From: Pelagibacteraceae bacterium AG-464-P07
GTDB lineage: Bacteria > Pseudomonadota > Alphaproteobacteria > Pelagibacterales > Pelagibacteraceae
Assembly: GCA_003211695.1 (NCBI GenBank)
Contig: QCSA01000009.1
Coordinates: 1-45,970, forward strand
Direction of reading: 5' to 3'
DNA length: 45,970 bases
Below are positions 1-45,970 of the stretch, piece by piece. The notes under the pieces are model-generated. The model ran no database searches, was not told the origin of the DNA, and saw nothing but the letters and a program-made list of their open reading frames with translations. Numbering within the stretch: position 1 is the first letter of the stretch; the number at the start of each line of letters is the position of its first letter. The position numbers were made by a program, and so were the translations under genes.

Positions 1-208
1 ACAGATCACACTTAATAAAATTAGGAATAGAAAATTTTTTATTTTTACAATCAGAAATAAGTTTATTCGAAGCTTCTTCATTGATATCAACAAAATAAAC
101 TTCTGATTCTTGTGCACAAAAATGTTGTACAATTGAAGCGCCAATGCCAGATCCTCCCCCAGTAATAAATACTCTTTTATTTTTTAGATCCAAATATTTG
201 GCTGTCAT
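1..208 (-). CDS. SDR-family dehydrogenase, N-terminal part (truncated by window edge)
   Basis: About 69 N-terminal codons of a short-chain dehydrogenase/reductase are visible; the rest lies beyond position 1. The protein starts at the ATG read from 208 down. Residues 16-24 form the classic nucleotide-binding turn TGGGSGIGA, followed by an acidic residue after the second beta strand (VYFVDINEE), which favours NAD over NADP. It starts 3 bases after the stop of the sugar-transporter ATPase gene, so it is the last visible gene of that operon. A sugar or polyol dehydrogenase is the natural guess for a gene co-transcribed with a sugar importer, but the substrate cannot be read from this fragment. 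Confidence 0.85.
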   Translation of the reverse strand, partial: MTAKYLDLKNKRVFITGGGSGIGASIVQHFCAQESEVYFVDINEEASNKLISDCKNKKFSIPNFIKCDL

Positions 209-211
209 TCT

Positions 212-1300
212 TTATAACCTTTCTTTTGTATTTTTATCAAACAATGATATTTGATTTAAATCGATATATAATTTTAAATTTTTGTCCATATTAATATCTA
301 AGGTTGATGGAAACTTTCCAAGAAATTGTTGTTCAAAATAATTAAAAGTTACAATCTGTTCATGACCAATATATTCAACAAGTTCTGATTTTGCACTAAT
401 CTGAAAATAATCACTATTATTTTTATCAATATAAATGTGTTCTGGTCTTATCCCAAGATAGATTGATTTTTCATTTTTGGAGTTATTAGAATCTTTAAAA
501 TCATATTTATCCAAAGGTATTTTTATATTTGATGAACCATTTGGAATAAAATTACCATTTATAAAATTTCCCTGTATTAAATTCATTGGTGGTGCACCAA
601 TAAAATCTGCAACAAATATATTGTGCGGTTTATTATAAATATTTTTTGGTGTATCGCATTGTTGAATAACTCCATGATTCATGATTGCGATATTTGTGCC
701 TAAACTCATGGCTTCTGTTTGATCATGAGTAACATAAACTACGGTTGTTTTTAACTTTTTATGTATTTTTTTTATTTCTCGTCTCATTTCGACTCTTAAT
801 TTTGCATCTAGGTTTGATAAAGGCTCATCAAATAAAAAAATTCTAGGTTCTCTAACCAAAGCTCTTCCTATTGCAACACGTTGTCTTTGCCCACCTGATA
901 ATTGAGAAGGTTTACGATTTAATAATTCGTCAACTTGCAAAAAGGTGGAAACTTTTTTGAGCTGTTCTTCAATTTTATTTTTTGGGGTTTTAGATTGTTT
1001 AAGACCGAAAGTAATATTTTCTTTTACATTCATGGATGGATATAATGCGTAAGATTGAAAAACCATTGCAATGTTCCTATCTTTTGGTTCAACATTGCTT
1101 ACATTATAATCATCGATAAAAACTGCCCCTTCGTCAATGGTTTCTAGTCCAGCTACTATATTTAATAAAGTTGATTTTCCACATCCAGAAGGTCCCAACA
1201 ACACTAAAAAATTTCCCTCATTTATTTCAAGATTTATTTTTTTTAGAACTTCGGTTCTACCAAAATTTTTTGAGAGATTTTCTATTTTTAATGCTATCAT
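212..1300 (-). CDS. Sugar ABC transporter ATP-binding protein (MalK/UgpC type)
   Basis: This is the cytoplasmic ATPase that powers a carbohydrate importer, 362 residues, normal for the MalK/UgpC/MsmX group. It has Walker A GPSGCGKST at 36-44, the signature LSGGQ at 134-138, Walker B RIFLFDEP at 153-160, the D-loop SNLDAKLR at 162-169 and the switch His at 192. After about residue 235 comes a C-terminal OB-fold (TOBE-like) domain containing GIRPEHI, as in MalK. The gene follows the two permease genes; the upstream permease stop is directly adjacent to its start. The function is inferred from family and operon context; the precise sugar is set by the binding protein, which resembles glucose-binding GtsA-type proteins. 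Confidence 0.93.
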   Translation of the reverse strand: MIALKIENLSKNFGRTEVLKKINLEINEGNFLVLLGPSGCGKSTLLNIVAGLETIDEGAVFIDDYNVSNVEPKDRNIAMVFQSYALYPSMNVKENITFGLKQSKTPKNKIEEQLKKVSTFLQVDELLNRKPSQLSGGQRQRVAIGRALVREPRIFLFDEPLSNLDAKLRVEMRREIKKIHKKLKTTVVYVTHDQTEAMSLGTNIAIMNHGVIQQCDTPKNIYNKPHNIFVADFIGAPPMNLIQGNFINGNFIPNGSSNIKIPLDKYDFKDSNNSKNEKSIYLGIRPEHIYIDKNNSDYFQISAKSELVEYIGHEQIVTFNYFEQQFLGKFPSTLDINMDKNLKLYIDLNQISLFDKNTKERL

Positions 1301-2206
1301 TTATCCTTTCACTGCTCCTGAAGTAAGTCCCTTTATAAAATATTTGCCAGCTAGTACATAAACAATGAGAGTAGGAACCCCAGCAATAATTGCAGATGCC
1401 ATATCAACATTATATTCCTTAACACTAGTACTAGATAAAACCATGTTGTTCAAAGCTACCTGGATAGGAGCTGCCTTACCAAAAGAAAAAGTGGCTCCAA
1501 ATAAAAAATCGTTCCATATTTGAGTAAATTGCCAAATTACCGTTACAACTATGATAGGAGCAGAAATTGGAAGAAGTATTTTAAAAAATATTTTAAAAAA
1601 TCCGGCTCCATCTATTCTAGCTGCCTTAATTAATTCATCTGGAATAGAAACGTAATAATTTCTAAAAAACAAAGTAGTAAAAGGTATTCCGTAAACAGAA
1701 TGAACTACTACGAGTCCTAAAATAGAATTTGATATACCTAATACAGCTAAAGTCCTTGCCATTGGAAGGAGTATTGCTTGATAAGGTATAAAACAACCAA
1801 ATAACAAAAATAGAAAAACCCATCTATCTCCCTTAAAACGCCACTTTGTCAAAACATATCCGGTCATAGCGCCTATAAAAGTTGAAAAAAATACTGCTGG
1901 AACAACCATCTTAATTGAATTCCAAAAATAAGGTCTCAGGTAAGTATCGCCAGCACCATATCCTCTTCCACCCCACGCTACTATCCATGATTCAAAATTT
2001 AATTGATTTGGCAAAGTAAGAAGATTGCCTTGTCTGATTTCTGGCATTGTTTTAAATGCAGTTACAAGCATGACATATAATGGAAATATAAAATAGGAAG
2101 CAAAAAGTATTAAAATAAAATAAAGAAACCATCTCAATAATAAATTTGTTATTTTAGAGCGACCCTCAAGTTGTTTATAAGATGCTATGGTAGTATTAGC
2201 TGACAT
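1301..2206 (-). CDS. Sugar ABC transporter inner-membrane permease (MalG type)
   Basis: This is a 301-residue integral membrane permease with about six hydrophobic segments (the first near residues 25-48). The EAA loop that docks on the ATPase is at about 191-217 (ELIKAARIDGAG then LLP), typical of the MalG half of CUT1 sugar importers. Its start overlaps the end of the preceding permease gene by 11 bases and its stop abuts the ATPase gene, so translation is probably coupled. It should form a heterodimer with the neighbouring MalF-type permease. The family is clear; the substrate is inferred only from the binding protein. Confidence 0.92.
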   Translation of the reverse strand: MSANTTIASYKQLEGRSKITNLLLRWFLYFILILFASYFIFPLYVMLVTAFKTMPEIRQGNLLTLPNQLNFESWIVAWGGRGYGAGDTYLRPYFWNSIKMVVPAVFFSTFIGAMTGYVLTKWRFKGDRWVFLFLLFGCFIPYQAILLPMARTLAVLGISNSILGLVVVHSVYGIPFTTLFFRNYYVSIPDELIKAARIDGAGFFKIFFKILLPISAPIIVVTVIWQFTQIWNDFLFGATFSFGKAAPIQVALNNMVLSSTSVKEYNVDMASAIIAGVPTLIVYVLAGKYFIKGLTSGAVKG

Positions 2207-3071
2207 TTTCTCTTCTCAATTCTGAATAAAGGTAAGGAATGATAACTGCTGCAACAGCCATAAACATCATCATGGCACTTGCTGCTGACAGACCCACTTG
2301 GCTTTTATGAAAAGCTGTTTGGGTCATAAAAAGAGCTGGCATAGTTGTTGAAATACCAGGTCCTCCTTGAGTAAGTGCAACTATTAAATCATAACTTTTA
2401 ATTGATATGTGTACCAAAATAACAAAACTAGTAAAAAATACCGGTCGCATCATAGGAATAAGAATTTTCCAATATACGGTAAATAAACCTGCGCCATCAA
2501 TTTTTGCTGCTTTAACAATTTCATCTTCAATGGATCTAAGACCAGCAAGAAATAAAGCCATAACAAAACCCGACGATTGCCAAACGCCAGCTATAACAAT
2601 TGTATAAATAGCCATTTCTCTGTTAACAAGCCAATCAAAAGTGAAGTTTTCAAAACCCATATCAATAAATAATTTTTGAATTCCTAAAGTTGGATTTAAA
2701 ATCCACTTCCATGCAGTACCTGTGACAATAAAAGAAAGAGCCATTGGATAGAGATAGATAGTTCTAAGAACGCCTTCTGCTCTAATTTTTTGATCAAGAA
2801 ATATTGCTAGAATAACTCCTATAACAATACAAATAACTAGAAAAAGAACTGTAAAAATTAATAAGTTATCAACAGCTATAAGCCATTTATGTGTTTTCCA
2901 AAGTTTAACATATTGCCCAACACCCCATAACTCATATTTTGGAAGAATTTTGGAATTTGTAAATGAAATATAAAATGTCCAAAGAATAAAGCCATAAACA
3001 AACCAACTGATTAAGCCCAAAGATGGAGCTAAAACAATTTTAGGTAAATTTTTATCTAACCACTTGAACAT
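2196..3071 (-). CDS. Sugar ABC transporter inner-membrane permease (MalF type)
   Basis: This is a 291-residue permease with about six membrane segments (first about 12-37, then 68-92 and others). The EAA motif is at about 184-210 (DEIVKAAKIDGAG followed by ILIP). It lacks the large extra periplasmic loop of E. coli MalF and so resembles the short CUT1 permeases of glucose/mannose and trehalose systems. A strong hairpin separates it from the binding-protein gene upstream, which suggests lower expression of the membrane parts. It overlaps the next permease gene by 11 bases. Confidence 0.92.
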   Translation of the reverse strand: MFKWLDKNLPKIVLAPSLGLISWFVYGFILWTFYISFTNSKILPKYELWGVGQYVKLWKTHKWLIAVDNLLIFTVLFLVICIVIGVILAIFLDQKIRAEGVLRTIYLYPMALSFIVTGTAWKWILNPTLGIQKLFIDMGFENFTFDWLVNREMAIYTIVIAGVWQSSGFVMALFLAGLRSIEDEIVKAAKIDGAGLFTVYWKILIPMMRPVFFTSFVILVHISIKSYDLIVALTQGGPGISTTMPALFMTQTAFHKSQVGLSAASAMMMFMAVAAVIIPYLYSELRRENVS

Positions 3072-3082
3072 AAGAAAATAAA

Positions 3083-3114
3083 AAAAAGGCCACTTATAAT
3101 AAAGTGGCCTTTTT
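3083..3114 (-). terminator. Intercistronic intrinsic-terminator hairpin between binding protein and permeases
   Basis: The arms GGCCACTT (3088-3095) and AAGTGGCC (3102-3109) pair perfectly around a six-base loop and are flanked by A5 (3083-3087) and T5 (3110-3114), so the structure can act as a terminator in either direction. It sits inside the operon, between the end of the binding-protein gene and the start of the first permease gene. It probably lets most transcripts end after the binding protein, or protects that mRNA end. Confidence 0.8.
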
Positions 3115-3127
3115 ATAAAAAAATTAA

Positions 3128-4384
3128 TTACATATTTTGTAAAACAGAATCAGCTAAGGCATTAGCAGCGTCTTTTGAAGACATATCAGAATTAAAGTGT
3201 TCTGTAATAACGTCTTGAAGAGCAGCTTTCATTGTATTGCCTTGAGCCATACCGTGAGCAAAGCTTGGAACTAAGCCTCCTTTTGCTCCAGCTGTTTTAA
3301 TGTCAGCATTAGATGTTTTTGCACATTGATCAAATTCATCCATTGGTACATCCAAACGAGCTGGGATTGAACCTTTGTACAAGTTGAAAACTTTTTGGAA
3401 GTTTTTACCCATCATAAGTTTAGCCAATAATTTTTGGCCTGCTACTTTGTCAGGATCGTCTGTTTTATAAAAAATAAAACTATCTACGTTGTACAAGTAT
3501 CCATTATCTGATGGAGTTGAAGAACAGTAATAATCTACACCTGGTGTTTTGTTAGCAGCTGTAAATTCTCCTTTAGCCCAGTCTCCCATAATTTGAAAAC
3601 CAGCTTTACCTTCTATGACCATACCAGTTGCTACGTTCCAGTCTCTACCTGGACTACCTTCGTCAGTATAACCTTGCAGTTTTCTCATTTGATCAAAAAC
3701 TTTGATCGTGGTGTCACTTCTAAGGCAATTTTCGTCCAATTTTACATAACATTTTTTGTAATAACTATTTCCACCTACACCTAAAGCTACTGCTTCAAAT
3801 ACTGTCGCATCTTGCCAAGGCTGACCGCCATGCGCAAATGGAATTATTCCTGCTGTTTTTAGTGTATCAGCCGCAGCATTCAACTCATCCCAAGTTGTAG
3901 GTATAGAAATACCATTGGAATCAAATACTGATTTGTTAGCCCACAGCCAATCTATTCTGTGAATGTTTACTGGAGCAGCACAATAAGGACCACTATTGTT
4001 TTGGCATTTGTGTACTGCCGCTATCATAGGATCCAATAAATTATCCCATCCTTCAGCTTGTGCTACTGAATCAATATTGTAAGGTGCTACTACTCCTTCT
4101 TGGTCATACTCTTGAATTGTAGGACCTTTGATTTGAGAAGCAGAAGGAGGGTCGCCACCAACTATTCTTGCTTTTAATGTAACGTTTGCAGCATCACCGC
4201 CACCACCCGTTACAGGCATATCCATCCATTCGCCGCCATTTGCAGCGAAATCGTCTTTTAATACTTTAAGTGCAGCTGCCTCACCCCCAGATGTCCACCA
4301 ATGTAGAACTTCAATCTTTGGTCCTGCAAAAGAAACAATAGGAGTTAGTGCAAATACCATTAAAGCAACTAATATTCTCTTCAT
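3128..4384 (-). CDS. Periplasmic sugar-binding protein of ABC transporter (glucose GtsA-like)
   Basis: This is a 418-residue extracellular solute-binding protein (family 1). Residues 1-20 form a signal peptide (Lys-Arg, hydrophobic core, cleavage expected after SFA). The mature N-terminus contains VLHWWTSGGEAAAL, followed by a Gly-rich GGGGDAAN stretch and GDPPSASQIKGPTIQEY. From memory this pattern is characteristic of the glucose/mannose-binding proteins of Pseudomonas and rhizobia (GtsA-type), so glucose or a similar hexose is the likely ligand. It is the first gene of the transporter operon, has a clear AGAGGA ribosome-binding site, and is followed by a terminator-like hairpin, which fits high expression. 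The exact sugar is inference. Confidence 0.9.
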   Translation of the reverse strand: MKRILVALMVFALTPIVSFAGPKIEVLHWWTSGGEAAALKVLKDDFAANGGEWMDMPVTGGGGDAANVTLKARIVGGDPPSASQIKGPTIQEYDQEGVVAPYNIDSVAQAEGWDNLLDPMIAAVHKCQNNSGPYCAAPVNIHRIDWLWANKSVFDSNGISIPTTWDELNAAADTLKTAGIIPFAHGGQPWQDATVFEAVALGVGGNSYYKKCYVKLDENCLRSDTTIKVFDQMRKLQGYTDEGSPGRDWNVATGMVIEGKAGFQIMGDWAKGEFTAANKTPGVDYYCSSTPSDNGYLYNVDSFIFYKTDDPDKVAGQKLLAKLMMGKNFQKVFNLYKGSIPARLDVPMDEFDQCAKTSNADIKTAGAKGGLVPSFAHGMAQGNTMKAALQDVITEHFNSDMSSKDAANALADSVLQNM

Positions 4385-4427
4385 ATTTTCCTCTTTTCTT
4401 ATCGTAGTTTAACTTTAACAAAGGAGA

Positions 4428-4458
4428 ATTATAGGAACATTAATTATGAATTCATAAT
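4428..4458 (-). promoter_or_regulatory. Promoter with overlapping palindromic operator for the sugar-transporter operon
   Basis: On the minus strand a perfect -10 box TATAAT (4428-4433) lies 44 bases upstream of the binding-protein start. A perfect 16-bp palindrome, ATTATGAATTCATAAT (4443-4458), covers the place where the -35 box should be, and no good -35 hexamer is visible. This arrangement is typical of a repressor or activator operator. In such A/T-rich DNA short palindromes do occur by chance, so the operator remains a suggestion. Confidence 0.45.
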
Positions 4459-4572
4459 AAAAAAAAGCTGTGCAACTTCTAATTGATTTATGTTTTTATG
4501 AAAATTAGCAAAGGTTTATCTAGCAAAATATTAAATTATTTTTTTTAAACTTCAACTTCTTTGGGAAAAATA

Positions 4573-5475
4573 CTAGAAATTTACTTTTCTGCCTAATCTG
4601 GCTGCCCCTCTAACTCCACTAGCATCTCCATATTTTGGTTTAAGAAATACTCCTTCGTATTCTCTACCCACAACATATTTTTTTACCAAATTTTCAATTT
4701 CATCAAAAAAATCTATTTCGTTAGACAATCCACCTCCAAAGACAAATACATCAGGGTCAAGAATATTGATAATTGTAGATAAAGACATTGCAAGATTAAT
4801 TTTAAACTCTTCAATAATTTTTTCTGCTTCAATATCATGATTACGAAATGCTTTGAATATTTCATGAGCTTTTAATTTCTTTCCGTATTTTCTTAAAAAT
4901 TTTTTTGACAAACCATGTCCAGAAATAAAGCTTTCAATTTCACTTTCTCTCAAAATACTAGTTTCAAGATTTTCCTTTTTTGCAGCTAAATAAGGTAATT
5001 GATTATGTCCCCATTCTCCGCCCAAACCATTTGTTCCAGTGACAATTTTTTTGTCAACTACTAAACCACCACCACAACCAGAACCCAAAATAATTCCAAA
5101 TACTATTTTATAGTGTTCACACGAACCATCGATTGCCTCCGACAAAGTAAAACAATTTGCATCATTTTCACAAAAAACTTCTCTTTTCAAAGAATCTCTA
5201 AGATCTTTTTGTAGTGGTTTTTTTTCAATCCAATAACAATTCGGAGCATTTTTTACCAAACCTGTATGTGTTGAATGAATTCCGGGGTGACAAACACCAA
5301 CGTTTAATTTTGTGTTTAATTTTTTATCTAAACTAAAAACTGTTTGCTTAATTGTTTCAACAGTTTGAGTGTAGTTTTTTGGGCATTCTCTTCTTTCACG
5401 AAGATTTTCCTCCCCATTTTCATCAAGTATTACACTTTCAATCTTGGTAGCCCCAATATCTATTCCTATTTGCAT
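4573..5475 (-). CDS. ROK-family sugar kinase lacking the usual Cys zinc motif
   Basis: This is a 300-residue cytoplasmic sugar kinase of the ROK family (fructokinase Mak, NagK, glucokinase relatives). The N-terminal phosphate loop GIDIGATK is at 4-11, the catalytic Asp is in ENDAN (D105), a second glycine-rich loop LGSGCGGG spans 130-137, and GGEWGHN (152-158) provides the conserved His (H157). ROK enzymes normally continue with a zinc-binding CxCGxxGCxE motif just before the SGxxL segment. Here the aligned stretch at 163-180 has no cysteine at all, although ESFISGHGL (181-189) is conserved. It lies 27 bases downstream of an aldehyde dehydrogenase gene and upstream of the sugar ABC operon, so it probably phosphorylates an imported hexose; the substrate is not determinable. 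Confidence 0.85.
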   Translation of the reverse strand: MQIGIDIGATKIESVILDENGEENLRERRECPKNYTQTVETIKQTVFSLDKKLNTKLNVGVCHPGIHSTHTGLVKNAPNCYWIEKKPLQKDLRDSLKREVFCENDANCFTLSEAIDGSCEHYKIVFGIILGSGCGGGLVVDKKIVTGTNGLGGEWGHNQLPYLAAKKENLETSILRESEIESFISGHGLSKKFLRKYGKKLKAHEIFKAFRNHDIEAEKIIEEFKINLAMSLSTIINILDPDVFVFGGGLSNEIDFFDEIENLVKKYVVGREYEGVFLKPKYGDASGVRGAARLGRKVNF

Positions 5476-5502
5476 AAAATTAAATAAGTTCTTTTTTTGT
5501 AA

Positions 5503-6945
5503 TCAGTTTGAAATTCCTAGGTGGGTATATTTGATGTTAAGATAATCTTTAATTCCCATAGAACCACCCTCTCTTCCATAGCCAGTTTGTTTAATTCCTC
5601 CAAAGGGTGCTTCAGCAACAGCTACAACAGGAGTATTAACTGCGACAATTCCCGTTTCCATTAACTCCGAGGCCTTATGGGCCTTTTCCATTGAATTCGT
5701 GAAGATATAACTTGCAAGACCGAGATCATGATTGTTGGCTCTCTTAATTACTTCATCAAAATGTTTGAATGTTGTGATTGGTACCAAAGGACCAAATGGT
5801 TCAACCTTCATAATTGTAAAATCATCTTTTACATTATCAAAAACCGTAGGTTCATAAAAATATCCTTTATTAAATCCAGAAGGCTTTTGTCCTCCACATA
5901 AAATTTTTGCTCCTTCTTTTTTTGTTGTTTCGACCATTTGTTCAATTTCTTCTAATCTTTTTTTTGTTGTCATTGGTCCTAACTGAACTCCTTCATTTAA
6001 GCCATTTCCAATTTTAAGTTTTTTTGTTTCTTCAACAAAGGATTTTGTAAATTCATCTTTTTTGCTTTCATGAATATAAAATCTACTTGGTGATATACAA
6101 ACTTGTCCATTATTTCTAAATTTAGCTGCAATAGCCATTTCAGTTACTTTTTGGATATCTGTATCGTCAAATACAATAAAAGGGGCATGGCCGCTTAATT
6201 CCATAGTAACCCTTTGAACTTTGTCAGCAGCTTGTTTCAAAATCAATTTACCCACTCTTGTAGAACCCGTAATAGAAATTTTCTTGATAATATCCGAAGC
6301 AATTAATTGGGAAGAAATTTCAGCAGGATCCCCTGAAAGTAAATTTACAACACCCGGAGGAACACCTGCTTCTTTTATGATATTCATCATTTCCATAACA
6401 CATCCGGGGGTTATTACATCTGGCTTACATATGACTGAACAGCCAGCTGCCAGTGCTGTTGAAATTTTTCTAGCTGCTAAAATTACTGGGAAATTCCAGG
6501 GAACTAATGCAGCTACCACACCAACAGGTTGATAGTAAACGTGTATTCTGGTGTTTTCAAATCTACTTTCAACAGTTTGACCGTAAATCCTTTTTGTTTC
6601 TTCAGCATTCCATTCAAAAATATCTGCAGCCCCATTAACCTCTCCGACTGCCTCTGCCAAAGGTTTACCAACTTCTAGAGTGAGCCATTTAGCAAGAACA
6701 TCATTTTTTTTTCTAATTAAATCGGCAATGTTTCTAATTATCGATGCTCTTTGCCAAGGCGGAGTTTTTTTCCAAACCTCAAAACCTTTTTCTGCTGACC
6801 TTAAAGCTTCTTGAACATCAGCTGAGGATGCCTTGGACGCACTACCAATTATTTCTTCTGTGGCAGGATTGATAACCTCGTAAGTTTCTTTTTTTTCAGA
6901 TGGTTGCCATTTACCATCAATGAATTGTCCAAATTTGCTATACAT
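5503..6945 (-). CDS. NAD(P)-dependent aldehyde dehydrogenase
   Basis: This is a 480-residue ALDH-superfamily enzyme, a normal length for succinate-semialdehyde, glycolaldehyde or lactaldehyde dehydrogenases. The cofactor-binding PWNFP is at 149-153, the general base Glu249 lies in MELSGHAP, and the catalytic Cys283 lies in NNGQVC; the C-terminal PFGGIKQTGYGREGG is also typical. The usual ELGGN/K is ELSGH here, a mild variation also known within the family. It heads a two-gene unit with the ROK kinase (27-base gap) and is divergent from the inositol-phosphate synthase gene. The substrate is uncertain; oxidation of a semialdehyde or sugar-derived aldehyde is the reasonable range. Confidence 0.9.
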   Translation of the reverse strand: MYSKFGQFIDGKWQPSEKKETYEVINPATEEIIGSASKASSADVQEALRSAEKGFEVWKKTPPWQRASIIRNIADLIRKKNDVLAKWLTLEVGKPLAEAVGEVNGAADIFEWNAEETKRIYGQTVESRFENTRIHVYYQPVGVVAALVPWNFPVILAARKISTALAAGCSVICKPDVITPGCVMEMMNIIKEAGVPPGVVNLLSGDPAEISSQLIASDIIKKISITGSTRVGKLILKQAADKVQRVTMELSGHAPFIVFDDTDIQKVTEMAIAAKFRNNGQVCISPSRFYIHESKKDEFTKSFVEETKKLKIGNGLNEGVQLGPMTTKKRLEEIEQMVETTKKEGAKILCGGQKPSGFNKGYFYEPTVFDNVKDDFTIMKVEPFGPLVPITTFKHFDEVIKRANNHDLGLASYIFTNSMEKAHKASELMETGIVAVNTPVVAVAEAPFGGIKQTGYGREGGSMGIKDYLNIKYTHLGISN

Positions 6946-7076
6946 CAGTTCTTTTTTCTCATATAATAGTTCACTTCTTATAGAATAGTTTTCCTTTATA
7001 TTGTGTAAAGAACGAATATTCCATCATTGAAATAGAAGCAAATAAGGAATTTGAAAAAAATTGAGGTTAGAAAAAT

Positions 7077-8192
7077 ATGAAAAAAGTTAAATTAGCAGTG
7101 GTAGGCGTAGGTAATTGTGCAAGTTCATTAATTCAGGGAATAGAATATTACAAACATCATCATAATGAACATTCCGATGGCATTATGCAGCAAAATATTA
7201 ATGGATGGAGACCACAAGATATAGAAATTGTAGCAGCTTTTGATGTTGATAAGAGAAAAATAGGATTGCCAATTGCGAAAGCAATTTTTGCAGAACCTAA
7301 TTGTACAACAGTTTTTCAAAAATTAATTCCAGTAAACGGGGTTAGGGTAAAAATGGGTCCATTATTAGATGGAATGGCTGATCATATGAAGGAATATCCT
7401 GAGTCTCAATCATTTAGAGTTGCAGATGTAAAACCAGTGAACATTGTTGAAGAATTAAAAAATAGCGGTGCAGAAGTTATGGTTTGTTATCTACCTGTTG
7501 GTTCTCAAAAAGCTGTTGAATTCTACGCTAATGCTTGTCTACAGGCTAAAGTAGCTATGGTTAATTGTATGCCAGTTTTTATTGCCTCAGATAAAAAATG
7601 GGCAAATAAATTTAAAGAAGCAGGAGTAGCAATAATTGGAGATGATATAAAAAGTCAGGTTGGAGCAACCATTGTTCATAGAGTTTTAAGCCGTTTATTT
7701 AACGATAGAGGTTGCAAAATATTAAGAACCTATCAATTGAATACTGGTGGAAATACTGACTTTTTAAATATGCTTGAAAAGTCAAGATTAAAATCTAAAA
7801 AAATTTCAAAAACAGAATCTGTCCAATCACAATTAGATGTTCCTCTAGATCCTAAAGAGATTCATATTGGTCCTTCAGATTATGTTCCTTGGCAAAAAGA
7901 TAATAAGGTTGCTTTCATACGAATAGAAGGCGAGGGTTTCGGTGGTGCACCTATAAATCTTGAAATGAGATTATCTGTGCAGGATTCACCAAATAGTGCA
8001 GGTGTAGTTATCGATGCCATTCGGTGCGTGGCACTCGCTAGAGAACGCGGATTAGCAGGTCCTCTTAACAGCGCTTCATCGTACTACATGAAAACTCCAC
8101 CAGTACAGCATCGCGATCATATAGCACGCGATTTAACAAATGAATTTATTATGGGAGAAAACATTCAAGCAAATAAAAATAAAATAAATTAA
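7077..8192 (+). CDS. ino1: Myo-inositol-1-phosphate (inositol-3-phosphate) synthase
   Basis: This 371-residue enzyme is expected to convert glucose 6-phosphate to L-myo-inositol 1-phosphate with catalytic NAD. The N-terminus VVGVGNCASSLIQG is the Rossmann loop of the short prokaryotic Ino1 group. The mid-region IIGDDIKSQVGATIVHR and the following YQLNTGGNTDFLN are hallmark active-site segments. The ATG is preceded by a GAGG ribosome-binding site. It is the first gene of a plus-strand cluster with a PfkB kinase (77-base gap) and a fused cytidylyltransferase/CDP-alcohol phosphotransferase. That context suggests the inositol phosphate is activated with CTP. Family assignment is firm; pathway role is inferred. 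Confidence 0.92.
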   Translation: MKKVKLAVVGVGNCASSLIQGIEYYKHHHNEHSDGIMQQNINGWRPQDIEIVAAFDVDKRKIGLPIAKAIFAEPNCTTVFQKLIPVNGVRVKMGPLLDGMADHMKEYPESQSFRVADVKPVNIVEELKNSGAEVMVCYLPVGSQKAVEFYANACLQAKVAMVNCMPVFIASDKKWANKFKEAGVAIIGDDIKSQVGATIVHRVLSRLFNDRGCKILRTYQLNTGGNTDFLNMLEKSRLKSKKISKTESVQSQLDVPLDPKEIHIGPSDYVPWQKDNKVAFIRIEGEGFGGAPINLEMRLSVQDSPNSAGVVIDAIRCVALARERGLAGPLNSASSYYMKTPPVQHRDHIARDLTNEFIMGENIQANKNKIN

Positions 8193-8269
8193 TTTTTCTT
8201 AAAAAATAATTTTTTTCAGAAGAAGAAATAAAAAAAATATTTTCTTATAGTGATGAAGATTATTAGATT

Positions 8270-9166
8270 ATGAATTCTTTTGACGCATGTGTTGTAGGCC
8301 AAATAGTTAAAGATTATAATTTTCTTCCAGCTAAAGGCAAAAGGTTTATAAAATTGCCTGGAGGGACAGCATTCTATTCTACTCAAGCCTATAATGTACT
8401 TGGTTTAAAAACAGCTGTTCTTACAAGTTTTGATAAAAATGATATTTTTGATTTAACTCCAGATTTCAAAAATGGAAAAATATCAATTTTTAACAATAAA
8501 AATGCTACCACAACAGAATTTAGAAACTACTATAGAAAAAATAAATTAAATTTTCGATCTCAAGAAGCAATTTTTAACAACAGACCTGTGAAAGGTAAAC
8601 TACAGAAAGCAAAAATTTATCATTTCGGTCCTCTAATTTTAAACGATATAGACATCAAGCTTTATCAAGTAGTTAAAAAACTAAATGGATTAAAAGTCAT
8701 AGATATTCAAGGATTGCATAGAAGTATTAGAGAAAAAAAGATTATTGAAAAAGGAAATACTATAATAAAAAAATTTTTGAAAAATTTTAATATTTTAAAA
8801 TGTGATACCAAGGAATTGCATTTAATTAAAAATTTTGATGATAAATATAAAATAATTAATTACCTATTTGATTTAGGTATATCTGAAGTAATAGTAACCA
8901 AAGGTGTTTTTGGTTCTACAATTTATTCTAAATCAGAAGATAAAATTAGCATTCCATCATTCATACCAACCAAAGTTATAGATTCGACCGGTTGTGGAGA
9001 TACCTATACCGCAATTTACTGTTATGCTAGATTAAAAAAATATTCCATCTATCATTCAGGATTATTAGCTAGCGCAGGCTCAGGTATGAAAACAGAAAAA
9101 ACTGGGGGTTTAAATAGTTCTTTTAAAATGATTAAAAAAAGAGCTAATTCAATATGTCAAATTTGA
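8270..9166 (+). CDS. PfkB-family carbohydrate kinase
   Basis: This is a 298-residue ribokinase/PfkB-type kinase. A glycine pair, LPGGTAFYS (29-37), marks the substrate-binding N-terminal signature, and the C-terminal signature is DSTGCGDTYTA (238-248) with the anion hole GCGD and predicted catalytic base D244. It lies between ino1 and the IPCT/CDP-alcohol fusion gene, ending 7 bases before the latter, so the three are probably one operon. PfkB kinases include archaeal myo-inositol 3-kinases, so phosphorylation of inositol or a related cyclitol is plausible here, but sugars or nucleosides cannot be excluded from sequence alone. Confidence 0.85.
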   Translation: MNSFDACVVGQIVKDYNFLPAKGKRFIKLPGGTAFYSTQAYNVLGLKTAVLTSFDKNDIFDLTPDFKNGKISIFNNKNATTTEFRNYYRKNKLNFRSQEAIFNNRPVKGKLQKAKIYHFGPLILNDIDIKLYQVVKKLNGLKVIDIQGLHRSIREKKIIEKGNTIIKKFLKNFNILKCDTKELHLIKNFDDKYKIINYLFDLGISEVIVTKGVFGSTIYSKSEDKISIPSFIPTKVIDSTGCGDTYTAIYCYARLKKYSIYHSGLLASAGSGMKTEKTGGLNSSFKMIKKRANSICQI

Positions 9167-9173
9167 AAAAAAA

Positions 9174-10511
9174 ATGAAAAATAAAAATATAGATACTGCA
9201 GTTATTTTAGCTGCTGGAAAAGGTGAAAGAATATCAAACACGGACGGCTTTGTTGCAAAACCATTAATTAAAATTTTTGATGTAAGTTTAATTGAAAGAT
9301 CAATTAAAAATTTAATTAATAATTTAAATATAAAAAATATATATATCGTTACCGGTTTCAATCATAATGAAATAAACGATCATTTAGTTAAATTAAAAAA
9401 TAAACTTTCTCTAAATGTAGAGGTTGTATTTGCAAAGGACTGGGAGAAAGGTAATGGCGCAAGTTTTTTAGCCATTTTAGATAAAATTAAGCATGAACAA
9501 TTTTACTTGTTAATGGCAGATCACTTATTCAATGATGAATTTTATAAAGCCATCTTAAAATATAAAATTAATGATAAATCCTATTTAATTATCTCTAGAA
9601 CTTTATCCTCTCTGAACGATTTTAACGATGCCACTAAAGTTAAAGTTGTTGAGGACAAAATAAGTGACATTGGAAAGTCTATAAAAGACAGCAATGGTTT
9701 TGACGCAGGTTTTTTCATATTAAGTTCCGATGAATTTAATAATGTTAATAAATTGTCAGCTAGAACAAAGCTTTCTTTAACTGAAGTCATTCAAGAATTG
9801 GTTAAACAAAAAAAATTATACTTTATTGAAGTTTCAGAAGATGGATGGTTTGACATTGATACAAATCAGGATTTATTGAATGCAAAAAATTATTTATTAA
9901 ATAATTCAAATTCAAAAATTAATGATGGTTCAATATCTAAGAATATAAACCGACCAATATCTAAATGGATAACATCTAAAATAACAGATTATCCATTAAC
10001 ACCTAATCAAATTTCCATTGTAGTGTTTTTTGTCTCTATGTTGTCAGGCTTAATAATTTCAATGGAGGGCTATTTTTTTCTGCTGTTGGGTGCTTTGTTG
10101 GCACAATTATCTTCTATATTAGATGGTTGCGATGGTGAAATTGCAAGATTGAAACTTTTGAAAAGCAAGTTCGGGGGATGGTTTGATCAGGTCCTAGACC
10201 GCTATAGTGACTTATTTATTTTCACAGGGTTAACATTTCACACATATTTTATTCATGAAACATTAACTGTATTTTTTATTGGTTTTATTGCGGTTGGTGG
10301 AAAAATAATTTCAAGCTACACTGCTTATGTATATGATTCTGTGGCCTCTACTCGTGACAGTATACGCATTGGGAGAGATTTAATAATATTTATCATATTG
10401 ATAGGTGCGGTGCTCAATATTCCATATATTACATTGGTGGTTTTAGCATTTATTATGAATGCAGATGTCTGCAAGAGACTGTGGATACTAAAAGATAAAC
10501 TAGATTATTAA
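9174..10511 (+). CDS. Fused inositol-1-phosphate cytidylyltransferase / CDP-alcohol phosphotransferase (IPCT-DIPPS-like)
   Basis: This is a 445-residue two-domain protein. Residues 8-240 form a sugar-phosphate nucleotidyltransferase domain with AAGKGERIS (13-21), AKPLI (28-32), LLMADHLF (112-119) and WFDIDT (225-230). Residues about 255-445 form a membrane CDP-alcohol phosphotransferase with the complete metal-binding signature D317xxD320GxxAR...G334xxxD338xxxD342, embedded among several hydrophobic helices. The same domain fusion makes di-myo-inositol phosphate phosphate in thermophiles: CTP activates inositol 1-phosphate, then CDP-inositol reacts with a second inositol phosphate. The directly upstream ino1 supports an inositol substrate. 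A phospholipid headgroup or another polyol phosphate is the main alternative. Confidence 0.88.
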   Translation: MKNKNIDTAVILAAGKGERISNTDGFVAKPLIKIFDVSLIERSIKNLINNLNIKNIYIVTGFNHNEINDHLVKLKNKLSLNVEVVFAKDWEKGNGASFLAILDKIKHEQFYLLMADHLFNDEFYKAILKYKINDKSYLIISRTLSSLNDFNDATKVKVVEDKISDIGKSIKDSNGFDAGFFILSSDEFNNVNKLSARTKLSLTEVIQELVKQKKLYFIEVSEDGWFDIDTNQDLLNAKNYLLNNSNSKINDGSISKNINRPISKWITSKITDYPLTPNQISIVVFFVSMLSGLIISMEGYFFLLLGALLAQLSSILDGCDGEIARLKLLKSKFGGWFDQVLDRYSDLFIFTGLTFHTYFIHETLTVFFIGFIAVGGKIISSYTAYVYDSVASTRDSIRIGRDLIIFIILIGAVLNIPYITLVVLAFIMNADVCKRLWILKDKLDY

Positions 10512-10516
10512 TTATA

Positions 10517-11359
10517 TTAATAAAATTTTAATAAAGCCACACCAAAAAAAATAATAAAAGTTGCTATTGCTTTTAAAAGGGTAAATTTATCTTTTAAGAA
10601 AAAAATTCCAATCAGTAAAGCAAAAATAATACTAGTTTCTCTAAGAGCTGTAACTAATGCTATTGGAGCTTGTGTAAAACCCCAAACCACTATTCCATAA
10701 ACTATACAGGATAGTGTTCCACCAATAAAAAAAATTTTTTTTCCTTCTTTAAAAATTTTGGTAATTACTTCTGACTTATTATTAATTTTTAATATTATTG
10801 GAAAAATAGTGGCATTTAAAATAAACGACCAACCCATATAACTTAAAAAAGAATTACTTACTCTTGCACCATAACCATCAGTTATTGAATAACCCATAAT
10901 AAAAAAACCAGTAACCAAGGCATATATTACGGCCGATCGATTTTTGAAACCTTTAGCTCCTTGAAAACCTAAACTTAAAATTCCTAATGAAATAATAACA
11001 ATACCTAATATTTCAAAATTACTTAGAACCACTCCAAGAAAAATTAAAGATACAATTGCAACTAAAATCGGCGCAGTACCTCGAGCAATAGGATAGACCT
11101 TTGTTAAATCTCCAAATCTATATGCTGACAAGAGATACCATTCATATCCAATGTGCAATAAAGCACTTAGAATAATAAAAGGGATACTTTCAACTGATGG
11201 AGCGGGAGTTAGCAAGATAATGAATATTGATGCTGGCACATGCCCTAAAACTATTGCCGTTACTGCAAGATATTTATTTTCTTCGTTTTTTATCATTGCA
11301 TTCCAGACTGCATGCAGAAATGCTGCTAAAATTACTAATAAAAATATATTTAAAGGCAC
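10517..11359 (-). CDS. EamA/DMT-superfamily membrane transporter
   Basis: This is a 280-residue polytopic membrane protein with about ten hydrophobic helices and two-fold internal symmetry, typical of EamA (drug/metabolite) transporters. Characteristic segments include FLHAVWNAMIKN near the N-terminus, a YPIARGTAPILVA stretch at the end of the first repeat and ALRETSIIFALLIG in the second. It is convergent with the IPCT fusion gene, only 5 bases separating the stops, and divergent from the BT1-type transporter gene. Members export amino acids, nucleotide-sugars or other metabolites; the substrate is unknown here. Confidence 0.85.
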   Translation of the reverse strand: MPLNIFLLVILAAFLHAVWNAMIKNEENKYLAVTAIVLGHVPASIFIILLTPAPSVESIPFIILSALLHIGYEWYLLSAYRFGDLTKVYPIARGTAPILVAIVSLIFLGVVLSNFEILGIVIISLGILSLGFQGAKGFKNRSAVIYALVTGFFIMGYSITDGYGARVSNSFLSYMGWSFILNATIFPIILKINNKSEVITKIFKEGKKIFFIGGTLSCIVYGIVVWGFTQAPIALVTALRETSIIFALLIGIFFLKDKFTLLKAIATFIIFFGVALLKFY

Positions 11360-11425
11360 TATTTACATTGTCTTTAAAAGACAATTATTTCAATATAAAT
11401 TTAAAATGATTTAATTATCCAAATT

Positions 11426-13057
11426 ATGATTTTGCAAAAGGTTAACAAATTTATTGATAGCACGCTCATAGATTTAGGTCGACAATTTAGATGGTCTTAC
11501 TTACCTCCTTTAATGGTTTATGTTGCTGCTGGAATATCTGGATTAACCGGAATAGTTGGAACTTTTTTTGTTAAAGATTATCTAAATCTATCAGCAGCTT
11601 TTTTAGCAGGTCTTGGTTTTTGGGCAGGAATTCCTTGGGCATTAAAAATGCCCTTGGGACACCTGGTTGATTTAATTTGGTCCAGAAAAAATTATATGGT
11701 TTTTTTGGGGGCAGGTCTCATCGCACTCAGTTTATTTATTATGTATGGATTGATCGTTCATACCGAAGAAATGAGTTTATATTTAAAAGTCGAAACATGG
11801 TTTGTTATAAGTGTTTTATTGGCTCCAATTGGATATGTTGTTCAGGATGTAGTAGCTGATGCAATGACTGTTGAGGCGGTTCCATCCATAGATGATCAGG
11901 GTAATCAGTATCCTCCTTCACAAATTAAAACCATGCATACTACAATGCAAACTCTAGGTCGGTTCGCAATTATTGGAGGAGTAGTCCTTGTTGCCCTTGC
12001 AAATGTGATTTTGTTTACCGATGTTAGTGAACTTGAACAAGAAGCAAAGATAGCACTTTATGGAAGAATTTATATTTATGCGTTAATTATTCCAATAGTT
12101 TCTGTTTCAGGGGTTTTTCTTGCTCAATATTTAAAAAACCAACGCCTCAAAAAATTAAAACAATCTGGAGTGGACGATATTCAAATCCAAAAATTAAATG
12201 AGGAAGAGCATCAAAATACAAAACCTAATTGGTTGATATTAGGTGGAAGTTTAGTTTTTGTTATTTTTACCCTGGGAGTTGGAACCTTAAAAGTTCCTTT
12301 TGCGCAAGAAATAGTTTTTCTAGGTTCTATGCTGATAATTTTATTTTTAATGAGTAAATTAATTAAAGAGTTACCTGAACAATCTCGTTTTATTGTTGTA
12401 GGAACAGCAATTATAATATTTGTATTCAGAGCGATGCCTGGGCCAGGACCAGGACTTGGTTGGTTTGAAATTGATGAATTGAGATTTGATGAACAGTTTT
12501 GGTCAGTACTTTCTCTTTTAGCTTCTATTTTAACGCTGGTTGGAATTGTAATTTTTAGACCTTTTATGGCAAATAATTCTATTGCAAGAATAATAGTGAT
12601 CCTATCAATCGTTGGATCAATTTTATTCTTACCAAGTGTTGGCATGTATTACGGTTTTCATAATTGGACTGCTTCATTAACTAATGGGGTAGTTGATGCA
12701 AGATTTATTGCAATTATTAATACGGCTTTAGAATCTCCTTTAGGTCAAGTTTCCATGATCCCTTTATTAGCTTGGATTGCAAAAAACGCACCAAGACATT
12801 TAAAAGCTACTTTCTTTGCTATCTTTGCATCCTTTACTAATCTTGCTTTGTCCGCTAATGCACTGGGAACAAAATATTTAAATGAAATATTTACAATTAC
12901 TCGTGAGGTAAAAGATAAAGTTACTAATGCAATTGTAAGTTCGGCCGATTATTCTGAACTTGGTATCCTATTAATCGCTGTAACTCTTTTAACATTGCTA
13001 ATACCAATCATTGCAGTATGGATAGTTCAAAAATCTAAATTTAAAACTAACGAATAA
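11426..13057 (+). CDS. BT1-type (folate/biopterin) MFS transporter
   Basis: This is a 543-residue membrane protein with around twelve hydrophobic segments and a hydrophilic central linker near residues 225-255. The N-terminal half contains GFWAGIPWALKMPLGHLVDLIWSRK (residues about 65-92; the key part is KMPLGHLVD) and YVVQDVVADAMTVE, which recall the QD/ADAM signature of the BT1 folate-biopterin transporter family. The metF-like gene begins 3 bases after its stop, so the two are almost certainly translated from the same message. That makes a folate or pterin substrate plausible, but it is an inference; generic MFS permeases sharing this fold may carry other substrates. Confidence 0.75.
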   Translation: MILQKVNKFIDSTLIDLGRQFRWSYLPPLMVYVAAGISGLTGIVGTFFVKDYLNLSAAFLAGLGFWAGIPWALKMPLGHLVDLIWSRKNYMVFLGAGLIALSLFIMYGLIVHTEEMSLYLKVETWFVISVLLAPIGYVVQDVVADAMTVEAVPSIDDQGNQYPPSQIKTMHTTMQTLGRFAIIGGVVLVALANVILFTDVSELEQEAKIALYGRIYIYALIIPIVSVSGVFLAQYLKNQRLKKLKQSGVDDIQIQKLNEEEHQNTKPNWLILGGSLVFVIFTLGVGTLKVPFAQEIVFLGSMLIILFLMSKLIKELPEQSRFIVVGTAIIIFVFRAMPGPGPGLGWFEIDELRFDEQFWSVLSLLASILTLVGIVIFRPFMANNSIARIIVILSIVGSILFLPSVGMYYGFHNWTASLTNGVVDARFIAIINTALESPLGQVSMIPLLAWIAKNAPRHLKATFFAIFASFTNLALSANALGTKYLNEIFTITREVKDKVTNAIVSSADYSELGILLIAVTLLTLLIPIIAVWIVQKSKFKTNE

Positions 13058-13060
13058 GTT

Positions 13061-13957
13061 ATGGAATATCAAAGCTCACTTCACAAAAAATTATCAAAAG
13101 GCGAGTTTGTCTATACTGCTGAAACGACACCACCTGATGCTGCTAATCAAGATGTATTGCTGACAAAAATAATGCCATTAAAAGGAATAGCAGATGCTGT
13201 TAATGTTACTGATGGCCCTGGAGCAAAAGTCCACATGTCTTCATTAACTGCGGCAATCATTCTTGTCCAAAATGATATTGAGCCAATATTACAGTTAACT
13301 ATTCGTGATCGTAACCGTTTAGCTTTGCAAGGTGATTTAATTGGAGCATCCGCTCTAGGAGTTCATAATATTCTGTGTTTATCAGGTGATGACCCCAAAA
13401 AAGGAGATCAACCTGAAACAATTGCTGTAAATGATATTAATAGTTTAACACTTGTTGCTACAGCTAATATGATGCGAAAAGACAAAAAATTCCCATCAGG
13501 AAGAACAATTGAACCTCCACCAAAGTTATTTATAGGTAGCGCTGAAATGCCAACCCAAGGAAAAGCTAATCCAGATAAAATTTTAAACAAAATAAAAACA
13601 GGCGTTGATTTTTTTCAAACACAGTACGTTTTTGATGCAACAATATTAAAAGAATATATGAAAGTTTTAGGTGATGCTGGAATATTAGAAAAAACATCTT
13701 TTTTAATTGGCCTAGGTCCTTTTACGTCAGCTAAAAGTGCAAAATGGATGAATGATAATCTAATTGGCGTTGAAGTACCGGTTAAAATTATAAAAAGATT
13801 AGAACAGGCGAAGGATCAAAAAAAGGAAAGTCAAAAGATTTGTCTTGAGCTGATTCAAGTATTTCGTGAAATAAAAGGAGTTCATGGAGTGCATATTATG
13901 GGGCACAATAAAGAACAAGTAATTGCGGAAATTATCAAAGAATCTAAAAAAAATTAA
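13061..13957 (+). CDS. metF: Methylenetetrahydrofolate reductase (MetF family)
   Basis: This is a 298-residue TIM-barrel flavoprotein of the MTHFR family, about the normal single-domain bacterial length. Recognisable segments are AETTPPDA (N-terminal substrate region), NVTDGPGAKVHMSS, QLTIRDRNR and LCLSGDDP, the last contacting FAD in the family. It is expected to interconvert 5,10-methylene- and 5-methyl-tetrahydrofolate. The start is 3 bases after the BT1-type transporter, indicating an operon. In many alphaproteobacteria variants of this family act in one-carbon catabolism rather than methionine synthesis, and the nearby DMGDH-like gene (26240-28690) would generate methylene-THF; direction and role are inferred. 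Confidence 0.85.
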   Translation: MEYQSSLHKKLSKGEFVYTAETTPPDAANQDVLLTKIMPLKGIADAVNVTDGPGAKVHMSSLTAAIILVQNDIEPILQLTIRDRNRLALQGDLIGASALGVHNILCLSGDDPKKGDQPETIAVNDINSLTLVATANMMRKDKKFPSGRTIEPPPKLFIGSAEMPTQGKANPDKILNKIKTGVDFFQTQYVFDATILKEYMKVLGDAGILEKTSFLIGLGPFTSAKSAKWMNDNLIGVEVPVKIIKRLEQAKDQKKESQKICLELIQVFREIKGVHGVHIMGHNKEQVIAEIIKESKKN

Positions 13958-14007
13958 TCTACCGTCATACCTACGACCCAAAGGGCAATAACAATATACC
14001 AAATCAT
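13954..14007 (-). CDS. Possible 17-residue hydrophobic peptide
   Basis: An ATG at 14007 (minus strand) opens an 18-codon frame giving MIWYIVIALWVVGMTVD, a strongly hydrophobic single-helix peptide. A weak GGA lies about six bases upstream of the ATG. The frame overlaps the metF stop on the opposite strand and lies 57 bases downstream of the phosphotransacetylase gene on its own strand. Tiny membrane peptides of this kind exist (for example oxidase subunits such as CydX), but nothing ties this one to a partner, and chance is a serious alternative. Confidence 0.2.
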   Translation of the reverse strand: MIWYIVIALWVVGMTVD

Positions 14008-14064
14008 ATTACATCCATTATATTATAACTATTTAGAATAGGGTAATTTTTTTTTAGATTAATT

Positions 14065-14976
14065 TTAATCAAGTGCAACGATTGCAGCTGCAATTGATGC
14101 TAATCTAGCTTCGGATTCGTCAGCTCTACTTGTGATAACGACAGGAGCCTTACCACCAATAACAACTCCAGCAGCGCAAGCTCCCATAAAATAAATCATC
14201 ATTTTTACGAGAGCATTTCCTCCTTCGATGTTAGGGACTAACAAGATATCAGCATTTCCTGCCACTTTGTTTTTAATTTTTTTTATTCCTGCAGCTTTTT
14301 TTGAAACAGAATTATCGAATGCCAAAGGACCAAAAACATCAGCATTAATATCTTCTTCTTTAGCTTTTTTTGTAATTGTTTGAGCTTCTATAGAGCTTGG
14401 TATGCTTTCCAACACTTCTTCAGTAGCTGACAACACAGAAACCTTGGGCCTAGCAATTCCTATTTTATTTGCAAAATCAACGGCATTTCTAAGGATATGC
14501 ATTTTAACTTCTAATTTTGGCAATACATTCAGAACACCATCAGTAATTATAAAAGGTTTATCATTAGTATCGATAGTCATATGCCAAACATGACTTAGTC
14601 TTTTTTTTCCAATTAAATTTAAATTTCTTTTTAAAACAGCTTTCATCAAAACGTCAGTGTGGATATGACCTTTAACTATAATTTTTACCTTTCCTTCACT
14701 AGCAAGTTTTGCAGCCAAAGGTGCAGTATCATTTTCGTCCTTTTCATCCATAACTTCATATTTTGATATATCCCAATTAAGTTTTTGAGCATGTTTTTTA
14801 ATTTCAGTTTCATTTCCAATAAATATTGGATTAATCAAATTATTTTGTACTGCTTTATGAGTAGACTCCATAGGAAGAATTTCTCCAGCATTTACAATTG
14901 CAGCATTAACTAAACCTATTTTTTTTGCTCGATTAATCAAATTATTTGGACAGGCAATTTTTTTATTTGATAACAT
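14065..14976 (-). CDS. Phosphate acetyl/butyryl-transferase (short Pta/Ptb)
   Basis: This 303-residue protein corresponds to the catalytic PTA/PTB domain alone (no N-terminal regulatory or enoyl-CoA hydratase part). It shows the N-terminal AIVNAGEILPMEST region, GKVKIIVKGHIHTD, ADILLVPNIEGGNALVKMM and the C-terminal GGKAPVVITSRADE typical of phosphotransacetylases. It would interconvert acetyl-phosphate (or another acyl-phosphate) and acyl-CoA. No acetate kinase lies beside it. Its neighbours on the same strand are a cysteate/D-cysteine lyase-like gene and, further away, the taurine operon; acetyl-phosphate from sulfoacetaldehyde would be a suitable substrate, but the xsc gene needed for that is not in this window. 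Confidence 0.88.
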   Translation of the reverse strand: MLSNKKIACPNNLINRAKKIGLVNAAIVNAGEILPMESTHKAVQNNLINPIFIGNETEIKKHAQKLNWDISKYEVMDEKDENDTAPLAAKLASEGKVKIIVKGHIHTDVLMKAVLKRNLNLIGKKRLSHVWHMTIDTNDKPFIITDGVLNVLPKLEVKMHILRNAVDFANKIGIARPKVSVLSATEEVLESIPSSIEAQTITKKAKEEDINADVFGPLAFDNSVSKKAAGIKKIKNKVAGNADILLVPNIEGGNALVKMMIYFMGACAAGVVIGGKAPVVITSRADESEARLASIAAAIVALD

Positions 14977-15041
14977 TCAATTTATATTTATTTCTTTTAA
15001 TATATTCTTTAAAAACAACAAACTTATTTTTATAAAAAATT

Positions 15042-16028
15042 TTATTTATTAAATGCCCATTCGTAAGCAGAAAGTGAAACAGCACCACCAGTGTGTATAA
15101 AAAGTACATTATCATCTTTTGTGAATTTTTTATTTTTGGTCAAATCAATTAAACCTGCAAATCCTTTACCTGAATAAACTGGGTCTAATAATATTGCCTC
15201 TTTTTTTGCTAAAAGCTTTGTGGCCTCTATCATACCTTCAGTAGGCTCTCCATATCCTGGTCCAATATATTCATCATATACAACAATTTCTGATTTATCT
15301 AAAATATTACACCGAAGCATTTCGCAAGCTTTTTTGGTTACAGCATAAACTTTTTCTTCTTGGGTTGTTTTATCATATCTGACACTGATACCGGTTACAG
15401 GAATATTGCAGTTAAAATATTTCCTACCAGCTAACAAACCGGATTGTGTTCCAGCACTTCCTGTTGCATGCACAATTTGTGTAAAATTGTATTTACTATT
15501 CTCTTTTATAATTTCATTTAAACATTCAACATATCCAAGAGCACCAATTTCATTTGATCCACCACCTGGTATAAAATAAATATTGGTCCCTTTTGATTGT
15601 AGATCTTGAACTATTTTTTGTGAGTAGTCTAAAACATTTTCATTTTTTGGACATAAAACTATCTCTGCTCCAAATAATTTATCTAAAAAAACATTTCCAG
15701 ATTTCATGTAAGATTCAGGCGGATCATTGAGTCTTTGTTCTAGAATTATTAAACATTTTAAGCCCAATAGTGTGCAAGCTGCAGCCGTTTGTCTTGCATG
15801 ATTTGATTGTACAGCTCCAATAGTTATAACTAGCTCAGCTTTTTTATTAATTGCATCTGGCATTAGGAATTCAAGTTTTCTTGTTTTATTACCTCCAGTA
15901 GCTAAACCTGAGCAATCATCTCTTTTTATAAAAATATTTGGACCGCCTAAAAATTGTGAAATATTTTTAAGATGCTCTATAGGCGTTGGAAAATGTCCTA
16001 AATTAATTTTTTTAAATTTTTCTAACAT
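15042..16028 (-). CDS. D-cysteine desulfhydrase / L-cysteate sulfo-lyase-like PLP enzyme
   Basis: This is a 328-residue fold-type II PLP enzyme of the ACC deaminase/D-cysteine desulfhydrase group. The PLP lysine is K48 in GGNKTRKLE, GAVQSNHARQTAAA carries the conserved Asn-His-Arg, and HATGSAGTQSGLLAG forms the phosphate-binding glycine loop. Family members release pyruvate and ammonia with sulfide from D-cysteine (DcyD) or with sulfite from L-cysteate (CuyA). A nearby taurine/sulfonate module makes the CuyA role attractive. A cupin gene ends 2 bases upstream of its start, so they are co-transcribed. Sequence reading alone does not separate DcyD from CuyA or ACC deaminase. Confidence 0.82.
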   Translation of the reverse strand: MLEKFKKINLGHFPTPIEHLKNISQFLGGPNIFIKRDDCSGLATGGNKTRKLEFLMPDAINKKAELVITIGAVQSNHARQTAAACTLLGLKCLIILEQRLNDPPESYMKSGNVFLDKLFGAEIVLCPKNENVLDYSQKIVQDLQSKGTNIYFIPGGGSNEIGALGYVECLNEIIKENSKYNFTQIVHATGSAGTQSGLLAGRKYFNCNIPVTGISVRYDKTTQEEKVYAVTKKACEMLRCNILDKSEIVVYDEYIGPGYGEPTEGMIEATKLLAKKEAILLDPVYSGKGFAGLIDLTKNKKFTKDDNVLFIHTGGAVSLSAYEWAFNK

Positions 16029-16030
16029 AA

Positions 16031-16381
16031 TTATTTCTTTAATAGTTCATTTCTAGCTCTCAAAAAAACTAGAATTAAACATCCAGTTTTAGTGTAAGAA
16101 GAATGGGAAGATCCAGGTTTAAAAGTAATAAAGTCTCCTTTTTTAAAAATTTTGTTATCAGGATCGATTAATTCGCCATCTAGCATTAAAAATTCTTCAT
16201 AGCTAATATGTTTATGAGGTAAGCTTTTAGCACCAGGTTCCATTTTTAGAATATAGCTACCTTGTCCTGTTTCTTTATTATAAGAAATTTTATGCCAACT
16301 CATTCCAGAAACTGGAGCACCATAATTGTCAAATGGTTCAAATTTTACTTTATAAGGGTTAGTTATTTTTCTTTTATTCAC
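16031..16381 (-). CDS. Small single-domain cupin (ChrR-like)
   Basis: This is a 116-residue single-domain beta-barrel cupin. The first motif is PGAKSLPHKH with H56 and H58 and an acidic pair at 62-63, and the second is GDFITFKPGSSH with H93, giving a full metal-binding 3-His/1-Glu type site. The closest pattern is the ChrR-like/anti-sigma cupin group, but there is no anti-sigma N-terminal domain, so it is more likely an enzyme or a metabolite sensor. It is upstream of and 2 bases from the PLP lyase gene, suggesting a shared pathway. The specific reaction is unknown. Confidence 0.8.
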   Translation of the reverse strand: MNKRKITNPYKVKFEPFDNYGAPVSGMSWHKISYNKETGQGSYILKMEPGAKSLPHKHISYEEFLMLDGELIDPDNKIFKKGDFITFKPGSSHSSYTKTGCLILVFLRARNELLKK

Positions 16382-16412
16382 AATTATTTATTTATGCTAT
16401 TAAAGTAGCATC

Positions 16413-17165
16413 ATGCAAGACATATATATTGGTGATGAAGGAAAAGGATTTCCATTAGTTTTAGTTCATGGATTTTTAGGTTCATCTGAAATGTGGAGAC
16501 CACAAATTGATTCTTTTAAAGATCATTTCAGAGTCATAACCCCAGATCTTCCAGGCTTTGGCAAAAGCAATGAGGTAAAATCACACAATAGCATTCAATC
16601 AATAGCTAATTTATTATTGGACTGTCTTGAAGAGAAAAAAATAGATAAATTTTATTTATTAGGTCATTCAATGGGTGGCATGATTGTTCAAGAAATGGCA
16701 AAAAAAGGTGGAGACAAAATTTTAAAGCTAGTTTGTTATAGCACCGGCCCTAAAGGTGAAATGCCTGGACGATTTGAGACAGTAGATCAATCTAGAGAAA
16801 ATCTTAAGAAAAAGGGTTTAGAAATAACAGCAAAAAACATTGCAAAGACCTGGTTTATAAAAGGAGAAGATGCAAAATATTTTGATCTTTGTATTGATTC
16901 AGGAAAACAAACTTCTGTAGAGTCAGCCGATAATGCCCTTATTGCATGTAAAAACTGGAATGGTGTTGATACTTTAAAAAATATTAAAAATGAAACATTA
17001 ATTGTATGGGGAGATCAGGATAAATCCTACAATTTAGAACAAATCCAAACTTTAGAACATAATATTGAAAATAGTAAATTAATAATATTCAAAAACTGTG
17101 CTCACAACGTTCATTTAGAACAACCTGATCAATTCAATAACACTGTTAAGGATTTTCTTTCGTAA
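16413..17165 (+). CDS. Alpha/beta-fold hydrolase
   Basis: This is a 250-residue cytoplasmic alpha/beta hydrolase. HGFLGSSEMW (19-28) provides the oxyanion region, the nucleophile elbow is GHSMGG with Ser86, a later Asp lies in VWGDQDKSY, and the catalytic His is in NCAHNVHLEQP near the C-terminus, so the triad looks complete. Similar proteins include 3-oxoadipate enol-lactonases, carboxylesterases and MhpC-type hydrolases. It stands alone on the plus strand, divergent from the cupin gene and convergent with the epoxide-hydrolase gene. The substrate is not assignable. Confidence 0.85.
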   Translation: MQDIYIGDEGKGFPLVLVHGFLGSSEMWRPQIDSFKDHFRVITPDLPGFGKSNEVKSHNSIQSIANLLLDCLEEKKIDKFYLLGHSMGGMIVQEMAKKGGDKILKLVCYSTGPKGEMPGRFETVDQSRENLKKKGLEITAKNIAKTWFIKGEDAKYFDLCIDSGKQTSVESADNALIACKNWNGVDTLKNIKNETLIVWGDQDKSYNLEQIQTLEHNIENSKLIIFKNCAHNVHLEQPDQFNNTVKDFLS

Positions 17166-17175
17166 ACTTATTGAT

Positions 17176-18318
17176 TTAACGCAGTGTTCGAGCGAATGTT
17201 CTAATATCATCAATTAACAGTTCCGGTTGTTCCAATGCAGCAAAGTGACCACCTTTTGGCATCTTAGTCCAACGCTTAATATTGTACATTCGTTCGGCAT
17301 ATGATCGTGGTGGCCATGATAACATTTCAGCAGGAAATACTGTTGCTGCAGTAGGTATCTCAATGCGATGAAAATCTTTCGGGAGAAAACGACCACCTTC
17401 TTCACGTCTTCCATAATAAATCCATGAGGCAGAATTAAAAGTTTTCGTTATTATATAAACCATAATATTTGCTAACAAAATATCCTTTGAATAAACACTT
17501 TCGATATTATTATTTTTAAGATCTGACCAAAAATAAAATTTTTCTATTATCCAAGCAGCAACTCCTACAGGACTATCCATCATTCCATAACTCAAAGTTT
17601 GAGGTTTTGTTGCTTGTTGCGTTCTATAACCATCTTGCATTAATTGATCTTTTTCAAATTTAGTTTCCCAATCTTTTTCTTCTTTAGTTTGTGGGCCACC
17701 AGGATGACGCATAGTAAAAATATTTAAATGAATTGCGTTGCATGTTTTTGGATGATCATAACCAAGCCAAGTAGTAATAGCTCCACCCCAATCACCACCT
17801 TGTGCCAAATAATTTTTATAACCAAGTTTTTTAGTCATTAAATTATTAAAGATATCTGCCATTTTTCTTGGACCAATAGGACGTTGTGGACGGCCCGAAA
17901 ATCCAAATCCTGGTAAGGAAGGGGCAATTACATCAAAAGCATCTTCCTCTTTACCATCAAAACGTTCAGGGTGAGCAAGTTTTTCGATTATATGAAGAAA
18001 TTCAACTATGGTTCCAGGCCAGCCATGGCTAATAAGTAAAGGCATAGGTTTAGATCCACTTCCTCTTTCATGAATAAAATGAATATCAATATCGTCGACT
18101 TCAGTTATAAAATTGGAATATTTATTTATCTCTGCTTCGTGTTTTCCCCAGTCAAATTCATTAACCCAATACTTGGAAATTTCTTTCATGTAATCAAGAT
18201 TAGTTCCGTATTCCCAGCCACCATCATTGGGCATTTCGTGCCAAGGATATTTTTTTACCTTGTCATAGATGTCTTTAATAATTTGATCTGGGATATCTAC
18301 TTTAAATGGTTTAACCAT
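17176..18318 (-). CDS. Epoxide hydrolase (microsomal/EHN type)
   Basis: This 380-residue hydrolase has an N-terminal EHN-type region (about 1-110, with KYPWHEMPNDGGWEYG), the oxyanion motif HGWPG at 98-102, a nucleophile elbow GGDWGG with Asp176 in place of Ser, and a terminal KGGHFAALEQPE that carries the catalytic His. This is the layout of microsomal-type epoxide hydrolases, which open epoxides to diols through an ester with the Asp. It begins 6 bases after the stop of the aldehyde dehydrogenase gene, making it the last gene of the tauABC transcript. Its role in a taurine operon is unclear; it may detoxify reactive side products or reflect another substrate for the whole module. Confidence 0.88.
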   Translation of the reverse strand: MVKPFKVDIPDQIIKDIYDKVKKYPWHEMPNDGGWEYGTNLDYMKEISKYWVNEFDWGKHEAEINKYSNFITEVDDIDIHFIHERGSGSKPMPLLISHGWPGTIVEFLHIIEKLAHPERFDGKEEDAFDVIAPSLPGFGFSGRPQRPIGPRKMADIFNNLMTKKLGYKNYLAQGGDWGGAITTWLGYDHPKTCNAIHLNIFTMRHPGGPQTKEEKDWETKFEKDQLMQDGYRTQQATKPQTLSYGMMDSPVGVAAWIIEKFYFWSDLKNNNIESVYSKDILLANIMVYIITKTFNSASWIYYGRREEGGRFLPKDFHRIEIPTAATVFPAEMLSWPPRSYAERMYNIKRWTKMPKGGHFAALEQPELLIDDIRTFARTLR

Positions 18319-18324
18319 TATTTT

Positions 18325-19809
18325 TTAAGAGTGACTGATCCAGATTGTTTTAGTCTGAAGGTATTGATTTAACGCTTCTGTTCCTTGATCTCTGCTCAAT
18401 GATCCAGATTGTTTATAGCCACCAAAAGGTACTTTAATATCTCCTTCAGAATATGAATTAATAGATACGGTTCCACAAGGCAAGCTCTTTGCTAAATGAA
18501 AAGCTCTATCTATGTCTTGTGTAAACACACTTGCATGTAATCCGTACTTAGTATTTTTGGCAATTTTTAATGCTTCATCCTCATTCTTAACAGTCATTAC
18601 TCCAAGGACTGGTCCAAAAATTTCCTCCCGAGCAATTGTCATATTTTCTTTAACATTATCGAAAAGAGTTGGTTTAGCAAAAAAACCCTTTTGATTTTGA
18701 TCTGAAACGCCTCCAAGTAACATTTTTGCTCCTTCGTCTATTCCTTTTTGAATTAAGCTGTTTACTTTATTAAGATGATTTTTTGATATCATTGTTCCCA
18801 TATTACTTTCAGTATTTAACGGATCACCAACTTTAATGTTTTTTATTTTTTTAGAAACTTTTTCTAAAAATTCTTCCTTAACCTTTGAATGAATTATCTG
18901 ACGCATATTTGCAGAACAGTTTTGACCTCCATTTGAAAACGCGGAAGCAATTGCATTATCTAACAATCTATCAGTAATTTTTGCATCTTCTAAAACGATA
19001 AATGGACTTTTGCCACCCATTTCTAGTCCAACAGCTTTTAAATTACTTTCACCTGAGTATTTCATAAAATATGCACCAACCTCTGTTGAACCTGTAAATG
19101 ATACGGCATCAACATCATTATGTCTTCCAAGTGCTTCACCTACATCTCCGTATCCAGGCAAAACATTTAAAACACCATCTGGTATTCCAGCTTCTGAAGC
19201 AATTTTCGCAACTTTTATTGCTGTCAAAGGTGTATCCTCGGCAGGTTTTATAATAACAGAACAACCTGCTGCTAGTGCAGGGGCCATTTTCCACACGGCC
19301 ATCATTAAAGGAAAGTTCCAAGGAACAACTCCTGCAACAACACCAATTGGTTCTTTCACAACCAAACTAGTTATTGAAGGATCAGTAGCACCAACTTTAC
19401 CAAAAACTTTATCTATTAATTCTCCATACCATTGAAAATGCATCGGGGCATCATTGGCCACTTCATTAATGCAATCGCCAATTAATTTTCCTGTATCAAC
19501 ACACTCTAATACAGAATTTTCATTACCATGTTTTCTTAATAATTCTGCAAATTTAAGTAGAATTTCTTTTCTATGTTCAGGTGTAGATCTTGACCAAATT
19601 CCACTTTCGAAAGCTTTTCTTGCAACCTTAACCGCTACATCAACATCTTTATGATTACATTTAGCTATTGAACAGAGAGTTTCACCTGTAGCTGGATTAA
19701 TGTTTTCAAATTTTTTACCATCGTTTGCATCTACATATTTTCCATTAATATATGCTCTTCCTTCAAATTTTAATTTTTTTGCGATTGATTTATAGTCTGC
19801 TGTTTTCAT
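18325..19809 (-). CDS. Aldehyde dehydrogenase of the taurine-transporter operon
   Basis: This is an ALDH-superfamily enzyme of 494 residues from the ATG at 19809. That start is chosen because it forms a TAATG overlap with the tauC stop; an ATG six codons earlier would intrude further into tauC. PWNFP is at 163-167, Glu263 in LEMGGKSP, Cys298 in NGGQNC, and PFGGYKQSG near the C-terminus; overall it resembles gamma-glutamyl-aminobutyraldehyde and betaine-aldehyde dehydrogenases (PuuC/BetB). Being translationally coupled to a taurine transporter, it could oxidise sulfoacetaldehyde to sulfoacetate (SafD-like) or the semialdehyde of another omega-amino acid. This role is an inference from position. 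Confidence 0.88.
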   Translation of the reverse strand: MKTADYKSIAKKLKFEGRAYINGKYVDANDGKKFENINPATGETLCSIAKCNHKDVDVAVKVARKAFESGIWSRSTPEHRKEILLKFAELLRKHGNENSVLECVDTGKLIGDCINEVANDAPMHFQWYGELIDKVFGKVGATDPSITSLVVKEPIGVVAGVVPWNFPLMMAVWKMAPALAAGCSVIIKPAEDTPLTAIKVAKIASEAGIPDGVLNVLPGYGDVGEALGRHNDVDAVSFTGSTEVGAYFMKYSGESNLKAVGLEMGGKSPFIVLEDAKITDRLLDNAIASAFSNGGQNCSANMRQIIHSKVKEEFLEKVSKKIKNIKVGDPLNTESNMGTMISKNHLNKVNSLIQKGIDEGAKMLLGGVSDQNQKGFFAKPTLFDNVKENMTIAREEIFGPVLGVMTVKNEDEALKIAKNTKYGLHASVFTQDIDRAFHLAKSLPCGTVSINSYSEGDIKVPFGGYKQSGSLSRDQGTEALNQYLQTKTIWISHS

Positions 19810-21704
19810 TATCCTTTGCCACGCCAAGGAATTGTTTTGTCTATAATTTTTCTAATTGTTAAATCAAATAAAAGTCCTAACATTCCCATTACAAATATCG
19901 TTATCCAAATTACTTCGTACTGCATATATTTTCTTGCTACGTTTTCAACAAATCCTATACCCGTTGTTCCTGCTAAGAATTCAGCAGCAACTAACGTTCC
20001 CCAACACATACCAACCGCAACTCTTATTCCAGTTAATATTTCAGGTAAAGAGTTAGGAAAAATAACTTCTCTAAGTATTTGCCTTCTAGAAGCTCCCAAT
20101 GAATGGGCAGCATGAATTTTTGATAATTGAGTTCCTGAGGCACCAGCACGTGCTGATATAATCATAATTGAAAATGAGACCATAAATAATAAAAATACTT
20201 TTCCAACGTTATCAATTCCAAATACGGTAATTACCAATGGAGCCCAAGCGAGTGGGGGCACCGGTCTATACAATTCAACTAAAGGATCGAAAAATCCCTT
20301 GGCAAATCTATTTAGACCCATAAATATACCTAATGGAACTCCAAAAATAATACCGAGAGACAAACCTAAAAACACTCTTAAAAAAGAATCCCAAATGTGT
20401 CCTGTGGGAACTGGTATTTTGAAAGCTTCAAATTCTCCAGTGACAACATCTAGAACTTTACTTTTAAAATTGGGTTCAACTTTTCCATCAGAGTTGTGAA
20501 CTGGATATTTTCCAGGTAAAATATCTGCTATCCAATCAGGAAGAAAAAAACCGACTATCCTATTAACGCCCATCATTTCATACCAAATCATAGGAATCAT
20601 TTTAAATCCTACACTTGGTTTTAAAAGGTCGCCAAAAATTCTGAAAGTGTCAGATGGTTTAGGTAACCATCTACCAGGACCATCTTCTGCACAAGTTGGA
20701 CCACTGGCGACAATCGTTCCAGCAGGAAACAATAATATATCTTTAATTCTTATTGCTCCTTGTTCTTTTTTTTGAACTCCATCAAAAGTTCTTATTGCTT
20801 TTTCCATACCATCTAATGCGTTAGGAGGAAAAACACTTTCATATTGAATTCTTTCTCCAAGTTTTTTGATTTCTTTTATAAAATCCATTTCTAATTCTTG
20901 GTTATCATCCAGTCCATTTTTGTATTCTTTAATTTCATCTTTAATTTCTTTTAATAATTTTAAATATTCAGGGTTATGATTTCTCATTGAAAAAAATTCA
21001 TCACTAATTTCATTCAATTCTTGAGCAGCAGTATGAAATTTTAAACCTTTTTTGCTTTCTGGAAGAGGGGGGACTTCCATACCAGTCGCACCCCAACCTA
21101 GTTGTTTTTTTAACGCTTCAATTCTTTTATTTTCTTCTTCCTCACTTAAAGCCTGTGGATAACTGTCTGTTGGAAAGTTTACTGTTAATTGTTTTATTCT
21201 ATCTGTTAGTTCATTTATTGTAGTTTTAGTCTTAGTTTCTAAATACTTTTCATTAGTTAATAATGGGATTGTTTGACGAGTTTTATTAAGTAAACTTATA
21301 AATAATTCTTTGTCTTGATTTTTTAAACCTTGTGCGTTTTGTATTACAACTATTTTTTTTTGTATATTAATATTTTCACGCTTAATAAGCGCAGTGCTTT
21401 TATGACTTCTTTCTTCAATTGGGAAAAGATACTTTAACGATAGCAAGGACTCGTTAACTTTTGCAACTTGACAAAGTTCATTTGCAGATTTTGGGTACAA
21501 CGATTTTGCTATATCCCAAGAGTAATAAAGCCATGACAATATAAGAAAACTAGTTCCAACCACGACCCAGTGCATTCCTCCTTTAGTTCTTTCAGGATTT
21601 CCAAAAACAGTGTCAGTTTTTTCAGTTTTAATTAATCTTCGTCCATAAAGAATAGAACCAATAACAGCAACAATAATAAAAAATGTAAGAAACCCTGTAA
21701 TCAT
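19809..21704 (-). CDS. tauC: Taurine-type ABC transporter permease with long N-terminal soluble insert
   Basis: This 631-residue protein has a C-terminal part (about 432-631) that is a typical TauC/SsuC/NitT permease with several membrane helices and an EAA loop at about 529-557 (HAAHSLGASRRQ...IFPNSLPEI). Ordinary TauC proteins are about 250-280 residues. Here the N-terminus adds two hydrophobic helices (about 5-20 and 45-62) and a charged, helix-rich region of about 360 residues (71-430) with coiled-coil-like stretches (about 185-285). The gene starts one base after tauB ends and its stop overlaps the ALDH start. The extra domain is presumably periplasmic between helices 2 and 3, but this is a prediction. 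Confidence 0.88.
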   Translation of the reverse strand: MITGFLTFFIIVAVIGSILYGRRLIKTEKTDTVFGNPERTKGGMHWVVVGTSFLILSWLYYSWDIAKSLYPKSANELCQVAKVNESLLSLKYLFPIEERSHKSTALIKRENINIQKKIVVIQNAQGLKNQDKELFISLLNKTRQTIPLLTNEKYLETKTKTTINELTDRIKQLTVNFPTDSYPQALSEEEENKRIEALKKQLGWGATGMEVPPLPESKKGLKFHTAAQELNEISDEFFSMRNHNPEYLKLLKEIKDEIKEYKNGLDDNQELEMDFIKEIKKLGERIQYESVFPPNALDGMEKAIRTFDGVQKKEQGAIRIKDILLFPAGTIVASGPTCAEDGPGRWLPKPSDTFRIFGDLLKPSVGFKMIPMIWYEMMGVNRIVGFFLPDWIADILPGKYPVHNSDGKVEPNFKSKVLDVVTGEFEAFKIPVPTGHIWDSFLRVFLGLSLGIIFGVPLGIFMGLNRFAKGFFDPLVELYRPVPPLAWAPLVITVFGIDNVGKVFLLFMVSFSIMIISARAGASGTQLSKIHAAHSLGASRRQILREVIFPNSLPEILTGIRVAVGMCWGTLVAAEFLAGTTGIGFVENVARKYMQYEVIWITIFVMGMLGLLFDLTIRKIIDKTIPWRGKG

Positions 21705-21705
21705 C

Positions 21706-22503
21706 CTAAATTTCTTTGCCCATTATTTCTTCTTCCATGTCCCAAATCATAGATAGAATTTCTTCTCTTTTACTTACAAAATCTTTATTATTTTTAATTT
21801 CTCTAAGGTCTCCAGTTAGACCCATTGTTGCAAAAGGAAGAGTATATTCTTTATGTAAACGTCCAGGTCTTGGTGCCATTACATATAGTCGTTCACCTAA
21901 TAATAAAGCTTCTTCAACTGAGTGAGTAATTAGAATGATAGTTTTTCCGGTCTCTTTCCATAATTTTAAAACCAAAGATTGCATTTTTTCTCTAGTTAAA
22001 GCATCTAATGCTCCTAAAGGTTCATCCATTAAAATTAAGTCGGGATCATTTATTAAACATCTTGCGAGAGCTACCCTTTGTTGCATGCCGCCGGATAATT
22101 GGTAAGTAGGAGTGCTTCCAAAACCTTTTAATCCAACTATATCAAGCCACTCTTCGACTTTTTTTGCTGTTTTAATTGGATTTTCTTTTTTCATTCGTAA
22201 ACCAAAATTTACATTTTCATTCACTGTTAACCATTCAAACAAAGCGCCTTGTTGAAAAACCATCCCTCTTTCAACTCCCGGACCATTAATTTCTTTTCCA
22301 CCTAAATTAATTGAACCAGAAGTAGGTCTAAGAAATCCAGCAGCGATATTTAATAAAGTTGTTTTTCCACAACCTGAAGGACCAAGTACAGTTAATAATT
22401 CACCTTTTTTTAATGTAAAACTTATATCTTTAAGCGCATGAACGGTTTCTCCTTTTGGAGATTTAAAAATCATATTTACATTTTGAGAAACTAGATCGCT
22501 CAT
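21706..22503 (-). CDS. tauB: Taurine-type ABC transporter ATP-binding protein
   Basis: This is a 265-residue ATPase of the TauB/SsuB/NrtD group. Walker A GPSGCGKTT is at 41-49, the signature LSGGM at 136-140, Walker B LILMDEP at 156-162, and the switch His is in LITHSVEEAL; the last is diagnostic of nitrate/sulfonate/taurine importers. It is separated from tauA by a terminator hairpin and is directly followed by tauC (one-base gap). The family is certain; taurine as substrate rests on the binding protein and the neighbouring aminotransferase. Confidence 0.92.
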   Translation of the reverse strand: MSDLVSQNVNMIFKSPKGETVHALKDISFTLKKGELLTVLGPSGCGKTTLLNIAAGFLRPTSGSINLGGKEINGPGVERGMVFQQGALFEWLTVNENVNFGLRMKKENPIKTAKKVEEWLDIVGLKGFGSTPTYQLSGGMQQRVALARCLINDPDLILMDEPLGALDALTREKMQSLVLKLWKETGKTIILITHSVEEALLLGERLYVMAPRPGRLHKEYTLPFATMGLTGDLREIKNNKDFVSKREEILSMIWDMEEEIMGKEI

Positions 22504-22529
22504 AAAAATAATATATTAGAATTTTTATC

Positions 22530-22566
22530 AAAAAAATAGGCACCAATTTATTCAATTGGCGCCTAT
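22530..22566 (-). terminator. Hairpin terminator after tauA
   Basis: In minus-strand RNA a 13-pair stem forms between 22554-22566 and 22536-22548, fully paired if one G-U wobble (22560/22542) is allowed, with a five-base loop. It is followed by a run of six U (22535-22530). This is a strong intrinsic terminator placed between the binding-protein gene and tauB, and it mirrors the hairpin in the sugar-transporter operon. Confidence 0.82.
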
Positions 22567-22584
22567 TAAATTTTTAATTAACTC

Positions 22585-23565
22585 TTAGTTAGGTAGATAA
22601 CTAGTATCAACTACTTTAGAGTAATTTTTAAGAGCAGGGTTTTCAGACGTAGCGAACATATTACCCATAACATCTAAATAAGTCATAAGTATCCCACCTT
22701 TGTTCATATACTTAGACTTCATCGTTGCTGCATTTGGGAATTCAAAACCACCCATTTGCTTTTTAGTACCAGCAAGGTCCATAGCAGCATCTTTAGCTAT
22801 AATGTTCATATTAGATTTTCCAGCATTGTATCTTGTATTAGCTTCGTGTGTTACTTCTACGAAAGTTCTAACCATTCCTGGATTCTCTTTTAAGAATTTG
22901 TTGGTTACTGAAGTAATATCAATACCAGCAATACCAGCTTCTTGAGCTTCGGCAACAGTTAGTACTGAAGCACCAGCTTCTTTAGCTTTTCCGATTGATG
23001 TACCACCGAATAAACATGCCATAGCAACGTCACCGTTAACTAGAGCAGCTGATCCGTCTTCAGGGTTCATATCAACCACTTTCATTTTAGAAATATCAGC
23101 TCCTACAACTCTCATTGTTTCTTTGAAAACGTAGTCAGCCATAGTTCCTAAAGGAACAGCAACTTTTTGACCATCTAATTTAGAAGAAGCATTCCCTTTA
23201 TCTATACCTTTAGCTGCAACACAAGTAGTTCCACCCATTCCATATATTACTGCAATATCCACAAGCTTGATAGGCGCTTTAGCATTAACAGCATTTACAA
23301 ACGGCGTTAAACCTTGTGAGTAAGAGATATCAATATCTCCAGACAACATAGCTTCTGTCATCTCACCACCTGTTGCAAAGTTAGTCCACTTAACAGGAAC
23401 TCCTAAAGCATCGTCAAAAGTTTTTTTAACTTTATCTTCTTGGTTTGGAAGCGCCCATTCTAAGAAGAACGCTACTCTAACTTCGTTTGCAGCTGAAAAA
23501 GCAGCTGATATAGTTAAAGTTAAAGCAACTATACTTCCTAATAACAAACTTACTATTTTTTTCAT
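22585..23565 (-). CDS. tauA: Taurine-type periplasmic binding protein
   Basis: This is a 326-residue solute-binding protein of the TauA/SsuA/NMT1 class. The start at 23565 is chosen over an upstream ATG because it is preceded by GAGGA (23571-23575) and opens a proper signal peptide (MKKIVSLLLG...SAAFSA, cleavage near residue 23). The mature part includes VRVAFFLEWALPNQ and the conserved GDIDISYSQGLTPFVNA and YGMGGTTCVA regions expected of taurine-binding proteins. It is first in its operon and followed by an intrinsic terminator, fitting high expression. Other sulfonates or omega-amino acids are possible ligands. Confidence 0.87.
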   Translation of the reverse strand: MKKIVSLLLGSIVALTLTISAAFSAANEVRVAFFLEWALPNQEDKVKKTFDDALGVPVKWTNFATGGEMTEAMLSGDIDISYSQGLTPFVNAVNAKAPIKLVDIAVIYGMGGTTCVAAKGIDKGNASSKLDGQKVAVPLGTMADYVFKETMRVVGADISKMKVVDMNPEDGSAALVNGDVAMACLFGGTSIGKAKEAGASVLTVAEAQEAGIAGIDITSVTNKFLKENPGMVRTFVEVTHEANTRYNAGKSNMNIIAKDAAMDLAGTKKQMGGFEFPNAATMKSKYMNKGGILMTYLDVMGNMFATSENPALKNYSKVVDTSYLPN

Positions 23566-23602
23566 TATTTTCCTCGTTATAGTTATTAAGCTTAATGTTA
23601 TT

Positions 23603-23631
23603 ATTAAAGAACAAATACAATTGTTTGACAA
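23603..23631 (-). promoter_or_regulatory. Sigma-70-type promoter for tauA
   Basis: On the minus strand TTGTCA (23626-23631) and TTTAAT (23603-23608) are separated by exactly 17 bases, five of six matching the consensus in each box. The predicted start of transcription falls about 30 bases upstream of the tauA ATG. Confidence 0.5.
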
Positions 23632-23641
23632 GCCAAATTAA

Positions 23642-23660
23642 AATTTAGTTAAACTAAATT
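23642..23660. promoter_or_regulatory. Palindromic operator candidate between divergent taurine operons
   Basis: AATTTAGT (23642-23649) and ACTAAATT (23653-23660) form a perfect inverted repeat with a three-base centre. It lies 11 bases upstream of the tauA -35 box, in the 205-base divergent region shared by tauA and the aminotransferase gene. It could bind a regulator of both operons. The sequence is A/T-rich, so a chance match is possible. Confidence 0.35.
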
Positions 23661-23707
23661 ATTATTCAATTACTGGTTGTATCATTTCTTTCATAGCTAT
23701 AAAAAAT

Positions 23708-23764
23708 ATGAATAGCTTTAATAAAGACGATGTTCTAAATAAATATGGAGGAGGTTTTCAATAA
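23708..23764 (+). CDS. Possible 18-residue leader peptide before the aminotransferase gene
   Basis: An ATG at 23708 opens a frame encoding MNSFNKDDVLNKYGGGFQ, ending six bases before the aminotransferase ATG at 23771. The Gly codons at its end double as a GGAGGAGG ribosome-binding sequence (23746-23753), which is 17 bases from 23771, rather far for direct use. Translation of the leader could therefore couple to the next gene. No known homologue is recognised, and it may be a chance frame. Confidence 0.2.
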   Translation: MNSFNKDDVLNKYGGGFQ

Positions 23765-23770
23765 TTACCT

Positions 23771-25108
23771 ATGAGCAAATCAGGAGGAACAAACATACCG
23801 AATTCTTTACAAGAACATTGGATGCCCTTTACCTCCAATAGAGATTTTAAAGATAATCCAAGATTAATTACAGAAGCAAAAGGAATTTATTTAAAAGATC
23901 ATCATGGAAGAACACATATAGACGCAAGCTCAGGACTATTCTGTAATCCTTTGGGTCACGGCAGAAAAGAAATTATAAAAGCCGTTACAAATCAATTAGA
24001 ACAACTTGATTATGTCCAACCTTTCCAACAAGGTTTTGGAGGATCATTTGAATTAGCTGCAAAAATTGCAAAACATACACCGGGTGACTTAAATAGAATT
24101 TTTTATACAATTTGTGGTTCATCAGCTGTTGAATCGGCAATTAAAATTGTAATCGCATATCATAAAGCAAAAGGCCAAGGTCAAAGATTTCGCTTTGTTG
24201 GAAGAGAACGTGCTTATCACGGTATGAATATCGGCGCTACATCTGTTGGAGGAATGGTTAATAATGTAAAAACTTTTGCAAGTGTTTTAATGCCTGGAGT
24301 TGTGCATATGCGACATACTCATTTACCGGAACATAAATACGTTAGGGGTCAACCTGAAACTGGAGCAGAATTAGCAAATGATTTAGAGCGTATTGCAGCA
24401 AATTTTGGTGCAGAAAATATAGCAGCTTGCATAGTTGAACCAACTGCTGGATCCACTGGTACATTAGTTCCACCAAAAGGATATTTGAAACGTTTAAGAG
24501 AAATATGTGACAAACATGGGATTATATTGATTTTTGATGAGGTAATTACTGGTTGGGGTCGAATGGGATCAGCATTTGCAGCTCAAGAATTTGGTGTGAC
24601 GCCAGATGTGATTACTATGGCAAAAGCAACAACCAATGGAGTTGTTCCAATGGGGGCAGTTGCTGTAAAAGAAGAAATTTATGAAACTGTAATGGATGCA
24701 TCTCCTAAGGGAGCAGTAGAATTATTTCATGGATACACTTATTCAGGAATACCAATAGCGGTTGCCGCCGCTCTTGCGGTACAGGATATTATTGAAAAGG
24801 AAGATATTTTTAAAAGGGCCAAAGAATTATCACCTTATTTTTTGGATGGTTTGTTTTCGTTAAAAGATCTTGATTGCATAGAAAATATCAGGGGCTATGG
24901 AATGATGGGTGGAATTGATATGAAACTTAAAGAAAAACCAGGCAAAGCTGGGTTTGCTTGTTTTAAAGCATGTTATGAAGCTGGTGTAAATTTTAAAGCT
25001 ACAGGAGATTGTTTGATTCTTGCTCCAGCATTTGTATGTGAGAAAAAACATATTGACGAAATTATTGAAAAACTTAGTACCGGTATAAAAAGTTACATGA
25101 AGCAATAA
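23771..25108 (+). CDS. Omega-amino acid (taurine/beta-alanine):pyruvate aminotransferase
   Basis: This is a 445-residue class-III PLP aminotransferase. HWMPFTSNRDFKDNPRLI at the N-terminus is the signature opening of omega-amino acid:pyruvate aminotransferases; GSSAVESAIK contacts PLP phosphate, D256 (FDEVITGWGR) contacts the pyridine nitrogen, and the Schiff-base lysine is K285 in TMAKATTNG. It is divergent from tauA and immediately followed by alanine dehydrogenase (TAATG overlap), the textbook pair for taurine:pyruvate transamination with alanine recycling. Beta-alanine or another omega-amino acid remains possible; the enzyme family is the firm part. Confidence 0.88.
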   Translation: MSKSGGTNIPNSLQEHWMPFTSNRDFKDNPRLITEAKGIYLKDHHGRTHIDASSGLFCNPLGHGRKEIIKAVTNQLEQLDYVQPFQQGFGGSFELAAKIAKHTPGDLNRIFYTICGSSAVESAIKIVIAYHKAKGQGQRFRFVGRERAYHGMNIGATSVGGMVNNVKTFASVLMPGVVHMRHTHLPEHKYVRGQPETGAELANDLERIAANFGAENIAACIVEPTAGSTGTLVPPKGYLKRLREICDKHGIILIFDEVITGWGRMGSAFAAQEFGVTPDVITMAKATTNGVVPMGAVAVKEEIYETVMDASPKGAVELFHGYTYSGIPIAVAAALAVQDIIEKEDIFKRAKELSPYFLDGLFSLKDLDCIENIRGYGMMGGIDMKLKEKPGKAGFACFKACYEAGVNFKATGDCLILAPAFVCEKKHIDEIIEKLSTGIKSYMKQ

Positions 25109-26226
25109 TGCTAATTGGAGTCCCAAAAGAAATTAAAGCTCAAGAAAGCAGAGTTGGTTTAACACCTGATAGCGTTAAAGTACTTACCTCAAATGAACAT
25201 GAAGTTTTGATCGAGAATAATAGTGGATTTGATGCGGGTTTTGAAAATCATCAATATGAAAAAGCTGGTGCAAAAATATTAAATAAAGCAGAGGATATCT
25301 TTAACAATTCAGAAATCATTGTGAAAGTAAAAGAACCTTTAAATAACGAGATTGCAATGATTAAAGAAAACCAAATTCTATTTACCTATTTGCACTTAGC
25401 AGCAGCAAGAGAATTGACAGAACGGTTGATCAAATCAAAAGCAGTATGCATTGCTTATGAAACGGTCACTGATAATAATGGTAAATTACCCCTATTAGCA
25501 CCTATGAGTGCTGTGGCGGGAAGAATGTCGATTCAAGCAGGCGCACATTCTTTAGAAAAAAATCAAAGAGGAAGCGGACTATTATTAGGAGGCGCTCCTG
25601 GTGTAGATCCAGCTACAGTAGTTATTCTTGGAGGAGGAGTAGTTGGAGAAAATGCTGCACTGGTTGCAACGGGAATGAAATCAAACGTATATATTATAGA
25701 TAAATGTCCTCAACGACTCAAAGAATTAAAAAAGATTTTTGGAGACAAGATAATTCCAATCAAAAGTAATCAAGCTGATCTAAAAAAACTAATTTCAGAA
25801 TGTGACTTGTTAATTGGTGGAGTTTTAATTCCTGGAGCCGAAGCTCCAAAATTAGTAACGAAAGATATGTTGAAGCTTATGAAAAGAGGTTCAGTTATAG
25901 TAGATGTTGCAATTGATCAAGGTGGCTGTGTTGAGACAAGTAAACCAACAACACATGCTAAGCCAACATATATTGTTGATGATGTCGTTCATTATTGTGT
26001 AGCGAATATGCCAGGAGGTGTTCCAAGAACTTCAACACTTGCTTTAAATAAAGCAACACTTCCTTACATATCTAAGTTGGCTAACAAAGGTTACAAGAAG
26101 GCTCTTAAAGAAGATAAAAATTTTTTAGCAGGCTTAAACATTTACAAAGGCCAAGTAACATACAAAGCGGTTGCCGATACCTTTGGTCATAAATATATTT
26201 CTCCTAGCGAAGCAATAGCAAATTAA
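25108..26226 (+). CDS. ald: Alanine dehydrogenase
   Basis: This is a 372-residue NAD-dependent L-alanine dehydrogenase of normal length. The N-terminus MLIGVPKEIKAQESRVGLTP carries the substrate-binding Arg, YLHLAAARELTE the catalytic His region, and VVILGGGVVGENAA the Rossmann loop; a C-terminal PGGVPRTSTLALN is family-typical. It reverses alanine to pyruvate and ammonia, so it regenerates the amino acceptor for the upstream aminotransferase. The start overlaps the aminotransferase stop (TAATG), and the flavoprotein gene follows after 13 bases, so all three form one transcript. Confidence 0.94.
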   Translation: MLIGVPKEIKAQESRVGLTPDSVKVLTSNEHEVLIENNSGFDAGFENHQYEKAGAKILNKAEDIFNNSEIIVKVKEPLNNEIAMIKENQILFTYLHLAAARELTERLIKSKAVCIAYETVTDNNGKLPLLAPMSAVAGRMSIQAGAHSLEKNQRGSGLLLGGAPGVDPATVVILGGGVVGENAALVATGMKSNVYIIDKCPQRLKELKKIFGDKIIPIKSNQADLKKLISECDLLIGGVLIPGAEAPKLVTKDMLKLMKRGSVIVDVAIDQGGCVETSKPTTHAKPTYIVDDVVHYCVANMPGGVPRTSTLALNKATLPYISKLANKGYKKALKEDKNFLAGLNIYKGQVTYKAVADTFGHKYISPSEAIAN

Positions 26227-26239
26227 TTAGTATATTTTA

Positions 26240-28690
26240 ATGGAAAAAGAGTTACCAAGGAACACCAAGGTTGTAATTATTGGTGGTGGTATAGCAGGTT
26301 GTTCGGTTGCTTATCATTTAGCAAAATATGGTTGGAAAGATGTAGTTCTCTTAGAAAGAGATCAATTAACTTCAGGAACTACTTGGCATGCAGCCGGATT
26401 AGTAAGCCAATTAGGGCCCTCAGCAGCTGTTACCAAAATAAGAAAATATACAACAGATTTATATAAAGAATTGGAGAAAAAAACTGGTTTTTCTGCTGGT
26501 TTGAAATTAAATGGCGCATTGTCTATTGCAACCACAAAAGAACGATGGCAGGAGTTACAAAGACAAGCAACCACAGCTCAATTGTTTGATGTATATGTAG
26601 AAGTATTAAACATTGATCAAATAAAAAAAATTTATCCAGTAATAAATGAAAAAGACATATTGGGCGGTATTTTTATGCCAGGAGATGGCCAAGCAGATCC
26701 AATTGGAGTTACTAATTTATTGGCTAAAGCAGCAAAAGAATTAGGAGTTCAAATATTTGAAAAAAGTCCTGTTGAAAAAATTATAGTTAAAAATGGAAGA
26801 GTTTCTGGAGTTAAAGTTAACAATAAAATAATTGAGTGTGAGTATTTAGTTTTGGCTACTGGAATGTGGTCAAGGCAAATAGGTGAAGATATAGGAGTAA
26901 GTATACCTTTGTATCCAGCAGAACATTTTTATATTATTACAGAGCCAATAAAAGATTTACCTAAAGATTTACCAGTTTTAAGAGATTTTGATGATAGTTT
27001 ATATTTAAAAGAAGATGCGGGTAAATTATTAGTTGGAATTTTTGAAGGAAAATCAATACCAGCTTTTAGCAAAACAAATAGAATTCCCAACGATTTTTCA
27101 TTTGGGGAATTTCCAGAGAATTTTGATCATTTTGAACCATATTTAGAAGCATCATTTAAAAGAGTACCACTTTTGGAAAACGCAGGAGTTAGGAAATTTT
27201 TTTCTGGACCAGAATCTTTTACTCCAGATACAAATACTTTATTAGGCGAAGTTCCAGAAATTAGTAACTTTTTTGTTTGCTGCGGATTTAACAGCATTGG
27301 AATTGGAAGTGGTGGTGGCGCTGGAAAAGTAACAGCTGAATGGATGTTGAATGGTCATATTAACGAAGATTTATTTATATATGACATAAAAAGATTTCAA
27401 AAATTTCATTCTAAATTAAAATTTATTACAGAAAGGATAACTGAAACGTTAGGGGATTTATATGGAATGCACTGGCCATATAAACAACATAAAACATCCA
27501 GAAATCAAAAACTGTTTCCTTATCATGAAGAATTAAAAAAAATGGGAGCTTGTTTTGGAGTATCCTCAGGATATGAAAGACCATTGTGGTTTGCATTAAA
27601 TAATGAAAAACCAGAATTTAAATATAGTTATAATTATCAAAATTGGTATCCAGCAGTTGAATTCGAAACAAAAAATGCAAGAAAAAATGTAGGTTTATTT
27701 GATCTTACGGCTTTTTCTAAATATGATTTAAAAGGGCAGAAAACTCATAGTGAGCTACAAAAAATTTGTACAGCAAACGTTAAAGATGAAATTGGAAAAA
27801 CTACTTATACTCAAATGTTAAATGAAGACGGAGGAATAGAAGCAGATTTAACCGTGGTTTGCATGGATAAAAATTATTTTAGAATTATTAGTTCTGCGGC
27901 AAACAGAGAGCATGATAAATTTCACGTATTAAAATATTTATCTAAAGAAGTAGAATTTAAAGATGTAACTGATGAAATAGCATGTCTTGGTGTGTTTGGT
28001 CCAAAAAGTAGAAGTTTAATGCTAAAGTTATCGAATGATGATTTTTCTAATGAAAATTTTAAATTTGGTACAAGTAAAAAAATTACAATAAATAATAAAG
28101 AAATTTGGACACAAAGACTATCATATGTGGGTGAATTAGGTTTTGAACTTTATATTAAAATGAACGAAGCAAGAGAAATATATAATTTAATAGTTGAGAA
28201 AGGAAGGGAATTTAATCTTTCTAATTGTGGAATGTATGCAATGGATACAATGAGAATGGAAAAGGGATATTTGCACTGGGGACACGATATCACACCAGAA
28301 GAAAACCAATATGAAGCTGGATTAAGATTTGCAATTAGTTATAAAAAAAATATAGATTTCATTGGGAAAGATGCTCTCCTTAAAATCAGAGATCAAAAAC
28401 TTAAAAAGAAACTTATTATTTTAAGTTTAAAAAATAATAAACCAGGTTTCCCTTTACTGCTTCATGATGAACCTATTTTATGTGATGGAAAAATTATTGG
28501 AAGAACTACGTCAGGAAACTATTCTTTTAACTACAAAAAGAACATGGCCTTTGGTTATGTCAATTTAGGTTTTGAGGTGAATTCATTCATAGGCAAATCT
28601 CTGGAAATTGAAGTGGAAAAAACCAAGCATGAAAGTAGTATCGAAAAGCAACCTTTACATGATCCAGAAAACAAGCTTCTTAAAGGTTAA
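26240..28690 (+). CDS. Dimethylglycine/sarcosine dehydrogenase-like flavoprotein with GcvT domain
   Basis: This 816-residue protein contains two parts. Residues 1-420 are a DAO-type FAD domain with [17 protein letters not shown] (11-27) and TTWHAAGL, where His50 corresponds to the residue that binds FAD covalently in dimethylglycine and sarcosine dehydrogenases. Residues about 430-816 form the GcvT/aminomethyltransferase-like tetrahydrofolate module ([25 protein letters not shown] is the typical region, residues about 670-695). Such enzymes oxidise N-methyl groups and pass the carbon to folate. It lies 13 bases downstream of ald. The substrate could be dimethylglycine or sarcosine, or, given the neighbours, an N-methylated omega-amino acid. 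Confidence 0.88.
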
Positions 28691-28822
28691 ATCAACTCAC
28701 TAACGTGATTTTTGTGTAAGTTTTTAAACTATTTTAATGAAAAAGGTAGACACCACAGAAAAATCTTTAATAGATTACAAGTCTTGATTGATTTTAAACT
28801 TTACGCATGTTTATATATCATA

Positions 28823-29032
28823 ATGCCAAATACAGGTAGAAAAAATAATCATGATCAAGATATCAATCCTTATTTAAACTCACAAGCGAATTGGAGATCT
28901 AATAGGGGAGATGTACATTTTTTACTGAAAAGATTAAAAGAGAACCAACAAAAAGAAGATAAAGAAAAACTTATTTTGGTGGTAACAGTAATTAGTGTTT
29001 TTGTTATTTCCGGCATTATTATTTCTTTTTAA
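28823..29032 (+). CDS. Small hypothetical protein with C-terminal membrane anchor
   Basis: This is a 69-residue protein starting MPNTGRKNNHDQDINPY. A frame extending 37 codons further upstream exists, but the ATG at 28823 gives a cleaner start and the upstream residues look non-coding. Residues 1-48 are hydrophilic and charged, and 49-69 are a single hydrophobic helix ending at the C-terminus, so it is probably a tail-anchored inner-membrane protein. No family is recognised. It is 132 bases downstream of the DMGDH-like gene. Confidence 0.55.
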   Translation: MPNTGRKNNHDQDINPYLNSQANWRSNRGDVHFLLKRLKENQQKEDKEKLILVVTVISVFVISGIIISF

Positions 29033-29105
29033 AATCTATTTTATTATTAGGAACGTTGAGAGTTACAGAGAAATATTTTCCAATAAAAAAACATTTTTTT
29101 ATAAA

Positions 29106-30110
29106 ATGAAAATTCTTTTTATTAGCGGTTTAAATGAGAAAGAGCGTAGGCTTAATGACTTTATGCATGATATAGTTTTGCATGGATTGAGAGAGATATA
29201 TGGGGATAGTGTAATTGATTATCCTGGAGTTTGGTATATGTATCGTGATGAAGTAAAAAAGAGAAATTATGATATTAACAACCTTTGGGGCAAAGGATTT
29301 ACACTCTATAATTCATTGTTCAACTATCAACAAATAGATAGAACAGATATAGAAAAAAAAATCAAGACAAATTATTTCGATTTTATAATTTTTGGTTCAA
29401 TTCATAAACCTCGATCTTTTTTGAATGAAGCTATAAATTCTAAAAGTAAAATTATATTTGTTGATGGAAATGATCACCCATTTATCAATGAGCAAATTAT
29501 GAATAAAGGAGTTTACTTTAAAAGAGAATTAATTTCGGAAAATGTTAAAAATGTTTATCCAATAAATTTTGCTATACCAAAAAAAAAAATTATTCATACA
29601 ATAAATCCAAAACCATTACATATTTTAGCTCCACTAACACCTGGTAAATATTCGTCTTACGTATATAAAAATGAACAAGACTATTATCAATGCTATCAAA
29701 ATAGTATATTTGCTCTCACTTATAAGAAAGTAGGTTGGGATTCATTAAGACATTATGAAATCTTAATGAATGGATGCATACCTCTATTTTTAAATATTGA
29801 TAAGTGTCCAGCAAAAATTTTAACAAATTTACCAAAGAAATTGTTTCTTGATATTTTTAATCAATATTCATGGATTCTAAATCAATTTTTTCCTACAAAT
29901 ATTTATAAAATGAAATTTTTATCAATTGAAAAATTTTTTTTATATTTTCTTAATTTATTTAAAAAAAAACATACCAGTATATCCCTAATTAATAGTCATC
30001 CTGAAATAATCGAAATAAAAAAACGGATGATTGACTATACTAAAAAAAATTTAACTACAGAAAAAGTTGCAAACAATATGATTTCAGACACAATCAGATA
30101 TTACACATGA
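29106..30110 (+). CDS. Unknown protein, possibly glycosyltransferase-like
   Basis: This is a 334-residue protein with the start placed at MKILFISGLNEKERR; an upstream extension would overlap the preceding gene and adds low-quality sequence. A first half with beta-alpha character (ILFISGL; DFIIFGSIHKPR; KIIFVDGNDH) and a later GWDSLRHYEILMNGCIPLF segment recall the donor-binding region of GT-B/exostosin-like glycosyltransferases (an Arg-His-Tyr-Glu followed by a Gly-Cys-Ile-Pro turn). No confident family assignment can be made by eye. It stands between a small membrane protein and a convergent GNAT gene, with no polysaccharide genes adjacent. Confidence 0.6.
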   Translation: MKILFISGLNEKERRLNDFMHDIVLHGLREIYGDSVIDYPGVWYMYRDEVKKRNYDINNLWGKGFTLYNSLFNYQQIDRTDIEKKIKTNYFDFIIFGSIHKPRSFLNEAINSKSKIIFVDGNDHPFINEQIMNKGVYFKRELISENVKNVYPINFAIPKKKIIHTINPKPLHILAPLTPGKYSSYVYKNEQDYYQCYQNSIFALTYKKVGWDSLRHYEILMNGCIPLFLNIDKCPAKILTNLPKKLFLDIFNQYSWILNQFFPTNIYKMKFLSIEKFFLYFLNLFKKKHTSISLINSHPEIIEIKKRMIDYTKKNLTTEKVANNMISDTIRYYT

Positions 30111-30162
30111 TAAAATAAGAATTATTGAACTTGGAAAATGGAAGAAAAAATTATTTGAAAGA

Positions 30163-30846
30163 CTAAGTTAACTTCAATTTTTTCTTTTGAATAAATTTTG
30201 TATTAATATTAGATCTTTTTAAGTATTGACGGTAAATCTTTTTATATTGTTTCCACTCTTTATCGATGATTGAAAACCAAGCAGTATCTCTATTTCTCTT
30301 TTTATAAATTGTCGCTTGTCTAAAAAGTCCCTCATACTTAAATCCTAATCTTAAGGCTGCTTTTTTAGATTTTGAATTCAAATTATCACATTTCCACTCA
30401 TATCTACGGTAGCCTAAATCATCAAAAACGTTTTTCATCATAAGATACATAGCTTCAGTTCCCTCTACAGTTTTTTGAAGGATGGAAGAATATGTAATCC
30501 AACCTACCTCAATTACTCCTACATCAGGCTTCATTCTTAAATAACTTGTCAAACCACAAAAGGATTTAAATCTTTTTGAATAAATAGCGTAAAAAAATGG
30601 ATTTTTTTTTAAACAATGTTTTTTTAAATAAATTACAAATGTTTTTAAATTTTTAAACGGACCATAAGGCATGTAGCTCCAAATGTCTTTTGATTTATCT
30701 TTTGAAAAATTTTTAAAGAGAGCAATCGAGTGTTTTTTGATTTGCAAAGGTTCCAAAATAGCATAGTTACCCATTAACTTTTTTTTAGAAGGTAATTTAG
30801 CTTTTCGAAAATTAACAGGATAACCAATTTCAAGCATTCTTGACAT
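30163..30846 (-). CDS. GNAT-family N-acetyltransferase (RimJ/RimL-like)
   Basis: This is a 227-residue acetyltransferase of the RimJ/RimL type. The characteristic order is an N-terminal LEPLQIKKHSIALF, then GVIEVGWITYSSILQKTVEGTEAM (residues about 108-131, strand 4 and the acetyl-CoA loop region), and the Asn-rich WKCDNLNSKSKKAALRLGFKYEGLFRQ region (about 150-176). The family often modifies ribosomal proteins, aminoglycosides or small metabolites. A basic C-terminal tail (about 195-227) is unusual in length. It is convergent with the preceding unknown gene and divergent from the nucleobase permease; substrate unknown. Confidence 0.85.
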   Translation of the reverse strand: MSRMLEIGYPVNFRKAKLPSKKKLMGNYAILEPLQIKKHSIALFKNFSKDKSKDIWSYMPYGPFKNLKTFVIYLKKHCLKKNPFFYAIYSKRFKSFCGLTSYLRMKPDVGVIEVGWITYSSILQKTVEGTEAMYLMMKNVFDDLGYRRYEWKCDNLNSKSKKAALRLGFKYEGLFRQATIYKKRNRDTAWFSIIDKEWKQYKKIYRQYLKRSNINTKFIQKKKLKLT

Positions 30847-30962
30847 AATTCAAGTGAATTAGCAGAAAAAATGTAAATATTTCAATAAAAAAGTTACTTA
30901 ATTGATATGTAGTAGAAAAATATAGTTATTGAAAACATTGTTGATTTAGTTATCATCTATTG

Positions 30963-32300
30963 ATGGCGAGATCTAGAAAATCAAGAAAAAGAGGAGCATC
31001 CAGACAAGCTGGTGGTGCGAATAAAGTGCTGCCATTAAATCAGTCAATTCCATTAGGAATTCAACATGTGCTGGCAATGTTTGCCGGAAATATCACGGTT
31101 CCGATAATTATCGCAGCTATTTTTGGTCAAACAACAGAAGAAAAGATTTTTTTAATACAGATGGCCCTATTTGTTTCTGGAGTAGCAACGATCATACAAA
31201 CAGTAGGCTATAAAAACATTGGCTCAAGACTTCCAATAATTCAAGGAACAAGTTTTGCTTTTATTCCTGTGATGGCACCTTTTGCTAAAGCTGGATTGGG
31301 AGCAGTCTTTACCGCAGCTTTTATTGGAGGAATTTTCCAAATGTGGATTGGCAAAATGTTAAGACCAATTCGACACATGTTTCCACCATTAGTTACAGGA
31401 ATTGTAGTTTTAATGATTGGTGTAAGTCTTCTTAAAGTTGGATTTATGTACGCAGGCGGTGGTGGATGGTTAATGAATAACAAACCCGAAGTTTTCGGAA
31501 ATGCTAATCATTTATTTATATCTTTTACAGTTTTAATAGCTGCACTTATAGCGCATCAAAAAGGAAAAGGAATGGTATCATCAGCTTCTATTTTGATTGG
31601 AATGGTTGTTGGTTATATAGTAGCAATGGCGTTGGGGATGGTTAATTATGGAAAAATTGCGGACGCTAGCTGGTTTGCTTTACCGATGCCATTTCAGTAT
31701 GGCATAGATTTTATTCCTGCCGCTATAATATTAATGTTATTCATGGCCATAGTAACAACCATTGAAACTATTGGAGATATAAGTGCTACCACAATGGGAG
31801 GAGCAAATAGAGAAGCTACCGATAAAGAGTTATCAGGTGGTATAATGGCTGACGGACTTGGTACAGCATTTGGATCAATTTTTAATGCAATGCCAAATAC
31901 TTCATATTCACAGAATGCAGGCCTAGTTGCTTTTACAGGGGTAATTAGCAGACATGTGGGAACAGTTGCTGGTATAATGCTTATTGTATTAGGCTTGTTT
32001 CCAAAACTTGGTGGAATTATTGCAGCAATGCCAGAATCCGTAATCGGTGGAGCTGCTATTATTATGTTTGGTTTAATTACAGCAGCAGGCATCAAATTGA
32101 TTTCTCAGTCAGAAATGAATCAAAGAAATCTATTAATATTAGCGCTATCACTTTCATTTGGTATTGGCATGTCTTTATTACCTCAGTTCGTGGCCCATAT
32201 TCCAGATTTTGGAATTAGTTTGAAATTATTGCTAACAACAGGATTAATTCCAGCAGGATTATTAGCATTTATTTTAAATGCTGCACTTCCTAAAAAGTAA
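30963..32300 (+). CDS. Nucleobase:cation symporter-2 (uracil/xanthine permease family)
   Basis: This is a 445-residue NCS2 permease with about twelve to fourteen membrane segments. QGTSFAFIPVM (first half) and TIETIGDISATTMGGANREATDKE (residues about 262-285, the long conserved loop) followed by NAMPNTSYSQNAG are family signatures for uracil/xanthine/urate transporters. The start is placed at ATG 30963; a TTG one codon upstream is in frame but unnecessary. A basic N-terminal stretch precedes the first helix. It is monocistronic and followed by tRNA-Leu 26 bases later. The specific nucleobase cannot be told. Confidence 0.9.
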   Translation: MARSRKSRKRGASRQAGGANKVLPLNQSIPLGIQHVLAMFAGNITVPIIIAAIFGQTTEEKIFLIQMALFVSGVATIIQTVGYKNIGSRLPIIQGTSFAFIPVMAPFAKAGLGAVFTAAFIGGIFQMWIGKMLRPIRHMFPPLVTGIVVLMIGVSLLKVGFMYAGGGGWLMNNKPEVFGNANHLFISFTVLIAALIAHQKGKGMVSSASILIGMVVGYIVAMALGMVNYGKIADASWFALPMPFQYGIDFIPAAIILMLFMAIVTTIETIGDISATTMGGANREATDKELSGGIMADGLGTAFGSIFNAMPNTSYSQNAGLVAFTGVISRHVGTVAGIMLIVLGLFPKLGGIIAAMPESVIGGAAIIMFGLITAAGIKLISQSEMNQRNLLILALSLSFGIGMSLLPQFVAHIPDFGISLKLLLTTGLIPAGLLAFILNAALPKK

Positions 32301-32326
32301 TAAATAATTTATAAAGTTGACTGTCA

Positions 32327-32411
32327 GGGCAAGTGGCGGAATTGGTATACGCGCTAGTCTTAGGAACTAGTACCGAAAGGTTTAAGAGTTCGAGTCTCTT
32401 CTTGCCCACCA
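32327..32411 (+). tRNA. tRNA-Leu (UAG anticodon)
   Basis: Acceptor stem GGGCAAG (32327-32333) pairs with CTTGCCC (32401-32407), followed by the encoded discriminator A and CCA to 32411. The anticodon arm is CTAGT-CTTAGGA-ACTAG with anticodon TAG at 32361-32363. The variable arm TACCGAAAGGTTTA is of the extended class-II type expected for leucine, and the T-arm contains GTTCGAGTC. All arms are complete, so the gene appears functional. Its 3' portion is repeated downstream, marking it as an integration site. Confidence 0.95.
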
Positions 32412-32412
32412 A
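32351..32412 (+). repeat. Left 62-bp direct repeat (3' part of tRNA-Leu; attL-like)
   Basis: This 62-base segment, from the anticodon arm through the CCA end of tRNA-Leu, is repeated base-for-base at 33309-33370, 958 bases away. Both copies are flanked by unrelated sequence. It is the footprint expected when a site-specific recombinase integrates at the 3' end of a tRNA gene; here the intact tRNA remains on the left. Confidence 0.85.
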
Positions 32413-32434
32413 CATTTCTAGACGATTTATTGCA

Positions 32435-32488
32435 TGCACTAGTGTTGGTATCTACGCAACATTTGTTGCGCAACCATGTACTGGTGCA
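32435..32488. other. Imperfect hairpin with central CGCAAC/GTTGCG palindrome next to tRNA-Leu
   Basis: A 54-base segment can fold back on itself. The inner arms CGCAAC (32455-32460) and GTTGCG (32465-32470) pair perfectly around ATTT, and the outer arms TGCAC.AGT / ACT.GTGCA also pair with a few wobbles and bulges. It lies 24 bases after the tRNA end and shares a 13-base sequence, ATTTGTTGCGCAA, with the other end of the island (33224-33236). Confidence 0.5.
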
Positions 32489-32501
32489 TATAATTTAATT
32501 A

Positions 32502-33089
32502 ATGAAAAAACTATCTACTTACCTGTTTTTAATTTTCTTCACCCTCCAAACTTCATCCTGGGCTGATGATATCCGAGACTTTCAGATTGAAGGGATGAGC
32601 GTGGGGGATAGTTTATTGGATTATTTTTCTAAAGAAGAGATTAATGCGAATATAGAGAAATATTATGATAGTGATAAATATACTGTAATTGAATTTTATT
32701 CATTGCCAAGATTTGAAGTCTATTCCGGTGTTTCTTTTGCAACTAAAAAACTTGATAAAAACTTTATAATTAAACAAATATCCGGAGTAAAATTTATCAA
32801 AAATATAAATGATTGTTATGACGAAAAAAATAAGATTGATAAAGAATTATCAAAAATATTTTCAAATACTACAAGAGAAGTAGAAAATGAAAAACATGAA
32901 GCAGACGAAACTGGTAAAAGCACTACAAGAGCAATTAGATATTATTTTGAATCTGATGATGTAGTAACTGTTATTTGTTATGATTGGTCAGATGATATAA
33001 CTGAAAAATTTAACTGGGGAGACAATCTTTCTGTGGAGATTACAACAAAGGAATTTAATAATTTTTTGTTATATGAGGCCTCCAAATAA
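32502..33089 (+). CDS. Predicted secreted protein of unknown function (island cargo)
   Basis: This is a 195-residue protein with an N-terminal signal peptide (MKKLSTYLFLIFFTLQTSSWA, 21 residues, then cleavage) and a soluble acidic mature domain beginning DDIRDFQIEGMSVGDSLLDYF. The mature part has two cysteines, one in NDCYDEKN and one in VICYDWSDD, which could form a disulfide in the periplasm. No domain of known function is recognised. It is the only gene in the segment bounded by the tRNA-Leu repeats, so it is the apparent cargo. Proteins with the same GMS-GDSLLDYF opening are, from memory, recurrent in SAR11 genomes, but I cannot verify that here. Confidence 0.75.
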   Translation: MKKLSTYLFLIFFTLQTSSWADDIRDFQIEGMSVGDSLLDYFSKEEINANIEKYYDSDKYTVIEFYSLPRFEVYSGVSFATKKLDKNFIIKQISGVKFIKNINDCYDEKNKIDKELSKIFSNTTREVENEKHEADETGKSTTRAIRYYFESDDVVTVICYDWSDDITEKFNWGDNLSVEITTKEFNNFLLYEASK

Positions 33090-33183
33090 ACTCATGAAAC
33101 GTTTATCTCTATACCTCTTTACTTTTTGTGAATAAAAAAAAATTGAATAAAAAATAAAATATGAATATAAATCAACTAGATTT

Positions 33184-33212
33184 GGCAGACGCGCTAGTCT
33201 TAACGACTAGCG
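33184..33212 (+). other. tRNA-Leu-like remnant (D-arm and anticodon arm, UAA-type loop)
   Basis: The stretch GGCAGACGCGCTAGTC resembles the D-arm side of a leucine tRNA, and CGCTAGTC (33192-33199) with GACTAGCG (33205-33212) forms a perfect 8-bp stem around TTAAC, reading as an anticodon arm with TAA. No acceptor stem or T-arm follows, so it cannot be a functional tRNA. It is likely debris from an earlier integration event at a leucine tRNA site. Confidence 0.45.
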
Positions 33213-33223
33213 ACATAAAAATA

Positions 33224-33264
33224 ATTTGTTGCGCAAGATGTTGCGTTAGAGATAAAATGTTGCG
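33224..33264. repeat. Cluster of TGTTGCG motifs at right end of island
   Basis: TGTTGCG occurs at 33227-33233, 33239-33245 and 33258-33264, and its complement CGCAACA at 32455-32461 plus a direct copy at 32464-32470 on the left side. Repeated short motifs flanking the core site are typical of arm-binding sites of tyrosine recombinases; the match here is by pattern only. Confidence 0.4.
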
Positions 33265-33308
33265 TTGTGGAAAGGAGAGAGGCAGTAGTACCAATACTTC
33301 TAGACTAA

Positions 33309-33370
33309 GCGCTAGTCTTAGGAACTAGTACCGAAAGGTTTAAGAGTTCGAGTCTCTTCTTGCCCACCAA
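33309..33370 (+). repeat. Right 62-bp direct repeat (tRNA-Leu 3' fragment; attR-like)
   Basis: This is identical to 32351-32412 and ends six bases before the tig start codon. There is no complementary 5' half or acceptor strand upstream, so it is a truncated tRNA copy rather than a second gene. Its presence places the tig 5' leader directly next to the integration scar. Confidence 0.85.
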
Positions 33371-33376
33371 ATAATT

Positions 33377-34756
33377 ATGAAAATAACAATAGATTCTAAA
33401 AAAGGATTAATGACTAATCTTCGAGTTATTGTTGATAAAAAAACAATAAATGATCAAGTAATAGGAAGATTTGAGGAATTAAAAAAAACGGTCAACTTAA
33501 AAGGATTTAGACCTGGCAAGGTTCCAGTAGAAATTCTAAAAAGACAATTTGGAAAAGCAGTTTATGGTGAAGTTCTCGATAAAGTTTTAAAAGAGTCTTC
33601 TACTAAAGCCTTAGAGGATAAAAAAATAAAGGTTGCTGGACAACCTAAAATAGATCTTAAAAGCCATGGAGAGAACAAGGATTTAGAATACACAATTCAT
33701 GTTGAACAATTGCCCAAAATACAAACTAAAGAAATAAAGGAAATTAAAATTACAAATTATGAAATTAAAGTAACTAACATAGACATAGATAAAAGAATCA
33801 AAGATATTGCTAAAAATCAAAATAATTTCAAAGACAAGAAGTCCAACGAAAGCGCTGTAAAGGGAGATTTAGTTGTTATTGACTACAAAGCAACAATTGG
33901 TGGAGAAGATTTTAAAGGAGGTGAAGGAAAAAATACTCAAATTATTTTGGGCAAAGATTTATTTATAAAAGATTTTGATAAACAGTTAATTGGCGTAAAG
34001 AAACAAAAAGAAAAGATTGTGGATGTTACTTTACCAGATAATTATCCACATAAAGAATACTCAAATAAAAAAGCAAAATTTGTTTGTAAAATTATAAACA
34101 TCAAAAGTCCGGAAGAATTTAAAATTAACGATGAGTTTGCAAAAAATCTTGGTGCAAAAGATCTAAATAATTTAAAAATAATTGTTTCAAAGCAAATTCA
34201 AGAACAGTATAAAAATACTCTTGATGCAATAACAAAAAAAGCAATTCTTGATCAATTGGATAAATTTCATGATATTCAAATCCCAGAAAACCTTATTCAA
34301 CAAGAAACTGAACTGCTAAATCATGGAATGAAAAAAGAAGAAATAGAAAAAAATAAAAAATTAAATGAAAAGACAGCAAAAAAAAGAATTAAAATTGGAT
34401 TAATTTTGAATGAGTTTGGAGAACAAAATAATTTAAAAGTTAATGAGGAAGAAATTAAAAGTGAAATTCAAAAACAAATTCAAATGATGCCTGATCAAGC
34501 TAAACAGATTACGGAATATTATCAACAAAATCCTTCAGCAGTTGCGAGTTTAAGAGGAGGAATATATGAGGATAAAATTATTTCCTTGGTAAAAGAAAAA
34601 GCTAGATCAACAAAAAAAGCGATTTCTATAAAAGAAGCAGAGAAGATTGTATTGGATCAAAATAAGGAAACCAAGAAGAGTGGCGCGTCACAGCCAAAAA
34701 TTCAAAAAACTACAACAAAAACCATTAAGAAATCAAAAAAAGTTAGCAAAAAGTAA
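33377..34756 (+). CDS. tig: Trigger factor (ribosome-associated chaperone)
   Basis: This is a 459-residue trigger factor. The ribosome-docking loop GFRPGKVP is at 43-50, followed by a PPIase (FKBP-like) domain at about 150-240 (GDLVVIDYKATIGGEDFKG) and the helical chaperone arms to about 410. A long lysine-rich, low-complexity C-terminal tail (about 415-459) extends past the usual fold. It assists folding of nascent chains at the ribosome exit tunnel. The order tig-clpP-clpX-lon is conserved in many proteobacteria. Its ATG is only six bases after the tRNA-derived repeat, with no clear ribosome-binding site in between, so any leader overlaps the repeat. Confidence 0.95.
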   Translation: MKITIDSKKGLMTNLRVIVDKKTINDQVIGRFEELKKTVNLKGFRPGKVPVEILKRQFGKAVYGEVLDKVLKESSTKALEDKKIKVAGQPKIDLKSHGENKDLEYTIHVEQLPKIQTKEIKEIKITNYEIKVTNIDIDKRIKDIAKNQNNFKDKKSNESAVKGDLVVIDYKATIGGEDFKGGEGKNTQIILGKDLFIKDFDKQLIGVKKQKEKIVDVTLPDNYPHKEYSNKKAKFVCKIINIKSPEEFKINDEFAKNLGAKDLNNLKIIVSKQIQEQYKNTLDAITKKAILDQLDKFHDIQIPENLIQQETELLNHGMKKEEIEKNKKLNEKTAKKRIKIGLILNEFGEQNNLKVNEEEIKSEIQKQIQMMPDQAKQITEYYQQNPSAVASLRGGIYEDKIISLVKEKARSTKKAISIKEAEKIVLDQNKETKKSGASQPKIQKTTTKTIKKSKKVSKK

Positions 34757-34786
34757 TCACTAGTTGTATAACTGTCGAATCGCTAT

Positions 34787-35398
34787 ATGGCTGATAAAAT
34801 TCAAGAACACATGAACAACCTAATTCCAATGGTTGTTGAACAAACAAGCCGTGGAGAAAGAGCTTTTGATATATATTCTAGGCTTTTAAAGGAAAGAATA
34901 GTTTTTTTAGTGGGTTCGATTAATGACAATGTTGCAACTTTGGTAACAGCACAACTTTTATATTTGGAATCTGAAAGTCCTAAAAAGGAAATTTATTTTT
35001 ATATTAATAGTCCAGGTGGGTTAGTGAATGCTGGACTTGGAGTTTATGACACGATGCAATACGTTAAATCACCGGTTTCTACTTTGTGTATCGGGCAGGC
35101 TTCTTCCATGGGTTCTTTTCTTTTAGCGGCAGGGGAAGAAGGAAAGCGATATTCTCTTCCAAATTCTAGAATTATGGTTCACCAACCTTCTGCTGGTTTT
35201 CAAGGACAAGCAACTGATATTGAAATTCATGCAAATGAAATTATGTTATTAAAAAAAAGATTGAATGAAATTTATTCAAAGCATACTGGGCGTACTGTTG
35301 AAGAAATAAAAGATGCCCTTGAAAGAGACAAGTTCATGACACCTAAAGAGGCAAAAGAATTTGGATTAATAGATAAAGTTGTAGAAAAAAGAGCCTAA
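34787..35398 (+). CDS. clpP: ATP-dependent Clp protease proteolytic subunit
   Basis: This 203-residue serine peptidase forms the tetradecameric barrel of the ClpXP protease. The catalytic Ser107 is in GQASSMGS, His132 is in MVHQPSAG, and Asp181 lies in [14 protein letters not shown] (73-78) is the substrate-binding strand. The first residues before FDIYSRLL may be a short propeptide. It is 30 bases downstream of tig and 89 upstream of clpX, the standard order. Confidence 0.97.
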
Positions 35399-35487
35399 CC
35401 CCCAACATTTAGTATTCTCCACAACTCATACTTGCTTATGATTAGTTATATATAATATGGTCAATTAATTGATTCGTTTATAAATTT

Positions 35488-36753
35488 ATGAGCAACAAAA
35501 ATAATAAAAATATTCTTTACTGTTCCTTCTGCGGAAAAAGTCAGCACGAAGTTAAAAAACTTATTGCAGGTCCAACAGTATTTATTTGTGATGAGTGTGT
35601 TGAGTTATGCATGGATATTATTAAGGAGGAAAACAAAGATACATTAGTTAAATATCAAGAGGGTGTTCCTTCACCAAAAGAAATTTGTAACGTGTTAGAT
35701 GAATATGTCATTGGTCAAAAATATGCAAAAGAAGTTTTATCAGTAGCAGTTCACAATCATTACAAGCGATTAAATTATGAAACAAAAAGTAATAAAGAAG
35801 TAGAATTAGCAAAATCCAACGTATTATTAGTTGGGCCGACAGGATGTGGAAAAACCTTACTGGCTCAAACGTTAGCAAGAATTATAGATGTACCATTTAC
35901 TATGGCAGATGCTACAACTCTTACAGAAGCAGGTTATGTTGGAGAGGATGTTGAAAATATAATTTTGAAACTTTTACAAGCTGCTGATTACAACGTTGAA
36001 AAGGCGCGCAACGGAATTGTTTATATAGACGAAGTCGATAAAATTAGTAAGAAATCTGAAAATCCTTCCATTACAAGAGATGTATCTGGTGAAGGTGTTC
36101 AGCAAGCCTTATTAAAAATTATGGAAGGAACAATAGCAAGTGTCCCTCCGCAAGGAGGAAGAAAACATCCTCAGCAAGAATTTTTACAAGTTGATACAAC
36201 TAACATTTTGTTTATCTGCGGGGGTGCTTTTGGTGGATTAGATAAAATTATTTCTCAACGAAGCAGGGGAACATCAATTGGCTTTAGTGCCGAAGTTAGA
36301 AATGTAGATGATAAAAAAGCTGGAGAGATCATTAAAACTTTAGAACCAGAAGATCTATTAAAGTATGGTTTGATTCCAGAATTTATTGGTCGAATGCCAA
36401 TTGTTGCAACACTTGAAGATTTAGATGAACAGGCATTGGTAAAAATTTTAAAAGAACCAAAAAATTCTCTAATAAAGCAATATCAACAAATCTTTAGATT
36501 TGAAGGGGTAAAACTAACTTTTACAGAAGGGGCGTTATCAGAAATTGCAAAAAAAGCAATTACAAAAAAAACCGGAGCAAGAGGATTACGCACTATAATT
36601 GAATCTCTTCTTTTGAAAACAATGTTTGATTTACCAAGTCAAGAAAATATAGAAGAAGTTATCGTCGATCGAAGTGTGGCAATTGGTCAAATTAAGCCTA
36701 TAAACGTTTATTCTAAGAACAAACATATAACAGACAAGTCTTCAGCTGCATAA
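35488..36753 (+). CDS. clpX: ATP-dependent Clp protease ATPase subunit ClpX
   Basis: This 421-residue AAA+ unfoldase partners with ClpP. The N-terminal zinc-binding domain has C12, C15, C34 and C37 ([16 protein letters not shown]). Walker A is GPTGCGKT and Walker B is [10 protein letters not shown], followed by the C-terminal sensor-2 region [11 protein letters not shown]. The conserved [13 protein letters not shown] and the IGF-type loop region ([11 protein letters not shown]) that contacts ClpP are present. It is located between clpP and lon on the same strand; full length, no oddities. Confidence 0.97.
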
Positions 36754-36794
36754 ATTTTTGTTGAAATATTCATAATTATATCCATATTTAAGTT

Positions 36795-39182
36795 ATGAGT
36801 AGCGAAAATTTATTTCCCCTTTTACCGTTAAGAGACATCGTGGTTTTCCCTTATATGATGGTACCTTTGTTTGTTGGAAGAGAAAAATCAATTACTGCAT
36901 TAAATGAGGTAATGAAAACTGATAAAAAAATTGTATTAGTTACTCAAAAAAATTCTGAAGTTGATGATCCAGGGAAAAATGATGTTTTCACTTACGGATG
37001 TAAATGTTCGATACTTCAATTACTTAAATTACCAGACGGGACAGTAAAATTACTAGTAGAGGGGATTAAAAGGGTTAAAATTATAGACTTTAACGATGGA
37101 GGTGAGTTTATTACCTGTAAAGCATTGCACTGTGAAGATATCTTGAATAAAAAAAATAATCTTTATCCTTTAGCGATTACAGCCTTAAAAAAGCTTGAAA
37201 AATTAAGTGCGATAAATAGAAAAATTCCAACTGAGATTGTAAATAATTTAAAGCTATTAAAAGACCCTTCCCAGATTGCTGATAATGTTGCGTCTCATTT
37301 AAGTATATCAATTCAAGAAAAACAACAATTATTTGAAGTTTTAGATGTTAAGAAAAGAATTAATAATATCATTGAAATTCTAGATCACGAGGCAAGTATT
37401 ATTGGTGTTGAGAAGCGAATTAGAGGTCGAGTTAGAAACCAAATGGAGAAAACACAAAGAGAATATTATTTAAACGAGCAATTAAAAGCGATTCAAAAAG
37501 AACTTGGTGAAATTGAAGAAGGCAAAGATGAAGCAGGCAGTCTTAACAAAGCAATTTTAAAGGCAAAAATGCCAAAGGACATAACCAACAAATGTTTATC
37601 AGAACTTAAAAAACTAAAATCAATGAGCCCTATGTCTGCAGAAGCTACAGTGGTTAGAAATTATTTAGATTGGATGATTGATATACCTTGGTACAAAAAA
37701 AACAGAGTTTATAATGATTTAAATAAAGCCTCAAATATTTTGAACGAAGATCATTACGGTTTAGAAAAAGTTAAGGAAAGAATAACTGAATACTTAGCAG
37801 TTCAAAAAAGAATAGATAAAATTAAAGGACCTATTTTATGTTTGGTGGGTCCGCCAGGTGTTGGAAAGACTTCGCTTGGAAAATCTATCGCTAGAGCGAC
37901 AGGCAGACAATTTGTTCGAATGTCTTTAGGAGGAATAAGAGATGAAGCAGAAATTAGAGGTCACAGAAGAACCTACATTGGATCTTTGCCAGGTAAAATT
38001 ATTCAACAGATGAAAAAAGCAGGTACTAAAGATCCACTATTTTTGTTGGATGAAATAGATAAAGTAGGAGCAGATTATAGAGGAGATCCGTCATCAGCGC
38101 TATTAGAGGCATTAGATCCAGAACAAAATGCAACTTTCAATGATCATTATTTAGAAGTTGACTATGATCTTTCAGATGTAATGTTTGTAACTACAGCCAA
38201 TACTCTAAATATTTTACCTGCACTATTGGATAGGCTAGAGGTTATTAGAATTCCTGGTTATACAGAGGATGAAAAAATGAATATTGCAAATAAATATCTT
38301 CTTCCAAAGCAGATTAAAAATAATGGAGTTAAAGAAGAAGAGTGGAATATAGCTGAAAATACAATGCAAGAAATAATTAGAAGCTATACTAAAGAATCAG
38401 GTGTTAGAAATTTAGAAAGGGAGATTTCAAAAATTGCAAGAAAAACAGTCAAAAAAATTATAGCTGGCGAAGGAACAAAAATTGATATTAACCCAAATAA
38501 TTTGTCGGATTTTTTGGGTATTAAAAAATTCAAATTTGGTGAACTTGAAACTGAGGATAAGATTGGAGTTGCGACAGGATTAGCTTGGACAGAGATGGGA
38601 GGCGAAATATTAAAGATTGAAACTGTAAATATGCCTGGAAAAGGAAAAATGCAAATTACAGGTAAACTTGGAGAGGTTATGCAAGAGTCTGTAAAAGCAG
38701 CGAAATCTTATGTTAGATCAAAAAGTCTAGATTATGGTATTATTCCACCAGTGTTCGAAAAAAGAGATTTTCATATTCACGTCCCAGAGGGTGCTACTCC
38801 AAAAGATGGGCCATCCGCTGGTATTGGAATGGTAACATCTATTGTATCTTCTATAACAGAGATTCCAGTCAAAAAAGATACCGCTATGACTGGAGAAGTA
38901 ACTTTAACCGGTCAAGTATTAGTAATAGGAGGTTTGAAAGAAAAATTACTTGCTGCTCATAGAGCGGGAATCAAAAAAGTATTAATTCCTAGAGACAATG
39001 AAAAAGATTTAACAGAAATTCCACAAAAAATTAAAGATGAGATTGAAATAAAACTCGTTTCATCTGTTGATGATGTTTTGAAATATGCTTTAACAAAAGA
39101 GCTAAAACCCGTGGATTGGGTTGAGGTCGATACTTTACCTAAATCAGGTAAAGATGACAAAGCTCAAGCACAAACACATTAA
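36795..39182 (+). CDS. lon: ATP-dependent protease Lon
   Basis: This 795-residue cytoplasmic protease has the N-terminal LON substrate domain (LFPLLPLRDIVVFPYM at the start), a central AAA+ module with GPPGVGKTS (Walker A) and LFLLDEIDKVG (Walker B), and a C-terminal S16 peptidase domain with the catalytic Ser in PKDGPSAGI and the Lys in the following GGLKEKLLAAHRAG region. The length is close to the usual 780-810. It degrades misfolded and regulatory proteins. It is 41 bases downstream of clpX, completing the tig-clpP-clpX-lon block. Confidence 0.97.
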   Translation: MSSENLFPLLPLRDIVVFPYMMVPLFVGREKSITALNEVMKTDKKIVLVTQKNSEVDDPGKNDVFTYGCKCSILQLLKLPDGTVKLLVEGIKRVKIIDFNDGGEFITCKALHCEDILNKKNNLYPLAITALKKLEKLSAINRKIPTEIVNNLKLLKDPSQIADNVASHLSISIQEKQQLFEVLDVKKRINNIIEILDHEASIIGVEKRIRGRVRNQMEKTQREYYLNEQLKAIQKELGEIEEGKDEAGSLNKAILKAKMPKDITNKCLSELKKLKSMSPMSAEATVVRNYLDWMIDIPWYKKNRVYNDLNKASNILNEDHYGLEKVKERITEYLAVQKRIDKIKGPILCLVGPPGVGKTSLGKSIARATGRQFVRMSLGGIRDEAEIRGHRRTYIGSLPGKIIQQMKKAGTKDPLFLLDEIDKVGADYRGDPSSALLEALDPEQNATFNDHYLEVDYDLSDVMFVTTANTLNILPALLDRLEVIRIPGYTEDEKMNIANKYLLPKQIKNNGVKEEEWNIAENTMQEIIRSYTKESGVRNLEREISKIARKTVKKIIAGEGTKIDINPNNLSDFLGIKKFKFGELETEDKIGVATGLAWTEMGGEILKIETVNMPGKGKMQITGKLGEVMQESVKAAKSYVRSKSLDYGIIPPVFEKRDFHIHVPEGATPKDGPSAGIGMVTSIVSSITEIPVKKDTAMTGEVTLTGQVLVIGGLKEKLLAAHRAGIKKVLIPRDNEKDLTEIPQKIKDEIEIKLVSSVDDVLKYALTKELKPVDWVEVDTLPKSGKDDKAQAQTH

Positions 39183-39209
39183 CTGTCCTCAAAAAAATAA
39201 TTTAATTAA

Positions 39210-40226
39210 ATGGTTCTAAAGACAAAAGAAATTTCAATTCCAAACTATGAAAGAGTTATTTATGCGACGAATGAATCTACCAATTTGAATTGTATCATTG
39301 CAATCCATAATACAAAATTAGGTCCAGCTCTGGGTGGAGTGAGAAGCTGGCAATATAACAATTTCGAGGATCATTTAAACGACGCTCTTTTCCTTTCAAA
39401 AGCAATGAGTTTAAAAAATAGTGTTTGTGGAATAAATTTTGGTGGTGGTAAAGCTGTTATAAATTTAAAAGGTATAAAAAAAACTTCTAATCTTTACGAA
39501 TCTTATGGAGAACTTGTTGATCAATTAAATAATACTTATATTACTGCCGGAGATGTTGGAACTTCAATGGAAGACTTAATCTCGATTAATAAAACTACAA
39601 AATATGTTAGTGGCATTAAACTTGAAACATCTGCACCAACAGCAAAAGGAATTTTTAATGCTATAAATACTAGTTATAAGTTTTTGACTAATAAAGAATT
39701 AAAAGAATCTACTATTGCAATTAGTGGAGTGGGAAAAGTTGGAAGCAAGTTAACAAAACTATTATTTGAAAGGAATGCAAATTTAATTATTTCAAATATT
39801 GGAAAAGATGCAATAGATCAATTGAAACAAGATAAAATATCATTTACAGAATCTGATATAAATTCAATTTTTGAACAAAAGTGCGATATAATTTCACCAT
39901 GTGCTTTGGGCGGGTCTATCAATGCAAAGGTTAAAAATAAATTAAAATGCAAAGCGATTGTTGGTGCGGCAAATAATCAATTAGATAAACCAGAAACAGC
40001 GGTTTGGTTGAAAAAAAATAATATTTTTTATGCTCCCGACTACCTGGTTAACTCTGGCGGTGTTATAGCTATTTCATGTGAAATTAATAATTCCGAAGAT
40101 ACACTAAATGATCAACTAAATAAAATTAGTGATAAAATCTTATCTTTGTTAAAAGAGTCTCAAAAAAGTAGTTTATCGACAGACAAAATTACCGAAGATT
40201 TGGCTTGGAAAAGAATAAATAGTTAA
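39210..40226 (+). CDS. Leucine/branched-chain amino-acid dehydrogenase (Glu/Leu/Phe/Val DH family)
   Basis: This 338-residue NAD-dependent amino-acid dehydrogenase has LGPALGGVRSW (37-47) and GINFGGGKAVI (74-84, catalytic Lys81), the segments that set the leucine/phenylalanine/valine dehydrogenase subgroup apart from glutamate dehydrogenases. A Rossmann loop (ISGVGKVGSKLTKLL) follows. Leucine dehydrogenases are usually about 345-365 residues, so this one is slightly short. It is 27 bases downstream of lon and probably provides deamination of branched-chain amino acids; no partner genes are adjacent. It marks the edge of the surface-glycan region. Confidence 0.88.
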   Translation: MVLKTKEISIPNYERVIYATNESTNLNCIIAIHNTKLGPALGGVRSWQYNNFEDHLNDALFLSKAMSLKNSVCGINFGGGKAVINLKGIKKTSNLYESYGELVDQLNNTYITAGDVGTSMEDLISINKTTKYVSGIKLETSAPTAKGIFNAINTSYKFLTNKELKESTIAISGVGKVGSKLTKLLFERNANLIISNIGKDAIDQLKQDKISFTESDINSIFEQKCDIISPCALGGSINAKVKNKLKCKAIVGAANNQLDKPETAVWLKKNNIFYAPDYLVNSGGVIAISCEINNSEDTLNDQLNKISDKILSLLKESQKSSLSTDKITEDLAWKRINS

Positions 40227-40234
40227 TTACTTTT

Positions 40235-41482
40235 TTAAATTTTATCTACGTTAAAAAAAGAATTTTTTATGAATTCAACATTTTTTTTTGAAATTTTTTT
40301 GGTAGGTAATCCAATTATAAAACCAAGATCTTGAATTTTTTGAGCATTCTTAAATAATAATTTTTTTGGATTTAGTTTATAAAGTTTAGTAGCTGGTTGG
40401 TTTATAAATGAACCGCTTATAATAGGTCTTGTTTCGATACCTACTTTATCGAGATAATTTATAAATTTCATTTTTTTTAACATATATTTTTCATTTAAAA
40501 GTATCGGTAAGCCCATCCAGCTTGTTTTATTATTTGGGGCAGAAGAAATAAAAGTAAATTGATTATTCCATTTCTTTGAACTAATAATATTTTGAATAAT
40601 AATATCTCTATTTTTACTTCGTATTGACATTAATTGATTTAGTCTTTTAAATTGATTACGCGCTATTGCGGCTTGAATATCTGTTGGACGAACATTAAAT
40701 CCTGAATTAACAAATATATATCTTGGATCGAGATTTAAGTTTTTTTTTGCATATGTTTTATAAATTCCTAAACTTCTTGGATAAAACCTGGTTCCACCCA
40801 ACCAACCATGTGATCGTAATGTAAAAAGTATTTCATAATCCCTATCATCATGACATACAATCATGCCTCCTTCACCTGAAGTAATTTGATGTGAATAAAA
40901 AAAAGAAAATGTACTAAAATCACCAAAAGTTCCTAGATATTTATTCTTTAATTTTGAACCAAGTGCCTCACAATTATCTTCTATAAGAATTATATTTTTT
41001 TTCCTTGCTATTTTTTTTATTTTAAATAAGTCAGATGAATTACCGTGAACATTTATAAGCATTATTGCTTTGGTTTTATTGCTAATTTTACTAATTAAAT
41101 CATTTATGTTCACATTTAATGTTTTAACATCAACATCTACAAAAGTTGGTTTTAGACCGAATTGTATCAAAGGCCACAAAGATGTAGACCAACAAAGAAC
41201 TGGTATCAACACTTCATCACCTAGTTTAAATCTTTTTTTCCTTAACGGATTTCCGGCAGCAAATGTTGCCAACAAGTTTGCGGAAGATCCAGAATTAACC
41301 ATAAGAGCATACTTAACGCCTAATTTTTTTGCAAATTCGATTTCAAATTTTTTTGTTTGAGAGGCCATAGTTATCTGACCAGATAACAAAACTTTTACTC
41401 CAATAGATATGTCCTCTTTTGAGAAGCCGCCTTCTAGTAATTTATATTTATATTTTTTCTGAATTAAAGATTTTTTTTCCAT
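40235..41482 (-). CDS. PLP-dependent sugar 3-dehydratase (ColD/E1 type), DegT/DnrJ fold
   Basis: This is a 415-residue protein of the DegT/DnrJ/EryC1/StrS family. In sugar aminotransferases the PLP lysine lies in a motif of the type SFxxxKxITxGEGG. Here the aligned sequence is FSFFYSHQITSGEGG, placing His198 where lysine should be. This His-for-Lys replacement defines the 3-dehydratases ColD (GDP-4-keto-6-deoxymannose 3-dehydratase, colitose synthesis) and E1/RfbH (CDP-sugar 3-dehydrase). Because a GDP-fucose-synthase-like gene lies two genes upstream in the same direction, a ColD role with a GDP-linked substrate is favoured. It ends 8 bases from the leucine dehydrogenase stop (convergent). 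Confidence 0.82.
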   Translation of the reverse strand: MEKKSLIQKKYKYKLLEGGFSKEDISIGVKVLLSGQITMASQTKKFEIEFAKKLGVKYALMVNSGSSANLLATFAAGNPLRKKRFKLGDEVLIPVLCWSTSLWPLIQFGLKPTFVDVDVKTLNVNINDLISKISNKTKAIMLINVHGNSSDLFKIKKIARKKNIILIEDNCEALGSKLKNKYLGTFGDFSTFSFFYSHQITSGEGGMIVCHDDRDYEILFTLRSHGWLGGTRFYPRSLGIYKTYAKKNLNLDPRYIFVNSGFNVRPTDIQAAIARNQFKRLNQLMSIRSKNRDIIIQNIISSKKWNNQFTFISSAPNNKTSWMGLPILLNEKYMLKKMKFINYLDKVGIETRPIISGSFINQPATKLYKLNPKKLLFKNAQKIQDLGFIIGLPTKKISKKNVEFIKNSFFNVDKI

Positions 41483-41483
41483 T

Positions 41484-42365
41484 TTAAATTTTATAGTATC
41501 CTTTCATTATAGCATAAGTTTTTGTTAGCCCTTCTTCTAGACTATGAGCTGGTTTCCAACCTGTTAATTTTTTAACCAACGAAATATTAACTTTAAGCTC
41601 CATTGGTCCACTTACTGGTTTGTTTTCAGATATAATTTTTTTTCCAGATAATTGTTCAACTAGAGTTGTGATTTTATTTACTGAATTCATTACTCCCGAT
41701 CCAAGATTAACTATTCCCGTGTAATCTGTTTCTAGCAATCTTAACACAGCATCAGCGGCATCTTCTGTAAAAATAAAATCTCTTTTCGGTTTATCGTTCC
41801 ATATCTTAATTTCTTTTTTTGTAAAAATATTGTACATAATAGTAGGTATCAAGTCGGGTCTAATTAATTTTGTATATCCATAAATATTACTCAATCTAAC
41901 TATTATAGAAGGCACTTTTGAGCTAAAGTATTTTACAATTTCTTCAGATAAATATTTGCTAAATATATAATCATTTACGTAAGGGTTAATTTCCTGAACT
42001 TCACTGACAGGCAAAGTCATTTTTTTTTGGTCATATAAAAGAACAGTTGTAAAACAAATAAATTTTTTTATTTTTCTTTTACTTAAATAGGTTAAAATTT
42101 TTTTTAGAGGATAAACATTAAAATCTAAACCCATTGTTACTGTATTATTTATTACATGATGGTTTGAACTACCGATGAGAAAAATTACCTTATCAAAATC
42201 AATATCATCTAAAAATTTTAAATTATCTAAACTTTTAAAATTTATGTGATTATTAATAGTATCTCGTGGAGGTTTGTTTCTTCCCACAGAAATTATTTCT
42301 GGATTTTTTTTTAGTACAACAGGTCCCAAGAAACCACTTCCTCCAAATAAAATTGTTTTTTTCAC
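41484..42365 (-). CDS. NAD-dependent sugar epimerase/dehydratase (extended SDR)
   Basis: This is a 293-residue extended-SDR nucleotide-sugar enzyme. ILFGGSGFLG (5-14) forms the nucleotide-binding loop, and the YIFSK motif supplies the YxxxK catalytic pair, with a TTVLLYD strand carrying a Thr in the catalytic position. Its start overlaps the end of the preceding GDP-fucose-synthase-like gene by four bases (ATGA type), indicating translational coupling. Its substrate is unknown, but it likely modifies the same nucleotide-sugar as its neighbours. The N-terminal half of this gene is repeated exactly at 44629-45042. Confidence 0.85.
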   Translation of the reverse strand: MKKTILFGGSGFLGPVVLKKNPEIISVGRNKPPRDTINNHINFKSLDNLKFLDDIDFDKVIFLIGSSNHHVINNTVTMGLDFNVYPLKKILTYLSKRKIKKFICFTTVLLYDQKKMTLPVSEVQEINPYVNDYIFSKYLSEEIVKYFSSKVPSIIVRLSNIYGYTKLIRPDLIPTIMYNIFTKKEIKIWNDKPKRDFIFTEDAADAVLRLLETDYTGIVNLGSGVMNSVNKITTLVEQLSGKKIISENKPVSGPMELKVNISLVKKLTGWKPAHSLEEGLTKTYAIMKGYYKI

Positions 42366-43156
42366 TGAGCATCCATTATTTTCTTGTATACTTGTCTAAT
42401 TCCCTCATAAAGATTTATTGGTTTAAAATCTGGAAATAGTGATTTCATTATCTTAATATCAATATCTTTTCGATATTGACCATTTGGTTTTGAGCTATCA
42501 AAATTAATTTGTAGATCATTTGCATCGCAGGCTTCCAAGGCAATTTCTGCAATTTTTTTTACTGTATAATTTTCTTCAGTTGCTACATTAAAACTTTTTT
42601 TTATTTTTTCAGTTATCGTAAGTTTAATAATTTCTGCTAAGTCTTTAGCATGCATAAATTGTCTAAAAGGTGACCCATCTCCAAACAACGTAATAGATTT
42701 CTTATTATTTTTTTTTGCATTATAAATTTTTTGTACTAATGCTCCGACAAAATGTCCTTCGATTTCACCAAACTTGTCATATTCTCCATATAAATTGCAT
42801 GGAACTAGATAGTTAAAATTAGTATTATATTTGGAATTATAGGCCTCAATCTGAATTGCCATACATCTTTTAGCATAGGAATATGAAAAAAGGTCTCGGT
42901 GAGGAGCTCCTTCAAAAAGGTTTTTTTCTGTAATTGGATATTCGTTAATTTTATCAGGATAAATACATGAGCTTAATATTCCAATGAATGAATTTACATT
43001 ATTTTTATAAGATTCCCTTATCATGAAAGTGTTCATTAAAATATTCTCTTCAAAATATTTAACTGGTTCTAAGATATTATGATGAACGCCGCCAACCCTA
43101 GCTGCAAGATGAATAACGGTATCAGGCTGGATATTTATGAACATATGTTTGATATC
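41952..43156. repeat. 1.2-kb direct repeat, copy 1
   Basis: This segment covers the 5' part of the epimerase gene (first 138 codons) and most of the GDP-fucose-synthase-like gene. It recurs at 44629-45833 with a constant offset of 2677 bases and no insertion or deletion; every stretch compared is identical, and the encoded proteins are identical over the whole overlap. Similarity continues, with one mismatch, to 43164. Confidence 0.9.
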
Positions 43157-43270
43157 ATCCTTTTCTAGTAAGTTATAATTTTTAGATGATACATAAGTGG
43201 CATCAGGTAATATTTTTTTTAAATAACTTCCAACCAATCCAGTGCCACCGGTTACTAAAATTTTACGCAT
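42362..43270 (-). CDS. GDP-L-fucose synthase-like (or ColC-like) epimerase/reductase
   Basis: This 302-residue extended SDR has GGTGLVGS (8-15), a LSSCIYP segment (S100 and C102 in the positions of the epimerase Ser/Cys of GDP-fucose synthase), YSYAK (Y130, K134), and EGHFVGALV with a probable catalytic His. This set is diagnostic of GDP-4-keto-6-deoxymannose epimerase-reductases: Fcl makes GDP-fucose, and the homologue ColC makes GDP-colitose from the ColD product. The His-for-Lys dehydratase two genes downstream favours the ColC role. The gene has a clear ATG at 43270, and 157 bases without a gene separate it from the upstream aminotransferase. Confidence 0.85.
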   Translation of the reverse strand: MRKILVTGGTGLVGSYLKKILPDATYVSSKNYNLLEKDDIKHMFINIQPDTVIHLAARVGGVHHNILEPVKYFEENILMNTFMIRESYKNNVNSFIGILSSCIYPDKINEYPITEKNLFEGAPHRDLFSYSYAKRCMAIQIEAYNSKYNTNFNYLVPCNLYGEYDKFGEIEGHFVGALVQKIYNAKKNNKKSITLFGDGSPFRQFMHAKDLAEIIKLTITEKIKKSFNVATEENYTVKKIAEIALEACDANDLQINFDSSKPNGQYRKDIDIKIMKSLFPDFKPINLYEGIRQVYKKIMDAQ

Positions 43271-43427
43271 AATTAATTTTATTTTATGGAATGAAATTAT
43301 ATAAATTTTCTACCTGCATGGGTATAATAAATAGTTCGAGTATACAAGTAGTTCTACATAAATTTATCCACTTACATTTGCTGCTCAATTGTTATTAATA
43401 AATTTAGCATTCAATGAAATATATATT

Positions 43428-44630
43428 TTAATATAGTTTTATAAGTTTTTTCAAAATCTCTGTTTGTTTGTAAGCCTCATTTGTATCCCAATAATCAGTT
43501 TTGAATGCTAGCAATTTGGGCTGATAACTTTCTGCTACAGGACACAATCCTTTTCGACGATAACTTGAAAGTCTTTCATTAGATATTAAACGAGCGCGCC
43601 AACCTAAATTTGATGGATCTTGTAACAAAGGTTCTTGATAAGATAATTTCCATGCAGAATAAATTCCATCTCCACCCATTTCTACAAACTTATCTCGAAA
43701 CTGATGCCAAGTAAGTTTAGGATGATCAAGTCTTACGCAAAAAGCCCAATAACTATGTTTGTGATCTGGACTTGCTTTTTGTGGAACAAGCCAATCACAA
43801 TTAGAAATTGCTTCATGCCAAAGTTGAGCTGATTTCAAACGAATATCAACCAAAGCTTCGGCATTTTCTAATTGTGCAAGTGCTACTGCGGCACATAGTT
43901 CAGGTAAACGTGATTTAAATCCAAAACTTATATGCCTGTCATAATTAGGATCTTGTAGTTCCATTTTAGTCACCGCTCCCTTTTTAGCAGCAACGTTAGC
44001 ATATCCGAGACAAGTCATTCTTCGAACCTTCTCTGCTAAATCTTTATCATTGGTCGTAAACATTCCACCTTCACCACAAGTAATATGTTTTAAACGTTGA
44101 AAACTAAAACTTCCAGCATGAGCTATCGAGCCTGCGAACTTACCTTTATAGGTACCTAACATACATTGAGCATTATCTTCGTAAACAAAAATGGAATTTT
44201 TTTTTGCAATATCCATTATCTTTCCAAGTTCACAAGGTAAACCATAAAGTGCTATTGCGCTAATTGCCTTTGTTTTAGATGTAATAATTTTTTCAATTGA
44301 CTCAGGAGAAATTGTAAAACTTTCAGGATCAACATCAGCATAAACAGGTGTGCCACCAGCTTGTAAAATAGCATATGTTGGAGCAGACATTGTTAATGGA
44401 GAAACAATTACTTCATCTCCTGGCTCAATTCCTATAGCCTCAAGCATGGAGTGAAGAGGTGTTGTTCCACTATTATGACCAATTGCATAATTAACTCCAA
44501 TTTTTTCTGCAAAAGCTTTTTCAAATCTATTAGCCATTACTCCAAAAGCAGATGTTCTAAAATCAGTCTCCAAAATCTCTTTTAAATATTTTAACTCATT
44601 TCCAAAAATACGATTGCTTTTTATTTCCAT
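43428..44630 (-). CDS. DegT/DnrJ/EryC1/StrS sugar aminotransferase
   Basis: This is a 400-residue PLP sugar aminotransferase. The start at MEIKSNRIFGNEL (44630) is chosen because the seven codons before it (MIIYLAN) come from the duplicated epimerase sequence. GHNSGTTPLH, DVIVSPLT-type EVIVSPLT, the Asp in VYEDNAQ and the Schiff-base lysine K181 in FSFQRLKHITCGEGG are all present, so unlike the paralogue at 40235-41482 it is a standard aminotransferase. It would put an amino group on a keto nucleotide-sugar. Its start codon sits at the junction with the second repeat copy, so the native N-terminus may have been altered. Confidence 0.83.
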   Translation of the reverse strand: MEIKSNRIFGNELKYLKEILETDFRTSAFGVMANRFEKAFAEKIGVNYAIGHNSGTTPLHSMLEAIGIEPGDEVIVSPLTMSAPTYAILQAGGTPVYADVDPESFTISPESIEKIITSKTKAISAIALYGLPCELGKIMDIAKKNSIFVYEDNAQCMLGTYKGKFAGSIAHAGSFSFQRLKHITCGEGGMFTTNDKDLAEKVRRMTCLGYANVAAKKGAVTKMELQDPNYDRHISFGFKSRLPELCAAVALAQLENAEALVDIRLKSAQLWHEAISNCDWLVPQKASPDHKHSYWAFCVRLDHPKLTWHQFRDKFVEMGGDGIYSAWKLSYQEPLLQDPSNLGWRARLISNERLSSYRRKGLCPVAESYQPKLLAFKTDYWDTNEAYKQTEILKKLIKLY

Positions 44631-45042
44631 ATTTGCTAAATATATAATCATTTACGTAAGGGTTAATTTCCTGAACTTCACTGACAGGCAAAGTCATTTT
44701 TTTTTGGTCATATAAAAGAACAGTTGTAAAACAAATAAATTTTTTTATTTTTCTTTTACTTAAATAGGTTAAAATTTTTTTTAGAGGATAAACATTAAAA
44801 TCTAAACCCATTGTTACTGTATTATTTATTACATGATGGTTTGAACTACCGATGAGAAAAATTACCTTATCAAAATCAATATCATCTAAAAATTTTAAAT
44901 TATCTAAACTTTTAAAATTTATGTGATTATTAATAGTATCTCGTGGAGGTTTGTTTCTTCCCACAGAAATTATTTCTGGATTTTTTTTTAGTACAACAGG
45001 TCCCAAGAAACCACTTCCTCCAAATAAAATTGTTTTTTTCAC
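44596..45042 (-). pseudogene. Truncated second copy of the epimerase gene
   Basis: The first 138 residues are identical to the gene at 41484-42365, up to the YIFSKY motif, after which the frame runs 11 codons into unrelated sequence (ending YFWK) and stops. The catalytic Tyr and Lys are just retained but the substrate domain is lost, so it is unlikely to be active. The truncated frame overlaps the beginning of the aminotransferase gene. It retains the four-base overlap with the upstream fucose-synthase-like copy. Confidence 0.85.
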
Positions 45043-45833
45043 TGAGCATCCATTATTTTCTTGTATACTTGTCTAATTCCCTCATAAAGATTTATTGGTT
45101 TAAAATCTGGAAATAGTGATTTCATTATCTTAATATCAATATCTTTTCGATATTGACCATTTGGTTTTGAGCTATCAAAATTAATTTGTAGATCATTTGC
45201 ATCGCAGGCTTCCAAGGCAATTTCTGCAATTTTTTTTACTGTATAATTTTCTTCAGTTGCTACATTAAAACTTTTTTTTATTTTTTCAGTTATCGTAAGT
45301 TTAATAATTTCTGCTAAGTCTTTAGCATGCATAAATTGTCTAAAAGGTGACCCATCTCCAAACAACGTAATAGATTTCTTATTATTTTTTTTTGCATTAT
45401 AAATTTTTTGTACTAATGCTCCGACAAAATGTCCTTCGATTTCACCAAACTTGTCATATTCTCCATATAAATTGCATGGAACTAGATAGTTAAAATTAGT
45501 ATTATATTTGGAATTATAGGCCTCAATCTGAATTGCCATACATCTTTTAGCATAGGAATATGAAAAAAGGTCTCGGTGAGGAGCTCCTTCAAAAAGGTTT
45601 TTTTCTGTAATTGGATATTCGTTAATTTTATCAGGATAAATACATGAGCTTAATATTCCAATGAATGAATTTACATTATTTTTATAAGATTCCCTTATCA
45701 TGAAAGTGTTCATTAAAATATTCTCTTCAAAATATTTAACTGGTTCTAAGATATTATGATGAACGCCGCCAACCCTAGCTGCAAGATGAATAACGGTATC
45801 AGGCTGGATATTTATGAACATATGTTTGATATC
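44629..45833. repeat. 1.2-kb direct repeat, copy 2
   Basis: This is the second copy of 41952-43156. The left junction lies at the aminotransferase start codon, and the right junction lies within the sequence GATATCAAACATATG at codons about 39-43 of the fucose-synthase-like gene, after which the sequence switches to an unrelated gene that stays in frame. Confidence 0.9.
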
Positions 45834-45970
45834 CTCCTTTTTTCTGCTTAATTTTGAAACCTTTAATAATGATTTAAATTTAAAAATTTCAATATCGCTT
45901 CCATCCGGAAACCTACTTTTTGTAGGAGGATACGTATTTGCTATATAGTCTAATTTATTTGCCAGATAAA
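45039..45970 (-). CDS. In-frame chimera: SpsF-like cytidylyltransferase fragment fused to GDP-fucose-synthase-like protein
   Basis: The frame is open from the window edge to 45039. The part beyond 45834 (about 45 codons) reads LDYIANTYPP, then FPDGSDIEIFKFKSLL, then LSRKKEDIKHM. This matches the pattern of SpsF/NeuA-like cytidylyltransferases (YPPxxPDGxDIEVF...SREHVT). From there it continues directly into residues 43-302 of the fucose-synthase-like protein, identical to the copy at 42362-43270 but without its N-terminal nucleotide-binding loop (residues 1-39). The fused product is probably inactive as an epimerase-reductase. The 5' end is outside the window. The fusion may be natural or an assembly join. 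Confidence 0.75.
   Translation of the reverse strand, partial: YLANKLDYIANTYPPTKSRFPDGSDIEIFKFKSLLKVSKLSRKKEDIKHMFINIQPDTVIHLAARVGGVHHNILEPVKYFEENILMNTFMIRESYKNNVNSFIGILSSCIYPDKINEYPITEKNLFEGAPHRDLFSYSYAKRCMAIQIEAYNSKYNTNFNYLVPCNLYGEYDKFGEIEGHFVGALVQKIYNAKKNNKKSITLFGDGSPFRQFMHAKDLAEIIKLTITEKIKKSFNVATEENYTVKKIAEIALEACDANDLQINFDSSKPNGQYRKDIDIKIMKSLFPDFKPINLYEGIRQVYKKIMDAQ

Follow-up and report, generated by a model that had tools for sequence, protein, structure and literature searches.

We propose that the stretch analysed here (the window; 45,970 nucleotides of Pelagibacteraceae bacterium AG-464-P07) carries, between tRNA-Leu(UAG) and tig, a non-autonomous single-gene integrative cassette with the attL and attR of an HTVC025P-like pelagiphage, moved by a pelagiphage integrase acting in trans. 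We put the probability of this reading at about 60%. The first-pass annotation took the small element as a single oddity; it proves instead to have many counterparts in SAR11, which together form a class of single-gene cassettes with no integrase. The locus is laid out as follows (window coordinates):

30960..32300, + strand: uraA-like permease gene, the conserved left neighbour (ORF list; named by inspection)
32327..32411, + strand: tRNA-Leu(UAG), intact, also the attachment site (ARAGORN, Rfam)
32351..32412, + strand: left 62-bp repeat copy, attL core (exact repeat)
32413..32480, + strand: left inner arm, P'-like, with CGCAACA at 32455 and TGTTGCG at 32464 (alignment with contig L018, word count)
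32502..33089, + strand: cargo gene, 195-aa secreted protein (ORF list; signal peptide by inspection)
33179..33210, + strand: decayed 5' part of a second tRNA-Leu, placed like the phage-borne tRNA-Leu of HTVC025P-type phages
33222..33275, + strand: right inner arm, P-like, with TGTTGCG at 33227, 33239 and 33258 (alignment with L018, word count)
33309..33370, + strand: right 62-bp repeat copy, attR core (exact repeat)
33377..34756, + strand: tig (trigger factor), the conserved right neighbour

The direct repeat is exact over 62 bp and consists of the last 61 nt of tRNA-Leu(UAG) plus one base, so that the 3' part of the tRNA gene recurs exactly 958 bases on, as first annotated, with the right copy ending 6 bp ahead of tig. 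The 896 bp between the copies hold a single plausible gene, that of the secreted protein, and no integrase; here too the ORF list agrees with the initial description. The G+C content of the island (29.9% versus 31.6% for the window) is uninformative. Five TGTTGCG/CGCAACA words are spread across its two inner ends (0 of 200 shuffles), and the decayed tRNA piece, the third tRNA-Leu sequence at the locus, scores z = 9.7 against the host tRNA. Neither feature figures in the first-pass annotation.

The island is an insertion, since the tRNA-Leu(UAG)-tig junction is empty in all 28 readable relatives, one of them of the same genus, which have a single tail copy and the tRNA gene 5 to about 55 bp upstream of tig. 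Diverged repeats and a lack of empty sites among relatives had been named at first pass as what would speak against a mobile element, and the 28 empty junctions are what the comparison returned. A chance origin of the repeat is ruled out by the 62-bp exact match together with these empty sites. Occupancy of the site varies, with prophages there in two further SAR11 genomes (L211 and L212). Among the matches listed, from a search of 297 family genomes, no other genome has a closely spaced perfect 62-bp pair.

The two ends of the island have the anatomy of phage attachment sites. A pelagiphage contig from IMG/VR (L018) encodes a terminase, a tyrosine integrase (PF00589 match; 41% identical to the HTVC025P integrase) and tRNA-Leu(UAG), followed by repeats, core and repeats. 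The L018 arm that follows the core (P') can be aligned with the left inner arm of the island (z = 6.6), and the one that precedes the core (P) with its right inner arm (z = 7.6), scores that none of 1000 shuffles reached in either case; a cargo-gene segment, serving as control, gave no match to the L018 attP (z = -0.6). Attachment-site arms for an integrase are thus present in phage order. The cultured pelagiphages HTVC025P and HTVC041P share the arrangement of integrase, own tRNA-Leu(UAG), TTGC-type repeats, core and TTGC-type repeats, and their core is short and matches the anticodon loop. In L211, L212 and the IMG/VR contig L015, a prophage end abuts tig at the tRNA-Leu(UAG) site, with terminase, phage tRNA-Leu, arms and core, and with an integrase in L211 and L212. 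Judged by alignment, the right end of the island (tRNA-Leu remnant, arm, core, tig) is this prophage-end structure minus the phage, and the island as a whole holds both attachment sites, attL and attR, of an HTVC025P-like pelagiphage in full, one host-family gene replacing the phage. It contains no phage protein gene; the only notable ORF is the cargo gene, which was not found in the phage collections. The suggestion in the first-pass annotation that this is a recurrent phage entry point is borne out by the prophage ends and by the attP of L018, HTVC025P and HTVC041P, and the comparison it proposed, of this interval across SAR11 genomes and with pelagiphage attP, yielded empty sites, prophage ends and arm matches. 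A blastn search of the right end against isolate phages was set aside, as it matched mostly tRNA-Leu genes. In another IMG/VR contig (L014, IMGVR_UViG_3300006565_000316), a T4-like capsid region is joined to a SAR11 tig/tRNA-Leu(UAG) end with the site empty; this contig looks like a chimera.

These ends also lend themselves to the main rival explanation, namely that the island is the remnant of one HTVC025P-like prophage at tRNA-Leu(UAG), whose secreted gene was a lysogenic-conversion gene by the left arm and which lost everything between that gene and the phage tRNA-Leu. The order of a prophage is preserved in both arms and the decayed phage-type tRNA-Leu, other SAR11 have complete prophage ends at this tRNA, and the cargo gene adjoins the left arm. 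The decayed tRNA-Leu is well explained by a shrunken prophage, which counts against the cassette reading. Against a remnant, the 62-bp repeat is still perfect, and further evidence comes from the cargo and from its recurrence elsewhere.

The cargo protein has an N-terminal signal, a conserved DIxDFQIEGxSxGDSLLDxFS motif and two conserved Cys. It belongs to a SAR11 multigene family, for which an alignment search found 101 relatives where single-sequence peptide patterns had found none, and the listed family loci are all labelled Pelagibacteraceae, Pelagibacterales, Candidatus Pelagibacter or uncultured Alphaproteobacteria. The family has no tblastn match in 50,697 phage records and none in IMG/VR, the latter a weaker absence as it comes from a short-peptide-pattern search; its absence from both phage collections argues against a prophage origin. 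In Pfam, PHROGs, PADLOC and NCBIfam, no match rose above noise that would make it a known phage or defence gene. The AlphaFold model is confident (pLDDT 91), and its comparison with the PDB gave no convincing match, the best (E 2e-3, TM-score 0.33; Mog1, PsbP) not being usable. Any role at the envelope, for example in interfering with the adsorption of phages, is speculation.

Matching tRNA or tmRNA tail repeats bracket 33 of the 311 distinct family genes in the examined loci. The other 278 have no detectable bracketing repeat, which counts against our reading. The family loci (801 kb) contain 59 tail fragments and the control stretches (250 kb) 1, a contrast that partly reflects tRNA density, as there are 60 tRNA genes in the former and 2 in the latter. 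Upstream of many family genes (L110-L182) lies a AATCTTGACAC...CACAGTGAG motif (paired TGACACA, 11 bp apart), which may be an arm site or a promoter. The word AATCTTGA occurs upstream of 64 of 296 family genes versus 0 of 188 controls.

The same genome carries sister cassettes with different arms. On contig C5, tRNA-Leu(CAA) is followed by a homologous secreted gene and, 861 bp on, by a 58-bp tail repeat with one mismatch; the arms are (C)TCATACACG pairs. At this site most relatives have a single tail copy and the next gene within a few bp, and three loci are arranged otherwise. On contig C7, tRNA-Gly(GCC) precedes two tandem units: one carries a homologous secreted gene and has CACACACT arms, and the unit behind it carries a membrane-protein gene and has GATCACA arms. 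Further family genes lie on contigs C10 and C18, separated by decayed tRNA-Arg(UCU) ends. Repeated arm words are significant in the four arm pairs that could be tested here, the observed count being reached in 0, 1, 2 and 4 of 200 shuffles. No exact attP core for tRNA-Leu(CAA) was found in IMG/VR, and two matches there to a tRNA-Gly attP core were rejected as full tRNA-Gly genes in unrelated sequence. Two tRNA-Arg(UCU) remnants (L011:7290-7341 and L009:229-284) differ by paired T-stem changes, GAGG/CCTC versus CAAG/CTTG, and hence derive from different tRNA-Arg versions. The tRNA sites of this genome were checked in individual stretches.

As to an integrase of its own, the genome has one PF00589 gene, of about 325 aa, on a model on which the pelagiphage integrase does score. 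One such gene per genome, of that length, was found in 5 of 7 searched genomes, those with a match, and it is plausibly XerC/D. The assembly (46 contigs) covers 83% of the genome, and a gap could therefore hide an integrase, a point against the cassette reading.

The class extends to other SAR11 genomes. Members of the cargo family occupy equivalent units of 0.6-0.9 kb at tRNA-Leu(CAA), tRNA-Gly(GCC), tRNA-Thr(UGU) and ssrA, in places as tandem arrays. Several of the 33 bracketed family genes make up one-gene units, 0.62-0.82 kb long, at tRNA-Thr, tRNA-Gly, tRNA-Leu(CAA) or ssrA. Outside the present genome, such units lie in L150, L178, L177, L141 and L039, and none of the single-gene units contains an integrase. 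Small modules in AG-913-I14 and AG-414-B15 are separated by repeated copies of the ssrA 3' end, again in arrays with no integrase. Two tRNA-Thr units speak against our reading, as their exact 7-mer arm words were not significant; their arms are likely degenerate, with TGTGnCA pairs 11 bp apart.

Comparison between genomes suggests that such cassettes move. AG-439-F03 (L140) and AG-430-K10 (L151) have an ssrA cassette in common that starts exactly at the core and is 94.8% identical from there on, versus 87.4% for the ssrA flank. It adjoins ssrA in one genome, and in the other it comes after further units. AG-916-D16, a genome with ssrA on another contig, has in a tRNA-Thr island a version that is 85% identical to it. 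Cassette order and array position thus change.

This recurrence is what a prophage remnant accommodates poorly. The same family would have to have been carried by unrelated phages to at least three sites with different arms in one genome, followed each time by the same drastic deletion, and the cassettes elsewhere change array order. We therefore regard a deleted prophage as unlikely, though well ahead of the remaining alternatives.

How, then, would a cassette lacking an integrase enter this site? We infer that it enters as a circle, by site-specific recombination at tRNA-Leu(UAG), and that a tyrosine integrase acts on it in trans, the simplest source of which would be an infecting or resident pelagiphage. 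Insertion would leave core and P' arm at the left end and phage-tRNA remnant, P arm and core at the right, and the duplicated tRNA-Leu 3' end would keep the tRNA intact. Passage between cells may occur by transduction or natural transformation. An objection is the size of the circle, about 0.96 kb; to our knowledge this is far below that of any packaged element.

The first-pass annotation had offered a satellite mobilised in trans or the remnant of a prophage. These were the right two options to weigh, and mobilisation in trans is retained here; a satellite in the strict sense, with its own integrase, regulators, replication or packaging functions, is unsupported. A trimmed version of the latter, a true phage satellite or tycheposon-like element that brought along an integrase and helper-dependent functions and has since lost all but its ends and cargo, would share the tRNA attachment site, the cargo gene and the marine streamlined host, and has known marine relatives in tycheposons and VEIMEs. 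The present genome may hold a decayed element of this type at tRNA-Cys, where there is a truncated integrase-like ORF (L086:5283-6023). We consider this origin improbable for the Leu(UAG) island, as integrase, regulator, replication and packaging genes are missing from all single-gene units and sizes of 0.6-0.9 kb recur. An artefact (MDA chimera or misassembly), or a duplication that is not mobile, with the tRNA end copied locally in tandem, is very improbable: single-cell genomes are common among the relatives found and direct repeats can mislead assemblers, but the inserted ends carry phage-type arms that are absent at the empty site and resemble phage attP, and the layout recurs at other sites in independent genomes.

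Additive islands are among the closest known systems. Published accounts describe additive flexible genomic islands (fGI-2) of 330 bp-42 kb with recurring tRNA-end repeats in Ca. Methylopumilus (PMC10872708), and tRNA-targeted cassettes in Ca. Actinomarinales (PMC7771536). These resemble our units in having cassettes of one to many genes at tRNA genes, tRNA 3'-end direct repeats and streamlined aquatic hosts; repeated insertion extends the island, and most genes are of unknown function (PMC10872708, PMC7771536). Here, in contrast, the units are single-gene and one cargo family recurs at several tRNA and ssrA sites. Moreover, the excerpted accounts describe no arms or helper phage (PMC10872708, PMC7771536), whereas at Leu(UAG) the pelagiphage-type arms and phage-tRNA remnant identify the likely recombinase. 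What is new is therefore the single-gene unit in which pelagiphage arms can be recognised, together with a cargo family that recurs; the additive-island mechanism is already known in outline from other streamlined marine bacteria. A SAR11 ecogenomics paper (PMC7318151) does not contain the terms additive, cassette, prophage or integrase.

With HTVC025P/HTVC041P-type prophages (Autographiviridae), the island shares the tRNA, the core, the arm layout and the right-end position of the phage tRNA-Leu, but it lacks all phage genes, integrase included, and has one host-family gene. Tycheposons, which span 4-200 kb (PMC10872708), VEIMEs, PICMIs and other satellites resemble it in tRNA-type attachment, cargo and probable helper dependence; unlike the island, which has no integrase of its own, they are kilobases long and carry a tyrosine recombinase and further functions. 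CIMEs are likewise flanked by attL and attR with no recombinase of their own, but the island's arms are pelagiphage-type rather than ICE ends, and tandem accretion is seen at tRNA-Gly and ssrA. Integrons also form tandem arrays of small gene cassettes; here, however, the borders are tRNA or ssrA 3' ends with phage-type arms and not attC, and no IntI was seen, the genome having its one PF00589 gene.

More tentatively, and with less confidence than we place in the Leu(UAG) cassette itself, SAR11 might maintain an integron-like cassette economy with a recombinase that the host does not encode: the integrases of infecting pelagiphages would insert, stack and exchange single-gene cassettes with full phage-type att sites at tRNA genes and ssrA, with a diversified secreted family as preferred cargo. 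SAR11 genomes are tiny and, according to the published account, prophages are rare in Pelagibacterales (PMC7771536), yet gene content varies strongly. If our reading is true, borrowed phage integrases would account for the gain of genes by cells that have no mobile-element genes of their own, and would link pelagiphage host range to gene flow, and matching arms are predicted to decide which phage moves which cassette. The combination of tail repeat and paired arm repeats provides a search signature for cassettes in other streamlined bacteria.

Several loci show related arrangements. In AG-913-I14, a 12-kb island (L040:4197-16569) lies between tRNA-Thr(UGU) and its tail repeat, with secreted-family genes at both ends and, in the middle, ORFs that by inspection resemble two proteases, one caspase-like and one trypsin-like, and a ligand-gated channel; L042 has a similar gene set, with no tRNA. 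In AG-464-I02 (L113:5810-7440), it is the 5' half of tRNA-Gly(GCC), not the 3' end, that is present twice, on either side of one secreted gene, with GCGACGTGAGTGCGACG repeats, and this unit is a cassette on the other side of the tRNA. In the present genome, tRNA-Cys on contig C21 (L086:3337-6168) has a second complete copy 2.7 kb on, with TTGACCAAG/CCTGACCAAG repeats; the integrase-like ORF there, on the - strand, resembles an integrase minus its catalytic part and has no Pfam match. On contig C3 (L092:2235-6740), decayed copies of tRNA-Phe come after tRNA-Phe(GAA), at 2768-2802, at 3859-3934 and at about 6670-6735, and a PhyH dioxygenase gene and two oxidoreductase-like genes lie between the copies; this locus is a further cassette array, with metabolic cargo.
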